Of a stretch of DNA of 60,567 nt, positions 1-60,567 are shown piece after piece. The stretch is from contig DATKSK010000036.1 in assembly GCA_035531755.1 (NCBI GenBank), forward strand, positions 1-60,567, in the 5' to 3' direction. The notes under the pieces were generated by a model, which searched no databases, was not told where the DNA came from, and saw nothing but the letters and a program-made list of their open reading frames with translations. Source of the stretch: Acidimicrobiales bacterium (lineage in GTDB: Bacteria; Actinomycetota; Acidimicrobiia; Acidimicrobiales; UBA8190). The translations under genes were made by a program, and so were the position numbers. Position 1 is the stretch's first letter; every line of letters starts with the position of its first letter.

Positions 1-906
1 GAGCTGCGCCGACATGGTGCTGCTGCCCGGGGCTACGAGGACCACCGACCCCGAGGGCTGCAGGTTGCCGCCGTTGCTGATGGAGACGGGCATGCCCGAT
101 GCCACCGGGGGCCCCGCCGCAGGGCCGAGGGCGACCGTACCGGACTCGTCGTAGTGGAACGCGGGGACGAAGGTGGGCAACCCGGCGGTCACGACCGAGA
201 TCGACGACTGGCTGGGCGCGGCGAGCTCCTGCCAGTCGATGAAGGCGGGGCCGCCGCTCGGGCTCGCCAGGCTGACCGTGTACGTGCCGACCGGCTCCTG
301 GAGGTAGACACAGCCGTACTGGTCGGGGTTATAGGTGGTCGTGCTCCCGCCGTTCGGCGTGACGTTCACCGCCACCCTGACGAGGTTGGCCGTGTCGGCC
401 GGCGCCTTCGGTGCCGACGCGCCCTGGATCTGAACCGAGAGGAAGCCGTCGCCGGGGACGAGCGCTCCGTAGGGAGGGTTGATCACGGTCGTCTCGCCCA
501 GGGACTGGCCGTTCCCCCACTTCACCGTCATGGTGGCCCGGACCACCTGGGGCGGGTTCCCCGAGGTGCACAGGCTGGGCTGGGTCCCTGTCGCCGCCCA
601 CTCGAGGTGTGACCACACCGAGTACCCGACGCCGCCGATCGTGACCGGCGTCGCCGTGAGCAGGACGTCCTTGGAGATATTGGCCTGCAGCGAGGACAGC
701 GTCGAGTTCGCCGTCGTCTCCAGGTACTTCTCGGCCAGCTCGGCGGCGGCCACCTTCTCCCGGTTGATCGCCGCCTGCTTGACCGTGGTGTCGACGAGGT
801 AACTGCTCGACACCAGGACGATGAGGAGCACCGACAGCGACAGCATGACCTCGACGAGCCCGAAGCCGTCGTCTCCACGCTCGGACTGTCGACCCCCCCG
901 TGCCAT
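1..906 (-). CDS. Type IV prepilin-like protein (partial, C-terminus beyond window)
   Basis: The frame is open from the ATG at 906 to the left edge, giving 302 codons without a stop. The N-terminus has a short charged leader, then GFGLVEVMLSLSVLLIVL. This is a class III (prepilin peptidase) signal: cleavage between Gly and Phe, Glu at position +5 of the mature protein, then a hydrophobic helix. A Ser/Thr/Gly-rich extracellular region follows, with Cys residues near codons 110 and 204. The start is preceded by a GGAGG box about 9 bases upstream. Family knowledge: such proteins are minor pilins or pseudopilins of type IV pili or type II-like secretion systems, inserted in the membrane and processed by PilD-type peptidase. 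The neighbours that would tell pilus from secretion lie outside the window. Confidence 0.85.
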   Translation of the reverse strand, partial: MARGGRQSERGDDGFGLVEVMLSLSVLLIVLVSSSYLVDTTVKQAAINREKVAAAELAEKYLETTANSTLSSLQANISKDVLLTATPVTIGGVGYSVWSHLEWAATGTQPSLCTSGNPPQVVRATMTVKWGNGQSLGETTVINPPYGALVPGDGFLSVQIQGASAPKAPADTANLVRVAVNVTPNGGSTTTYNPDQYGCVYLQEPVGTYTVSLASPSGGPAFIDWQELAAPSQSSISVVTAGLPTFVPAFHYDESGTVALGPAAGPPVASGMPVSISNGGNLQPSGSVVLVAPGSSTMSAQL

Positions 907-1211
907 ACCTCGTCCTCCCTGCTCCCCGGCCGTCGCCCGGGGAGCCTGCCCGCGCGCCCACGGGCACGACGACGACACCAGTCGCGGTCCGGTGGTCCCC
1001 GGCGTGTGCCCGCCGCACCGTCTGCGTGGAGCTGAGCGCGCCTGGCGCGTCCGCCCTGGAGCACCGACGTTCATCGACCGCGACCCGTTCTCGCCACCTT
1101 GCGAAGATCGACACCTTCGGGGTCGAACTTGACGGCCGCGTCGTTGAAGTGGCCGACTCCCCGGTTCCAGGACCTCGACGCCGCCGCTGCCGCGAGCGGC
1201 CGGGTCGGTAC
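907..1211. other. Non-coding gap before the prepilin gene
   Basis: This stretch of 305 bases lies between the possible small gene at 1212-1385 and the prepilin start. It holds the prepilin ribosome binding site at its left end. A minus-strand frame from a GTG near 1114 crosses it, but that frame overlaps the prepilin out of phase and shows no recognisable motif. I see no other feature. Confidence 0.5.
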
Positions 1212-1385
1212 CTAGGCTCGCGTGGGCCAGGGATCGTCGTAGTCGGACGTGCTGTAGCGCGCCTGGGAGTGCTTCCAGGATTCGGCGCTACCGGTCCGAG
1301 GCGCCTCCATGATCAGGACCCCCTTGCCGCCCCCGTGCCGAGGCAGGTGGAGACCGAACCGACCGAGCGTTTGCTTCAGTTGCAT
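1212..1385 (-). CDS. Possible small protein, 57 residues, function unknown
   Basis: A complete ATG-to-TAG frame. It is preceded by GAGGGA about 8 bases before the ATG, which is a fair ribosome binding site. Nearly every third codon position is G or C, as in the real genes around it. The product starts MQLKQTLGRFGLHLPRHG and ends in an acidic/aromatic tail with two Tyr and two Trp (SDYDDPWP). There is no signal peptide, membrane segment or known domain. It lies about 300 bases upstream of the prepilin gene on the same strand, so it could be a leader gene of that unit or a chance frame. Evidence is codon use and the binding site only. Confidence 0.35.
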   Translation of the reverse strand: MQLKQTLGRFGLHLPRHGGGKGVLIMEAPRTGSAESWKHSQARYSTSDYDDPWPTRA

Positions 1386-1605
1386 GGCGAGTCCCTCGTG
1401 ATCCGCTGTCGGAACCCTCCGGCACTCGGACGCCGTCGGTGACGAGTGTCCTCAGCCGGAGGCTTGTGTTTTGCTGCCGTCTACGTCCCCATAAGTCGGC
1501 ACTATGAGTGGCGTAGCTTGAGATCTACGACCACGTATTGTGGTAACAGAGGGGAATCCGGCAGACGCGATGCCCGAGTTGACGCCCAGTCAGCGGGACG
1601 AGCGC

Positions 1606-1641
1606 GCCGTCAGCCCGAGATGCGCCGTCAGCCCGAGATGC
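1606..1641. repeat. 18-bp perfect tandem duplication containing the stop codon of the NYN/S1 gene
   Basis: Units 1606-1623 and 1624-1641 are identical. Each carries the last sense codons and the TGA of the minus-strand gene (TCA at 1628-1630 and 1610-1612). The period of 18 keeps the second stop in frame. Confidence 0.9.
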
Positions 1642-3106
1642 GCCGCGCCGCCACCTCGGGCAGGGCGAGCTCGGCACCCCGGCGCGGCGGGTCCAGCGCC
1701 ACCAGGACGAACTCCCGGCGCTCGCCTCGCTCGATCACCTCGCGGGCACCGCGCGGCGGGGGCGTCCCCAAACCCGCGAGCGGGACATAACACAGCATCG
1801 CGTCGACATCGACCATGGCGCCGTGCGACACGAACGACGACACCGTCCCCTCCACCGTCGAGCCGACCGGATGCTCGGTGACGAACGTCAGGAAGGTGAG
1901 TGGGTCGTTGACGGCGGGCGGCGGCTCGGCGCGCCGACGGGTCGGGGTTGCGCCGGGTGTGGAACCGCCAGGGTGGGGCGGGGCGATCGCCTCGGTCGTG
2001 GCCACGTCGATGGCGGCCCGTACGTCCGGGCCCGATGCGCGCCGTCCGCGGCGTCGTCGACCCCGGGTGGCCGGCTGGCCGGGCTCGCCGCCAACGGCGT
2101 CCGCGGATATCTCGACCTCGCTCCCCCCGGCGGTGCCGGACCTGGCGCCCCCAGCGCCCGCCGTGCTCCCGGCCTTCTTGCCTCGGGCCGACCGGCCGGC
2201 CGTGCCGGCCGTGGCCACCTTGTCGCTCTCGGCAGCCCTACCCGCCTTCTCACTTCCGGCCGCCCTACCCGACTTCTCGGTCTTGGCCGCCTTCTCGGTC
2301 TTGGCAGCCCTACCCGACTTCTCGGTCTTGGCAGCCTTCTCGGTCTTGGCCGCCTTCTCGGTCTTGGCAGCCTTCTCGGTCTTGGCAGCCCGCTCGGTCT
2401 TGGCCGCCTTGCCCGCCTTCGCGGGTGGCTCGGCACCGGGAGTCTCGCCTGCCTCTACCACGGTGGCCGCGCCGGCCTTGGAGGACCTGCGCGACCTCCT
2501 CTTCGGCGCGGTCCCTTCGCCCGACGTCAGTTCGTCGGTCACCTCGGCCATGACCGAGGTGACCGCGTCGGTCGCCGTCGACGACCGGGTGGCCCTGCCC
2601 GCCGTTGCGGCCTTCGCCGCCCTCGGCTCCCTGGTGGCTTTGGCGGCCTTGGTCGACCCCGCTGCCAGCGAGGCGCGGCTTCGCGCCCCGCGCACCGGGC
2701 TCCGCGGCGTGAAGATCCACCCGGCACCGGGGACCGGCTTCCCGCCGATGAGGCGGCCTTCGTCGAAGAGCCATGGGTGCTCGGCGTGGAATTCCTGGAA
2801 GGAGTCGTTGGAGAGCACCTGTCCGCCGACCCGCTCGGCGACCCGGAGGAGGAAGGCGTCTCCCCGTCCCACCGCCCCGGCCGGCGGGGACACCAGCTCG
2901 GCATGGGCCACGGCCTCGTCGAACGCCTTGCGCTCGGCCGGGTCGATCCGGTGGCCGAACGTGGCGTCCACCACGACGATCATCTCGCTACCCGGGAATT
3001 CCGCCTGGAACTGCCGGACCGCCTGGTCGAGTTGCTCGAGACTGGGCACGGACCTGCCCTCGGTGGCGATATTCGATCCGTCGACGACGACGTATTCGTG
3101 GTCCAT
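1628..3106 (-). CDS. NYN (Zc3h12a-like) ribonuclease domain fused to a Lys/Ala-rich tail and an S1-like domain
   Basis: The protein is 492 residues. Residues 1-140 form a PIN-like NYN domain: VVVDGSN near the start, a second Asp in IVVVDATFG, RGDAFLLR, then LSNDSFQEF. These acidic positions match the metal site of Zc3h12a/MCPIP1-type RNases. Residues about 150-385 are low-complexity and basic, with repeated AKTEKA units resembling histone H1-like tails. The last 90 residues (GSTVEGTVSSFVSHGAMVDV and onward) look like an S1 RNA-binding fold. The expected activity is metal-dependent RNA cleavage in the cytoplasm, with the tail and S1 domain binding RNA; this is inferred from domains. The start at 3106 is chosen because the NYN strand begins right after it; 27 codons of unconserved sequence lie upstream in frame. 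The gene is divergent from the M20 peptidase gene. Confidence 0.85.
   Translation of the reverse strand: MDHEYVVVDGSNIATEGRSVPSLEQLDQAVRQFQAEFPGSEMIVVVDATFGHRIDPAERKAFDEAVAHAELVSPPAGAVGRGDAFLLRVAERVGGQVLSNDSFQEFHAEHPWLFDEGRLIGGKPVPGAGWIFTPRSPVRGARSRASLAAGSTKAAKATREPRAAKAATAGRATRSSTATDAVTSVMAEVTDELTSGEGTAPKRRSRRSSKAGAATVVEAGETPGAEPPAKAGKAAKTERAAKTEKAAKTEKAAKTEKAAKTEKSGRAAKTEKAAKTEKSGRAAGSEKAGRAAESDKVATAGTAGRSARGKKAGSTAGAGGARSGTAGGSEVEISADAVGGEPGQPATRGRRRRGRRASGPDVRAAIDVATTEAIAPPHPGGSTPGATPTRRRAEPPPAVNDPLTFLTFVTEHPVGSTVEGTVSSFVSHGAMVDVDAMLCYVPLAGLGTPPPRGAREVIERGERREFVLVALDPPRRGAELALPEVAARRISG
2271..2412. repeat. In-frame 18-bp tandem repeats coding AAKTEK units
   Basis: About seven imperfect copies of an 18-bp unit lie inside the NYN/S1 gene and encode the Lys-rich tail. 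All periods are multiples of three, so the reading frame is kept. Confidence 0.85.
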
Positions 3107-3322
3107 GCGGGTCCCAGTCAACCATCCCGCGGGGTCGATCGGTCCGACCCTCGCCGGCCCGACCGACCCGACCGGCTCGACGATCACCGGCCCGACCCTG
3201 CCGGACCGTCACGGCTCGGCCGCCTCGACCTCTTCGAGCTCGACCGCCTCGACACTTCGGGCCCGACCGCACCGGCGGTGGCCGCGGTCGGGCCACCCCG
3301 TCCCTGCCACGCCTGCCGCCCA

Positions 3323-3328
3323 TAGGAT
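3323..3328 (+). promoter_or_regulatory. TAGGAT -10 box, leaderless type
   Basis: The box ends 7 bases before the ATG at 3336. This spacing would start the mRNA at or next to the start codon. An AGGA inside the box could also act as a weak ribosome binding site. Confidence 0.55.
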
Positions 3329-3335
3329 GCGGACC

Positions 3336-4673
3336 ATGGCCGGCGACCTGGCAGGAGAAGTCGCAGAGCTCCTGCAGACGATGATCCGCAACGCCTGTGT
3401 CAACGACGGCACGCCGACGTCAGGGCACGAGCAGCGCAACGCCGACGTCCTGCGCAGCCTCCTCGAAGGCCGCGGGCTCGACATGGAGGTCTACGAGCCG
3501 CTCGCCGGCCGCACCTCCGTGGTGGCGCGGATCGAAGGCAGGGACCGCAACGCCCCGACCCTCGCCCTGCTCGGCCACACCGACGTGGTCCCGGCGAACC
3601 CCGAAGACTGGAGCCACGACCCGTTCGGCGGCGAGATCATCGACGGCGAGGTGTGGGGCCGCGGCGCGGTGGACATGCTGAACCTGACCGCCTCCATGGC
3701 GGTGGCGGTCCGCCACGTCGCCGACGAGGGCTTCCGGCCCGACGGTGACCTCGTCTTCATCGGAGTGGCCGACGAGGAGGCCCTGGGGAGCCACGGCGCC
3801 CAGTGGCTCACCGAGCGCGTCCCCGACGACGTGCGAGCCGACTACCTCATCACCGAGGCCGGTGGGTTCCCCATGGCCAGCCCCGACGGCGTCCGCCTCC
3901 CGGTCATCACCGGGGAGAAGGGCGCGTTCTGGTGCACCATCACCGTGCGGGGCACCCCCGGGCACGCGTCGCAGCCGCTGCGGACCGACAACGCGCTGGT
4001 AAAGGCGGCCGAGGTGGTGCGACGGCTCGCCGCGCACGAGACGCCCGCCGACATCCACGACGCCTGGCGCCGCTTCGTGGAGGGCATCGGCCTCCCCGCC
4101 GAATTCTCGGGGCCCCTGCTCGACCCCGACCGGATCGGCGAGTTCTGTGAGACGCTGCCGGCTCTGGGCCTCGCCCGCCAGGCCCACGCCTGCACCCACA
4201 CCACCATGGCCCCCACGGTCATGCAGGCCGGGACCAAGGTGAACGTCATCCCCGACCGCGTCAGCCTGCAGGTCGACATCCGGACGCTCCCGGGGTGGGG
4301 GCAGGAGCGGGTCGAAGCCATGCTCCACGACGCGCTCGGCGACCTCGCCGACGATGTCGAGCTGACCTGGCACGCCATGGACGTCTCCACCACATCGCCC
4401 ACCGACACCCCGCTGTGGGACGCCCTCGAACGCGTGGCGCGCCAGTCGTACCCCGATGCGCGCTGCGTGCCGTTCCTCACCGTGGGCGCCACCGACGCCC
4501 GCTTCTTCCGGCGGATGGGCACGGTTGCCTACGGGTTCGGCCTGTTCAGCGAGCACCTCTCCTTCGAGCAGTACGCGGCGATGTTCCACGGCGTCGACGA
4601 GCGGGTCGACGTGGCCTCGCTGGGCCTGTCCGCGAAGCTGTGGGACGGGCTGGTCCGGGAATCCCTGCGGTGA
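3336..4673 (+). CDS. M20 family metallopeptidase
   Basis: The protein is 445 residues, cytoplasmic, with no signal peptide. The zinc and catalytic set of the M20/ArgE/DapE/carboxypeptidase G2 family is present: GHTDVV (His81, Asp83), GRGAVDML (Asp113), VADEEA (the catalytic Glu pair at 147-148), TEAGG, and a late His in FSEHLSF. The central dimerisation (lid) domain is visible from GTPGHASQPL. Members hydrolyse peptides or N-acyl amino acids; the substrate cannot be read from sequence. The ATG at 3336 is preferred over an in-frame ATG at 3327 because of the TAGGAT box 7 bases upstream. The stop overlaps the GTG of the next gene (GTGA), so the pair is co-translated. Confidence 0.88.
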   Translation: MAGDLAGEVAELLQTMIRNACVNDGTPTSGHEQRNADVLRSLLEGRGLDMEVYEPLAGRTSVVARIEGRDRNAPTLALLGHTDVVPANPEDWSHDPFGGEIIDGEVWGRGAVDMLNLTASMAVAVRHVADEGFRPDGDLVFIGVADEEALGSHGAQWLTERVPDDVRADYLITEAGGFPMASPDGVRLPVITGEKGAFWCTITVRGTPGHASQPLRTDNALVKAAEVVRRLAAHETPADIHDAWRRFVEGIGLPAEFSGPLLDPDRIGEFCETLPALGLARQAHACTHTTMAPTVMQAGTKVNVIPDRVSLQVDIRTLPGWGQERVEAMLHDALGDLADDVELTWHAMDVSTTSPTDTPLWDALERVARQSYPDARCVPFLTVGATDARFFRRMGTVAYGFGLFSEHLSFEQYAAMFHGVDERVDVASLGLSAKLWDGLVRESLR

Positions 4674-5344
4674 GCGCGTCGGGCGCACCCGCGCCGGCGC
4701 CCGTCACCGCCGTGCTGTTCGACTTCGGCGGCGTCATCACCGACAGCCCGTTCGATGCCTTCGAGCGTTACGAGCGGGAGCACGGCCTGCCGGTCGGGTT
4801 CATCCGGCAGGTGAACACCACCAACCACCTGGACAACGCATGGGCCCGCCTCGAGCGCAACGAGGTCCAGTTCGACGAGTTCTGCGACGCGTTCGAAGCC
4901 GAGGCCGAGCTCGCCGGTGGCCGCATCGACGCCCGCGAGCTCTTCGCCATGTTCACAGGGGCCCTGCGCCCCGAGATGGTGGAAGCGGTCGACCGGTGCC
5001 GGCGCCACTTCACGACGGGACTCCTCACCAACAACTTCGTGACGCCCCTGGCCGCGTCGCGCCCGGCGCGATTCGCCGAGGTGCTCGCCATGTTCGACGT
5101 GATCGTCGAATCCTCGGTCGTCGGGGTGAGGAAGCCCGATGAGCGCTTCTACCTGTTGGCGTGCGAGCTGCTGGACATCGAGCCCGGCGAGGCGGTGTTC
5201 CTCGACGACCTCGGCGTCAACCTGAAGCCCGCCCGGGCGCTCGGCATGGCCACCATCAAGGTCACCGACACCGAGCGTGCGATCGTGGAGCTCGAAGGCC
5301 TCGTCGGCATCCCCCTGCGCCGACATTCGCGGCCACGGCGGTGA
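4670..5344 (+). CDS. HAD-superfamily hydrolase (class IA, epoxide-hydrolase N-domain/ACAD10-like)
   Basis: The protein is 224 residues. Motif I is AVLFDFGGVITDS with nucleophile Asp18; the position of the second Asp in DxD is Gly, as is usual in the YihX/sEH-N branch. Motif II is GLLTNN, motif III is GVRKPDERFY, motif IV is FLDDLGVNLKPA. This is a soluble Mg-dependent phosphatase-type fold; the substrate is unknown. The start is the GTG overlapping the stop of the M20 gene by four bases, with no alternative closer to motif I. The coupling suggests a shared catabolic or housekeeping role. Confidence 0.85.
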   Translation: MSASGAPAPAPVTAVLFDFGGVITDSPFDAFERYEREHGLPVGFIRQVNTTNHLDNAWARLERNEVQFDEFCDAFEAEAELAGGRIDARELFAMFTGALRPEMVEAVDRCRRHFTTGLLTNNFVTPLAASRPARFAEVLAMFDVIVESSVVGVRKPDERFYLLACELLDIEPGEAVFLDDLGVNLKPARALGMATIKVTDTERAIVELEGLVGIPLRRHSRPRR

Positions 5345-5397
5345 CGACGCAGGGTATGGCGATGCTGACCTGCACGACTCCGCACCCCGATCGGGCA

Positions 5398-5403
5398 TAG
5401 CCT
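5398..5403 (+). promoter_or_regulatory. TAGCCT -10 box, leaderless type
   Basis: The box ends 8 bases before the GTG at 5412 and decides that start over the ATG at 5460, which has no ribosome binding site. Confidence 0.55.
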
Positions 5404-5411
5404 CACCCGGC

Positions 5412-6968
5412 GTGGGTGTCGTCGACCGGTTCTCGCGCAGGAGGCGGGCGGCGGACGCGATGCCCGGTCCGCTGCCACTGCCAGCCGGTCCGGTCTCCAA
5501 CGGCGAGTTCATCCCATCGGCTGCGGGCCCCCGAGATCGGGCCGTCGACGATCTCATCCGTTCGGCGATCGACGAATCGGCCCGTCGGCTCAACGTCGAC
5601 CGTCGCCGCTTCCTGCAGGGTGCGGGCGCGGTGGCCGCGTCACTGGCCGCCTTCGAGCTGACGGGTTGCTCAGGCCCTGGGCCGACGCGTTCGTCAGGGA
5701 GGACCACGGGCGGCACGGGCGGCACCTTCGCCGTTCCGAGCCCCGCCGACACCGCCGCATGCCAGGAGGCGCTGGCGGCCGGCGACGAGTTCATCTTCGA
5801 CGTACACACCCATCACGTCATCCCGAGCGGCCCGTGGGTCCAGAACGCGCCCGAGACGGTCGGCCTGATCCTGGGGATGCTTCCGCCCGGGTGCACCGAC
5901 AACCCCCGGCTCGATTGCGTCGACCGGGCGACGTACCTGCACGACCTCTTCCTGTCGAGCGACACGACCGTGGCGATGTTGAGCGACGTCCCCAACTCGG
6001 GCGACGCGACGGCACCCGTGCCGTTCCCCGATGCGCTGGGCACCCAACGGATCACCGCCGGCTTCACCGGCGGGGGCGCGAGCCGCCTCCTGGTGCAGAA
6101 CGTCATCGCCCCCAACGTCGGCCCCCTGGGCGCCACGCTCGACGAGATGTCGGGTGCCGTGCAGGCAGGCCCTCCTGCCGCGTTCAAGGTGTACACGGCC
6201 TGGAGTCCCACCGCCCGCGGATTCTCCTTGGAGGACCCGTCTATCGGCCTACCCACCGTCCAGCACGCCCACGATCTGGGCGTGAAGGTCTTCGTCGCCC
6301 ACAAGGGGCTCCCCCTCGTGAACTTCGACCCTGCCTTCAACCACCCCGACGACATCGTGGCTGTCTCACGCCAGTTTCCCGACATGGACTTCGTCGTGTA
6401 CCACGCCGCCTGGGAGCCGTCCCACGTCGAGGGGCCATACGACGCCATCGCGCCCGTCGGCATCGACAGCCTGCTCGCCGCACTCGATCGCCACAACGTG
6501 CCGCCCGACGACAACATCTGGGTGGACACCGCGACGATGTGGCGCCAGCTCCTGACCCAGCCCGACCAGGCCGCGCACGCACTGGGGAAGCTGTTGCGCC
6601 GTGTCGGTACGGGCCGGGTCATGTGGGGGACCGACGCGATCTGGTACGGCAGCCCGCAACCACAGATCATGGCCATGCGCGCCTTCCGGATCAGCGCCGA
6701 GTTCCAGGACCGCTACCACTACCCGGCGCTGACGGACGAGGTGAAGGCCGGTGTCTTCGGGCTGAACGCGGCCCGCCTCTTCGGCGTCGACCCCACCGCG
6801 ACCCGTTGCGGGCTCACGACCGACCCCCTGACGGCGAACGTCGAGGAGTCCGCCCAGTTGCGCGGCGACGGCGCCATCCCCTCGGCATGGACTCCCCGGG
6901 GGCCGACCACCCGTCGGGACGTCCTGGGCTGGCTGGCCTCACCCACCACGAAGTGGGTGCCCACGTAA
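5412..6968 (+). CDS. Tat-exported amidohydrolase (amidohydrolase-2 family), probable lipoprotein
   Basis: The protein is 518 residues. A twin-arginine motif RRRFLQ (64-69) leads into an Ala-rich hydrophobic stretch ending LTGC, a lipobox with Cys86, so the folded enzyme is probably exported by Tat and may be lipid-anchored. The catalytic part has FDVHTHH (His132, His134), VFVAHKG, YHAAWEPSH and MWGTDAIWYG (late Asp). This fits the metal-dependent TIM-barrel amidohydrolases related to decarboxylases of the ACMSD group. The substrate is unknown. The n-region is long if translation starts at the GTG at 5412; a start at the ATG at 5460 would shorten it by 16 residues. It ends 38 bases from the convergent kgd gene. 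Confidence 0.82.
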   Translation: MGVVDRFSRRRRAADAMPGPLPLPAGPVSNGEFIPSAAGPRDRAVDDLIRSAIDESARRLNVDRRRFLQGAGAVAASLAAFELTGCSGPGPTRSSGRTTGGTGGTFAVPSPADTAACQEALAAGDEFIFDVHTHHVIPSGPWVQNAPETVGLILGMLPPGCTDNPRLDCVDRATYLHDLFLSSDTTVAMLSDVPNSGDATAPVPFPDALGTQRITAGFTGGGASRLLVQNVIAPNVGPLGATLDEMSGAVQAGPPAAFKVYTAWSPTARGFSLEDPSIGLPTVQHAHDLGVKVFVAHKGLPLVNFDPAFNHPDDIVAVSRQFPDMDFVVYHAAWEPSHVEGPYDAIAPVGIDSLLAALDRHNVPPDDNIWVDTATMWRQLLTQPDQAAHALGKLLRRVGTGRVMWGTDAIWYGSPQPQIMAMRAFRISAEFQDRYHYPALTDEVKAGVFGLNAARLFGVDPTATRCGLTTDPLTANVEESAQLRGDGAIPSAWTPRGPTTRRDVLGWLASPTTKWVPT

Positions 6969-7006
6969 GGGACCGCCGATCGGCGCGTCGGCACCCGCTG
7001 CCGGCG

Positions 7007-10000
7007 TCAGGCGAAGGCGCGGACGAGGATGTCCTCCTGCTCCAGGTGGTGCAGTGCCGCGCTCCCCGTGGCCGGGCTCGCCGACTCCGCCCGGCTGACA
7101 TGGGTCAGGACGAAGCGCTCCCGCAGGAGCCGGTGCAGTCGCCCGTGGACGAACGACCACGCCCCCATGTTCTCAGGCTCCTCCTGCACCCAGACAACCT
7201 CGTTCGCGGCCGGGTACCGGTCCATCACCGCGGCCAGCTCCCGCTCGGGCCAGGGAAAGAGCTGCTCGACGCGCACGACGGCGACGGCCGCGGGGTCCAC
7301 GCCGGGGACAGGGAGCCCCGCCTCGCCACCGGTCAGCGCCTCGCGGCGGGCCATGGCGTCGAAGGCCACCTTGCCCGAGCACAGCAGGACCCGCCGCACC
7401 GCACCGGGCTCGACCGGTCGCGCCACCGCCGGAGCACCCCGGCCACCGGTCGCGGCCGGGTCGTCGACGACCTCGGCGAACGAGCCCACCGTGAGATCGT
7501 CCATGGCCGAGCGCGAGGCGCGGGCCCGGAGCAGCGACTTGGGCGTGAACACGACCAGCGGCCGGTGGCCGATGCCCCGCACCTGGGAGCGCAGCAGATG
7601 GAAGTACTGCGCCGCGGTGGTGGGCTGGGTCAGGCGCATGTTGTCGCGCGCGCACAGGGTGAGGAAGCGCTCGATGCGCGCCGAGGAGTGTTCCGGGCCC
7701 TGGCCCTCGTACCCGTGCGGGAGCAACAGCACGAGGCCCGACCGTTGTGCCCACTTGTCCTCGGCGGCGACGAAGAAGTTGTCGATGATGATCTGCGCCC
7801 CGTTGGCGAAATCGCCGAACTGCGCCTCCCATGCCACCAGCGCCTCGGGGGACGCCACGGAGTAGCCGTACTCGAACCCCACGGCGGCGTACTCCGACAG
7901 CAGCGAGTCGTAGACCCCGAAGTGCCCGATCCCCTCCCCCGGCAGGTGCGCCAGGGGGACGCGCTCCTCCCCGGTGTGGTAGTCGACGAGCACGGCGTGG
8001 CGCTGGCTGAAGGTCCCCCGCCGCGTGTCCTGGCCCGACAGCCGGACGTCGGTGCCCTCGAGGAGGATGGAGCCCAGGGCCAGCGCCTCGCCGAGGGCCC
8101 AGTCGACCTCGCCGCCGGCCACCATCTGGGCCCGTTGCCCGAATTGGCGCAGCAGCTTGGGATGCACCGTGAACCCCTCGGGCACCGCCGTGGCCGCGGC
8201 CACCAGGCGCTCGAGCTCGTCGCGGGCGACCCCCGTCGGCACCGCGGCCGGGGGCTCGACGGGTGCGGCGGGCGTCGGCAGCGCCGTGGGGTGCGGGGGT
8301 GCGGCCTGGCGGGTCTCGTCGAGCGCCACCTGCAGCCGGGTCTGGAAGTCCTCGAGCGCCCGCTCGGCCTCGTCGAGCGTGATGTCGCCCCGGCGCACCA
8401 GCGACTCGGTGTAGAGCTTGCGCACCGAACGGGTGCCTTCGATGATGGCGTACATGCGCGGCTGGGTGTAGCTGGGGTCGTCACCTTCGTTGTGCCCGTG
8501 GCGCCGGTAGCACACGATGTCGATGACGACATCCTTGTGGAACGCCTGCCGGAAGCCGAACGCCAGCCGCGCGGCGCGCATGCAGGCCTCGGGGTCGTCG
8601 CCGTTCACGTGGAACACGGGGGCCTGCACCATCTTGGCCACGTCGGTCGGGTACACCGACGACCGCGCCGACTCCGGAGCGGTGGTGAACCCCAGCTGGT
8701 TGTTCACGACGACGTGGACGGTGCCGCCGGTGCGGTACCCGGTGAGCTGCGACAGCTCGAGCGTCTCGGCGACCACCCCCTGGCCCGCGAAGGCGGCGTC
8801 GCCGTGGACCAGCACCGACAGCACGTCGAAGCACCGGTCTCCACCGAGCATGTCCTGCTTGGCCCGGGCCATGCCCTCGACCACGGGGTCGACGGCCTCG
8901 AGGTGCGACGGGTTGGATGCCAGCGTCACGGGGATCTCGGCGCTCGACCGCCCCACGAACTTGCCCGTGGCCCCCTTGTGGTACTTCACGTCGCCCGTTC
9001 CCTGGACCGAATTGGGATCGAGGTCGCCCTCGAATTCGCGGAAGATCTCCCCGTACGACTTGCCCACGATGTTGACCAGGACGTTCAGCCGTCCCCGGTG
9101 GGCCATGCCCAGCACCGCCTCGCTCAGGCCCGCCTCGGCTGCCTCGTCGAGGACGGTGTCGAGCAGGACGATGGTGGACTCGGCGCCCTCCAACCCGAAC
9201 CGCTTCTGCCCCACGTAGCGCGTGTGGAGGAACCGCTCGAAGGCTTCGGCGGCGTTGAGCCGGTCGAGGACGTGGCGCTGCTCGGCAGGGTCGAGGGAGG
9301 CGGGGACGCCCTCGAGGTGCTGCTGGATCCACTGCTTCTCCTCGGGATCCTGGATGTGCATGTACTCGACGCCGAGCGTGCGGCAATAGGCATCGCGCAG
9401 GATGTCGAGCGCCTCGCCGAGGGTGAGGGTGTCCCGCCCGGCCAGCCCGTCGACCACGAACTCGCGGTCGAGGTCCCACAGGGTGAGCCCGTAGGTGGTG
9501 GGGTCCAGCTCGGGGTGCAGGGGCCGGGCCTCGGCGGACAGTGGGTCGAGGTCGGCGATGAGGTGCCCGCGCACCCGGTACATGTTGATGAGGCTCTGGA
9601 CGTGGACCTGCTTCACCAGACGCCGGTACTCACCGTCCCCGGCGTTGACGTCGGGCTGCCAGCGCACCGGCTCGTAGGGCACGTCCATGGCCGAGAACAC
9701 CGACTCGTAGAAGCCGTGCCCGCCGGTGAGGCAGTCGGCCACGTACGCCAGGAAGAGCCCGGATTCCGCCCCCTGGATGATGCGGTGGTCGTAGGTCGAC
9801 GTCAGCGTGACCACCGGGCCCACACCGAGCTCGGCCAGGCTGCGCGGGTCCGCCGCCTGGTACTCGGCGGGGTACCCGAGGGCCCCGACCCCGACGATGG
9901 CGCCCTGGCCGGGCATCAGCCTCGGCACCGATTGCACCGTCCCGAGGGTTCCCGGGTTGGTGAGGGTGACCGTGGCCCCGGCGAAGTCGTCGGGGCTCGC

Positions 10001-10765
10001 CTTGGCGGTATGGACCTTGCGCACGAGGTCCTCGTAGGCCATGACGAAGCCCCGGAAGTCGAGCACCTCGGCACCGCGCACGACGGGGACCATCAGCGTG
10101 CGCGTCCCGTCCGACTTGGCCACGTCCACCGCCAGCCCGAGGCCCACGTGGTCGTGGCGCGCCACGCCCGGTGTGCCCTTGCCGTCGGCATCGGGGACGA
10201 ACCCGGCGTTGAGCGTGGGCACCGCCTCGAGCCCGCGGACGACGGCGAAGCCGATCAGGTGCGTGAAGCTCACCTTCCCCCCGGACGTGCGCGCCAGATG
10301 CCGGTTGAGCACGGCCCGGTTGACCTCGAGGAGCTTGGCGGGGACGGTGCGCACGCTCGTGGCGGTGGGGACCGACAGCGACGCCTCCATGTTCTTGGCG
10401 ATGCGGGCCGCCGCCCCACGCAACGCAGAAGTGGCGTGACCGTCGTCGGTGCGAGGCCCGGGAGCGGCCGCCGGCGCCTGGCCTGTCGGCGCCGTCGTCG
10501 GCGGGGACGCCGCCGGGGCCGGTGCAGCCGGGGCCGGTGCCGCCGGGGCCGGGGCCGCCGACGTCGGGTGCGCCGGAGCCGGTGCGGTCGCCGCCAGCGT
10601 GGCACCCCCCACCGGCACGTAGTCGGCGAAGAACTCCCGCCAGCTCTCGCTCACCGACGACGGGTCGCTGCGGTACTGCTCGTACATGTCGTCGACCAGC
10701 CAGGCGTTGGGGCCGAAGGCACCTCCGGCGGCGGGGCTCGTGACGCTGACCTGGTCTTCGGACAT
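7007..10765 (-). CDS. kgd: Multifunctional 2-oxoglutarate decarboxylase/dehydrogenase (E2-E1 fusion)
   Basis: The protein is 1252 residues, the usual length for actinobacterial Kgd/OdhA. Residues 1-45 are the E1 N-terminal helix (YEQYRSDPSSVSESWREFF). An Ala/Pro linker follows (about 60-95), then an E2-type succinyltransferase domain to about 345 with the active-site motif YDHRIIQG. The thiamine diphosphate E1 domain fills the rest (VLGMAHRGRLNVLVN, HGDAAFAGQG, RRHGHNEGDDP). There is no lipoyl domain, as expected for this family. It decarboxylates 2-oxoglutarate in the TCA cycle. In mycobacteria and corynebacteria the activity is held in check by a GarA/OdhI FHA protein; none is visible here. 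The start fits a TAGGAT box 8 bases upstream. Confidence 0.95.
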   Translation of the reverse strand: MSEDQVSVTSPAAGGAFGPNAWLVDDMYEQYRSDPSSVSESWREFFADYVPVGGATLAATAPAPAHPTSAAPAPAAPAPAAPAPAASPPTTAPTGQAPAAAPGPRTDDGHATSALRGAAARIAKNMEASLSVPTATSVRTVPAKLLEVNRAVLNRHLARTSGGKVSFTHLIGFAVVRGLEAVPTLNAGFVPDADGKGTPGVARHDHVGLGLAVDVAKSDGTRTLMVPVVRGAEVLDFRGFVMAYEDLVRKVHTAKASPDDFAGATVTLTNPGTLGTVQSVPRLMPGQGAIVGVGALGYPAEYQAADPRSLAELGVGPVVTLTSTYDHRIIQGAESGLFLAYVADCLTGGHGFYESVFSAMDVPYEPVRWQPDVNAGDGEYRRLVKQVHVQSLINMYRVRGHLIADLDPLSAEARPLHPELDPTTYGLTLWDLDREFVVDGLAGRDTLTLGEALDILRDAYCRTLGVEYMHIQDPEEKQWIQQHLEGVPASLDPAEQRHVLDRLNAAEAFERFLHTRYVGQKRFGLEGAESTIVLLDTVLDEAAEAGLSEAVLGMAHRGRLNVLVNIVGKSYGEIFREFEGDLDPNSVQGTGDVKYHKGATGKFVGRSSAEIPVTLASNPSHLEAVDPVVEGMARAKQDMLGGDRCFDVLSVLVHGDAAFAGQGVVAETLELSQLTGYRTGGTVHVVVNNQLGFTTAPESARSSVYPTDVAKMVQAPVFHVNGDDPEACMRAARLAFGFRQAFHKDVVIDIVCYRRHGHNEGDDPSYTQPRMYAIIEGTRSVRKLYTESLVRRGDITLDEAERALEDFQTRLQVALDETRQAAPPHPTALPTPAAPVEPPAAVPTGVARDELERLVAAATAVPEGFTVHPKLLRQFGQRAQMVAGGEVDWALGEALALGSILLEGTDVRLSGQDTRRGTFSQRHAVLVDYHTGEERVPLAHLPGEGIGHFGVYDSLLSEYAAVGFEYGYSVASPEALVAWEAQFGDFANGAQIIIDNFFVAAEDKWAQRSGLVLLLPHGYEGQGPEHSSARIERFLTLCARDNMRLTQPTTAAQYFHLLRSQVRGIGHRPLVVFTPKSLLRARASRSAMDDLTVGSFAEVVDDPAATGGRGAPAVARPVEPGAVRRVLLCSGKVAFDAMARREALTGGEAGLPVPGVDPAAVAVVRVEQLFPWPERELAAVMDRYPAANEVVWVQEEPENMGAWSFVHGRLHRLLRERFVLTHVSRAESASPATGSAALHHLEQEDILVRAFA

Positions 10766-10773
10766 CCATGTCG

Positions 10774-10779
10774 ATCCTA
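10774..10779 (-). promoter_or_regulatory. TAGGAT -10 box for kgd, leaderless type
   Basis: Read on the minus strand, the box ends 8 bases before the kgd ATG at 10765. Confidence 0.55.
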
Positions 10780-10814
10780 CCGGGACCCCTCGCAGCCAAC
10801 CCCCGGTGGCGCTG

Positions 10815-10820
10815 TAGCCT
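10815..10820 (+). promoter_or_regulatory. TAGCCT -10 box, leaderless type
   Basis: The box ends 8 bases before a GTG at 10829 that opens a 32-codon frame, not before the hydrolase start itself. Confidence 0.5.
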
Positions 10821-10828
10821 TCGCGACC

Positions 10829-10927
10829 GTGCGCGACGGCGTCACGGGCGTCGGCTCGACCCCTGGAGCGGTGATCACGCCGCTCGCGGAGCGAACCGAG
10901 CGGTCCGGGTGGCGGCGGCCCCGGTGA
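10829..10927 (+). CDS. Possible 32-residue leader peptide coupled to the hydrolase gene
   Basis: GTG-to-TGA frame whose stop overlaps the hydrolase GTG by four bases (GTGA at 10924-10927). Its start sits at the spacing from a TAGCCT box seen at many genes here. The product begins MRDGVTGVGSTPGAVITPL and ends basic. It is out of frame with the hydrolase, so it cannot be a simple N-terminal extension. Either it is a short translated leader that brings ribosomes to the hydrolase start, or the hydrolase really begins here and a frameshift separates the parts. I cannot decide between these. Confidence 0.35.
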   Translation: MRDGVTGVGSTPGAVITPLAERTERSGWRRPR

Positions 10928-11706
10928 CGGGGACCGCGCCCGGGGGCCTCCATGTGGTCGAGCACGGCCTCGACGCCCACGCCGCCGGGCTGCCGACGGT
11001 GGTCCTGGTGCACGGCTCGCTCGACCGCGGTGCCAGCTTCGCCCGCGTCGTGCGCCGACTGGAGGGCATCCACGTCGTCACCTACGACCGGCGCGGCTAC
11101 CACCATTCGCGGGCCATGCCCCTGGCCCGGTCCCTGGCGGCGCACGTCGCCGACCTCGTGGCGCTGGTGGGCGACGGGCCGGCCGTGGTGGTGGGCCACT
11201 CCTACGGCGGCGACGTCGCCATCGGTGCCGCCCTCGAGGCCCCTGACGCCGTGCGCGCCGTCGGCGCCTTCGAGCCGCCCCTGCCCTGGATGCCGTGGTG
11301 GCCCCGGCGCACCGCCTCGAGCATCACCGGCGAGGACCCCGCCACCTTCGCGGAAGGCTTCTTCCGGCGCGTGGTGGGCGACGCCGGCTGGGACCGGCTG
11401 ACCGACCAGGCCCGCGCCGCCCGGCGGGCCGACGGCCCCGCGCTGGTCGCCGAGCTCGCCGACCTCCGTCGCCACCGGTCCCCGCTCGACCTCTCTCGCC
11501 TGCACGCTCCGCTCGTGCTCGGGCGAGGCGGCCGGTCGGTGCCGCACCACCGGCGGGCGATCGACGCGCTCGTCGAGCTCGTGCCCGACGCCGACGTCGT
11601 GGAGATCCCGGGGTCGGCACACGGCGCCCCGCTGAGCCATCCCGACGCCTTCGCCGCCTTCGTGCGGCGGGTGGTGGAGCGGGCCGGCATCCCGCCGGCC
11701 AGGTAG
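10924..11706 (+). CDS. Alpha/beta-hydrolase fold protein
   Basis: The protein is 260 residues. The oxyanion region is VVLVHGSLDRG, the nucleophile elbow is VVGHSYGGDVA (Ser), and a C-terminal His sits in GSAHGAPLSHP; an acidic partner is likely in the VPDADVVEI region. No signal peptide is present, so it is cytosolic. The family covers esterases, lipases and C-C hydrolases; the substrate is unknown. The start is the GTG overlapping the small upstream frame; a GTG twelve bases earlier is possible. It converges on an acyl-CoA dehydrogenase gene. Confidence 0.85.
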   Translation: MTGTAPGGLHVVEHGLDAHAAGLPTVVLVHGSLDRGASFARVVRRLEGIHVVTYDRRGYHHSRAMPLARSLAAHVADLVALVGDGPAVVVGHSYGGDVAIGAALEAPDAVRAVGAFEPPLPWMPWWPRRTASSITGEDPATFAEGFFRRVVGDAGWDRLTDQARAARRADGPALVAELADLRRHRSPLDLSRLHAPLVLGRGGRSVPHHRRAIDALVELVPDADVVEIPGSAHGAPLSHPDAFAAFVRRVVERAGIPPAR

Positions 11707-11778
11707 GCGCGGTCGCCTCGACGCCGACCTGTGTGCCCGGAGGGGGCGGCGGCGCGTGCGGTGGGGGGCGACGCGGCG

Positions 11779-11812
11779 CGTCAGGCGGGGGGAGGCGTCA
11801 GGCGGGGACGCG
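11779..11812. repeat. 17-bp tandem duplication over the acyl-CoA dehydrogenase stop codon
   Basis: The core CGTCAGGCGGGG starts at 11779 and again at 11796. Each copy carries TCA, the TGA stop on the minus strand (11798-11800 is the gene's own stop, 11781-11783 the extra one in another frame). Confidence 0.8.
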
Positions 11813-13030
11813 CGACTGGGCCCACGACCGGTCGCCCTCGACGTCGACGTCGTGGGGCAGCCCGAGGACGCGCTCGGCGATGATGTTGCGCTGCACCTCC
11901 GACGTCCCGCCGCCGATGGTGAGCGCCCGAGAGAACAGATAGCCCTTGGCCCACGCCGACGACGGCCAGCCCGACGCCTCGCCCGTCTCGTCTGCCCCGG
12001 GTTGCGTGGCCCCCGGTGCCCGGCGCAGCTGCGCGAGCCCTTCGGCCGGACCGCCGTCCGCCAGCTGCCCGTGCATCCCGGCGAGTCCCTTGGCCAGCTC
12101 CATGACGTGCTGGCCGTGGTCGTCGGCGAGCGCTTTGCGCACCGATGCCTCGGGCCCCGGCTCGCGGCCCGACAGCGCCGCGCTCACCGTCCGCAGCCGG
12201 ATGAGCCGCAGCACCTCCCCTTCCGCCCACACCTGGACGAGGCGCTGGCGCATCACGGCATCGGGAACGCCCCCGGACCGGCGGGCGAGGTCGACCAGCT
12301 CGGCGGCCGTGGGCCCCTGTCCCCACAACGCCCCCTCGCCCGACAGCGACACGCGCTCGTTGCCGAGCGTCACCTTGGCGAGGGCCCAACCCCCGTTGAC
12401 CTCGCCCACGAGGTTCTCGGGCGGCAGGCGCACCTCGTCGAGGAACACCTCGTTGAAGGCGTGGTCGCCGGTCATGTCGACGATGGGACGGACCGTCACC
12501 CCCGGTGCGTCCATGGGGCACACGAAGTAGGAGATGCCACGGTGCTTCGGGACGTCGGGGTCCGTGCGGGCGAGCAGGATCCCGAGCGCTGAGACATGCG
12601 CGTAGCTGGTCCACACCTTCTGACCGCTCACGACCCATTCGTCGCCGTCGCGCACGGCTCGGGTGGACAGCCCCGCCAGGTCCGATCCCGCCCCCGGCTC
12701 GGAGAACAGCTGGCACCAGATCTCCTCGCCCGCCAGGAGGGGCAGGAGGTAGCGCTGCTTCTGGGCGTCGGTGCCGGCGTGCACGAGCGTGGGCCCCGCC
12801 CACCCGATGCCGATCTGGTTGAACGGCCGGCGCACGCCGGCGCGCCGCAGCTCGTCGTCGATGACCAGCTGCGCCACGGGGTCGGCGTCGAGGCCCCACG
12901 GGCGCGGCCAGTGCGGGGCCACGTAGCCGGCCTCGGCGAGCCGGCGCGGGCTCGGATCGGGGTGCTCGGCCAGCCAGGCCCGGAACTCGGCGCGGGCGGG
13001 ATGGTCGTCTCCGGGAAGGGCGAGGTCCAC
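11798..13030 (-). CDS. Acyl-CoA dehydrogenase family protein
   Basis: The protein is 410 residues. FAD/acyl-CoA signatures are clear: FSEPGAGSDLAGL and VVSGQKVWTSYAH in the middle, and IGGGTSEVQRNIIAERVLG at the C-terminus. The position that holds the catalytic Glu in medium-chain enzymes is Gly here (GGGTSE), as in many actinobacterial paralogues that place the base elsewhere. An insertion of about 30 residues (around APGATQPGADETGEASG) precedes the last helix. It oxidises an acyl-CoA to the enoyl-CoA and reduces FAD. The GTG start follows a TACGCT box by 8 bases. It is divergent from an acyl-CoA synthetase gene, which suggests a shared acid-activation and oxidation pathway. Confidence 0.9.
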   Translation of the reverse strand: MDLALPGDDHPARAEFRAWLAEHPDPSPRRLAEAGYVAPHWPRPWGLDADPVAQLVIDDELRRAGVRRPFNQIGIGWAGPTLVHAGTDAQKQRYLLPLLAGEEIWCQLFSEPGAGSDLAGLSTRAVRDGDEWVVSGQKVWTSYAHVSALGILLARTDPDVPKHRGISYFVCPMDAPGVTVRPIVDMTGDHAFNEVFLDEVRLPPENLVGEVNGGWALAKVTLGNERVSLSGEGALWGQGPTAAELVDLARRSGGVPDAVMRQRLVQVWAEGEVLRLIRLRTVSAALSGREPGPEASVRKALADDHGQHVMELAKGLAGMHGQLADGGPAEGLAQLRRAPGATQPGADETGEASGWPSSAWAKGYLFSRALTIGGGTSEVQRNIIAERVLGLPHDVDVEGDRSWAQSRVPA

Positions 13031-13038
13031 GGCGATGC

Positions 13039-13048
13039 AGCGTAGGCT
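13039..13048. promoter_or_regulatory. Overlapping divergent -10 boxes
   Basis: The ten bases AGCGTAGGCT hold TAGGCT on the plus strand (6 bases before the GTG at 13055) and TACGCT on the minus strand (8 bases before the GTG at 13030). The two boxes share the central TA. Confidence 0.6.
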
Positions 13049-13054
13049 GCCGCC

Positions 13055-14671
13055 GTGACCGACTGGAACTTCGCCGACGTCTGGGAGACCGTCGCCGACA
13101 CCGTGCCGGACGCGCCGGCGTTCATCCACGGTGAGCGGCGCCTGACCTGGGGGGAGACCGAGGGCCGCGCCAACGGCGTGGCCCGGGCTCTGCTCGAGTC
13201 GGGGGTGGCCCACCAGGACAAGGTGGCGCACTACCTCTACAACGGCCCCGAGTACCTGGAGTCGACCTTCGGCATCTTGAAAGCGGGCCTCGTCCCCGTG
13301 AACACGAACTACCGCTACACCGACGACGAGCTCGTCTACCTGTGGGACAACGCCGACGCCGTGGCGGTCATCTTCCACGGTGCTTTTGTCGAGCGCATCA
13401 CCGGCATCCGTTCGCGCGTGCCCACCGTCCGCTCGTGGCTGTGGGTCGACGACGGCTCGGGCGAGTGCCCCTCGTGGGCGACGCCCTACGAAGCGGCGGC
13501 GACGAGCGGCGCCGACCGGTCGGCGCCTCCGTGGGGGCGGTCGGGCGACGACCTCTACCTCCTCTACACCGGGGGGACGACCGGCATGCCCAAGGGCGTG
13601 ATGTGGCGTCAGGACGACCTGTTCTGCCGGCTCAACGCCGGGAACTTCCTGCGCGTGCCCGAGGACGGGGGGCTCGAGGGGGTGCGCAAGGCGATCGTCG
13701 GCGCGGGGCCCGTCCACCTCCCCGCCTGCCCGCTCATGCACGGCACCGGCGGGTTCACGTCCATGGCCGCCATGACCATCGCCGGGTGCGTCGTCACGCT
13801 CACCGGCCGCCGCTTCGAACCCACCGAGCTGCTCGACACCATCGACCGGGACAACGTCAACACGGTGGCCATCGTGGGCGACGCCTTCGCCAAGCCGATC
13901 CTCGCCGCCCTCGACGAGCACCCGGGCCGCTGGCGCCTGTCGACGCTGCTCGCCTTCGTGTCGTCGGGCGTCATGTGGAGCGAGGAGACCAAGCGGGGGC
14001 TGCTCACGCACCACCCCACCCTGATGCTCATCGACGCCTTCTCGTCGTCGGAGGCACTGGGCATGGGGTCGTCGGTGTCGAGCGGGACGGCCGCCGAGCA
14101 CACGGCCCGATTCACGCTGAGCCCCGACGTGCGCGTGCTCGACCCGGAGTCGGGCAAGGACGTGACCCCCGGGTCCGGCGAGGTGGGCGTGCTCGCCCTC
14201 GGTGGCCGCAACCCGCTCGGCTACTACAAGGACGCCGACAAGTCGGCGAGCACGTTCAAGGTCATCGACGGGGTGCGGTACTCGGTGCCCGGCGACTTCG
14301 CCACCGTCGACGCCGACGGCGCCATCCAGCTCCTCGGCCGCGGCTCGGTCGTGATCAACACCGGCGGGGAGAAGGTGTTCCCCGAAGAGGTCGAGGAGGT
14401 GCTCAAGCGGCACCCGACGGTGCGCGACGCGGTGGCCGTGGGCATCCCCGACGACCGCTTCGGGCAGGCGGTGGCGGCGGTGGTGGAGCTCCGCCCCGGC
14501 GCCGAGGCGACCGAGCGCGAGCTCGTCGACCACGTCCGGGGGCACCTGGCCGCCTACAAGGCGCCCAGGCGGGTGCGCTTCATCGACACCATCGGCCGGT
14601 CGCCCGCCGGCAAGGTGGACTACGCCCGCCACCGGGCCGAAACGACCGAGTGGGCGACGACGCCCGTCTGA
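13055..14671 (+). CDS. Acyl-CoA synthetase (AMP-dependent synthetase/ligase)
   Basis: The protein is 538 residues. The ATP-binding loop is LLYTGGTTGMPKGVMW. Downstream motifs are GDFATVDADG, LLGRGSVVINTGGEKVFP and the C-terminal SPAGKVDY with the adenylation Lys. The enzyme activates a carboxylic acid through an acyl-AMP to acyl-CoA in the cytosol; chain length or a steroid substrate cannot be read from sequence. It is transcribed divergently from the acyl-CoA dehydrogenase from overlapping -10 boxes. The GTG start is fixed by the TAGGCT box 6 bases upstream. Confidence 0.92.
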   Translation: MTDWNFADVWETVADTVPDAPAFIHGERRLTWGETEGRANGVARALLESGVAHQDKVAHYLYNGPEYLESTFGILKAGLVPVNTNYRYTDDELVYLWDNADAVAVIFHGAFVERITGIRSRVPTVRSWLWVDDGSGECPSWATPYEAAATSGADRSAPPWGRSGDDLYLLYTGGTTGMPKGVMWRQDDLFCRLNAGNFLRVPEDGGLEGVRKAIVGAGPVHLPACPLMHGTGGFTSMAAMTIAGCVVTLTGRRFEPTELLDTIDRDNVNTVAIVGDAFAKPILAALDEHPGRWRLSTLLAFVSSGVMWSEETKRGLLTHHPTLMLIDAFSSSEALGMGSSVSSGTAAEHTARFTLSPDVRVLDPESGKDVTPGSGEVGVLALGGRNPLGYYKDADKSASTFKVIDGVRYSVPGDFATVDADGAIQLLGRGSVVINTGGEKVFPEEVEEVLKRHPTVRDAVAVGIPDDRFGQAVAAVVELRPGAEATERELVDHVRGHLAAYKAPRRVRFIDTIGRSPAGKVDYARHRAETTEWATTPV

Positions 14672-14709
14672 GCGGTGCCCCCGGGCGCGAGCCCGGAGCC
14701 CTCGGTGCC

Positions 14710-15531
14710 GTGACGGGCTGGCCGGTTGACGCCGCCGCCGCCGGCGTGGTGCTTCTCGACGGGGCCGTGGCCGAGACCGTGGGCGACCTCGACCGGGCCT
14801 TCCCGTGGGCGTCGGTGTCGAAGCTGCTCGTGGCCGTGGCCGCTCTGGTGGCGACGGAGGAGGGCTCGCTCGGTCTCGATGAGCCCGCGGGCCCGCCGGG
14901 GTCGACCGTTCGCCACCTGCTGGCCCACGCCTCGGGGCTCGGGCCCGACTCGCCGCACCCCCTCACCGAGCCGGGCGTGCGCCGCATCTACTCCAACATC
15001 GGGTTCGAGATCCTCGCCGACACCCTGGCGCAGCACTCGGGCATGCCCTTCACCGACTACCTCACCACCGGCGTGGTCCTCCCCCTGGCGATGACCGGGA
15101 CGCGGCTGGCCCCCGGGGCGTCACCGGCGTCGGGCGCCCTCGGCCCGCTGCGCGACCTCTTGACGCTCGCCGGCGAGCTGCTCGCCCCGCGCCTGGTGGC
15201 TCCGGGCACCCTGGCCGCCGCCACCACCGTGGCCTTCCCGGGCCTGGCGGGCGTCCTCCCCGGCTTCGGGCGGTTCGACCCCTGCGACTGGGGCCTCGGC
15301 TTCGAGCTCCGTGACGGCAAGCGCCGGCACTGGACCGGGGCGCGCAACTCGGCCGCCACGTTCGGGCACTTCGGCCAGTCGGGCAGCTTCCTGTGGGTGG
15401 ACCCGGTGGCGGGCGTGGCCTGCGCCGCGCGGGGCGACCGGCCCTTCGGCCCGTGGGCCGTGGACGCCTGGCCCGCCCTGGCGGATGCCGTGCTCGAGCA
15501 CTGGGGCGGGCAGGGCGGGCAGGGGCCGTAG
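14710..15531 (+). CDS. Beta-lactamase/class C PBP-like serine hydrolase
   Basis: About 273 residues. The SxxK nucleophile motif is ASVSKLLV near residue 37, the YxN motif is IYSNIGFE, and a late HFGQSGSF replaces the KTG-type motif. There is no signal peptide, which argues against a cell-wall target and for a cytosolic esterase-type member of the family. The start is uncertain: the GTG at 14710 gives a compact protein, while an in-frame GTG at 14650 would overlap the synthetase gene. The two genes are probably co-transcribed. Confidence 0.75.
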   Translation: MTGWPVDAAAAGVVLLDGAVAETVGDLDRAFPWASVSKLLVAVAALVATEEGSLGLDEPAGPPGSTVRHLLAHASGLGPDSPHPLTEPGVRRIYSNIGFEILADTLAQHSGMPFTDYLTTGVVLPLAMTGTRLAPGASPASGALGPLRDLLTLAGELLAPRLVAPGTLAAATTVAFPGLAGVLPGFGRFDPCDWGLGFELRDGKRRHWTGARNSAATFGHFGQSGSFLWVDPVAGVACAARGDRPFGPWAVDAWPALADAVLEHWGGQGGQGP

Positions 15532-15541
15532 GCCGCGGCTT

Positions 15542-15586
15542 CCCCTCCGGCGGGCCTCGGCTGCGGCCCCTCCGGCGGACCTCGGC
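15542..15586. repeat. 25-bp imperfect duplication just after a stop codon
   Basis: Two copies of a unit beginning CCCCTCCGGCGG start at 15542 and 15567. Downstream to about 15640 there is a run of short CCCCGTTG/CCCCGTGG units. The stop codon itself is not repeated here. Confidence 0.7.
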
Positions 15587-15665
15587 CCCGTGGCCCGGAT
15601 GTCGGTGGCCCCGTTGCCCCGTTGCCCCGTGGCCCCGTGTCGGGGCCCGCGCGGACCGGATCACC

Positions 15666-15671
15666 TAAGCT
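15666..15671 (+). promoter_or_regulatory. TAAGCT -10 box, leaderless type
   Basis: The box ends 8 bases before the GTG at 15680. Confidence 0.55.
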
Positions 15672-15679
15672 CGCCCGGC

Positions 15680-16423
15680 GTGAAGGGCGTGATCCTGGCG
15701 GGAGGGAGCGGGACGCGGCTGCACCCGCTGACCCGGATCACCAACAAGCACCTCCTGCCCATCTACGACCGCCCCATGATCAGCTACGCCATCGAGGCGC
15801 TCGTCCTGGCCGGCATCAACGAGATGATGCTCGTGACCGGCGGCACCCACGCCGGAGAGTTCCTGCGGCTGCTCGGCAACGGTCACGACCACGGCATCGA
15901 CCGGCTCAGCTACGCCTACCAGGACCGGCCGGGCGGGATCGCCGAGGCCCTGGGTCTGGCCGAGCGGTTCGTGGCGGGCGACTCGGTGCTCGTCATGCTG
16001 GGCGACAACATCGTCGAGCGCACCTTCCGTCCCACCGTCGAGCACTTCGCGCAGCAGGGCGGGGGTGCGCGCATCGTGCTCACCGAGGAGGCCGACCCCG
16101 TCCACCTGCGCCACCTCGGGGTCCCCGCCTTCGACGCCGAGGGCCGCATCGTGCGCATCATCGAAAAGCCCGAGGACCCCCCGAGCACCTACGCCGTCAC
16201 CGGCATCTACTGCTACGACCCCGGCGTCTTCGACGTCATCGCCACGCTCGAGCCGTCGGGCCGCGGCGAGCTCGAGATCACCGACGTGAACAACTACTTC
16301 GTCGACCAGGGCACGATGGCCTACGACGTCCTGGAGGGGTTCTGGGGCGACGCCGGCGAGTCGATCGACGCGTACTACGCCGTCAACGACTTCGTGCGGG
16401 AGAACGGCGCCAACAAGGGCTGA
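15680..16423 (+). CDS. rmlA: Glucose-1-phosphate thymidylyltransferase-like nucleotidyltransferase
   Basis: The protein is 247 residues, the length of the shorter RmlA-like branch. The nucleotide-binding start is GVILAGGSGTRLHPLT, followed by NKHLLPIYDRPMI, the metal Asp in VMLGDNIVE, and EKPEDPPSTYAVTGIY. It is expected to make dTDP-glucose from dTTP and glucose-1-phosphate, the first step toward dTDP-rhamnose; rmlB and rmlD lie about 40 kb away in this window. It ends five bases from the convergent ftsX. The two stop codons sit in a small inverted repeat, CTGAC-CCC-GTCAG. The exact sugar specificity is inferred from family. Confidence 0.8.
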   Translation: MKGVILAGGSGTRLHPLTRITNKHLLPIYDRPMISYAIEALVLAGINEMMLVTGGTHAGEFLRLLGNGHDHGIDRLSYAYQDRPGGIAEALGLAERFVAGDSVLVMLGDNIVERTFRPTVEHFAQQGGGARIVLTEEADPVHLRHLGVPAFDAEGRIVRIIEKPEDPPSTYAVTGIYCYDPGVFDVIATLEPSGRGELEITDVNNYFVDQGTMAYDVLEGFWGDAGESIDAYYAVNDFVRENGANKG

Positions 16424-16428
16424 CCCCG

Positions 16429-17310
16429 TCAGGCGTCGAGGAACCGGCGGATGCCGAGGGCCGAGCCCACCGAGCCGATCACCACACCGATCAGGAGCAC
16501 GAACAACGTGGTCATCAGGACCTCGCTGGTCGGCATCTGCATCTGGTACCAAATGTTACCGGTCTTGGTGTTGCTGAAGCTGTCGAGCAGCCAGTGCAGC
16601 GAGAACACCGCCAGCGACGCGAACAGCGCGCCGAGCACGCCCTGGACCACGCCCTCGAACATGAACGGCACGCGGATGAACCAGTTCGTGGCCCCCACGA
16701 GCTTCATCACCGACACCTCGCGCCGGCGGGCGAAGATGGCCAGCCGGATCGTGTTGAGGATGAGGACCGACGCCGACAGCAGGAGGATGACGGCCAGCAC
16801 CAGGAACACCACCTGGAGGATGCGGCTCACCTCCTGGATGTTGTGGATCGTGCCGGTGGGGACGGCCACGCTCTTCACCCCGGGGTAGCCGCTGAACTGC
16901 TTGGCGATGGCGATCGCCTCGCTCGGGTTGTCGAGCTGGCAACGCAGCGATGCCGGGGTCGTGGCCACGGTGAGCACCTGGTACTCCGGAGGCGTGAGGA
17001 GGTGCTGGGCCTCCTTCAGGTCCTCGGCCTGGGACCGGTAGGTGACGGTCCGGACGAAGGGCAGCTGGTGCAGCTGCTGCTCCAGGGAATGCACCTGGGA
17101 GGCCGAGGCCTGCGGCTGCACCCAGACGATGGCGTCCACCCCGTGGGCCCACTGCGTCGTGGCGTGCGCCACCCCCTGCCGCAGCAGCAGCGAGGCGCCC
17201 ACCAGCGACAGCGACACGCCCACCGTCAGCACGGCGGCGATCGTCATCAGCCGGTTCCGCCACAGGTTGGCGGCCGTCTCGCGGGCCACGTAGTCGAGCG
17301 ATACCGCCAT
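16429..17310 (-). CDS. ftsX: Cell division ABC-transporter permease-like protein FtsX
   Basis: The protein is 293 residues. One N-terminal membrane helix (about 20-42, LMTIAAVLTVGVSLSLVGAS) is followed by an extracellular domain of about 130 residues and three C-terminal helices, the standard FtsX layout. The cytoplasmic coupling segment is RREVSVMKLVGATNWFIRVP. With FtsE it transmits a signal across the membrane to activate peptidoglycan hydrolases at division, for example RipC-type enzymes in mycobacteria. It lies 50 bases after ftsE on the same strand. Confidence 0.93.
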   Translation of the reverse strand: MAVSLDYVARETAANLWRNRLMTIAAVLTVGVSLSLVGASLLLRQGVAHATTQWAHGVDAIVWVQPQASASQVHSLEQQLHQLPFVRTVTYRSQAEDLKEAQHLLTPPEYQVLTVATTPASLRCQLDNPSEAIAIAKQFSGYPGVKSVAVPTGTIHNIQEVSRILQVVFLVLAVILLLSASVLILNTIRLAIFARRREVSVMKLVGATNWFIRVPFMFEGVVQGVLGALFASLAVFSLHWLLDSFSNTKTGNIWYQMQMPTSEVLMTTLFVLLIGVVIGSVGSALGIRRFLDA

Positions 17311-17360
17311 GTCAGCGAGCCCGTCCGCCGCGGCCGGCCGCCGTCGGCACGGGTGCCGGC

Positions 17361-18047
17361 TCAGGTGCCATAGCCGTACACCCCCCGGGCCTGGTCGCGC
17401 ACGAGCGTCCCGTGGTCGAGCTCGATCACGCGCCGGCGCATCTGGTCGACGATGCCGGCGTCGTGGGTGGCGATGACCACGGTGGTGCCGGTGCGGTTGA
17501 TGCGGTCGAGCAGCCGCATGATCCCCTGGCTGGTGGCGGGGTCGAGGTTCCCGGTGGGCTCGTCCGCCAGCAGGACGAGGGGCCGGTTCACGAACGCCCG
17601 CGCCACCGCCACCCGCTGCTGCTCCCCACCCGACAGCTCACCGGGCAGGCTGTCGCTCTTCTTCGACAGCCCGACGAGGTCGAGCACCTGGGGCACCTGG
17701 GCGGCGATCACGTGCTTGGGCCGGCCGATCACCTCGAGCGCGAATGCCACGTTCTCGAAGACCGACTTGTTGGGCAGCAACCGGAAGTCCTGGAAGACGC
17801 ACCCCATGTTGCGCCGCAGGTACGGGATCCGCCACTGGCTGAGGTGGCCGATCTCGCGCCCCGCCACCCAGATGCGGCCCTCGCCGGGATCCTCCTCGCG
17901 CAGCAGGAGCCGCAGGAACGTGGTCTTACCCGAGCCCGACGGGCCCACGAGGAAGACGAACTCGCCCTTGTCGATCTCGACAGACACGTCGCGCAAAGCG
18001 ATCGACCCGGCCTTGTATGTCTTGGTGACGTTCTCGAATGTGATCAT
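17361..18047 (-). CDS. ftsE: Cell division ATP-binding protein FtsE
   Basis: The protein is 228 residues. ABC ATPase motifs are complete: Walker [14 protein letters not shown]-loop [10 protein letters not shown], signature [14 protein letters not shown], Walker [12 protein letters not shown], and the switch His in VIATHDAG. The start at MITFENV is chosen because GAGGA lies 8 bases upstream; the frame is open further but without conservation. It forms the cytoplasmic ATPase of the FtsEX complex. Confidence 0.95.
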
Positions 18048-18320
18048 CGAGCAGGTCCTCGGCGGCATGCCCCTACCGCCATCGGCCGACACGGCGCTCG
18101 CCCGAACAGGGCACGAGGTCGACGCGACCCTACCAGCCTCGTCTCGGCGCGCACATCGCGGCGGGCGCGGCGCGAGCCGTCGCCAGGCGTGCCGCGGTCG
18201 ACGCCTCGGCGCCGGCGGTGCATCCGGGGCCGCCGGGGGTCGCGTACAAAGGCCCTGGTCGCAGCGCTGTCCGTCACCGTCACCGTCACGTGACCGTCAC
18301 CGTCTCCCTCTCTGGCATCC
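18048..18320. other. Gap between prfB and ftsE with a CCGTCA hexamer run
   Basis: 273 bases. At 18270-18305 there is a run of CCGTCA units interrupted by the perfect palindrome GTCACGTGAC. On the minus strand this reads as repeated GGTGAC and could end or attenuate transcripts after prfB. No open frame with codon bias is visible. The ftsE ribosome binding site is at the left end. Confidence 0.5.
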
Positions 18321-19446
18321 TCAGCCGTCGACCGGCCGACGGCGGCGCAGCTCGGCCTCGATGAACTCGTCGATGTCGCCGTCGAGCACGGCGTCGACGT
18401 TCCCCGTTTCGTACTCGGTGCGCAGGTCCTTCACCATCTGGTAGGGCGCCATCACGTAGGAGCGGATCTGGCTGCCCCACGCCACGTCCACCTTCGGCCC
18501 CGACAGCGAGTCGAGCTCGGCGCGCCGCTCGGCGCGTTGCAGGTCGAGCAGCTTGGCCGCCAGGATCTGCATGGCACGCGCCTTGTTCTGGTGCTGGCTG
18601 CGCTCGTTCTGGCACGACACCACGATCCCGGTGGGCAGGTGGGTGATGCGCACCGCCGAGTCGGTCTTGTTGACGTGCTGGCCCCCCGCGCCCGACGACC
18701 GGTAGGTGTCGATGCGGAGGTCCTTCTCGTCGATGGCGACCTCGGCGTCAGCCTCGCCGAGGAAGGGGATGACGTCGACCGTGGCGAAGCTCGTCTGGCG
18801 ACGGTGCTGGGCGTCGAACGGCGACATGCGCACGAGGCGGTGCACGCCGCGCTCTGCCGACAGCAGCCCGTAGGCGAACCGGCCCTTCACGATGAAGGTG
18901 GCCGACAACAGCCCCGCTTCCTGGCCCTCGGTGACCTCGTCCACCTCGAAGTCGAAGCCCCGGCGCTCGGCCCAGCGCAGGTACATGCGCAGCATGATCT
19001 CGCACCAGTCCTGGGCGTCGGTCCCCCCGGCCCCGGCGTGCAGCTCGGCGATGGCGTCGCGCTCGTCGTACTCGCCGGTGAACAGCGACCGCAGCTCGAG
19101 GTCGCCCAGCCGGCGCGTGAGGTCGTCGACCGCGGCGGTGAGCTCGCCCGATACCGACTCGTCGGACTCCTCCACCATGAGGTCGAAGAGGACCTCACCG
19201 TCCGACAGCCGGCGCTCGAGGTCCTCGAGCATGGCGATGTCGTCGTTCACGGCGCTGAATTCGGAGGTGACGGCGCGGGCGTTGTCGGGGTCGTCCCACA
19301 GGTCCGCCGCCGACACCATCTGCTCGAGCTCGGCCCGGCGGGACCGCAGGCGCTCCAGGCCGAGATAGCCCTGCGCCTCCTCGAGGCGCTTACGGAGCGA
19401 CGCCAGCTCCCCCCGGAGGTCGCGCGGCTCGCCGCCCCCGGGCGGC

Positions 19447-19460
<14 letters not shown>
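18321..19460 (-). CDS. prfB: Peptide chain release factor 2
   Basis: The protein is 379 residues. It carries the stop-codon recognition tripeptide SPF (in RMSPFDAQHRR) specific for RF2, and the catalytic GGQ (SSGAGGQHVNK). The frame is uninterrupted, so there is no programmed +1 frameshift of the kind found in many other bacteria. It recognises UGA and UAA, which fits the dominance of TGA stops in this window. Its ATG lies inside the 3' end of secA (14-base overlap), so the two are translationally linked. Confidence 0.96.
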
Positions 19461-22233
<2,773 letters not shown>

Positions 22234-22242
22234 GAGGACACG

Positions 22243-22248
22243 AGTCTA
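22243..22248 (-). promoter_or_regulatory. TAGACT -10 box for secA, leaderless type
   Basis: On the minus strand the box ends 9 bases before the ATG at 22233, so secA-prfB may have their own promoter apart from hpf. Confidence 0.5.
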
Positions 22249-22321
22249 CCGCCGGCCCGCCGAGCCTCAGCGGCACAACCGGCCCCGCGACCCCCCTGGC
22301 CAGGGGCCCCGGGAGGCCCGG

Positions 22322-22660
22322 TCAGGCCTTGGCCATGGAGCCGCCGCGCCGGGGATGCGACCGGCCCACGAGCTTGCCCTTCAGCCGCTCGACCTGGTGC
22401 TCGAGCTTGTCGACCACCCGGTCCACGGCCACCAGCATGTCGTGGGCGGCGGCCCGCGCCCGCACCGTGTGCCCGTGGCCGGTGATGGTGACCTCGCACA
22501 CCCGCCTGCCGGCGCTCGGGGCGTCGCGGTCCTCGGTCAGGCGAACCTCGGCTCGTTCGAGCACCGGGTTCAGCTTCCCGATCTTGGCGACCTTGGCGTG
22601 TGCGAGTGCCCGCACCTCGTCGGGCACCGTGTCCTTTCGTCCCAGGACGGCGACGTCCAC
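22322..22660 (-). CDS. hpf: Ribosome hibernation promoting factor, short form
   Basis: The protein is 112 residues, beginning MDVAVLGRKDTVPDEVRALA. It has the beta-alpha-beta fold sequence of the HPF/YfiA family (KIGKLNPVLERAEVRLTED, VTITGHGHTVRARAAAHDM, VDRVVDKLEHQVERLKGKL). It lacks the C-terminal dimerisation domain of long HPF, which most actinobacteria carry, so 100S dimers would need another partner. It binds the 30S decoding centre and blocks translation in stationary phase. The GTG at 22660 is fixed by a near-perfect ribosome binding site. It ends 88 bases before secA. Confidence 0.88.
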   Translation of the reverse strand: MDVAVLGRKDTVPDEVRALAHAKVAKIGKLNPVLERAEVRLTEDRDAPSAGRRVCEVTITGHGHTVRARAAAHDMLVAVDRVVDKLEHQVERLKGKLVGRSHPRRGGSMAKA

Positions 22661-22665
22661 CGCTG

Positions 22666-22674
22666 CACCTCCTT
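22666..22674 (-). promoter_or_regulatory. Strong ribosome binding site of hpf
   Basis: AAGGAGGTG on the minus strand, ending 5 bases before the GTG. It is one of the strongest Shine-Dalgarno sequences in the window and contrasts with the many leaderless-type starts. Confidence 0.8.
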
Positions 22675-23059
22675 CAGGCCGTGGGCAGGGTGCTCCCTCC
22701 CCTCGCGGATGACGCATGTGATGCATATGGGTCGCGTCCGGCTGACCTGGTCTTTGTCCCCACACCCGCCTGCTGAGGAGTTGGCGGCCGGGCGGCCGGC
22801 GGCCACGGGAAAGACCCTCGTGACCCGACGGCAGCCGTCATGACCTGCTTCGCTCCTTCTCCGCCGGGCACCGACAGCCGGCACCCCGCCGGGCAGGGCT
22901 TACCTCTAAGCCGCACCATGCTCAGCAACCATGAGTTGCCTTACGTGGGTCGTTTCGCCTGCGGCTGGCTTCGACTTGCAACCACAGACCCGGACGCGAC
23001 CCATGACGCAAGCGTACGCCTCCCGCGGCGGTATGTCTCGGGGGGAAACCTCGTTCTCA
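22675..23059 (-). other. Upstream region of hpf with hairpins; no gene seen
   Basis: This is most of a 548-base gap between ahcY and hpf. Read on the hpf strand it holds inverted repeats: GGCTTA-4-TAAGCC at 22897-22912, GCAAC-5-GTTGC near 22923-22937, and an outer 7-bp pair AGCCGCA/TGCGGCT (22909-22966) that encloses the second hairpin. It is less GC-rich than its flanks and has no open frame with codon bias. It could be a long structured 5' leader of hpf. I recognise no riboswitch class. Confidence 0.4.
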
Positions 23060-23161
23060 CGGCCGTCCCAGGAGCACGGCCGTCCCAGGAGCACAGCCGT
23101 CCCACGATCGCGGCCGTCCCACGATCGCGGCCGTCCCAGGATCGCGGCCGTCCCAGGATCG
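23060..23161. repeat. Six-copy 17-bp tandem repeat
   Basis: Exactly six 17-bp units, beginning CGGCCGTCCCAGG or close variants, run without gaps. Copies 1-2 are identical, 5-6 are identical, 3-4 differ by one base. It lies just beyond the stop-codon repeats of ahcY. There are no spacers, so it is not a CRISPR array. Confidence 0.95.
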
Positions 23162-23174
23162 CGGCCGGTGGGGA

Positions 23175-23208
23175 TCAGGAGTGGTGGCGGCTCAGGAGTG
23201 GTGGCGGC

Positions 23209-23211
<3 letters not shown>
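23175..23211. repeat. 17-bp tandem repeat of the ahcY stop-codon region
   Basis: TCA (TGA on the minus strand) occurs at 23209-23211, the real ahcY stop, and again at 23192-23194 and 23175-23177, exactly 17 bases apart, inside units of TCAGGAGTGGTGGCGGC. The three stops fall in three different frames. Confidence 0.9.
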
Positions 23212-25573
<2,362 letters not shown>

Positions 25574-25577
<4 letters not shown>

Positions 25578-25822
25578 GTGGCCTCGCCCGGCTGCAAGGT
25601 CGACCGCACACCCTGCGACTGCGCCTTCGCCATGAGGCGCTCGTGCTCGGCGTCGTCGACCGTCGTGGCCTCGTCGACGAGCATGACCGGGATCCCGTCG
25701 CGCACCTCGTAGCTGCGCTTCAGGCGCGGGTTGTACAGGCGGTCCTCGTCCTCGAAGTACAAGAGCGGGCCCTTGTCCTCGGGACAGGCCAGCACCTCCA
25801 GTAGCAAGGGGTCCAGTGCCAT
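25574..25822 (-). CDS. Trm112-like (UPF0434 family) small protein
   Basis: The protein is 82 residues. It begins MALDPLLLEVLACPEDKGPL and ends the conserved part with YEVRDGIPVMLVDEA, the family signature. The second Cys of the usual CPxC pair is Asp here, so it is unlikely to bind zinc as eukaryotic Trm112 does. Its position between the mutase and the isomerase is conserved in many actinobacteria. Its role is unknown; Trm112 homologues stabilise methyltransferases. Confidence 0.85.
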
Positions 25823-25908
25823 CGTCTTCCTCGTGCTCCCCCGTCGTCGGTCGTCCCCGCCCGGCGGCGGGTCGGTCGTGTCGGTCCGGTCGTGTGGTGC
25901 GGAGTGGG

Positions 25909-27294
25909 TCAGTGCGGTTCAGCGGCCGCCGCCGTCCCGGCCAGCCGGGCGACGAGGTCGAGCAGCTCCGTCGTGTGATGATCGCACTCCTCGGGCGACT
26001 TCGCCTCGACATTGAGCCGGAGCAGCGGCTCGGTGTTCGACGGTCGCACGTTGAACCACCAGTCGTCGAACTCCACGGTCAGGCCGTCGGTCCGGTCGCC
26101 CTCACGGCCCTCGGCGGCGAAATGCCGGGCCAGGGCCTCGACGGCGCCCGTCGGGTCGTCCACCTTGGTGTTGATCTCCCCGGAGTCGGCGTAGCGGCGG
26201 TAGGGGGCGAGGAATTGTGACAGAGGCATGTCGGCGGCCGACAGCTCCTCGAGGATCACCAGCGCGGCTATCAGCCCCGAGTCGGCCCGGTAGTTGTCCC
26301 GGAAGTAGTAGTGCCCGGAGTGCTCACCGCCGAACACGGCGCCGGTCTCGGCCATGACCTGCTTGATGAACGAATGCCCCACACGCGTGCGCACGGGTGT
26401 CCCGCCGTACTGCTCGATGGTCTCGGGGACCACCTTGGAGCAGATCAGGTTGTAGAGCACCGTGGACCCGGGATGCTTGGCGAGCATGGCCCTGGCGACG
26501 AGCGCGGTGGTGAGCGAGCCCGAGACGGGCTCGGCCTTCTCGTCGACGAGGAAGACCCGGTCGGCGTCACCGTCGAATGCCAGGCCGACGTCGGCCCCCG
26601 TGCGCAGCACGGCGTCCTTCAGGTCCCGGAGGTTCTCGTCCTGGATCGGGTCGGCGGGGTGGTTGGGGAAGGTGCCGTCGAGCTCGGGGAAGAGGATCTC
26701 GAGGTCGACGGGGAGGCCCTCGAAGGCCTTCGGGACGACCAGTCCCCCCATGCCGTTGGCGGTGTCGGCCACCACCTTGAGCGGGCGCAGCGCCGAGGTG
26801 TCCACGAACGACCGGACGTGCTCGGCGTACTCGTCGAGCAGCTCGCGCCGTTCGTAGCCACCGGTCTCGGCCCCCTCGTCGAGGTTGGAGCCGATCGCCG
26901 CTTGCGCCTCGTCGCGGATGTCGGCGAGACCTGTGTCCTGGCCGATGGGCCGTGCCCCGGCCACACACATCTTGATGCCGTTGTACGCGGCAGGATTGTG
27001 CGATGCCGTGAACATGGCCCCGGGGGCGTCGAGGAGGCCCGACGCGAAGTACATCATGTCGGTCGACGCCAGCCCGAGGTCGACCACCGTGGCCCCGGCG
27101 GTGCGCGCCCCGGCGGTGAAGGCCGCCGACAGCTCGATGCCAGACTCCCGCATGTCGCGTGCCACGAGCACGCGGTCGGTGCCCGCGAAACGCGCGAAGG
27201 CCCAGCCGATGGCATGGCAGGCACGGCCGTCGAGCTGCTCGGGAACCGTCCCGCGCACGTCGTAGGCCTTGAACACGGCATCGAGGGCGGTCAT
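25909..27294 (-). CDS. manB: Phosphomannomutase/phosphoglucomutase
   Basis: The protein is 461 residues. The phosphoserine loop is MFTASHNPAAYNGIK, the metal loop is LAFDGDADRVFLVD, the sugar-binding loop is GGEHSGHYYF, and the C-terminal phosphate-binding motif is RPSNTEPLLRLNVEA. It converts hexose-6-phosphate to hexose-1-phosphate for GDP-mannose or dTDP/UDP-glucose synthesis. The ATG follows a TAGGCT box by 9 bases. The gap to the Trm112-like gene is 86 bases, so the block is probably one transcript. Confidence 0.92.
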   Translation of the reverse strand: MTALDAVFKAYDVRGTVPEQLDGRACHAIGWAFARFAGTDRVLVARDMRESGIELSAAFTAGARTAGATVVDLGLASTDMMYFASGLLDAPGAMFTASHNPAAYNGIKMCVAGARPIGQDTGLADIRDEAQAAIGSNLDEGAETGGYERRELLDEYAEHVRSFVDTSALRPLKVVADTANGMGGLVVPKAFEGLPVDLEILFPELDGTFPNHPADPIQDENLRDLKDAVLRTGADVGLAFDGDADRVFLVDEKAEPVSGSLTTALVARAMLAKHPGSTVLYNLICSKVVPETIEQYGGTPVRTRVGHSFIKQVMAETGAVFGGEHSGHYYFRDNYRADSGLIAALVILEELSAADMPLSQFLAPYRRYADSGEINTKVDDPTGAVEALARHFAAEGREGDRTDGLTVEFDDWWFNVRPSNTEPLLRLNVEAKSPEECDHHTTELLDLVARLAGTAAAAEPH

Positions 27295-27303
27295 GGCGCC
27301 CGA

Positions 27304-27309
27304 AGCCTA
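27304..27309 (-). promoter_or_regulatory. TAGGCT -10 box for manB, leaderless type
   Basis: On the minus strand the box ends 9 bases before the ATG at 27294. Confidence 0.55.
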
Positions 27310-27477
27310 CCTGTTCCCCTCGACGGGCCCCGAGGCCCGGGGCACCCCGTCGCGCCCCGGGGCGCCGCCCTTTCGTAGGCGGCCGGGAGTGGCGTCATCA
27401 CCCCGGCACCCGGGCCGTCGTGCTCGCCGTCCCCCTGGGTCCTCACGGACGTCGGTCCCGAACCGCCCGGCGGATCG
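27310..27477. other. Intergenic stretch, nothing recognised
   Basis: This is the first part of a 391-base gap between manB and the secreted-protein gene. It is GC-rich, with no codon-biased frame. The remaining part of the gap is made of the two repeat arrays listed next. Confidence 0.5.
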
Positions 27478-27533
27478 GTCCCGACGTCCCGACGTCCCGA
27501 CATCCCGGAGTCCCGACGTCCCGGAGATCCCGG
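27478..27533. repeat. 9-bp tandem repeats (GACGTCCCG type)
   Basis: About six imperfect copies of a 9-bp unit related to CCCGACGTC. No coding role is visible. Confidence 0.75.
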
Positions 27534-27570
27534 ATCTGCGGCGGTCGGTCCCGACGTGCCGGGCACCCGT

Positions 27571-27712
27571 CCTGACCTACCTACCGCAGGTCCGCCCTGA
27601 TCTGCCGCAGGTCCGCCCTGCCCGACTGCAGGTCCGCCCTGACCTGCCGCAGGTCCGGCCCTGACCTACTGCAGGTCGCCCTGACCTACTGCAGGTCCGC
27701 CCTGATCTGCCG
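27571..27712. repeat. About seven copies of a 20-22-bp repeat spanning the 3' end of the secreted-protein gene
   Basis: The unit reads roughly GTCCGCCCTGACCTGCNGCAG and contains the near-palindrome ACCTGC-N-GCAGGT. The rightmost copies cover the last coding codons and the TAG stop (27686-27688). A second TAG lies 20 bases further (27666-27668). The palindromes could fold into a series of short stems at the transcript end. Confidence 0.9.
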
Positions 27713-28516
27713 GGCGTCGGTGTAGGCGGTGTGCAGGTCGTTGCGCGCGTTCACGAGATCGGTGCGTGTCGTCAGGAACACCGGCCAGTTGCCCGGGTAC
27801 CCGCTCGGCGTCTGGGCCAGCACCTGCACGGCCCGACCACCAGTGGCGCCCTGGGCAGCGGAGACCTGACCCTTCAGATCGGTGAAGGCGGCCTGTGCGG
27901 CGGTCACGTTCTTACCCTGCGCCTGCGCGTTCTGGATCGCCCGGGCGATCGCCGGCTCGAGGCTGACGAGTTGGCCTTCGACGTACGTCTCGTCGTCGGC
28001 CACGATCGTCAGGTGCGTCTGGGGTGTCATGACCACGAACACGCGGTAGTCGAAGACCATCGAATGTGCATCACGGAGCAACTGCGCACACGTCGTCGCC
28101 TCCTGCACCTGTGGCTGCAGCGCCTCGATGCCCGGCAGCTCCACGGTGGTGATGTCGTTCTGCAGCGTCTGGCGATCGCCGGACGTCAGATGGTTGGCAG
28201 AATCGCCCACCGCCCTCTGGAGCGCGTCCAGCTGGGAGAGGCGCGCCGCGAGGTTGGCCTCGACTCGCTGTTGCGCCTGGCCGAACACCGCTGGCGTGCA
28301 CACCGGGCGCGACGGCAACGTCATCCCGGTCGGCCCGGTCGTGGCTGCCGTGGCCACCGTGGGTGACGCCGCCGCGATGGCTGTCGACCCGTTGCGCGAC
28401 GGGGCTGCAGACGCCGGCCCGGAAGCCGTGACAACGATCCCGGCGACCACTCCCGCCGCCAGCACACCGGCGACCGCTCGACTCTTCACGGTGCGATTCT
28501 TCACGGTGCGACTCAT
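27686..28516 (-). CDS. Secreted protein of unknown function
   Basis: The protein is 276 residues. A basic start with RTVK repeats leads into a hydrophobic stretch ending GPASAA, a Sec signal peptide with an AxA-like cleavage site. An Ala/Thr-rich linker follows, then a mostly helical region (AQQRVEANLAARLSQLDALQ and onward). Two Cys residues (VCTPA, TTCAQLL) could form a disulphide. No known domain is recognised. It starts one base after the stop of the lipoprotein gene upstream (TGA-G-ATG), so the two are translated together. Confidence 0.75.
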   Translation of the reverse strand: MSRTVKNRTVKSRAVAGVLAAGVVAGIVVTASGPASAAPSRNGSTAIAAASPTVATAATTGPTGMTLPSRPVCTPAVFGQAQQRVEANLAARLSQLDALQRAVGDSANHLTSGDRQTLQNDITTVELPGIEALQPQVQEATTCAQLLRDAHSMVFDYRVFVVMTPQTHLTIVADDETYVEGQLVSLEPAIARAIQNAQAQGKNVTAAQAAFTDLKGQVSAAQGATGGRAVQVLAQTPSGYPGNWPVFLTTRTDLVNARNDLHTAYTDARQIRADLQ

Positions 28517-28517
28517 C

Positions 28518-28826
28518 TCACGAATCTCCTTGCGGGTTGTTCAGGTCGGAGCTCGCGGTGTTGAGGCTGTTGTCCAGCGCTCCGAGCTCCGCGGCGACCT
28601 GATCAAGGGTGTGCTGGGTGAGGCCGTTGGAGGCTGTGGTGGTCGGCGTGTCCGGGCCCGGTGCGGTCGTCAGGCCCGCCGCGACCGTGACGGTGGACGA
28701 CGTCGACACCGTGACCGGCGACGTCGCCCCCGTCACGACGTGCGACGCGACTCCCGCACCACATGCCGCCAGGGCCAGGGCGCCGCCGGCCGACAACGCA
28801 GCGACCGTGAGTATGCGGGTCGTCAT
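28518..28826 (-). CDS. Small lipoprotein, function unknown
   Basis: The protein is 102 residues. The N-terminus MTTRILTVAALSAGG runs into LALAACGAG, a lipobox with a lipid-attachment Cys. A Thr/Val/Ser-rich linker follows, then a short helical C-terminus (TLDQVAAELGALDNSLNT). AGGAGG lies 9 bases before this ATG; a GTG two codons earlier is possible. It is the first gene of a two-gene unit with the secreted protein; both have helical C-terminal parts, so a surface complex is conceivable but is only inference. Confidence 0.75.
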   Translation of the reverse strand: MTTRILTVAALSAGGALALAACGAGVASHVVTGATSPVTVSTSSTVTVAAGLTTAPGPDTPTTTASNGLTQHTLDQVAAELGALDNSLNTASSDLNNPQGDS

Positions 28827-29040
28827 CTCCACCGTCCTCCTCGTGCCGTGCGGTCCCGTCGAAGTCCTCTCGTGGTCGATCTTTTGCCCCGACCCCTTGA
28901 GGTCGCTCCTCTGGGACTGCCTCCATCCTCGGACCCGCCCGTGTGGGGACCGTGAGTGGCGCGTTAGGGAACCGTGAACCTCACGAAGCGTTGCCGAGCG
29001 CGCCGGCGACGCTCTCCGGTCGGGAAGCTGCCCGGGGCCC

Positions 29041-29111
29041 GCTCGGGCGGGCCTGCTCAGGCGGGGCCTGCTCGGGCGGGAGATCGCTGCAGTCGGGGTC
29101 CGCTCAGGCGG
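29041..29111. repeat. Imperfect 14-15-bp units around the 3' end of the large membrane-protein gene
   Basis: GCTCAGGCGG or GCTCGGGCGG occurs at 29041, 29055, 29070 and 29102. The last copy contains the gene's TGA (29104-29106), and the copy at 29055 holds another. GCCTG-CT-CAGGC in the units can form a small stem. Confidence 0.65.
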
Positions 29112-31617
29112 CGGTGAAGCGACGCCGGACGAGCACTACCACGACCACCACGCCGGCCAGGGTGAGGACCAGGCCGAGCTGTCCGGCACCGGTCGACCCG
29201 TACGAGAGCGTGACGTGATGCGAGGTGGGTACGACCACCATGAGGTTCGGCTGGGCGCGCCAGGGCCCGAGGGCGCCGGCGGCATGCCACGCCGGGAAGT
29301 AGGAGACGCGCACCAGGACGGGGACCCCGGTTCGGTCCACGTCGAAGCTCACCTGGCCGTTGTGAGCCTCGATGGCCGACACGTGGACCGGCGGGAGCGG
29401 CTGCTGCTGCGGCGGCGCCACCCCGCCCGGGGCCTTGGTCCACGAGGACGGCCCACCCGCCACGAGTTGCTGCGCCCACTTCGTGGGGTCGGCGTACCAG
29501 CGCTGGGCGACGGGGAGCCACGAGCTCTGCTTGGCGCTGACGCCGGTGAGCACGTCGGGGCGTTGCGGGAGCGGCGCCACGAGAGCGGAGTCGTGGACCT
29601 CGTAGACCTTCCACGTGGTGGTCAGGATGGCGCCGTTGTAGAGGGACTTCCACGGTCCGGTGGTGGCGACGAGGGTGAGCGCCGGGCTGGCGTCCGCCTG
29701 GTCCTGGATGACCGGCGAGGAGGCCAGGAAGTACTTCACGCCCAGCAGCTGCAGGTGCTGGATGCCGAGCGGCACATTGACCGGTCCGTAGGTGATCCCC
29801 GTCGTGGACGACACCATCGCCTCCGACGGCTGCACCGACAGCTCGGCCTGGTTGATGAAGTGCCACGGTGTCGACGAGGAGGACTCGAACAGCAGGCCCT
29901 CCATGGAGTCGATGCACCCGCCGGTGAAGGTGGGCAGCATCATGAGCGCCATCGGCGTGCCGAACCGGTTCAGGTCCGAGTTGTACTCCCACATGGCCCG
30001 GCCGCACCCGTGGGTGGCCGACACCCTGTCCATGGTGGCCACGATCCCGTTGTGCAGCTCGGGCCACGCCGCCTTGCGCTGCACCCCCGAGTAGTTCCAC
30101 TGCGCCCATGACGGCACGTTGTTGGTCCGGACCGAAACGGGTCCGAGCCGGAAGACCGAGCCCGGGGTGACGAGCAGCGGGGGCAGGACGACGAGGGCGG
30201 CAGCGGCCAACGCCACCAGGGGCACGACGACGGCCCCCGGCGCCCACGCCCGCCGGGGCGCGTACCCGTACGGGCCGGCCGTGGCGGTGGCCGGGGCCGG
30301 GGCCCACGGGGGCGCGCCGGTGTCCGTGCCGGCCACGTCGCCCGGGCGCGTGCCCACGGTCCCGAGCGCCGTGCCGGCGGCCGGCTCGGTGACGTCGGTG
30401 GCGCGCAGCACCGGGGGGGCGAATGTCGACATCGAGCCCGCCGGCCCACCGGCGAATGCGGGAGTCGGCCCACCGCCGGAAAAGGCCGGCGTCGGCCCCG
30501 GCGACGGAGCCATGCCGGGGAGGTCGGTCGGCGCCCAGCGCAAGGCGTCGCGAAGGCTGCGCCACAGTCGTGCCGTGAGGATCCCGAGCTCGGCGAAGGC
30601 GTAGCCGGCGAGCAGGTACACGACGATCCACCACAACGGCAGGACGCGCGCGTTGTACAGGGCGGTCTGCGGAGCGAAGCGGACGAAGAGGGCGGCGATG
30701 ATTCCCACCACCGCGAGCGCCAACACCGACCGCTCGAACCGCACGCACGCGATCAGGAAGCCCACGAAACCGACGATGAGCGCCCAGATGTTGCCGCCGG
30801 GCGCGAGCAGCCCGACATAGGTGGACACGTTCTGCCAGCCCATGGTGGTGCTGTAGGCCTGCTCCGTGACGAACGGCACTGCCCACCACGCCACCAGGAG
30901 GAAGCTGGTGCCGACCACCGAGGCCGCCCACCACAGGCGCCGCTTGGTGGGGCCGGAAAGGAGGACGATCACGACGACGCCCACGACGGCGAACAGCGAA
31001 GTGACGAGGTGGCACAGCACGCAGGCGGCGAGGAGCAGCGCCGCGGGCACCCGCATGCGGCCGGTGCGCATGCCGCGCACGACGGTCCCGAGGAAGAGGA
31101 GCGCCACCGACAGCCCGAGCGAGAAGGCGTACTCGCCCGCCATGGTCGAGTAGAGGTTTCCCCCGTAGATCGTGTACGACTGGTCGAAGAGGAACGGCAG
31201 CGTGGCGACGGCCAGCACCGCCGGCCGGGGGCGCTCGAGCCCCGCCAGGCGACCGAAGGCCCAGGCCGCCACGGGGAGGGTCACCGAGCCGAGGATGGTC
31301 ATCAGCTTGAAGGCGATGTTGAAGGGGATGACGACCCCGGCGAGAGCGGCCAGGGTGTCGGGCAGCGGGAAGTAGAAGGTGTAGAGGGGCAGGCCGTCGT
31401 AGGCGCCCGGGAACCAACCCGTGAGATGGCCGTGGGGCATGAGGTTCGACTTCAGGAAGGCCGCCGTGCCGAAATGGGCCCCGGTGTCGCCCCCAGTGAT
31501 CGTCGTGTTGGCCAGGAGCAGGCCGGGATCGACCTGCCAGATGACGATGCCCATCACCGCACCGACGGCGGCAAGGGTCACCAGCGTGGGGCCGGACGGT
31601 CGGCGCATCAAATCCAT
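29104..31617 (-). CDS. Large polytopic membrane protein, PTPS-related/YfhO-like
   Basis: The protein is 837 residues. About a dozen predicted membrane helices fill residues 10-360 and 440-470, with another at the C-terminus before a basic tail (RRRF). The first loop (GGDTGAHFGTAAFLKSNLMP, GLPLYTFYFPLPD) matches the membrane domain annotated as 6-pyruvoyl-tetrahydropterin synthase-related, which is a naming artefact and not a pterin enzyme. A Pro/Ala/Gly-rich loop lies at about 365-440, and a large extracellular part follows. Related proteins are thought to be lipid-linked-sugar glycosyltransferases or flippases. A start at 31608 is also possible. Confidence 0.75.
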   Translation of the reverse strand: MDLMRRPSGPTLVTLAAVGAVMGIVIWQVDPGLLLANTTITGGDTGAHFGTAAFLKSNLMPHGHLTGWFPGAYDGLPLYTFYFPLPDTLAALAGVVIPFNIAFKLMTILGSVTLPVAAWAFGRLAGLERPRPAVLAVATLPFLFDQSYTIYGGNLYSTMAGEYAFSLGLSVALLFLGTVVRGMRTGRMRVPAALLLAACVLCHLVTSLFAVVGVVVIVLLSGPTKRRLWWAASVVGTSFLLVAWWAVPFVTEQAYSTTMGWQNVSTYVGLLAPGGNIWALIVGFVGFLIACVRFERSVLALAVVGIIAALFVRFAPQTALYNARVLPLWWIVVYLLAGYAFAELGILTARLWRSLRDALRWAPTDLPGMAPSPGPTPAFSGGGPTPAFAGGPAGSMSTFAPPVLRATDVTEPAAGTALGTVGTRPGDVAGTDTGAPPWAPAPATATAGPYGYAPRRAWAPGAVVVPLVALAAAALVVLPPLLVTPGSVFRLGPVSVRTNNVPSWAQWNYSGVQRKAAWPELHNGIVATMDRVSATHGCGRAMWEYNSDLNRFGTPMALMMLPTFTGGCIDSMEGLLFESSSSTPWHFINQAELSVQPSEAMVSSTTGITYGPVNVPLGIQHLQLLGVKYFLASSPVIQDQADASPALTLVATTGPWKSLYNGAILTTTWKVYEVHDSALVAPLPQRPDVLTGVSAKQSSWLPVAQRWYADPTKWAQQLVAGGPSSWTKAPGGVAPPQQQPLPPVHVSAIEAHNGQVSFDVDRTGVPVLVRVSYFPAWHAAGALGPWRAQPNLMVVVPTSHHVTLSYGSTGAGQLGLVLTLAGVVVVVVLVRRRFTAA

Positions 31618-31784
31618 CGTGCCCGAAATAGGTGTCGAAGCGGCAGCACAGGGCCCGAAACGCCACCCGCCGGACGCCCCCCGGACGCCGTCGGGCGCCG
31701 GGTCCGGCTCCCCCCATGGCACCCGCTCCCGCTCGGCGGGAGCGGGTGCGGTCCCCCCCGGACCATCGGCGTGCCCACCCGTCC

Positions 31785-32864
31785 TCAGATCCCGTGTACA
31801 GCGCCGGTCGGGAATGCGACCGACAGGATGGCGATGAGGTTGAACGTGGCGTGGGCGAAGATGCACGGGCCCAGGCGGCGGAACCGGTAGGCCATGGCGG
31901 CGAGGACGGCGCCGAAGGTCGCCAGCCCGAGCAGCTCGAGCGGCTCGAAGTGCGCCAGCCCGAAGATGACGCCGGTGACCACGATCGCCAGCACCGGGCC
32001 CACGACGTGGCCGGCGCGCCGGAAGACCCGGACCAGGGCATGCTGGACCAGCCCCCGGAAGAACAGCTCTTCGACAACGGGCACGACCACGACGGTGAGC
32101 ACGGCGACGACGGCGAGGTCGGCGCCGGGGAACCCACCGGTCAGGTGTTTCGCCGGCTGCTGCAACCTGTCGTCGAGATGGGGGATGACGCGTCGCAGCG
32201 GGTAGTAGAGCACCGGGAGGAGCAGGAGCTGCCCGGCGAGGCCGATGACCGGGCCGGTGAGCACGTCCCAGCCCCGCACCCGGAGCCCCATGTCCCGTCG
32301 GACGCTGCCCGAGCCCCGCATCCGACTGGCGAGGACCACGGCGCCCACGAAGCCGGCCCACAAGCCCGCCAGCTCGCTCACCACGATCCACGCCGGCGGT
32401 TCCGTCCTGGCCGCCAGCTTCGACACGTCGGGCAGGTGCCCGGTGGCGGCGGCCACCACGACCAGCAGGATGCCGCTGGCGACCTGTCCGGCCAGGAAGC
32501 CCATGGCGGCGATCAGCAACCACGCCACCGCGTCCCTCGTCGTGCGCGGCGCCGCCTCGTCGGTTCCGTCGTCGTCCGGCCCGGGCGCCAGGCTCCCGGG
32601 CGCACCGTGCCGGCCGGCTCGCGGTGCCCCGACAGGGACCGGTCCGGCGCCCGGGCACCACGGGACCCCGGGAGGAGGCGGGTGCGCGCCCACGCCCGGT
32701 GGGGAGCCCAGGCGCTCGCCGTGAGCCGGGACCGCAGGTGCCGACGGGGAAACGGGCTGCGGGGGCGCGCCGGGAGGCGGTGGAACCGAGGGCGCGTGGT
32801 GCGAGGGGCTCGACGCGCTGTTCCCCGGCTCGCCGTCACCCGAGCCGGGCGCACCGCTCGCCAT
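31785..32864 (-). CDS. CPBP-family intramembrane metalloprotease
   Basis: The protein is 359 residues. The first 105 are disordered, rich in Pro, Ser and Gly. The membrane part has the family motifs VVEELFFRGLVQ (EExxxR), IFGLAHFE (His) and FAHATFN (His). Members are Rce1-like or bacteriocin-processing proteases within the membrane; the substrate is unknown. The ATG at 32864 is chosen over one 18 codons upstream because it follows a TAACCT box by 7 bases. It is divergent from ftsH, another membrane protease. Confidence 0.85.
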   Translation of the reverse strand: MASGAPGSGDGEPGNSASSPSHHAPSVPPPPGAPPQPVSPSAPAVPAHGERLGSPPGVGAHPPPPGVPWCPGAGPVPVGAPRAGRHGAPGSLAPGPDDDGTDEAAPRTTRDAVAWLLIAAMGFLAGQVASGILLVVVAAATGHLPDVSKLAARTEPPAWIVVSELAGLWAGFVGAVVLASRMRGSGSVRRDMGLRVRGWDVLTGPVIGLAGQLLLLPVLYYPLRRVIPHLDDRLQQPAKHLTGGFPGADLAVVAVLTVVVVPVVEELFFRGLVQHALVRVFRRAGHVVGPVLAIVVTGVIFGLAHFEPLELLGLATFGAVLAAMAYRFRRLGPCIFAHATFNLIAILSVAFPTGAVHGI

Positions 32865-32871
32865 GGCGCGA

Positions 32872-32877
32872 AGGTTA
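32872..32877 (-). promoter_or_regulatory. TAACCT -10 box for the CPBP protease, leaderless type
   Basis: The box ends 7 bases before the ATG at 32864 on the minus strand. Confidence 0.5.
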
Positions 32878-32937
32878 GCGACCGCCTGTCCGGGCGCGAA
32901 GACGACCCATGCGTGCATGGTCGGGTGCCTGGGCGCG

Positions 32938-32943
32938 TACCAT
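32938..32943 (+). promoter_or_regulatory. TACCAT -10 box for ftsH, leaderless type
   Basis: The box ends 6 bases before the ATG at 32950. Confidence 0.5.
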
Positions 32944-32949
32944 GGAGCA

Positions 32950-35028
32950 ATGAGCCCCTCCTTTCCCGACCGTCGGTCGGGGCGCGCCTCTCCTGGTGGG
33001 CCCGGCGGTCCCCTGCCTGGTGGAACGGGTGGTCAGTCGCCTACCGGGGGTGACCAAAGCTGGCGCTGGGTCTTCGCCCTCCTGATCCTGGCGGTCTTCG
33101 CCGTCGTGATCATCCCGCCGCTGCTGTCCAAGCCGGCGGTGAAGCAGATCCAGTACAAGCCCTACATGCAGGACTACGTCGCGGCGCACCTGGTCAAGTC
33201 GGCGACGGTCGACAACAACACCGGGATCATCACCGGCCAGCTCAAGAACGGCCAGCAGTACTCGGTGAACGGCCCGGACCCCGCGCTCGAGGCCGACGTC
33301 CAGACCATGAAGAAGGACATCGCCACCGTCAAGTTCAACACGCCCCAGCAGAGCGCTCTGGGTCAATGGCTCCCGACGATCCTGATCCTGGTGGCGTTCG
33401 TCGGCATCTTCTTCTGGATAAGCCGGCGCGCCCAGGGACAGATGAGCGGGATCATGTCCATCGGGCGGTCCCGGGCCAAGCTCTACACGACCGAGCGGCC
33501 CCGGACGACCTTCGCCGACGTGGCCGGCTACCAGGGCGTGAAGATCGAGATCAGTGAGGTCGTCGACTTCCTGAAGTCGCCCCACCGCTTCCGCGACATC
33601 GGCGCCAAGATCCCCAAGGGCATCCTGCTCGTGGGTCCACCGGGCACGGGCAAGACGCTCCTCGCGCGCGCCGTCGCCGGCGAGGCCGGTGTGCCCTTCC
33701 TGTCGGTCAGCGGCTCCGACTTCATGGAGATGTTCGTGGGGGTCGGCGCCAGCCGGGTGCGGGACCTGTTCCAGACGGCGCGCAAGCAGGCACCCGCCAT
33801 CATCTTCGTGGACGAGATCGACTCGATCGGCCGCAAGCGCGGCGCCGGGCTCGGCGGCGGCCACGACGAGCGCGAGCAGACACTCAACCAGATGCTCTCC
33901 GAGATGGACGGGTTCGACCCGGCCGAGGGCGTGGTCATCATGGCGGCGACGAACCGCCCCGACATCCTCGACCCCGCCCTCCTCCGGCCCGGGCGCTTCG
34001 ACCGCCAGGTGGTGGTGCCCCTCCCCGACCTCGAGGAGCGCCTGCCCATCCTGAAGGTGCACTGCAAGGACAAGCGCATCGGCCAGGACGTGGACCTCGG
34101 GCTCGTGGCCCGGGGGACGCCGGGGATGAGCGGCGCCGACCTCGCCAACCTGGTCAACGAGGCGGCGCTGCACGCCGTGCGGCGGGGAGCGCACCAGGTC
34201 GACATGCAGGACTTCGAGGCTGCCCGCGACCGGGTGCTGATGGGCCAGCGGCGCGAGAGCCTCGTGCTGTCCGAACCCGAGAAGGAGCGGGTGGCGTTCC
34301 ACGAGGGCGGTCACGCCGTGCTCGCCTACGTGCTCGAGCACGCTGACCCCGTCCACAAGGTCACGATCCTGCCGACGGGCCTCGCACTCGGCGTGACCCA
34401 GCAGCTCCCCATCGAGGAGCGCCACATCTACCCCCGCGAGGTCATCGAGGACTCGCTGGCCGTGCGGATGGGTGGCCGGGCAGCGGAGCTGCTCGTCTAC
34501 GGGGACCTGTCGACGGGCGCCAGCAACGACCTGGTGGGCAACACCGAGCTGGCGCGCAAGATGGTGCGCGAATGGGGCATGAGCGAGGAGCTCGGCCCCA
34601 TGGCCTGGGGATCGCAGGGGATGGTCTTCCTCGGCGAGGACCTCATGCACTCGCGCGACTACTCGGAGGACACCGCCCGGGTGGTGGACGCGGAGATCGC
34701 CCGCATCCTCCGCCAGCAGGAGGAGCGGGCCATCGAGCTGCTGAGCCGCCACCGCGCCGGTCTCGATGCCGTGGCACGTTCGCTGCTCGAGCGCGAGACC
34801 CTCGACGGCAGCGAGGTCGGCAAGCTCGTGGACGCCGCCTACGGCCGTCCCGTCCACGAAGGGGACCCCGCCTTCTCCGCGCACTTCACCACGTCGAACG
34901 GTGCGGGCCTCAGCGCCGAGGACGCGCCGCTCGCCAACGGTGCCGAAGAGCCGGCCGCCGGCAACGGCACCGAGGACGCCGCCCACGCCTCGCCCGCCGG
35001 CGGCGCTGCGGTCAAACCCGTCGACTGA
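32950..35028 (+). CDS. ftsH: ATP-dependent zinc metalloprotease FtsH
   Basis: The protein is 692 residues. A disordered Gly/Pro N-terminus (1-35) is followed by membrane helix 1 (about 38-60), an extracytoplasmic domain, helix 2 (about 139-158), then the AAA module (Walker A GPPGTGKT near 230, Walker [12 protein letters not shown], second region of homology RPGRFDRQV). The zinc site is [10 protein letters not shown] near 451, with the third ligand in DLVGNTELA. The C-terminus is an Ala/Gly-rich tail. It degrades misfolded and short-lived membrane and cytosolic proteins as a hexamer. In actinobacteria ftsH often sits next to folE and folate genes; that is not the case here. Confidence 0.96.
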
Positions 35029-35088
35029 CGGGCGTCGGCCGCCCAGGTCTCGGTTCAGGCCGGACCGAGCACCCTCCCCCTTGCCGTC

Positions 35089-36558
35089 TTACCGTGCAGG
35101 GCTCCCGTCCAGCGATGGCACGACGACCACCCCGGGCCCTGCCACCGGCAGCGCGTCGAGCTCGACGGCCACCGGCTGGTCTGCCGAGATCCCCAACGGG
35201 GACGTCCCGAACGGCGCCCCCGGGTTCGGCCCGATCACGAGGGGGGTCCCCGGCTTGACGTGCCTGGTGGTCTGACCCGCGACCGCCCGCCCGTTCGGGG
35301 TGGTCACCCTGAGAGCGGCGGCCCGCGGGCCGAGGTCCACCAGGGCGAGCGCCCACGGCCCTGTGCCCGGCGGCACGACGGCAGGAAGGATCCACCGGGT
35401 CTTCCCCCCGGCCACACCTGGGACGTCTCCGTCCTCGGGGACCGGTGCCGGCGAACCCTGAGGTGACGTGACCTGCCGGCAGACGACCACGCCACCACCC
35501 GCACTGGTGAAGACGGCCGAGTAGGCGACGTTCGTCGGGATGCGCGTCTGGTGCTCCGCCACCAGCGTCGCCACGGAGTTCGCCGCCACCCGCAGGGTGA
35601 GGGGCTCGGCCGCCGCGCCCTGCGGCAGCCCGATCGCCACGGAAACGACGATCGGGCGCGCCGAGGGATTGAGGACGTGGAACGCCACGGTGCCCCCCGT
35701 GAGATCGGTGTTCTGGGCGAACACCCACTGCCGTGCCGGCCGTGGGCTGCCCGCCATGAGCGAGATCCCCCCGCTGCCCGGCACGCCGAGCGACTCCAGC
35801 TCGGTGGCCACCACCGTGCCCGACAGCGCGTCGACCTCGGTGGCGAGGGCGGCGTCGTCGGGCGCGTGGTCGCCCACGTTCTCGGTGACGTAGGAGCCGG
35901 GCGGGATGTCGATCCCCTGGTACGCCGCCGGCGCGAGGTAGCCCGCCGTCGACGACAGGAGCGAGACGTCCACGGTGGCGTCCGTGGCGGTGGGATTGAA
36001 CAGCGACAGCGTGAGGCCGCTGCCCTGCGCGGTGGCGCCGTGCGCGAAGTACCAGTCGGGGGCCGTCGACGACGCACACGGCGCCATGCTCCACCCGAGT
36101 GGGCTCGAGACGGCCTCCGACACACCCACCCCGCCGCCGTCGAACACGACGGCGGCGGCCACGAGCGTCGTGGTGCCGAGTTGGTCGGCACCCACGGCGA
36201 CCTGTCCGTCGGCGGGGACGCTCACGGCGACGCTGCGCGCCTGTGCCCAGGGACCGGACGTGGGCGCGCCCGGCGCCAGGGCGGGCACCGCGGTCAGGGT
36301 GCCCGTCACGGTTCGGGTCGAGGCGTTGGTCAACACGATCGTCGCCGGCGCGCCGCCCTGCGCGCCCGTTCCACCGGCGCAGTACCAGGCCGTCGACTCC
36401 GTGCCGGTGCTGGGCGCCACCCGCGTGGCCGACAGCGCGCCGAACGACGGGGCCTTCGGCGGGGCGGGCCGCGTCACCAACCGGTCGACGACGCCCGCGC
36501 AGACGAGGGCGGCAGCGAGCACGCCGATGAGCGCCACCCGGCGCGACGGGCCGCTCAC
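35089..36558 (-). CDS. DUF5719-like exported protein
   Basis: The protein is 489 residues. An N-terminal signal anchor (RRVALIGVLAAALVCAGVV) is followed by repeated beta-rich segments with Gly/Thr/Val, including APDWYFAHGATAQGSGLTLS and LSLFNPTATDATVDV. I recognise the segment around WYFAHG as the DUF5719 family, usually encoded beside a family-2 glycosyltransferase with a membrane domain in actinobacteria, as here. Its role is unknown; an envelope glycan role is inferred from context. The GTG start at 36558 precedes the anchor by only a few residues. It converges on ftsH. Confidence 0.7.
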   Translation of the reverse strand: MSGPSRRVALIGVLAAALVCAGVVDRLVTRPAPPKAPSFGALSATRVAPSTGTESTAWYCAGGTGAQGGAPATIVLTNASTRTVTGTLTAVPALAPGAPTSGPWAQARSVAVSVPADGQVAVGADQLGTTTLVAAAVVFDGGGVGVSEAVSSPLGWSMAPCASSTAPDWYFAHGATAQGSGLTLSLFNPTATDATVDVSLLSSTAGYLAPAAYQGIDIPPGSYVTENVGDHAPDDAALATEVDALSGTVVATELESLGVPGSGGISLMAGSPRPARQWVFAQNTDLTGGTVAFHVLNPSARPIVVSVAIGLPQGAAAEPLTLRVAANSVATLVAEHQTRIPTNVAYSAVFTSAGGGVVVCRQVTSPQGSPAPVPEDGDVPGVAGGKTRWILPAVVPPGTGPWALALVDLGPRAAALRVTTPNGRAVAGQTTRHVKPGTPLVIGPNPGAPFGTSPLGISADQPVAVELDALPVAGPGVVVVPSLDGSPAR

Positions 36559-36709
36559 GACACCCTGCCCGGTGGCGAGCCGGTCGGCCCAGGGTCACCA
36601 TGGACGCCCTCGTGCCTGTGGCCACCGGGGCGCGCTGGACGGTCCAGTCGACCTGGAGTGGCCGGTCGCCCTGGGGCATCCCCGGATCGGCGACCCATGA
36701 CGGGCGCGG

Positions 36710-39700
36710 TCACGTGGCGGGGCCGGTGACCGTGGCCGACGGTCGGGTCGTCGCCGGGCCGGTGGTCTCCGGGCCGGTGGTCTCCGGGCCGGTGGTCTCC
36801 GGGCCGGTGTGAACGACGGCGCCGTCCCCGATCACCGTCGGCGGCACCTCGCCTGAGCGGGAGACGGCACCGGCTGTGCGCAGGCCTGTACTCGGAACCC
36901 CGACCCGGCGCCGGCGCCGGCGCCACCGCCACAGACCGAACCACCGGCGCCGACCGGCCAGCACGCCCGCGACGGCCACCCACGCCGCGGTCTCGAGGCC
37001 GACCTCGAGCCCGTGTGCCCACGACCCACCGAAGGCGACGGTCACCACGCCGGGCCGCGCCACCCGGAACGCCGCGGCGTAGCCGAACGCCGTGGTGGCG
37101 ACCTGTACACGGCCGCCGGGGCCGACGAGGTGCCAGTCGCGCGCTGGCGCGACGGCGGCCAGGACAGTCCCCGCCGGCACGCGACCAGACACCCGGGTCG
37201 TGCCCGCCGGAGCGGGCAGGGCCGGCTTCCATCCGGACAGGCCGGGAGCGGGGCCGGCGACGACCGACGCCGCGGAGGACGGGGCCGTCGCCACGGTCCG
37301 CACCGCCCGCTCCGGCACGGCGGCGTCGTCCACGAAGACGTCGAACCCGCCCTGCGAGATCACCTGGCGCAGGTCCATCTGGGCGGAGAGGGCGGGAAGG
37401 AGGTCGGGCGGCGGCGGATGTGCGACGGGGGTCTGCAACCCGGGAATCGAGGGCGCCAAGGTGTCCACCACGACGACGTAGCGGACGGCGTAGGGCGCGA
37501 GGAGGCGGCCCAGGCGGACCGTCGCGTGGCGACGTGCCAGTTGCACGCCGCTCCCGATCGCCGTCGCCTTCCCGGGCGACGACCCGGCCCAGAGGGCGGT
37601 CGTGTCCGGCAGGCCGTTCTCGCTCAACGAGAAGGCGAGCCCCCGCGACAACTCCCACCCGTCACCGGGTAGGACCCGCGGGTCGGCCAGCCACAGCACC
37701 CGGAAGTCGCCCTGCGCGCGATGCGACGCCATCCACGACGTTGCCTGGCCGTAGCCGCTCGGCACCATGTCCCAGCGCCCGTTCAGGCTGCCGGCCAGGA
37801 CGGGGAGCATCCCGACCGCGGCGGCCGCGGCCGCGATCACGGCGGCGCCCTGCCGCCAGCCGAAGCGGTAGCCAGGGAGGTCGCGCTGGAAGGCGGCGAC
37901 CCCCAGGCCGACGGCCACGGCGAGGCCCACTCCGGCGGGCACGAGGAGCACCTGCGGGGGCAGCGCCACGGCCCCCAGCCATCCGCGGCCGGACATCCAG
38001 GCCACCGCCCACGCCACCACCGCGATCGACCACGCCCGGCCCGCCCAGGCAAGGCGCGAGCGGGCGCCGATGAGAAGCGGCAGGGCAGCCGCGACGAGGA
38101 AGGCCCAGGCCAGGGCGTTGTTCCCGATGGGCCCGACGGCCAGGTGCAGGAGCTGGCCCCAGCCGGCGGCGGTGGACGGGTCCAGCGCAAGGCCCGCCAG
38201 CGTCTGCCAGCGCCCCGGGCCCCCGAGGACGGCGATGGACCACGGGGCCAGGAGCACGATCGTCACGGCGGTCGACCCCACGGCGGCGGCCATGACGCGA
38301 CCGGCGGCCCTGAGCCCGGCGCGGCCTCCGACCACGAGGTTGCCGAGGGCGAGGCCTGCCGCCACCACCAGGATGACGAGGGCGCTCGTCGGGGCCACCG
38401 ACGTCACGAGCGCCTCGAGGAGCCCCAGCGCCAGGGCGCACCCCACGAGGGACCGACGCCACGGTGCGCCCGGTCGCCCCCTGCGGATCGAGGCCACCGC
38501 CACGGCCGCACGACGTGGCGCGGCGGCCCCCTCGGCCGTCGACGTGCGCCAGTCGGCAAGGGGACCATCATGAGGCTCGACGCGCGACGCCCGGGCCAGC
38601 AGGTGCACCACCCAGGGACAGGCGCTGTACATCACCAACGCGTCCCACCGCGCCGTCGCCAACGCATCGTAGGGAACCGGGATGGCGAGGTAGATCACGG
38701 TCGACGTCACGCGTGCCCACGCCGTGCCGAGGGGCCGCGTCAGCCGCGCCATCCCGATGGCACCGACGGGGATGCACCCGAGCACGATGATCTTCTGCAG
38801 CAGCCCGACGCCACCGAACAGCACCATCCCGGCCACACCGAGGATCCCCGTCGCCGGTGACGCGGGGTCGGTGGTGCCCACCCCGGTCGGCTGCCAACCG
38901 GCGAGGAAGCGGTGCACGAGCGTCGCCCACGACGGCATCGGGAGGAGCTGGCCGATGAACGGGAAGCCCGACCCGACGAGCTGGCGGGTGCCGAAGACCA
39001 CGACCAGCGTCGCCGCCAGCCACACCAGTAGGCGTGTCGACGTCGCCGGACCCTCCCCCGCCTCCCCCGCCTCCCCCGCCGCCGCCCCGCCGGCGGGCAC
39101 TGCCACCCCCCGGCCGGCGGCGGCGCGCGGCATGGAGGCCGCTCCTCCGGCGGACGCCACGAGGTCCTCCTCTGCGCCCCCGAGGTTCGCCGCCTGCAGG
39201 CCGTGGGTGACTGCTCGCCGCACATAGGCGTTCACGCGCGCACTGCCGTGGAGCTGCAGCCTGCGCACCGCGGTGTCGTCGAGACGGCGATGGGCGCGTA
39301 CCACCGCCCGGGCTGAGCGCAGCGAGCGCCGGTGGGCCAGGTTCCAGCCCCATGCATGGGCCACGGCCGATGCACGGTCGCGATGGCGCGCCACCAACGC
39401 GATCACGGCTTCCGCGGCAGCGAGGAGCACGACCTGCGGCAGCACGCGCACCAGATGAAAGCGCCCGTACGCCTTCAACGCGGCGTGCAGCTCGTGCCGG
39501 CGCTGCAACGACTGGAGGGTCACGCGCTGCACGTGGCGGTGGCCGGCGCGTGCCGCGCCACGGCGTCGACGCGGCCCCGACGGCGAGGTGCCGGCCACGG
39601 GACCGGTCGGCGACTCCTCGTTGCCGCCACCGATGGCGGCAACGGCCGTGCCGGCGCTCGTTTCGCCGCCGGCGGTGCCCGTCGCGCCAGCGGTCGCGCC

Positions 39701-40555
39701 GCCGGCGGTGCCCGTCGCGCCAGCGGTCGCGCCGCCGGCTGTGCCCGTCGCGCCAGCGGTCGCGCCGCCGGCTGTGGCTTCCGTGACGACCTCGGCGGCG
39801 GGGGGGCTCGTGGTCTCGGGGCCGGCCCGCGACCCACCCCGCGGCGTGCCCGTCAGTACGTGCTCGGGGAGGCTCCGGCGACCGCTCGCCAGGAGCTCCA
39901 AATGGCGGACACGTGCCCCCGGGGCGACGACGACCCGGGCGCCGAAGATCTGGGCACGCCAGCACAGGTCGAGGTCCTCCCCCATGGCGAACACGTCGGG
40001 GTCGAACCCCTCGAGCTCGGCGAAGAGGTCGGCGCGGACCAGGGTGCACCCGCCGGGCGCGAGGAAGACGTCGCGCACGGCGTCGTGCTGCCCGTGGTCG
40101 ATCTCGCCGGGCTCGACCCGGTCGACGACAGCACCGCCTTTGTCCACGGCCATGCCGACGTGCAGCAGCCTCGCCGGGTCGTCCCAGCTGACCAGCTTCG
40201 GCGCCACCACGCCGGCGTTGGAGCGGAAGGACTCCTCGACGAGGATATGGACGGCATCTGGGTCGGGGGCGACGTCGTCGTGGCAGAACAGCAGGAGCGA
40301 CGCTCCCTCCACCATCGAGAGCACCTCGTTCGCCGTGGCCCCGAAGCCCCGGTTCTCGGGCAGCCGGCGGACGAAGGCCTCCGGCAGCACGGCGGCCACC
40401 CTCGGCGTGGGGTCGACGGCGCTCGCCGCGTCGAGCACCAGGACCGACAGCTCGGGGTAGTCCTGGGAGGCGAAGGCCCGAAGTGTCTCGTCGAACCACT
40501 CCCCGGGATCGCACGTGACGATCACGGCGACGACCGGCGGAGCAATCGTCTCCAT
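36710..40555 (-). CDS. Family-2 glycosyltransferase fused to a large multi-pass membrane domain
   Basis: The protein is 1281 residues. Residues 1-260 are a GT2 catalytic domain: VVAVIVTCDPGEW, ENRGFGATANEV, LLLFCHDDVAPDP (DxD-type), and AMGEDLDLCWRAQ. A repeat-rich linker (about 260-350, GATAGATGTAG units) and a basic region follow, then about twelve membrane helices (560-1010), an extracytoplasmic segment, a last helix near 1220 and a Thr/Pro/Glu tail of TTGPE units. The layout suggests sugar transfer coupled to export or lipid-carrier handling of envelope glycan; the substrate is unknown. The ATG at 40555 follows a TAGCCT box by 10 bases. Downstream lies the DUF5719-like gene, its likely partner. 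Confidence 0.85.
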   Translation of the reverse strand: METIAPPVVAVIVTCDPGEWFDETLRAFASQDYPELSVLVLDAASAVDPTPRVAAVLPEAFVRRLPENRGFGATANEVLSMVEGASLLLFCHDDVAPDPDAVHILVEESFRSNAGVVAPKLVSWDDPARLLHVGMAVDKGGAVVDRVEPGEIDHGQHDAVRDVFLAPGGCTLVRADLFAELEGFDPDVFAMGEDLDLCWRAQIFGARVVVAPGARVRHLELLASGRRSLPEHVLTGTPRGGSRAGPETTSPPAAEVVTEATAGGATAGATGTAGGATAGATGTAGGATAGATGTAGGETSAGTAVAAIGGGNEESPTGPVAGTSPSGPRRRRGAARAGHRHVQRVTLQSLQRRHELHAALKAYGRFHLVRVLPQVVLLAAAEAVIALVARHRDRASAVAHAWGWNLAHRRSLRSARAVVRAHRRLDDTAVRRLQLHGSARVNAYVRRAVTHGLQAANLGGAEEDLVASAGGAASMPRAAAGRGVAVPAGGAAAGEAGEAGEGPATSTRLLVWLAATLVVVFGTRQLVGSGFPFIGQLLPMPSWATLVHRFLAGWQPTGVGTTDPASPATGILGVAGMVLFGGVGLLQKIIVLGCIPVGAIGMARLTRPLGTAWARVTSTVIYLAIPVPYDALATARWDALVMYSACPWVVHLLARASRVEPHDGPLADWRTSTAEGAAAPRRAAVAVASIRRGRPGAPWRRSLVGCALALGLLEALVTSVAPTSALVILVVAAGLALGNLVVGGRAGLRAAGRVMAAAVGSTAVTIVLLAPWSIAVLGGPGRWQTLAGLALDPSTAAGWGQLLHLAVGPIGNNALAWAFLVAAALPLLIGARSRLAWAGRAWSIAVVAWAVAWMSGRGWLGAVALPPQVLLVPAGVGLAVAVGLGVAAFQRDLPGYRFGWRQGAAVIAAAAAAVGMLPVLAGSLNGRWDMVPSGYGQATSWMASHRAQGDFRVLWLADPRVLPGDGWELSRGLAFSLSENGLPDTTALWAGSSPGKATAIGSGVQLARRHATVRLGRLLAPYAVRYVVVVDTLAPSIPGLQTPVAHPPPPDLLPALSAQMDLRQVISQGGFDVFVDDAAVPERAVRTVATAPSSAASVVAGPAPGLSGWKPALPAPAGTTRVSGRVPAGTVLAAVAPARDWHLVGPGGRVQVATTAFGYAAAFRVARPGVVTVAFGGSWAHGLEVGLETAAWVAVAGVLAGRRRWFGLWRWRRRRRRVGVPSTGLRTAGAVSRSGEVPPTVIGDGAVVHTGPETTGPETTGPETTGPATTRPSATVTGPAT
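36756..36809. repeat. 15-bp in-frame tandem repeat coding ETTGP
   Basis: Three perfect copies of a 15-bp unit plus a partial one lie at the extreme 3' end of the giant glycosyltransferase gene. Confidence 0.9.
39668..39766. repeat. 33-bp in-frame tandem repeat coding GATAGATGTAG
   Basis: Three nearly identical 33-bp copies and a partial fourth lie in the linker between the catalytic and membrane parts of the giant glycosyltransferase. Confidence 0.9.
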
Positions 40556-40565
40556 CAGGGCCACG

Positions 40566-40571
40566 AGGCTA
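40566..40571 (-). promoter_or_regulatory. TAGCCT -10 box for the giant glycosyltransferase
   Basis: On the minus strand the box ends 10 bases before the ATG at 40555, the longest spacing of the set. Confidence 0.45.
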
Positions 40572-40665
40572 CCCGTCACCGCTGTGGCGACCCCAAAAGC
40601 CGAGCCCACGCTCCCCGGGATCCCGGGCCACCGGGCCGCCTGAGCAGGGACGGAGCAAATTGTGC

Positions 40666-40694
40666 TTGCAACTGTTAGCGGTTGGCCGTACAAT
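40666..40694 (+). promoter_or_regulatory. Canonical promoter TTGCAA-17-TACAAT
   Basis: The -35 element lies at 40666-40671, the spacer is exactly 17 bases and the -10 is at 40689-40694. This is the clearest housekeeping promoter in the window, in an AT-richer pocket. Direct repeats GTTAGC at 40674-40679 and 40696-40701 flank the -10 with 22-base spacing (two helical turns), a possible operator. Confidence 0.75.
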
Positions 40695-40742
40695 AGTTAG
40701 CAGAAGCCACCCCCCCGGCTTTCCCACAGGAAGGACACCGAG

Positions 40743-41108
40743 ATGCCCGAGTTCAAGGACATCACCGACGAGATCACCAAGACCGCACGGGACGCCGCCT
40801 ATGTCGTGGTCGGCCTGGGCGTGCTCGGGTTCCAGCGCGCGCAGGTTCGGCGCCAGGAGCTCCAGAAGCGCCTCGCCGAGCCCCGCACCCAGATCGAGGA
40901 GCGCCTCGGTGGCGTGCGTGGCGGGCTGACGAAGCGGGTCAAGGGCGTCGACGACGCCGTCGAGACGGTCATCGGCCGCATCGAGGCCTCGCTCGTTCCC
41001 ATCGAGGAGCGGCTGCCCGTCCCCGCCCGCGAGTTGGTCACCAAGGCCCACACCCAGGCCCGTGAGGCCCGGCAGCAGCTGCGCAAGCTCCTGACGACGG
41101 CGGCCTGA
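40743..41108 (+). CDS. Small helical protein, 121 residues, function unknown
   Basis: The ATG follows AGGAAGGA (40728-40735) by 7 bases and lies about 40 bases after the probable transcription start. The product starts MPEFKDITDEITKTARDAA, has a hydrophobic patch VVVGLGVLGFQRAQV, then a long amphipathic basic/acidic helix region (LAEPRTQIEERLGGVRGGL, IEASLVPIEERLPVPA) and ends RQQLRKLLTTAA. It resembles apolipoprotein-like or HbhA-like membrane-associated helical proteins in composition only. There is no signal peptide. Promoter and ribosome binding site strength suggest an abundant protein. Confidence 0.8.
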   Translation: MPEFKDITDEITKTARDAAYVVVGLGVLGFQRAQVRRQELQKRLAEPRTQIEERLGGVRGGLTKRVKGVDDAVETVIGRIEASLVPIEERLPVPARELVTKAHTQAREARQQLRKLLTTAA

Positions 41109-41170
41109 CACCGGCCTCACGTCGACACCGGCCTGACACCGACACCGGCCTGACACCGACACCGGCCTGA
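41106..41170. repeat. 17-bp tandem repeat of the stop-codon region of the small helical protein
   Basis: GGCCTGACACCG-type units start at the gene's TGA (41106-41108) and recur with TGA at 41134, 41151 and 41168, plus a degenerate copy (TCA) at 41117. The last four copies are spaced exactly 17 bases. The stops cover all three frames. Confidence 0.9.
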
Positions 41171-41286
41171 CATCTGTCGAGCCTGTCGGGCGGCGCCGGA
41201 CCGGCGACGCCCGGTGACGATCAGCACCCGTCCTGACCCCCCGGGACGGCCCGGCGGGCAGGGTCCCCAAGGACTCCCCCCGCCAC

Positions 41287-41316
41287 CCGAACGCCCTGCC
41301 CCCGCAGGGCGTTCGG
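41287..41316. terminator. Bidirectional hairpin between convergent genes
   Basis: Perfect 13-bp stem CCGAACGCCCTGC/GCAGGGCGTTCGG with a CCCC loop. It lies between the end of the small helical protein (plus) and the end of the epimerase (minus). There is no T-tract on either side, as is common in GC-rich actinobacteria. Confidence 0.75.
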
Positions 41317-41333
41317 CGCGTCATGGGCCGGGC

Positions 41334-42230
41334 TCAGGCGGCGCGCTCACCCCATTGTGCGAGCACGTCGGCCAGCGTGGTGTCGAGGTCGATCTCCGGC
41401 GCCCACCCCGTGGTGGCGTGCAGCTTGGTGGGGTCCCCCCGCACGACCGGGACGTCCACGGGCCTCGCCAGCGACGGGTCGAGCTCGAGGCGCAGGTCGG
41501 TGCCGGCGAGAACCTGCAACCGCTCGGCCACCTCCTCGATGGCGACGTCGTGGCCCGTGCACACGTTGTAGACGTCCCCCGGAACGCCCTGCTCGGCCAA
41601 CAGGCGATATGCACGCACGACGTCGCGGACGTCGGTGAGGTCGCGCCGGGCGGACAGGTTCCCGACGAGGATGCTCGAGGCGCCGGTGCGACGGGCGGCC
41701 ATGATCCGCTCCGCCAGGGCCGGCACCACGAACCCCGACGACTGTCCCGGCCCGACGTGGTTGAAGGGGCGCACGCGCACGACCGGAAGCCCGTGGGCGA
41801 GGTGTGCCTGCACCCCGAGGTACTCGGCCGCCACCTTGGACGCCGCGTACGGTGTGACCGGGGCGAGCGGCGCGTCCTCGCTGACGGGGAGGCGCTCCTC
41901 GGGGACCGCGCCGTAGACCTCCGCCGAGCTGATCACCAGCACCCGCGGCGGGCGCGGACAGGCTCGCGCCGCCTCGAGCACATACAGCGTCCCGGTGGCG
42001 TTCACCTGCAGCACCTCCGCCGGATCGGTCCACGACCGCCCCACGTGGGTCAGTGCCGCCAGGTGGTACACGACGTCGGGCGCGGCATCGAACATCGCGG
42101 CGCGCACGGCCTGGCCGTCGGTGACGTCGACCTCGTGGTCGATGGCCACGACCTCGTCACCCTGCTCGGTGAGGTGCGTGGTCAACCACGTGCCCACGAA
42201 GCCCCTGCCCCCCGTCACCAGCGCACGCAC
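41334..42230 (-). CDS. NAD-dependent epimerase/dehydratase (GDP-4-keto-6-deoxymannose reductase-like)
   Basis: The protein is 298 residues. Rossmann motif VTGGRGFVGTWL, then VYHLAALTHVGRSW, the catalytic SSAEVYG and YAASKVAAEYL (Tyr and Lys). FNHVGPGQSSGFVVPALAERI is typical of GDP-6-deoxy-hexose reductases (Rmd) and GDP-mannose dehydratases, so a GDP-sugar is the likely substrate. The GTG start follows a TAAGGT box by 7 bases, giving it its own promoter although three glycosyltransferase genes lie just upstream. Confidence 0.82.
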   Translation of the reverse strand: MRALVTGGRGFVGTWLTTHLTEQGDEVVAIDHEVDVTDGQAVRAAMFDAAPDVVYHLAALTHVGRSWTDPAEVLQVNATGTLYVLEAARACPRPPRVLVISSAEVYGAVPEERLPVSEDAPLAPVTPYAASKVAAEYLGVQAHLAHGLPVVRVRPFNHVGPGQSSGFVVPALAERIMAARRTGASSILVGNLSARRDLTDVRDVVRAYRLLAEQGVPGDVYNVCTGHDVAIEEVAERLQVLAGTDLRLELDPSLARPVDVPVVRGDPTKLHATTGWAPEIDLDTTLADVLAQWGERAA

Positions 42231-42237
42231 GCGCCGA

Positions 42238-42243
42238 ACCTTA
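42238..42243 (-). promoter_or_regulatory. TAAGGT -10 box, leaderless type
   Basis: It overlaps the last codon (and the stop) of the upstream glycosyltransferase gene and ends 7 bases before the GTG at 42230. Confidence 0.5.
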
Positions 42244-43464
42244 CCGGGGAGCGGCGCTCCCACCCGGTGGCGGCCCCGGTGGCGGCCTCGGTGGCGGCCC
42301 CGGTGGCGAGCCCGGGTGGCCACCCACCGCCCACCGGTACGCCGCCATGTGCCCGGCCGCGCACGCCGTCCAGGTGTGCCCGGCGGCGACGGCCAATCCG
42401 AGACGGCGGCGCTCCGCCACGGCGTCGTCGCCGCCTGCTACGGCGCGCAGGGCGTCGGCGAGCTGGCCCACCGACCCCGGTCGGACCTCGAAGGCGGCCC
42501 CCGCCGACAGCTCGGCCATCGTCGTCCCCGCCGTCGTGACCAGCGGTGTCCCGCACGCCAGGGCCTCGAGGGCCGGGAGGCCGAAACCCTCCTCCAGGGC
42601 CGGGTAGGCGGCGGCAACGGCTTGGCGCAGGAGCGCCGGCACGGCGTCATCGGGGACGTACCCCGTGCGCACGACGCGCCCCCCGGCGCGCGCCGCCGCC
42701 ACCGCGCGCTCCACCGCCGCCGCGCCCCAGCCCGGCTGGCCCGCCAGGACGAGCGACAGCTCGGAGCTCGCGCCCGCCACCATGTCGAACGCGGCCACCA
42801 GGTCGGGCACCGCCTTGCGCGGCTCGAGCGTCCCGACGAACACCACGTAGGGCGGGTGGACGCCGAGCCCCTCGAGGATCCGCCCGTCGGCGTCAGCAGC
42901 GCCGGGGTCGGGGCGGAAGCGATCGTGGTCGACGCCGTGCGGCACGACGAAGACCCGGCCGGTGGGGCTGCACAGCGCCTCGAGCCGCTCGGCCGTCCGC
43001 GCACTGACGCAGACGATGGCGTCGGCCCGGCGGGCCGCCACCCGGATGGCGCGGCGGAAGACGACGACTTTGGACCGCTCGTGCCACTCCGGATGCTCGA
43101 AGAAGGTGAGGTCGTGGACGGTCACGACCCGGGGCAGGCGGGCACGCTCGGGCATCGTGTAGTGCGGGCCGTGGTGCACGGCGACATCCGCACGACGCAG
43201 CAGGCCGGGTAGCCGGGCCTGCTCCCACGCCAGGCGCAGCGGGCGCCGCTCCGGCGCGACGGCCTCGACGTGGGCACCGGCGCCGCCGGCGCCGGTCATG
43301 GCGCGCCAACGTGCCGCGTCGCCCCGCCGGCTCCACAGCGTCGGCGTCACGTCGTCGCGCGCCAGGAGCGCGGTGGCGAGGTCGATGGTGTAGCGCCCCG
43401 CACCGACCGGTCGGTCGGGGACGGCGCTCACGTCGAGCGACAGGCGCAGCGACGGCCCGCTCAT
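42241..43464 (-). CDS. Glycosyltransferase, GT4 family (third of three in tandem)
   Basis: About 407 residues. The N-terminal domain has PVGAGRYTIDLATALL and VVTVHDLTFFEHPEW. The donor-binding half has VGTLEPRKAVPDLVAAF and the E-x7-E motif EEGFGLPALEALACG. The C-terminus is a run of Pro/Gly (PPPRPPPGPPPG), likely disordered. The ATG overlaps the stop of the preceding glycosyltransferase by four bases, which decides the start over one five codons upstream. It probably adds a hexose to a lipid-linked envelope glycan at the cytoplasmic face. Confidence 0.87.
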   Translation of the reverse strand: MSGPSLRLSLDVSAVPDRPVGAGRYTIDLATALLARDDVTPTLWSRRGDAARWRAMTGAGGAGAHVEAVAPERRPLRLAWEQARLPGLLRRADVAVHHGPHYTMPERARLPRVVTVHDLTFFEHPEWHERSKVVVFRRAIRVAARRADAIVCVSARTAERLEALCSPTGRVFVVPHGVDHDRFRPDPGAADADGRILEGLGVHPPYVVFVGTLEPRKAVPDLVAAFDMVAGASSELSLVLAGQPGWGAAAVERAVAAARAGGRVVRTGYVPDDAVPALLRQAVAAAYPALEEGFGLPALEALACGTPLVTTAGTTMAELSAGAAFEVRPGSVGQLADALRAVAGGDDAVAERRRLGLAVAAGHTWTACAAGHMAAYRWAVGGHPGSPPGPPPRPPPGPPPGGSAAPR

Positions 43465-44609
43465 GCGAGTGACGCCCACACGGCCACATGCGCGCCGGCT
43501 GCGGCGCTCCAGGTGAGGCGCGCCGCGTGGGCGCGGCCGGCGGCGGCATGGCGGGCCCTCAGCGCGTCGTCGGTCGCCAGGCGCACGATCGCCCCGGCGA
43601 TCTCGTCGACCCGCGCCGGATCGACCTCGAGCGCGGCGTCCCCCGTGCTCGGCAGCGGGCTCGCCACCACGGGTGTGCCGGCGCGCATCGCCTCGAGCGG
43701 CGGGAGCCCGAACCCCTCCTGGAGCGGGACGTAGGCGAGCAGTCGCGCCCGTTCGTACAACGATGCCAGGGTGCCATCACCGACCGGTCCGGCGAACACG
43801 ATGCCGTCCCGTGACGGGGTCCGCGCTCCCCATCCCGTCGGCCCGACGACCACCAGCGGCCACGGCCCGGGCAGCGCGCCGCGGGCGTCCGCGTACGCGT
43901 CGAACAGGCGCGTCAGGTTCTTGCGCGGCTCGAGCGTCCCCACCGACAGGAGGAACTCGCCGCCCACCCCGAGGCGCTCGAGCAGCGCCCCGGCGGCGGC
44001 GTGGTCGGGCGCGGGGAGGTGGTCCGAGCCGTGCGGCACCACTGTCACCGCCCCCGACGGCGCGCCGGCAGACACCAGATCGCCGGCGACGGCGGCGGAG
44101 GGCACCACGAAGTGCGAGGCGCGGCGCAGGGCGCGCCCGAGGGCCTTGTCGTGCCACCGCCGGCCGCGACGGGGGTAGGCGTCGGGGACGGCGCGCCACG
44201 CCAGGTCGTGGACCGTCACGACCTCGGCGCTCTTCCCGGTCGGCGGCACCGCCAGGGACAGGGCGTGCACCACCGCGAACCGGCCCGGTGTGCGCAGGAG
44301 CCCGCGGTCCCAGGCGCGGGTGAGCAGCGGGCCCGGGAGCGCCGACGCCATCACCGGCAGGCCGAACGCCGCCAGCGGGTCGGGAGTAGCGGGCGGGCGG
44401 CTGGCGAGCAGCGTGACCGGGGGCAGGGCGCCGTCACCGCCGGCGAGCGTCGCCAACCCCTGCAGGAGCCCGCGGGCGTAGGTGCCGATGCCCCCGGGGA
44501 CCGCCCGCCGCAGCTGCTCCACGACGAGGAGCACCCCGCCGTCGCCGGTGTCGCGCGCCGCGCTCACCGGGCCCGCCCCCGCGCTCGTTCCCCCGGCCGC
44601 GCCCGCCAC
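43461..44609 (-). CDS. Glycosyltransferase, GT4 family (second of three)
   Basis: The protein is 382 residues. Landmarks are VPGGIGTYARGLLQGL at the N-terminus, VTVHDLAWRAVPDAYP, VGTLEPRKNLTRLFDAY and QEGFGLPPLEAMRAG. It is clearly paralogous to its two neighbours. The start at the GTG at 44609 leaves a 9-base gap to the upstream gene; a GTG at 44567 would remove a low-complexity N-terminus. Confidence 0.86.
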   Translation of the reverse strand: MAGAAGGTSAGAGPVSAARDTGDGGVLLVVEQLRRAVPGGIGTYARGLLQGLATLAGGDGALPPVTLLASRPPATPDPLAAFGLPVMASALPGPLLTRAWDRGLLRTPGRFAVVHALSLAVPPTGKSAEVVTVHDLAWRAVPDAYPRRGRRWHDKALGRALRRASHFVVPSAAVAGDLVSAGAPSGAVTVVPHGSDHLPAPDHAAAGALLERLGVGGEFLLSVGTLEPRKNLTRLFDAYADARGALPGPWPLVVVGPTGWGARTPSRDGIVFAGPVGDGTLASLYERARLLAYVPLQEGFGLPPLEAMRAGTPVVASPLPSTGDAALEVDPARVDEIAGAIVRLATDDALRARHAAAGRAHAARLTWSAAAGAHVAVWASLA

Positions 44610-44618
44610 GGCCCGCGC

Positions 44619-45863
44619 CTACCGGGCACGGGACGCGTCGGCGTACAGCTCGGCCAGGCCGGCCGCGCACGCCTCCCAGCTGAACAGGCCTGCCCGCTGC
44701 CTCCCTCGCGCCACGAGGCCGGCGCGCCGTCCCTCGTCGTCGAGCACCCTCGCCAGCGCGCCGGCGAGCGCGTCCACGTCGCGCGGCGCCACCAGCAGGG
44801 CGGCGTCGCCGACGACCTCGGGAACGGCGCCCGCCGCCGTCGCCACCACGGGCACGCCCGCGGCCATCGCCTCGAGGGGCGGGAACCCGAAGCCCTCGTA
44901 CACCGACGCGAAGGCCAGCACCACCGCGCCCGCCACCCACCGGCCCAGTGCCTCGTCGGAGACGTAGCCGAGCTGGAGCACGCGGTCGGCCACGGGCGAC
45001 GCGTGGACGGCCTCGTGGAAGGCGTCGGCCCCCCACCCGTCGGCGCCCGCGACCACCAGGGCCACGTCCGGACGGCCCGCGGCCACCGCCGCGAAGGCGC
45101 GCACCAGGCCCGGGTAGTCCTTGCGCGGCTCGACGGTCCCCACCGCCAGCACGTACCGCGTGACGCCGGGCGGCAGGTGTGGCGCCGCACCTCTGTGGGG
45201 CCCGGCGCCGCCCGCGCCCTGGCGTCCGGGCTCGGCCGCGGCCTCGGGCGCCCCTTCGAACACGTGGGGTCGCGGGATGCCGTGGTGCACGGCCCGCACC
45301 TTCGCCGGGTCGGCGGCGAACTCGGCGACGACCTCGTCGGCGACGAAGCGCGAGGGCGTGTGCACCCACGCGCCCTCGGCGATGGCTCGCCGCACCAGGC
45401 GGGGGAAACCGAGGGTGGAACGGTCACACAGCTCGGGGAAACGCAGCGTCGTGAGGTCGTGGACCGTGACGACGCGGGCCGCCCACCGGCAGGGCGGGAC
45501 CACGAAGTTCGTGCCGTGGACCACGTCCTCGGGCCCCACGAACCACTCCACGCCCGGCCGGCCGACGCGCGCCCAGGCCAGGTGGAGCGGTCGGGCGGGC
45601 ATGGCCCGCTGGTGGACGCGCACCCCGGGGGGGACGGCGGGCGGCAGCCGACGACGGCGGCGCCAGGTGACGGCGAAGGCGCTCACGTCGAGGTCGGACC
45701 GGGTGGCGAGCGCCCCCAGCGCCCCCTCGCAGAAGCGGCCGACGCCGGTGCGCGTGCCCAGCAACGGTGTGGCGTCGACCGCCACCCGCAGGCGCCCGGT
45801 CTCAGGTCGCGCGCTTCCCGCCACCGAGCGAGCCTTGCACACGGGCGACGGAGCCCGGCGCAC
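44619..45863 (-). CDS. Glycosyltransferase, GT4 family (first of three)
   Basis: The protein is 414 residues from the GTG at 45863. Landmarks are VAVDATPLLGTRTGVGRF, HGTNFVVPP, VVTVHDLTTLRFPEL, VGTVEPRKDYPGLVRAF and YEGFGFPPLEAMAAG. An insertion rich in Ala/Gly/His (around EAAAEPGRQGAGGAGPH) precedes the donor domain. It is divergent from cofD, with only 19 bases between the two starts; a minus-strand TAATGG lies back-to-back with the cofD box. The true start may be a few codons further in, since the first 24 residues are not conserved-looking. Confidence 0.85.
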   Translation of the reverse strand: MRRAPSPVCKARSVAGSARPETGRLRVAVDATPLLGTRTGVGRFCEGALGALATRSDLDVSAFAVTWRRRRRLPPAVPPGVRVHQRAMPARPLHLAWARVGRPGVEWFVGPEDVVHGTNFVVPPCRWAARVVTVHDLTTLRFPELCDRSTLGFPRLVRRAIAEGAWVHTPSRFVADEVVAEFAADPAKVRAVHHGIPRPHVFEGAPEAAAEPGRQGAGGAGPHRGAAPHLPPGVTRYVLAVGTVEPRKDYPGLVRAFAAVAAGRPDVALVVAGADGWGADAFHEAVHASPVADRVLQLGYVSDEALGRWVAGAVVLAFASVYEGFGFPPLEAMAAGVPVVATAAGAVPEVVGDAALLVAPRDVDALAGALARVLDDEGRRAGLVARGRQRAGLFSWEACAAGLAELYADASRAR

Positions 45864-45870
45864 GGACCAT

Positions 45871-45876
45871 TAGCCT
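45871..45876 (+). promoter_or_regulatory. TAGCCT -10 box for cofD, leaderless type
   Basis: The box ends 6 bases before the GTG at 45883. On the minus strand the overlapping TAATGG could serve the glycosyltransferase gene. Confidence 0.55.
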
Positions 45877-45882
45877 TGCGCC

Positions 45883-46812
45883 GTGATCACGGCCCTCGCC
45901 GGAGGAGTTGGCGCCGCCCGCCTGCTGCGTGGCCTGGTCCGGGTGGTGCCGCCGGGCGACGTCACGGCCGTGGTCAACACCGGGGACGACACCGTGCTCC
46001 ACGGCCTGCACATCAGCCCCGACCTCGACACCGTGACCTACACCCTGGCGGGGCTCAACGACGACGAGCGCGGCTGGGGCCTCGCCGGCGAGACGTGGAC
46101 CGTCATGGAGCGCCTCGGGCAGCTCGGCGGGCAGGCGTGGTTCCGCCTCGGCGACCGCGACCTCGCCACCCACCTCTACCGCACCCAGCGCCTGTCCGAG
46201 GGCGCACCGCTGTCGCAGGTCACCGCCGAGCTCACCGCCGCGCTCGGCGTCGGGGCGCGGCTGGTCCCGATGTCCGACGACCCTGTCCGGACCATGCTGA
46301 CGCTGGTGGGCGGGCCCGAGATCTCCTTCCAGGAGTACTTCGTGCGCCACCGGCATGCCGTGGCGGTCGAGGCCGTCCGCTTCGCGGGCGCCGAGGCCGC
46401 AGCCCCCGCACCCGGGGTCCTGGAGGCCATCGCCCGGGCCGACCGGGTGGTCGTGTGCCCGTCGAACCCCGTCGTCTCCATCGGGCCCCTGCTGGCGGTG
46501 CCCGGCATCGCCGACGCGCTGGCGGCACGCCGCGACGACGTCGTGGCGGTCTCCCCCATCGTCGCCGGCGCCGCGCTGAAGGGCCCGGCCGACCGGCTGC
46601 TCACCGAGCTCGGCCACGAGTCGACGGTCGTCGGCGTCGCCCGCATGTACACCCCGCTCGTGGGCACGCTCGTGGTGGACGAGGCCGACGCCGCGCTGGT
46701 GGGCGACGTCGAGGCGTGCGGGCTCAGGTGCGTCGTCGCCCCCACGATCATGCGCACACCGGCGCTGGCCGAGGCGCTGGCCGGGCTCTGCGCCGTCGGC
46801 GCGTCCCGGTGA
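45883..46812 (+). CDS. cofD: 2-phospho-L-lactate transferase family enzyme of F420 biosynthesis
   Basis: The protein is 309 residues (FbiA in mycobacteria). The N-terminus ALAGGVGAARLLRGL binds the lactyl-phosphate precursor; VVNTGDDTVLHGLHISPDLD is the family's metal and substrate signature; ISFQEYFVRHRHAV and VVVCPSNPVVSIGP are further conserved blocks. It transfers the phospho-lactate/PEP-type moiety from the guanylylated precursor to Fo, giving F420-0 or dehydro-F420-0. It is followed four bases later by cofE. The pair is inserted among minus-strand glycan genes. Confidence 0.94.
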   Translation: MITALAGGVGAARLLRGLVRVVPPGDVTAVVNTGDDTVLHGLHISPDLDTVTYTLAGLNDDERGWGLAGETWTVMERLGQLGGQAWFRLGDRDLATHLYRTQRLSEGAPLSQVTAELTAALGVGARLVPMSDDPVRTMLTLVGGPEISFQEYFVRHRHAVAVEAVRFAGAEAAAPAPGVLEAIARADRVVVCPSNPVVSIGPLLAVPGIADALAARRDDVVAVSPIVAGAALKGPADRLLTELGHESTVVGVARMYTPLVGTLVVDEADAALVGDVEACGLRCVVAPTIMRTPALAEALAGLCAVGASR

Positions 46813-46815
46813 CCG

Positions 46816-47604
46816 GTGCCGCCGGTGACGGGTGCCGGTGCCGACGGTGATCCGGTGCCGCCGGTGACGCCGGTGCCGCCGGTGCCCTCCGGGACCCAGG
46901 TGCCACCGGGCGCGCTGCTCGTGCTGCCCGTCACCGGCATGGGAGAGGTCCGTCAGGGAGACGACATCGCCACCATGATCGCGGCACGCGTCGAGCTCGC
47001 CGACAGCGACGTCGTGGTGGTCACCCAGAAGATCGTGTCCAAGTCCGAGGGGCGCCTCGTGCCCGTCGACCCTGATGACCCCGACGACCGACTGCGGGTG
47101 ATCGAGGCGGAGTCGGTCCGCGTGCTGCGGCGCCGCGGCGACCTGGTGATCTCCGAGACGCGCCACGGGTTCGTGTGCGCCAACGCCGGCGTCGACCTCT
47201 CCAACGTCGAGCGAGGGTTCGCGGCGCTGCTGCCCGAGGACTCCGACCGCTCCGCCCGGCGCATCCGCGACGGCCTCCGGGCGGCCACGGGACGGCAGGT
47301 GGCGGTGGTGGTGTCGGACACCTTCGGCCGCCCCTGGCGCAAGGGCGTGGTGGATGTGGCCATCGGCTGCGCGGGCCTGGCGGCGGTGGTGGACCTCCGG
47401 GGGACGGCCGACGCCACCGGCCGGAGTCTCGTGGCGACCGAGGTATGCGTGGCCGACGAGGTGGCGTCGGCCGCCGAGCTCGTCATGGGCAAGGCCGCCT
47501 CGATCCCCGTCGCCGTCGTGCGCGGCGTGGAGGCCGCCTGGCTGCGGCGCGGGTCGGTGGCCGAGGAGGTCCTGCGCCCGCCCGCCGAGGACTTGTTCCG
47601 CTGA
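46816..47604 (+). CDS. cofE: F420-0:gamma-glutamyl ligase (CofE domain only)
   Basis: The protein is 262 residues. After a Pro/Val/Gly repeat start of about 30 residues come LLVLPVTGMGEVRQGDDI, VVVTQKIVSKSEGR, FVCANAGVDLSN, VVVSDTFGRPWRKG and LRGTADATGRSL, the ligase signature. It adds gamma-linked glutamates to F420-0 with GTP. The C-terminal FMN-binding nitroreductase domain found in mycobacterial FbiB is absent; reduction of dehydro-F420-0 would need a separate protein. The start is uncertain within the repeat region; the GTG at 46816 gives the longest plausible form. Confidence 0.88.
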   Translation: MPPVTGAGADGDPVPPVTPVPPVPSGTQVPPGALLVLPVTGMGEVRQGDDIATMIAARVELADSDVVVVTQKIVSKSEGRLVPVDPDDPDDRLRVIEAESVRVLRRRGDLVISETRHGFVCANAGVDLSNVERGFAALLPEDSDRSARRIRDGLRAATGRQVAVVVSDTFGRPWRKGVVDVAIGCAGLAAVVDLRGTADATGRSLVATEVCVADEVASAAELVMGKAASIPVAVVRGVEAAWLRRGSVAEEVLRPPAEDLFR

Positions 47605-47651
47605 CCCCGTGTTGCGCTGACCCGTGTTGGGCTGACCCCGTGTTGCGCTGA
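47602..47651. repeat. Tandem repeat of the cofE stop-codon region, 15-16 bp
   Basis: GCTGACCCCGTGTTGC-type units place TGA at 47602 (the real stop), 47618, 47633 and 47649. The offsets cover all three frames. Confidence 0.9.
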
Positions 47652-47654
47652 GCA

Positions 47655-47686
47655 TGCCCGGCCCCGCCGAGTCCGACGGCCGGGCA
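47655..47686. terminator. Hairpin between convergent cofE and epimerase genes
   Basis: Nine-bp stem TGCCCGGCC/GGCCGGGCA with a 14-base loop, following directly on the stop-codon repeats. Confidence 0.55.
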
Positions 47687-47704
47687 CCCTGACCGGGTCG
47701 GTGA

Positions 47705-48658
47705 TCAGGTGGCCGGGCGTCGCCGCGTGTGGTCGAGGACGGCGCCGACGCCGTCGCCCAGCGTGGTCCACGCCTGCCACCCCAGGTGGATGCCGGCGCG
47801 TTCGGGGTCCAGGACGTTGCGCCGCAGCTCTCCGGGGCGCGCCGGCGCGTGCGCCGGGGCCACGGTGGCGCCGGCGCGCTCTCCCATGACGCGCGCCAGG
47901 TCGCTCACCGACACCTCCAGGCCCGTGCCGATGTTGAGGACGAGCCCGCCGCCGCGAGTGGCGGCCCGGACGAAGGCGTCCACCACGTCGTCGACGTAGA
48001 CGAAGTCACGCGTCTGCTCCCCGTCGCCGAAGATCGTCACGGGCTCCCCGCGCAGCAGGCGGTCGGCGAAGATCGCCACCACGCCCGCCTCGCCGTGCGG
48101 GTCCTGGCGCGGGCCGTAGACGTTGGCGAGGGCGAGGGCGCAGAACTCCAGGGCGTGCAGCTCCCGGTATGCCACGAGATAGTCGATCGCCGCCATCTTC
48201 GACACCCCGTACGGCGAGAGCGGCCGGTGGGGGTGCGACTCCTTCAACGGGAGCTCGGCCGGGTCCGATTCGCCGTAGAGCGTCCCGCCGCTGGCGGCGA
48301 AGACCACACGGGCGGTGCCCGCGGCACGCGCTCCCTCGAGCACGCGCAGCGTGCCCAGGATGTTGACATCGGCGTCGAACACGGGGCGTTCGACCGACAC
48401 CCGCACGTCGGCCTGCGCGGCGAGATGGAACACCACTTCGGGGCGGCGGCGGCCGATCACCTCGACGAGCTCGTCCGACCGTACGTCGAGCTGGTGGAAA
48501 GCGAGGGCGTGCGAGGACGAGGCGCGAGCGTCGGCCAGGTTGGCGAGCGACCCGCTCGACAGGTCGTCGACGACGGCGACGCTGTGGCCCTCGGCCAGGA
48601 GGCGGTCCACGAGGTTCGACCCGATGAACCCCGCGCCGCCGGTGACCATCACCTGCAT
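47705..48658 (-). CDS. NAD-dependent sugar epimerase (GalE-like)
   Basis: The protein is 317 residues from the ATG at 48658. Motifs are VTGGAGFIGSNLVD, VVDDLSSGSL, VFHLAAQADVRVSV, ASGGTLYG, YGVSKMAAIDYL (catalytic Tyr and Lys) and LANVYGPRQDP. It fits UDP-glucose 4-epimerase-type short-chain dehydrogenases. An in-frame GTG at 48844 would add 62 residues made almost only of His, Gly, Ala and Asp, encoded by tandem repeats. I prefer the shorter form because the Rossmann fold starts at once. Confidence 0.83.
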   Translation of the reverse strand: MQVMVTGGAGFIGSNLVDRLLAEGHSVAVVDDLSSGSLANLADARASSSHALAFHQLDVRSDELVEVIGRRRPEVVFHLAAQADVRVSVERPVFDADVNILGTLRVLEGARAAGTARVVFAASGGTLYGESDPAELPLKESHPHRPLSPYGVSKMAAIDYLVAYRELHALEFCALALANVYGPRQDPHGEAGVVAIFADRLLRGEPVTIFGDGEQTRDFVYVDDVVDAFVRAATRGGGLVLNIGTGLEVSVSDLARVMGERAGATVAPAHAPARPGELRRNVLDPERAGIHLGWQAWTTLGDGVGAVLDHTRRRPAT

Positions 48659-48671
48659 CAGCGCGCTCCGA

Positions 48672-48827
48672 TCGCCGTGGGCGCCGTGGGCGCCGTGGGC
48701 GCCGTGGGCGCCGTGGGCGCCGTGGTCGCCGTGGGCGCCGTGGGCGCCGTGGGCGCCGTGGTCGCCGTGGTCGCCGTGGTCGAGTTGACCACCGTGGTCG
48801 AGTTGACCACCGTGGTCGAGTTGGCCG
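48672..48827. repeat. Twelve 9-bp units followed by three 18-bp units upstream of the epimerase
   Basis: GCCGTGGGC/GCCGTGGTC runs twelve times from 48672 to 48779, merging into three copies of an 18-bp unit (GTGGTCGAGTTGACCACC) from 48774 to 48827. On the minus strand, in frame with the epimerase, they read as HGA, HGD and GGQLDH repeats. Confidence 0.95.
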
Positions 48828-48857
48828 CGGTCGGCGCCGCCCACGTCCGGGTCCCGG

Positions 48858-48905
48858 TCACCTGGGCCCCGGTCACCTGTGTCCCGGTCACCGGCGCCCG
48901 GCTCA
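48858..48905. repeat. 15-bp tandem repeat of the nucleotidyltransferase stop codon
   Basis: TCA (TGA on the minus strand) at 48903, 48888, 48873 and 48858, exactly 15 bases apart, in units like GTCCCGGTCACCTGG. All four stops are in one frame. Confidence 0.85.
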
Positions 48906-49991
48906 CGAGGCCATCTCCGCGGGAACCCGGGCGTCGTCGAGCTGCGTCCCTGCGGCCACCATCATCCCGTCGCCGATCACCGTCACCGGCGTGAGCTCGC
49001 AGTCCCTGCCCACGGCGCAGTGCCGGCCCAGGATCGACCCGGTCACGCGGGCCCCGGCCTCCACCCTGGCCCCGGGGAGGAGCACCGAGCCCTCCACGTG
49101 CGCACCGGCCTCCACCACGCTGCCCGCGCCGATCACACTGCCGTCCACGGTGGCGCCGGCCTGCACGGTGGCGCCGTCGCCGACCAGGCTGGGCCCGCGC
49201 ACCTCACCGGCCACCTCCGGGTCATCGAGCACCCACACCCCTGCGGTGACCTCGCGGGCTCCGGGGGCGGGCACGCCGGGCCGCGTGCCGTCGAGCAGGT
49301 CGGCGTTCGCCTGCAGGTAGGCCACCGGGGTGCCGGTGTCGAGCCAGTACGCCTCGCTCGCCAGCGCGTACACGGCACCCTCCGACGCCAGTGCCGGGAA
49401 CGTCTCGCGTTCGACCGACACCCGCCGTCCGGCCGGGATGCGCTCGATGACCTCGGGCTCGAGCACGTAGGTGCCGGCGTTGATCAGGTTGGTGGGGGCG
49501 GTGCCGGGGTCGGGCTTCTCGACGAACTCGAGCACCCGGCCGTCCTCGTCGGTCGGGACCACACCGAAGCGCGAAGGGTCGGGCACCGCGGTCAGTTGGA
49601 TCGTGGCGGCCGCGCCGTGCGAGCGGTGAAAGGCGACCAGCGCGGACGTGTCGACGTCGGTCAGCACGTCGCCGTTCACCACGATGAACGTCTCGTCGAT
49701 GCCGGCGTGACGGGCCGCGAAGGCGACGGCCCCGGCGGTGTCGAGCGGTTCGGGCTCGACGGCGTAGACCAGATGCACGCCCGCCGCCTCGCCGTTCGGG
49801 TAGGCGGCGAGAAAGGCGTCGGGCTGGTACCCGAGCGACAGCACAGCCTCGTCGACCCCGTGGCGGGCCAGGTGGGCGAGGACGCGCTCGAGCATCGGGA
49901 CCTCGGCGACGGGGAGCAGCTGTTTGGGAGTCGTGTAGGTGAGCGGCCGGAGCCTGGTCCCCTCGCCACCCAGCAGGACGACGGCCTTCAC
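48903..49991 (-). CDS. NDP-sugar pyrophosphorylase (mannose-1-phosphate guanylyltransferase-like)
   Basis: The protein is 362 residues. The nucleotidyltransferase part has AVVLLGGEGTRLRPLTYTTP, KQLLPVAEVPM, VVNGDVLTDVD and EKPDPGTAPTNLINAG. The last 120 residues are a left-handed beta-helix with hexapeptide repeats (GDGATVQAGATVDGSVIGAG). This architecture matches actinobacterial GDP-mannose pyrophosphorylases and glucose-1-phosphate transferases; in mycobacteria the homologous gene lies next to wbbL, as here. The GTG overlaps the upstream stop by four bases. Confidence 0.85.
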   Translation of the reverse strand: MKAVVLLGGEGTRLRPLTYTTPKQLLPVAEVPMLERVLAHLARHGVDEAVLSLGYQPDAFLAAYPNGEAAGVHLVYAVEPEPLDTAGAVAFAARHAGIDETFIVVNGDVLTDVDTSALVAFHRSHGAAATIQLTAVPDPSRFGVVPTDEDGRVLEFVEKPDPGTAPTNLINAGTYVLEPEVIERIPAGRRVSVERETFPALASEGAVYALASEAYWLDTGTPVAYLQANADLLDGTRPGVPAPGAREVTAGVWVLDDPEVAGEVRGPSLVGDGATVQAGATVDGSVIGAGSVVEAGAHVEGSVLLPGARVEAGARVTGSILGRHCAVGRDCELTPVTVIGDGMMVAAGTQLDDARVPAEMAS

Positions 49992-50845
49992 TTCCCGCGC
50001 GTGGTGGTGGGTGAGGCCGCCGGCTTGGTCGTGGTCGTGGCGTGCGCCGAGGTGGTGGTCGTGGCGGCCGAGGTCGGCGGCGCCGTCGTGGCCACGGTGG
50101 TGGTCGTCGCCCCGGCGACGGTCGTGGGCGAGAGCGTCGGCAGTGTGGTGGACGTCGCCCCCGCCGACCCGGCCCGGTCGTTGAGCATGGCCACGATCGA
50201 CGACGGCTTGGGGATCGAGGAGCCCTGCGGGACGAAGGCGACCGTGATGAGCTGCCCGTCGGCCAGCTTCACGGCGGCGGGGTCGTGGAAGACCACCGGG
50301 TGGTTCGACCCCGGCGGGGTGAAGTACGGCCACACCTTGATCTGCAGCGACGCCTTCTGGCCGGCGTCCTTCGTCCCCGCCGCGCACGCCTGCCCGTTCT
50401 TGTACGCGGTGCCGCCGGGGAGCTTGAGGGTGGTCGCCGTCAGCGTGAGCTTGGGGTAGTGGGCCACGAAGCGGGCCAGGGTGGCGTTGTTCCCGGCGTC
50501 CGAGGCGGCGGTGGGCGATACCTGGATCACCCCGTCACCGTTGGTGCGGATGCCCGGGACCGGCGGGGTCGAGGCATTCGGGTTGGCGGGGAGGTTCACC
50601 GGCGTCGGCGGCGACCCGCACACGTCGAAGGACAGCGCCTGGTACCAGTGGGCCCCGATGGCGGGCTGCACCGCCGGGGCCGGGTGCTGGCGCTCGTAGC
50701 GGCTGTAGACGATCAGCGCCACGCCCAGCACGCAGATGAGGACGAGGCTGGCATACCACTTCACGGGCATCTGCCCGCGGTAGGTCCGGCCTCCGCCCGT
50801 GGCGCCTGCGCGCGCCACCCATTTGCCCGTATCACCCCTGGCCAT
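49988..50845 (-). CDS. Membrane-anchored extracytoplasmic protein, function unknown
   Basis: The protein is 285 residues. One membrane helix (about 29-46, WYASLVLICVLGVALIVYS) follows a short cytoplasmic part. The outer domain contains GAHWYQALSFDVCGSPP, GIRTNGDGVIQVSP and a second Cys in NGQACAAGTKD. The C-terminal 65 residues are a Thr/Ala/Pro/Ser stalk like a glycosylated or wall-spanning linker. I do not recognise the family. It lies between two envelope-glycan genes and overlaps the pyrophosphorylase by four bases, so an envelope role is likely. Confidence 0.75.
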   Translation of the reverse strand: MARGDTGKWVARAGATGGGRTYRGQMPVKWYASLVLICVLGVALIVYSRYERQHPAPAVQPAIGAHWYQALSFDVCGSPPTPVNLPANPNASTPPVPGIRTNGDGVIQVSPTAASDAGNNATLARFVAHYPKLTLTATTLKLPGGTAYKNGQACAAGTKDAGQKASLQIKVWPYFTPPGSNHPVVFHDPAAVKLADGQLITVAFVPQGSSIPKPSSIVAMLNDRAGSAGATSTTLPTLSPTTVAGATTTTVATTAPPTSAATTTTSAHATTTTKPAASPTTTRGK

Positions 50846-50860
50846 GATCGGCCCGCAACC

Positions 50861-51805
50861 CTACTCGGCCGGGCGCGGGGCACCGCGCCGCGCCGCCAGG
50901 GCCTGCCGGGCACAGGCCACTGCCAGCCGGACCGCCAGGAGCACGGCCATGGCGGGCAGGGTGGCGCGCCGCCACCCCTTCGTGGTCCGCGAGGCGAACC
51001 GCAAGACGGAGCGGTGGTGGGCGAGGAGCATCCGGTAGGGGCGGCGGGCGGTGGAGATCCCCTGCAGGTGCGTCACGACAGCGTCGGGCACGTAGGCCAC
51101 GCCCCACCCGGCCTGCCGGGCCCGCCAGCACAGGTCGGCGTCCTCCGCGTACATGAAGTACGCCTCGTCGAAGCCCCCGAGCTCGTCGAGGGCTCGCCGA
51201 CGGGCCAGGAAGCACGCGCCCGACACCCAGTCGACCTCGGTGGGGGCGTCGGGGTCGAGGTCCGCCATCCGGTAGCGGCGCGAGAAGCGGTTGGTGGGCG
51301 CCACCCCGGCGAGCAGGGCGTGCCCGACGGCGTCGACGAGCGACGGGAAGCGGCGCGCCGAGGGATAGCGCGAGCCGTCGGCCTCCAAGATGCGCGGCCC
51401 GACGACCGCGAGGGTCGGGTCCGCGGCCAGGACGCGGGCGAGCGCGACGAGCGCGCCGGGGTGCACCGCCACGTCGGGGTTCGACACGAGCACGAGCTCC
51501 GCCGTCGCCGTGGCGATGCCGCGGTTGGCGCCCGCTCCGTAACCCAGGTTGGCCCCCGTGCGGACCACGCGCACCTCGTCGTCGACCGACTCGAGCGCGG
51601 CCGGCGACCCGTCGGTCGAGGCGTTGTCGACCACGGTCACCTCGGCGACGCCCTCGGCGCGCAGCGAAGCCACGCACTCGAGCAGGGCGCGGCCGGCGTC
51701 GTGGTTGACGACCACCGCCGACACGCCGGGAGGGGCCGTCGCCTCGCCGTCGGACCCCACGTCGTGCCCGGCGCCGGGCACCGAGGGGGTCTGCGACCGC
51801 GTCAT
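50861..51805 (-). CDS. Family-2 glycosyltransferase, WbbL (rhamnosyltransferase)-like
   Basis: The protein is 314 residues. Motifs are VSAVVVNHDAGRALLECV, VVDNASTDGSP, NLGYGAGANRGIATA, LVSNPDVAVHPGAL, and the long signature VSGACFLARRRALDELGGF plus FMYAEDADLCWRARQAGW. WbbL adds L-rhamnose to N-acetylglucosaminyl-diphospho-polyprenol; the presence of rmlB, rmlD and rmlA in the window supports that donor. A C-terminal hydrophobic helix (MAVLLAVRLAVACA) may hold it at the membrane. Confidence 0.85.
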   Translation of the reverse strand: MTRSQTPSVPGAGHDVGSDGEATAPPGVSAVVVNHDAGRALLECVASLRAEGVAEVTVVDNASTDGSPAALESVDDEVRVVRTGANLGYGAGANRGIATATAELVLVSNPDVAVHPGALVALARVLAADPTLAVVGPRILEADGSRYPSARRFPSLVDAVGHALLAGVAPTNRFSRRYRMADLDPDAPTEVDWVSGACFLARRRALDELGGFDEAYFMYAEDADLCWRARQAGWGVAYVPDAVVTHLQGISTARRPYRMLLAHHRSVLRFASRTTKGWRRATLPAMAVLLAVRLAVACARQALAARRGAPRPAE

Positions 51806-51813
51806 GTCGGGGA

Positions 51814-52746
51814 TCAGACCCGGCGGACGAGCCGGTAGCGGACCAGCGTGGTGAGGGCGTGCACCCCGTCGCGCCAGGCGAATTTCGTCCCTTCGGATGG
51901 GTCGCGCCCGGTGTAGGAGACCGGCACCTCGTAGATGCGGTGCCCGCGCCGCAGGACCTTGGCCGTGATCTCGGGCTCGAAGTCGAAGCCGTCGGATTCG
52001 ATGGTGATGCCGTCGAGGACGCGGCGGTCGAAGAGCTTGTAGCAGGTCTCCATGTCCGACAGTGTCGAGCGGTACAGGACGTTGGCCGTCAGGGTCAGCA
52101 GGCGGTTGCCCAACCACTGAGTCGGTCGCATGGCGCGCCGCTCGCCGGTGAAGCGGCTCCCGTAGACGACCTCGGCCTTTCCCTTGAGGACCGGGTCGAG
52201 CAGGCGCGGCCAGTCGTCGGGGTCGTACTCGAGGTCGGCGTCCTGGATGAGCACGAGCTCGCCCCGGGCCGTCGCCACACCGGTGCGCACCGCCGCCCCC
52301 TTGCCTCGGTTGTCCTTGTGCGTCACCACCCGCACCGTGGAGTCCTGCAGCGCGGAGAGCACCTTGTCGGTCCCGTCCGTCGAGCCGTCGTCCACCACGA
52401 CCACCTCGAGCTGCAGCGGCAGGTCGACGGCGCGGATGCGGCGCAGGATCTCGGCCACGGTGTTGCGCTCGTTGTAGACGGGGACGATGACCGACAGCGT
52501 GCGGAACACCGGCGCCGCCGCCACGCTCTCCGCCGGGACCACCCGGGCCGCCACCGCCGGTGCGGGCGCGGCGGTCTCGGCGGGCGCGGCGGGCGCGGCG
52601 GTCTCGGCGGGCGCGGCGGTCTCGGCGGGCGCGACGGTCTCGGCCGGTGCGGCGGTCTCGGCCGGTGCGGCGGTCTCGGCGGGCGCGACGGCGCCCTTGC
52701 GGGTGCCGTTGTGCTTGACGCGGGCGTTCACGTCGCGGGCGCTCAC
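51814..52746 (-). CDS. Family-2 glycosyltransferase, polyprenol-phosphate sugar synthase-like
   Basis: The protein is 310 residues. After a repeat-rich N-terminus (PAETAA units, about 20-65) come LSVIVPVYNERNTVAEIL, VVVDDGSTDGTD, DNRGKGAAVRTGV, LIQDADLEYDPDDW (DxD) and YGSRFTGERRA. This is the DPM1/Ppm1 catalytic type, which makes polyprenol-phosphate-mannose or -glucose; no C-terminal membrane helices are present. The GTG at 52746 is taken because nothing closer precedes the repeats. It lies 8 bases before the WbbL-like gene. Confidence 0.86.
   Translation of the reverse strand: MSARDVNARVKHNGTRKGAVAPAETAAPAETAAPAETVAPAETAAPAETAAPAAPAETAAPAPAVAARVVPAESVAAAPVFRTLSVIVPVYNERNTVAEILRRIRAVDLPLQLEVVVVDDGSTDGTDKVLSALQDSTVRVVTHKDNRGKGAAVRTGVATARGELVLIQDADLEYDPDDWPRLLDPVLKGKAEVVYGSRFTGERRAMRPTQWLGNRLLTLTANVLYRSTLSDMETCYKLFDRRVLDGITIESDGFDFEPEITAKVLRRGHRIYEVPVSYTGRDPSEGTKFAWRDGVHALTTLVRYRLVRRV
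52567..52689. repeat. 15-bp in-frame tandem repeats coding PAETA units
   Basis: About eight imperfect copies of GCGGTCTCGGCGGGC form the N-terminal linker of the DPM-like gene, starting about 20 codons after its start codon. Confidence 0.85.
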
Positions 52747-52822
52747 CGTGCGGACCTCCGAGCCGGCCTGTCGTTGCTGCGGCGGCGGCGCACCGACCGG
52801 CGCGCCCGGCCACCTCCTCCCA

Positions 52823-53929
52823 TCATGGCCGAGGCCCGACGCCTTCCGGGGTGCCGGCGGAGAAGAATTCGGCCGTGCGTCGTAGGCCCTCCTGGAGGGT
52901 GACGACCGGCTCCCACCCGAGCTCCCGGCGGGCCACCGAGATGTCGGGCCGCCGCCGGGTGGGGTCGTCGACGGGGAGGGGCTCGTGGACCACGGGCGAG
53001 GAGGACCCCGTCAGGGCCAGCACGGCGTGGGCCAGCTCCAGCACGGTGAGCTCGGCGGGGTTGCCGATGTTGACCGGCCCGGTGAGGCCCGAGTCGAGCA
53101 GCGCCAGGATCCCGGCCACCTCGTCGTCGACGAAGCACAGGCTCCGGGTCTGCGACCCGTCGCCGTACACCGTCAGGGGACGCCCCTCGATGGCCTGGAC
53201 CAGGAAGTTCGAGACGACACGCCCGTCACCGGGCCGCAGGCGCGGGCCGTAGGTGTTGAAGATGCGGACGATCCCCACGTCGGTGCCCTTGGCCCGCCGC
53301 CAGGCCATGGTGAGCGCCTCGGCGAAGCGCTTCGCCTCGTCGTAGACGCTGCGCGGCCCCACGGGATTGACGTTGCCCCAATACGTCTCGGGCTGCGGGT
53401 GCACCGTCGGGTCGCCGTACACCTCGCTCGTCGACGCCAGGAGGAACCTCGCCCCGTGCTCGGCGGCCAACGTCAGCGCGTGCCGCGTCCCCTCGCTGCC
53501 GACGGCCAGGGTCTCCAGGGGGCGCTCGAGGTAGTCGGGCGGCGAGGCCGGGCTGGCGAAGTGCAGGACGGCGTCGACCGGGCCGGTGACGGGCAGGCCC
53601 TGGCTGACGTCCGCCACGACCAGCTCGAAGCCGGGCGTGCCATCGAGGGCGGCCACGTTGTCGACGACCCCGGTGGACAGGTCGTCGACGGCGACGACGC
53701 TGTCGCCGCGCGCCACCAGCGCCTCGCACAGGTGCGATCCCAGGAACCCGGCCCCGCCGGTGACCACCACCCGCTGCGACGTCCCGGGGCCGGGCCTCGC
53801 CGGGGCCCGTCCCGGTGCCGCGTCGCCGGCTGGTGCCGCGCCGCCGGCTGGTGCCGCGTCGCCGGCTGGTGCCGCGTCGCCGGCTGGTGCCGCGCCGCCG
53901 GCAGGCACTCGCGCTCCCGGGTCGGTCAC
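52823..53929 (-). CDS. NAD-dependent SDR, UDP-glucuronate decarboxylase (UXS)-like
   Basis: The protein is 368 residues. After a repeat-rich N-terminus come [67 protein letters not shown] (catalytic Tyr and Lys), [18 protein letters not shown] and [15 protein letters not shown]. These blocks are typical of UXS, which converts UDP-glucuronate to UDP-xylose. The gene directly follows a UDP-glucose dehydrogenase with a GTGA overlap, so the pair makes a metabolic sense: UDP-glucose to UDP-glucuronate to UDP-xylose. Confidence 0.87.
53815..53904. repeat. Five-copy 18-bp in-frame repeat coding [12 protein letters not shown] units
   Basis: Five copies of GTGCCGCGTCGCCGGCTG with few changes lie within the first 40 codons of the UXS-like gene, between the start codon and the Rossmann fold. 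Confidence 0.95.
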
Positions 53930-55236
53930 GGGCGCCCCACGCCGACGTAGGTGAAGCCCAGGCGCCGCATGGCGGCCGGGTCGAGCAGGTTGCGGGCGTC
54001 GACCACGTGCGGATCGGCGAGCAGGTCGCGGACCTTGGAGAAGTCGAGCCAGCGCAGCTCCTCCCACTCGGTCAGCACCACGACGCAGGAGGCACCCTCG
54101 CACACCGCATAGGCGTCGGGGAGGATCTCGACCGACGCGGGGAACTCGGGGATCGGGCCGTGCACGGTGGGGTCGAAGGCCCGGATGGTGGCGCCCTCGG
54201 CGACCAGCCGGCGCAGGATCTCCACGGCGGGCGAGTCGCGCCGGTCGTCGGTGCGCGCCTTGAAGGTGAGGCCCCACGCCGCCACGACCCGGCCCTGGAG
54301 CGATCCCCCCACAGCGGTGCGGATCTTGGTGGTGACCGAGGCCAGCTGGGCCTCGTTGGTCTCGATCGCCCCACGCAGCAGCGAGAACTCGTACCCCGAC
54401 TGCTCGCCGATGTAGACGAGCGCCCGGGTGTCCTTCGGGAGGCACGAGCCGCCCCAGCCGGGCCCCGGGCGCAGGTAGTCGAAGCCGATGCGGTGGTCGT
54501 AGGCCATGCCGAGCAGCACGTCGCGCACGTCCGCGCCCACGGCCTCGCACAGGTTGGACACCGCGTTCACGAAGCTCAGCTTGGTGGCCAGGAAGGCATT
54601 CGACGCGTACTTGATGGTCTCGGCGGTGGCGGCGTCGGTGACGATCATCGGGGCCTGGGTCGAGGCGAACAGCGACCCGACGCGCGCCGCCGCCGCCTGG
54701 TCGTCGGCGCCCACCACGATGCGGTCCGGGTGCAGGGCGTCGTGGATGGCGGTCCCTTCGCGCAGGAATTCGGGGTTCGACACCACGGCCACGTCGGGCC
54801 GGTCGAGCAGCTGTTCGACGAGGTGGGTCGAGCCCACCGGCACGGTGGACTTGTTGACGACGATCGCCCCGTGCTCGAGGTGCGGGCCGATCTCGACGGC
54901 CACCGACTCGAGGAAGCTCACGTCGGCGGCCCCGTCGGCGCCCTGGGGGGTAGGGACGCACAGGAAGACGAACTGCACGCCCCGTACCGCGGCCGTGGCG
55001 CCCTGCACGAACTGCAGCCGGCCCGAGTCGAGCCCGGCGCGCAGGATCTCCCCGAGGCCGTCCTCGACGATGGTGGGCTCCCCGCTCGACAGGGTCGCCA
55101 CCTTGGCGGGGTCCGACTCCCCGCACGCCACCTGGTAGCCCAGGTGCGCCAGGACGACGGCGGTGGTGAGCCCCACGTACCCGGCGCCGATGACGGCGGT
55201 GCGCACCTCGTGGGGTTCCGTGCCCTGCAGGCTCAC
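53926..55236 (-). CDS. ugd: UDP-glucose 6-dehydrogenase
   Basis: The protein is 436 residues. NAD site [17 protein letters not shown], then [37 protein letters not shown], the [19 protein letters not shown] helix and the catalytic Cys in [10 protein letters not shown]. It oxidises UDP-glucose twice to UDP-glucuronate. The GTG start overlaps the rmlD stop by four bases, and its own stop overlaps the UXS-like start by four, so three genes are translationally chained. Confidence 0.94.
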
Positions 55237-56189
55237 CGTTCCTCCTTCACCGGCGCCCGCGACGCCGAGGCCGGCACCGGCACCGCCGCGGGGTGCAGCT
55301 CCGCCACCAGGCGCGCCAGGCCGTCGCGCCAGTCGGGCAGCAGCGGCATCCCGAGCAGCCGGAGCGCGCAGTTGTCGAGGGCGGAGTTGGCCGGGCGGGG
55401 GGCGGGGCGCGGCGGGTGGAGCTCCGCCGTGGCGATGGCCTCGACGCGGTCGGGGTCGTCCCCGGCCGCCTCCACCACGGCGCGGGCGAACCCGTACCAC
55501 GACGTCACGCCGGCGTTGGTCACGTGGTAGGTGCCCGGGACACGGTCCGTGGCCAGCACCGCCAGCCTGCCGGCGAGATCGGCGGTGAAGGTCGGGCTCC
55601 CCCACTGGTCGTCCACGAACCGCAGCGGCCCGGGCCCGGCCGCCAGGCGCAGCACCGTGCCCACCATGTTGGCGCCGTGCGCGCCGCAGACCCACGACGT
55701 CCGCACCACCGTGGACCCCGGGTCGAGCTCGCCCTCGCCCGCCAGCTTGCTGCGCCCGTACACCGACAGGGGGTTGGTGGCGTCCCATTCCCGGTACGGC
55801 GTGGCCGACGTGCCGTCGAAGACGTAATCGGTCGACACGTAGGCGACGTGGGCGCCGATGCGGCGCGCCGCCTCGGCCACGTTCCGGGTGCCCAGGGCGT
55901 TGACGGCGAAGGCGCGGTCGGTGTCGTCCTCGCAGGCGTCCACGGCCGTCCACGCCGCGGCGTGCACCACGACGTCGGGGCGCAGCGCGTCGACGGCTGC
56001 CAGCACGGCATCGCGGTCGGCGACGTCGAGCCCGGCGTGGTCGGCCGCCACCACGTCGCACGGCGGTCGCGTGCCCAGGCGGCCCGTCGCCGGGTCGTCC
56101 GCCCTGCCGCCCGCGGGCACCCGGCCCTCGAGCGCGTCGACGACGTCTCTCCCCAGCTGGCCGCCCGCGCCGGTGACGAGGACCCTCAT
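55233..56189 (-). CDS. rmlD: dTDP-4-dehydrorhamnose reductase
   Basis: The protein is 318 residues. Motifs are [45 protein letters not shown] (catalytic Thr), [10 protein letters not shown] (Tyr and Lys), VRTSWVCG and [16 protein letters not shown]. It performs the last step of dTDP-L-rhamnose synthesis. It lies 20 bases after rmlB. No rmlC epimerase gene is in this window, so that step must be encoded elsewhere. Confidence 0.93.
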
Positions 56190-56209
56190 GGCCTCGACGG
56201 CTCCACCCG

Positions 56210-57238
56210 CTAGCGCGACTCGGGCGTGGCGGCGGAGGCGTCGCCCCACGACGTCTCGACCACCGGGGACCGGTCCAGCAGCGGCTCCCACCAGGCGCGG
56301 TTGTCCGCGTACCACCGCACCGTGTCGGCGAGGCCCTGCTCGAACTCGACGGTGGGCGCCCACCCGAGCTCCGTCGTGATCTTGGTGCAGTCGAGGAGGT
56401 ACCGGCGGTCGTGGCCGGGGCGGTCGGGAACGATCTTCTTGAGCGACGACGGCTTACCCAGCGTGGCCAGCACGGCGTCGGCGATCTGCTCGATGCTCGC
56501 CTCGACGCCGCTGCCCACGTGGTAGGTCTCGCCGATGCGGCCGCGGTCGAGGACGGCTTCCACGGCACGGCAGTGGTCCACCACGTGGAGCCACTCGCGC
56601 CGGTTCTGCGTCGACTCGTACAGCGGCAGGGGCCGGTCGTCGAGAGCGTACGCGGTGAAGAGGGGGATCACCTTCTCGGGGAACTGGAAGGGGCCGTAGT
56701 TGTTGGAACAGTTGGTGATGGTGGCAGCCAGGCCGTAGGTCTCGCCGTAGGCGCGCACGGCGTGGTCCGCGCCCGCCTTGGAGGCGTTGTACGGGGTGCG
56801 GGGCCGGTAGGCGTCGTCCTCTTTGAACGCTTCGTCCGAGTCGAGGTCGAGGTCGCCGTACACCTCGCACGTCGAGATGTGGTGGAAGCGCACCACCTCG
56901 GCGAGCCGGGCGGCCTCCAGCATGGCCTGCGTGCCCAGCACGTTGGTCCGGAAGAAGCGGCCCGGGTCGAGCACCGCCAGGCTGTTGTGGGACTCGGCGG
57001 CGAAGTGGACGACGGTGTCGATGTCGTGCTCCCGCAGGGTGCGCAGGGCGAGCTCGACGTCGCACACGTCGCCGTGCACGAAGGCGATCCGGTCCTCCAC
57101 GTCGGCGAGGTTGGGGCGGTTGCCGGCGTAGGTGAGGGCGTCGTAGGCCACCACGACGTCCCCGGGATGGCGCTCCACCCAGTAGCGCACGAAATTGGAG
57201 CCGATGAAGCCGGCACCGCCGGTGACGAGGACGTTCAT
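56210..57238 (-). CDS. rmlB: dTDP-glucose 4,6-dehydratase
   Basis: The protein is 342 residues. Motifs are VLVTGGAGFIGSNFVRY, FAAESHNSLAVLDPGRFF, ISTCEVYGDL (in place of the usual STDEVYG: Cys for Asp at the catalytic Asp position), YNASKAGADHAVRAY (Tyr and Lys), NCSNNYGPFQFPEKVIPL and REWLHVVDHCRA. The Cys replacement also occurs in some actinobacterial relatives, but it changes the residue that protonates the sugar O4, so the exact activity deserves a check. It is the first gene of the long minus-strand cluster, and its ATG follows a TACGAT box by 9 bases. Confidence 0.88.
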   Translation of the reverse strand: MNVLVTGGAGFIGSNFVRYWVERHPGDVVVAYDALTYAGNRPNLADVEDRIAFVHGDVCDVELALRTLREHDIDTVVHFAAESHNSLAVLDPGRFFRTNVLGTQAMLEAARLAEVVRFHHISTCEVYGDLDLDSDEAFKEDDAYRPRTPYNASKAGADHAVRAYGETYGLAATITNCSNNYGPFQFPEKVIPLFTAYALDDRPLPLYESTQNRREWLHVVDHCRAVEAVLDRGRIGETYHVGSGVEASIEQIADAVLATLGKPSSLKKIVPDRPGHDRRYLLDCTKITTELGWAPTVEFEQGLADTVRWYADNRAWWEPLLDRSPVVETSWGDASAATPESR

Positions 57239-57247
57239 AGCCTGGCA

Positions 57248-57253
57248 ATCGTA
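57248..57253 (-). promoter_or_regulatory. TACGAT -10 box for rmlB, leaderless type
   Basis: On the minus strand the box ends 9 bases before the ATG at 57238 and would drive the rmlB-rmlD-ugd-uxs chain. Confidence 0.55.
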
Positions 57254-57275
57254 GACCGGGGCAACGGGGTACCGG

Positions 57276-58202
57276 TCAGCCCGAGGTACGCAGGTGCACG
57301 ACGTCGCCCGCCGCCACCGTCTTCAGGCAGGTGCCCACGTCCACGACCAGGTGGCCCTCCACGGTGATGTCGGCGGCGGTACCCGTGAAGTCCCCGTCGG
57401 AGCCCGACACGCGCACCACGCGCCCCAGGGTGGTGCAGCGGCGCCGGTACTCCCCGGCCATGGCCCGCCGGCCCTCGGCCGTCGCCAGGGCGGCCACCCG
57501 GGGCTCGAGCGCGACGAGCAGGTGGTCGAGCACGTCGGCGGGCGCCGGGTGCAGGCCGGTCTCGCGCCAGATGGAGGTGGCGGTCCGCAGGACCTCGTCA
57601 TGCTCCGCCGACCCCGGGCCGTCGACGGCGGTCGTCTCGGGACCGGCACCCTCGGGTGGTGGCCAGCCGACGTTGAGGCCCAACCCGACCACCACCGCCG
57701 GGTGGGCGCCGGCCGCATCGGTCGCGGGCGGCGCGGGCGGTGCGGGCGGTGCGGGCTGCGTGGGCGGCACGAGGGGCGCGGGCGGCATCGGCTGCGTGGG
57801 CGGCACGAGGGGCGCGGGCGGGATCGACTCGGCCAGGATGCCGGCGAGCTTGCGGTCCCCGACGACCAGGTCGTTGGGCCACTTGAGCTGCGGCACGAGG
57901 CCGGCGGCCCGCTCGCAGGCGTCGGCGGCGGCGAGGGCCACGGCCACGGTGCACAGGTGCAGCTCCTCGACCGCCAGCGCCGGCCGCAGCAGCACCGACA
58001 CGAGCAGGTTCGACCCGGCGGGCGCCTCCCAGCGGCGCCCGAGGCGCCCCCGGCCGGCGTGCTGGTAGTCGGCCACCACCACCACGCCCTCGGGCGCCCC
58101 CGCCCGCGCCTCGTCGAGCAGGTACCGGTTGGTGGAATCGATCTCGGCGAGCCGCCGCACGGAGGTGAACCGGGTCCCCGCCGGCCCGGCCGCGGCGCAC
58201 AT
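57276..58202 (-). CDS. birA: Biotin--[acetyl-CoA-carboxylase] ligase
   Basis: The protein is 308 residues. Catalytic motifs are [27 protein letters not shown] (biotin/ATP loop), [18 protein letters not shown] and [13 protein letters not shown]. There is no N-terminal DNA-binding domain, so it is a ligase only, not a repressor. An insertion of about 45 residues, almost all Pro/Ala ([11 protein letters not shown] units), sits between the two last motifs, where other BirA proteins have a short loop. It is divergent from the biotin-dependent carboxylase subunit, its probable substrate. The ATG follows a TAGGGT box by 7 bases. Confidence 0.93.
57754..57825. repeat. 36-bp in-frame duplication in birA plus short 9-bp units
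   Basis: Two near-identical 36-bp units code for [13 protein letters not shown]. They are flanked on the left (57722-57755) by 9-bp GCGGGCGGT-type units coding PAPPAPPAP. Confidence 0.85.
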
Positions 58203-58209
58203 GGCACCT

Positions 58210-58215
58210 ACCCTA
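58210..58215 (-). promoter_or_regulatory. TAGGGT -10 box for birA, leaderless type
   Basis: The box ends 7 bases before the ATG at 58202 on the minus strand. Confidence 0.5.
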
Positions 58216-58259
58216 CGGCCCGTGCCAGTGTTGTGGTTTCCTCACGTGAAAGGCTCCGT

Positions 58260-60023
58260 GTGCTGCGCAAAGTCCTGATCGCCAACCGGGGAGAGATCGC
58301 CGTGCGGGTCATCCGCACGTGCCGCGAGCTGGGCGTCCCCACCGTCGCCGTGTACTCGGAGCTCGACCGCGACGCCCTCCACGTCCGCCTGGCGGACGAG
58401 GCGTACCCCCTGGGCGGCCAGAGCGCGGCGGAGAGCTACCTGAACACCGGCGCCATCCTGGACGCCATCACCCGCAGCGGCGCCGACGCCGTGCACCCCG
58501 GGTACGGCTTCTTCTCAGAGAACGCCGACTTCGCGCGCGCCATCTCGTCCTCCGGCGTGACCTTCATCGGGCCGCCGCCCGGGGCCATCGAGATCATGGG
58601 CGACAAGATCAGCTCGCGCCGCGCCGCCGAGGCGGCGGGCGTGACGGGGGTCCCGGGCCGGACCGAGCCGCTCACCGACCCATCCCAGGTGGCCGAGTTC
58701 GGCGCCGCCCACGGGTGGCCGGTGGCGATCAAGGCCGCCTACGGCGGTGGCGGGCGGGGCATGAAGGTGGTGTCGTCGCCCGACGAGGTGGCCGAGGCGG
58801 TCGAGTCCGCCCAGCGCGAGGCCCAGGCGTACTTCGGCCGCCCCGAGATCTACGTCGAGAAGTACCTCGACTGGCCCCGCCACATCGAGATGCAGGTGAT
58901 CGCCGACACCCACGGCAACGCCCTGTGGCTCGGCGAGCGCGACTGCTCCCCCCAGCGCCGCCACCAGAAGCTCGTCGAGGAGAGCCCGGCGGCCGCCTTC
59001 CCCGACGAGGTGCGCCGGGCCATGGGCGAGGCCTCCGTCACGGTGGCCAAGGCCTGCGGGTACGTGAACGCCGGCACCGTGGAATTCCTCTACCAGGACG
59101 GCGAGTTCTTCTTCCTCGAGATGAACACCCGCCTGCAGGTGGAACACCCCGTCACCGAGCTCGTGACCGGGCTCGACCTCGTGGAGTGGCAGCTGCGCGT
59201 GGCCTCGGGCGAGCCGCTCGGCTTCACCCAGGACGAGGTGCAGCACAACGGGCACGCCATCGAGGTGCGGATCAACGCCGAGGACCCCGCCGGGGGGCGC
59301 TTCGTGCCGTCGCCGGGGACCATCACGGCCCTGCGGGCGCCGGGCGGGCCGGGTGTGCGCCTCGACGCCGGGTACGAGGCGGGCGACACCGTCAGCCAGT
59401 ACTACGACAATCTCGTGGCGAAGCTGATCGTGTGGGGTCGGGACCGCGAGGCGGCCCGCCGCCGGATGCTGCGGGCGATCGACGAGACCGTGATCACCGG
59501 CGTGGCCACCACCCTGCCCGCCGACGTCGCCATCCTGTCGCACCCCGACTTCATCGAGGGCCGCCATTCAACCCGGTGGGTGGAGGACCGCCTCGACCTG
59601 TCGTCGCTGGTACCGGCCGCTCCGGCCGACCCCGGTCCCGCCGCCGGCCCGGGCGACCCCGCCGGCCCCCGCGTGCTGCGCGAGGTCACGGCGGAGGTCG
59701 ACGGCCGGCGCTACGAGGTGCGGCTCTGGGTCCCCGACGTGGCGGCCACCGGCTCCGCACGCGGCGGCGCCCGCCCCCAGAAGCCCCGGGCCGCGGTGGC
59801 CGGGTCGGGGTCGGGCACGGTGGCCGTGCCGATGCAGGGAACGATCGTGAAGGTCCTGGTGGCCGAGGGCGACGAGGTCGAGATCGGCCAGACCGTGTGC
59901 GTGCTCGAGGCCATGAAGATGGAGAACGCCATCAGCGCCGAGAAGGCGGGGACGGTGAAGGAGGTCAAGGTGGCGGCGGGCGACTCGGTCGGGCCCGGCG
60001 ACGTGATCGCCGTCATCGAGTGA
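58260..60023 (+). CDS. Acyl-CoA carboxylase alpha subunit (biotin carboxylase plus biotin carrier domain)
   Basis: The protein is 587 residues. The biotin carboxylase part begins [19 protein letters not shown], with the ATP-grasp Gly-rich loop [27 protein letters not shown] and [14 protein letters not shown]. The C-terminal carrier domain has the biotinylated Lys in EAMKMEN (about residue 553). This is the AccA1/AccA3-type subunit that carboxylates acetyl-, propionyl- or longer acyl-CoA with a separate beta subunit, not seen here. The GTG start has AAAGG upstream. Divergent birA would attach the biotin. The stop overlaps the next GTG. Confidence 0.94.
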
Positions 60024-60567
60024 CCGGGGCCGGCCCCGCGGGCGCGGACGGCGCCAAGGCCGCGGCGCGCCGGGTGGTCGACGAGCGCCGCAGCGCCCTG
60101 GTGGCGCTCAGCCGGGCCGTGCACGACGAGCCCGAGCTGTGCTTCGAGGAGGTGCGCGCCGCCGAGCGCCTGTCGGACGCCCTCGACGAGGCCGGCTTCG
60201 CCGTGGCGCGCGGCGCCTACGACCTGCCCACCGCCTTCGAGGCCCGGGCCGGCACGGGGCCGCTGTCCATCGTCATCTGCGCCGAGTACGACGCCCTGCC
60301 GGCGGTGGGCCACGCCTGCGGGCACAACCTGATCGCGGCGTCGGCGCTCGGCGCGGGGATGGCGCTCGCCGGCATGGCCGACGACCTCGGCCTCACGGTG
60401 ACGGTGCTCGGCACGCCGGCCGAGGAGGGCGGCGGGGGCAAGGTGTTCCTCCTCGAGCGGGGCGCCTTCGCCGGCGCCCACGCGGCCATGATGGTGCACC
60501 CGTGGCCCGAGGACCGGCTCGAGGCCACCTGCCTGGCGGTCGACCACGTCGAGGTGCGCTACACGGG
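60020..60567 (+). CDS. M20-family amidohydrolase (partial, C-terminus beyond window)
   Basis: The frame opens at a GTG overlapping the carboxylase stop by four bases (GTGA) and runs to the right edge, 182 codons. Residues seen: [39 protein letters not shown] (metal ligands Asp and the His pair), [11 protein letters not shown] (Glu-Glu) and [11 protein letters not shown]. This is the aminobenzoyl-glutamate hydrolase/ACY1L2-like branch of M20 dipeptidases. The substrate is unknown. Confidence 0.85.

Follow-up and report, generated by a model that had tools for sequence, protein, structure and literature searches.

A ten-base core with a -10 element on each strand as a predicted bidirectional promoter for two leaderless acyl-CoA genes in an Acidimicrobiales genome

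Introduction

Bidirectional promoters reportedly arise from -10 symmetry, a finding credited to Warman et al. 2021. They are defined by divergent RNA starts that lie 7-25 bp apart (PMC10268837), with a start spacing of 18 bp the commonest, 10 and 23 bp also common, and small variations (PMC12825309). Two opposed polymerases cannot occupy such a promoter together, and E. coli examples show repression of the opposite direction upon activation; the basal activity of all five E. coli promoters tested was insufficient for polymerases to compete substantially, and at bioA/bioB one core serves linked genes (PMC12825309). Two actinobacterial studies place TANNNT just upstream of ATG or GTG in about one-fifth to one-quarter of genes with a mapped primary start, and report leaderless mRNAs from both genes of the divergent prpD/Rv1129c pair of M. 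tuberculosis (PMC3898074, PMC4895711).

Here, we analyse a candidate for a promoter of both kinds at once. It lies in a window of 60,567 nucleotides, the whole stretch of DNA under analysis, which is contig 36 of the 77 contigs in the 3.28 Mb genome of an Acidimicrobiales bacterium. An acyl-CoA synthetase gene and an acyl-CoA dehydrogenase gene diverge from a gap of 24 bp, and the original prediction, made from this sequence alone, held that ten bases within the gap start both.

Results

Anatomy of the core and its flanking genes

The locus is made up of the following features:

13039..13048, no strand: ten-base bidirectional promoter core AGCGTAGGCT, predicted from the sequence and conserved in homologous loci
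13043..13048, plus strand: -10 element TAGGCT of the acyl-CoA synthetase gene, ending 6 nt before the GTG at 13055
13039..13044, minus strand: -10 element TACGCT of the acyl-CoA dehydrogenase gene, ending 8 nt before the GTG at 13030
13031..13054, no strand: intergenic gap of 24 bp with the whole double promoter inside, read from the sequence
13055..14671, plus strand: acyl-CoA synthetase (PRK07798 type), 538 aa, GTG start supported by homolog alignment, predicted leaderless (PF00501, PF13193)
11798..13030, minus strand: acyl-CoA dehydrogenase, 410 aa, GTG start supported by homolog alignment, predicted leaderless (PF02770, PF00441, PF02771)
14650..15531, plus strand: beta-lactamase-family protein from gene calling, overlapping the end of the synthetase gene

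The original prediction of a -10 box on each strand of 13039-13048, with the central TA in common, is borne out: TAGGCT is read on the plus strand and TACGCT on the minus strand, and the TA at 13043-13044 belongs to both hexamers, so that -10 elements of opposite strands overlap as they do in bidirectional promoters. Both genes have their -10 element within the leaderless range of 6-9 nt from the start codon (6 and 8 nt), and on direct reading neither spacer, GCCGCC or GCATCGCC, contains a Shine-Dalgarno stretch. When the 24-mer was shuffled at constant composition, 152 of 400,000 shuffles reproduced the shared arrangement.

The synthetase scores above the NCBIfam PRK07798 cut-off, and among the named relatives with the dehydrogenase, Acidimicrobiales/Acidimicrobiia and other metagenome assemblies of actinobacteria predominate. 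It is plausible that both enzymes belong to one pathway, acyl-CoA formation and then dehydrogenation, and the beta-lactamase-family gene is probably co-transcribed with the synthetase. Elsewhere on the minus strand (7007-10765), the window encodes a 1252-aa fusion of 2-oxoglutarate dehydrogenase and an acyltransferase domain, and TAGGAT, a box of the leaderless type, lies 8 nt ahead of the gene's start.

We consider it highly probable, from comparative sequence, that the core acts as a bidirectional promoter of the housekeeping type which does not depend on a -35 element and gives two leaderless mRNAs. RNA polymerase with a housekeeping-type sigma factor would bind the core in either orientation; the TA at 13043-13044 would serve as T-12/A-11 on both strands, with melting there, and the outer T on each side of the core would be -7. 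Transcription would start at or beside the GTG in each orientation, within the roughly 5 nt of the start codon that mark a leaderless gene, which would make both mRNAs leaderless, and the box positions predict a start-to-start distance of 23-25 bp. The 8-nt spacer on the minus strand places the dehydrogenase start 9 nt past its -7 T, which is slightly long, and it is possible that the RNA of this gene begins 1-3 nt upstream of the GTG.

Leaderless genes elsewhere in the genome

The rule against which both boxes were read comes from 20 genome stretches plus the window (438 kb), in which 365 genes were called by a purpose-made gene finder based on codon-usage log-odds. Its starts are approximate, and some that it missed or misplaced (a short thioesterase gene, the Fpg start) were hand-corrected from the reading frames; start codons were fixed at ATG/GTG(/TTG) and spacers at 6-9 nt. 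TANNNT was found 6-9 nt before the start in 57 of the 354 genes with 60 nt upstream, as against 5 and 8 for two scrambled motifs. By spacer, the 57 divide into 22 at 6 nt, 16 at 7 nt, 13 at 8 nt and 6 at 9 nt, and no comparable TANNNT peak appeared at other distances in the 354 genes. The commonest hexamers were TAGCCT (10 genes), TACGCT (8), TAGCGT (7), TAGGCT (5) and TAGGGT (5). Since TACGCT and TAGGCT are among them, both boxes of the acyl-CoA pair are typical leaderless -10 elements of this genome. The 57 leaderless promoters of the sample, aligned on the hexamer, showed no -35 signal; a conserved -35 is likewise absent in M. tuberculosis (PMC3898074).

Conservation at homologous loci

A total of 150 homologous loci were taken in three sets (30 + 80 + 40), the last 40 being 40 of the next 41 synthetase matches after the first 30. 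One further stretch, L186, was left out of the analysis. By the criteria used, 81 had no head-to-head pair and 69 did, and removal of 4 duplicates left 65. Among these, TANNNT at 6-9 nt from an in-frame start precedes the dehydrogenase gene in 56 loci, the synthetase gene in 36 and both genes in 28, and the TA is shared in 18. For the same four counts, seven control motifs gave at most 7, 18, 3 and 0 of 65, and TANNNT at three wrong spacer ranges at most 4, 3, 1 and 0 of 65. These comparisons support the original prediction that the starts, 6 and 8 bases away, have no leader, and both genes are predicted to be leaderless.

In the window's own family, the locus was looked at in 15 of the 16 genomes with a synthetase match, and 11 of the 15 carry the shared doubly leaderless core. 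The remaining four are L017, with the core and a leadered synthetase, L016, with separated boxes, and L014 and L148, with no head-to-head pair by the same criteria. This bears on whether only a single direction works, the other box being a chance or relic match. Some homologs do retain one leaderless box, the dehydrogenase's only in 16 of the 65 loci and the synthetase's only in 8. Both hexamers of the window, however, are top motifs at the right spacing, both boxes are retained in 11 of the 15 family loci, and the 24-bp gap is too short for another leaderless box or a ribosome-binding leader, so that we regard a one-way promoter as improbable.

On a tree of the dehydrogenase, built from 62 of the 65 loci (three with too short a dehydrogenase were left out), the shared state occurs in both main halves and requires 8 label changes, 4 of them forced by well-supported branches. 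The arrangement is therefore either old or of more than one origin, and it has been repeatedly gained and lost.

The shared core is also kept in 12 of the 65 loci in which the synthetase start lies beyond the leaderless range, so a shared core does not require that both genes be leaderless. By a loose test, 10 of the 12 have a Shine-Dalgarno-like stretch, and the shared core may make a leadered synthetase mRNA there. The gaps of some of the loci have peculiarities of their own. In L017, the shared core and the apparent synthetase start are separated by an out-of-frame repeat of the gene's first 41 nt, which is either a real duplication or an assembly error. In L028 and L115, the first codons of the synthetase (ATG CCG GGT TGG) occur a second time after a leaderless-type box, with a GC-rich inverted stretch also present ahead of the leadered start; this might be a short upstream reading frame.

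Loci in which the genes have moved apart

Separation of the two genes decouples the two boxes. In L016 (gap 96), the dehydrogenase-side copy of the core, AGCGTAAAGC, has lost the T needed by the synthetase alone, and the synthetase-side copy, CGCGTAGGCT, has lost the A needed by the dehydrogenase alone. L011 (gap 117), which shares its family code with the compact L008, has the same split across a tandem repeat. In L022 (gap 36), there are two complete TAGGCT boxes, arranged back to back, and in L024 the dehydrogenase retains TACGCT and the synthetase has TAAGAT as its box. None of the 10 loci with separate leaderless boxes has the forward T in the dehydrogenase-side core, a count that is weak alone, as T occupies only about 14% of neighbouring positions. 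The roles are reversed in family f40 (L025, L026, L027, L031, L113), where the synthetase is leaderless and the dehydrogenase has no box; an AGGAG-type stretch precedes the dehydrogenase start in 4 of these 5 loci (by eye).

The separated loci also speak to the symmetry of the core, an imperfect palindrome (AGCSTAGGCT) that is perfect in four loci (AGCCTAGGCT in L004, L023, L128 and L132). A near-palindrome could be the operator of a regulator, e.g. a fatty-acid responsive repressor, with the two -10 matches secondary, and the retention of the exact AGCGTAGGCT in eight loci with a leadered synthetase fits such a role. Against this, the symmetry breaks when the genes separate, each half retaining its own gene's box alone, and unrelated gene pairs use the same geometry with other inner bases. 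Moreover, AGCSTASGCT occurs at just 2 places in the genome (control 9), and in the stretch read around the second, no gene start fits, which gives no sign of a regulon. We therefore hold an operator to be very unlikely and keep to the bidirectional promoter.

Other gene pairs with the same geometry

A search of the window's genome for two start codons around ANNNTANNNT returned 9 matches, compared with 7 for the control, and 17 family genomes gave 171 matches, compared with 149 (sums). The bare pattern is thus not enriched in bulk in either set, and the signal is confined to real gene starts: 5 of the 9 own-genome matches lie between two real divergent genes, the acyl-CoA pair included. A search for the arrangement elsewhere had been suggested with the original prediction, and it yielded four other gene pairs in the same genome, given here with their recurrence in 12 relative stretches that were picked for an already seen similar match:

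formamidopyrimidine-DNA glycosylase and FrhB-type protein: core recurs in 2 relatives
uracil-DNA glycosylase and histidine phosphatase: core recurs in 5 relatives
GNAT acetyltransferase and Gfo/Idh/MocA oxidoreductase: core recurs in 2 relatives
4HBT thioesterase and amidohydrolase (named after relative L178, the own 248-aa fragment having no Pfam match): core recurs in 1 relative

The formamidopyrimidine-DNA glycosylase (Fpg) frame opens V-PELPEVE, and since we take the PELPEVE N-terminus to be invariant in this family, the leaderless start looks exact. The start is less certain in 4 of the 5 uracil-glycosylase relatives, whose frames align only from residue 14-40 onwards. A sixth pair, seryl-tRNA synthetase and ABC ATPase, has a TA-centred double -10 core in three relatives (L182, L183, L184); in the window's own genome (contig C23, L192) the core of this pair and the serS start are 10 nt apart. 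At C30:143828-145784 (L158:13828-15784), two predicted promoters of the TA-shared, doubly leaderless kind lie within 2 kb, each with one DNA-repair glycosylase gene, of the Fpg type and the uracil type, as a partner.

The other 4 of the 9 matches (C28:48109, C55:91029, C71:2592 and C72:28035) were rejected, since on our reading they do not separate two genuine gene starts. With a swapped-base control pattern, 5 places in the own genome matched, and inspection by eye of translations and positions put none of them between two gene starts. The original prediction had also named 45867-45876 (CCATTAGCCT) as the same arrangement. Its plus strand offers a good -10, TAGCCT, 6 nt before the CofD gene at 45883; the minus strand fails, since its hexamer TAATGG has no final T and the nearest minus-strand GTG is just 3 nt off, and the site is no valid example. 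The 18-bp geometry (TANNNTA between two starts) was tried as well and dropped, with 5 own-genome matches versus 15 for the control. Its only match in the window, TACCCTA at 58200-58224, stands beside the leaderless start of a biotin-ligase-family gene (58202, minus strand); on the plus side no ORF of at least 100 aa is listed from the other start, and the sole called gene starts at 58260 without a matching box.

Discussion

If the core works in both directions, what the sharing is for becomes a separate matter. Two ordinary leaderless promoters may simply have been pushed together, the sharing being a by-product of crowding that has no regulatory meaning, and we lean slightly towards this. Leaderless promoters are common in the genome, sharing has been repeatedly lost while both genes stay, and competition is slight in the E. 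coli promoters at their basal activity (PMC12825309). It is harder to reconcile with crowding that the exact TA-shared register is found in 18 of the 28 loci with both leaderless boxes and recurs at five unrelated pairs of the window's own genome; yet geometry alone may favour this register, since two TANNNT boxes cannot overlap in several other ways. Crowding concerns the purpose of the arrangement and not its mechanism, and is compatible with the bidirectional promoter that we propose. More tentatively, and in our judgement rather doubtfully, TA-shared doubly leaderless promoters could form a selected class in the Acidimicrobiales, a fixed module of 22-25 bp from gene to gene in which one polymerase site couples expression, long kept at unrelated pairs.

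The original prediction added that only one direction can fire at a time. As steric geometry this stands (PMC12825309), and mutual exclusion would be expected here; as a statement about regulation it is weakened by the little competition that the same source describes in E. coli at basal activity. The core might also coordinate the two enzymes.

A span of 30 bp takes in the promoter, the start codons and the predicted RNA starts of both genes, and the unit has been disassembled repeatedly in nature. This compactness and natural disassembly make it a system, testable base by base, for asking what role bidirectional promoters play for paired genes. It also suggests that such promoters could be sought from sequence only, as two leaderless starts flanking one core, in GC-rich bacteria for which RNA data are lacking.

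Within the literature searched, which took in few subscription papers, we did not find one ten-base core that gives two leaderless mRNAs, conserved order-wide and present at multiple gene pairs. The locus resembles the published symmetric -10 promoters in its overlapping -10 elements, its predicted close divergent starts and its spacing of the 23-bp type (PMC12825309). It differs from them in that both genes are predicted to be leaderless, with start codons at the predicted RNA starts, and in that no -35 signal is seen in the sample. With the leaderless genes of actinobacteria it has in common TANNNT just upstream of GTG starts, whereas two leaderless genes on one -10 core are not described in the available sections of those studies (PMC3898074, PMC4895711). 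Each of the components, overlapping -10 elements, a 23-bp spacing and leaderless genes in actinobacteria, is thus already published; what appears to be new at this locus is their combination.
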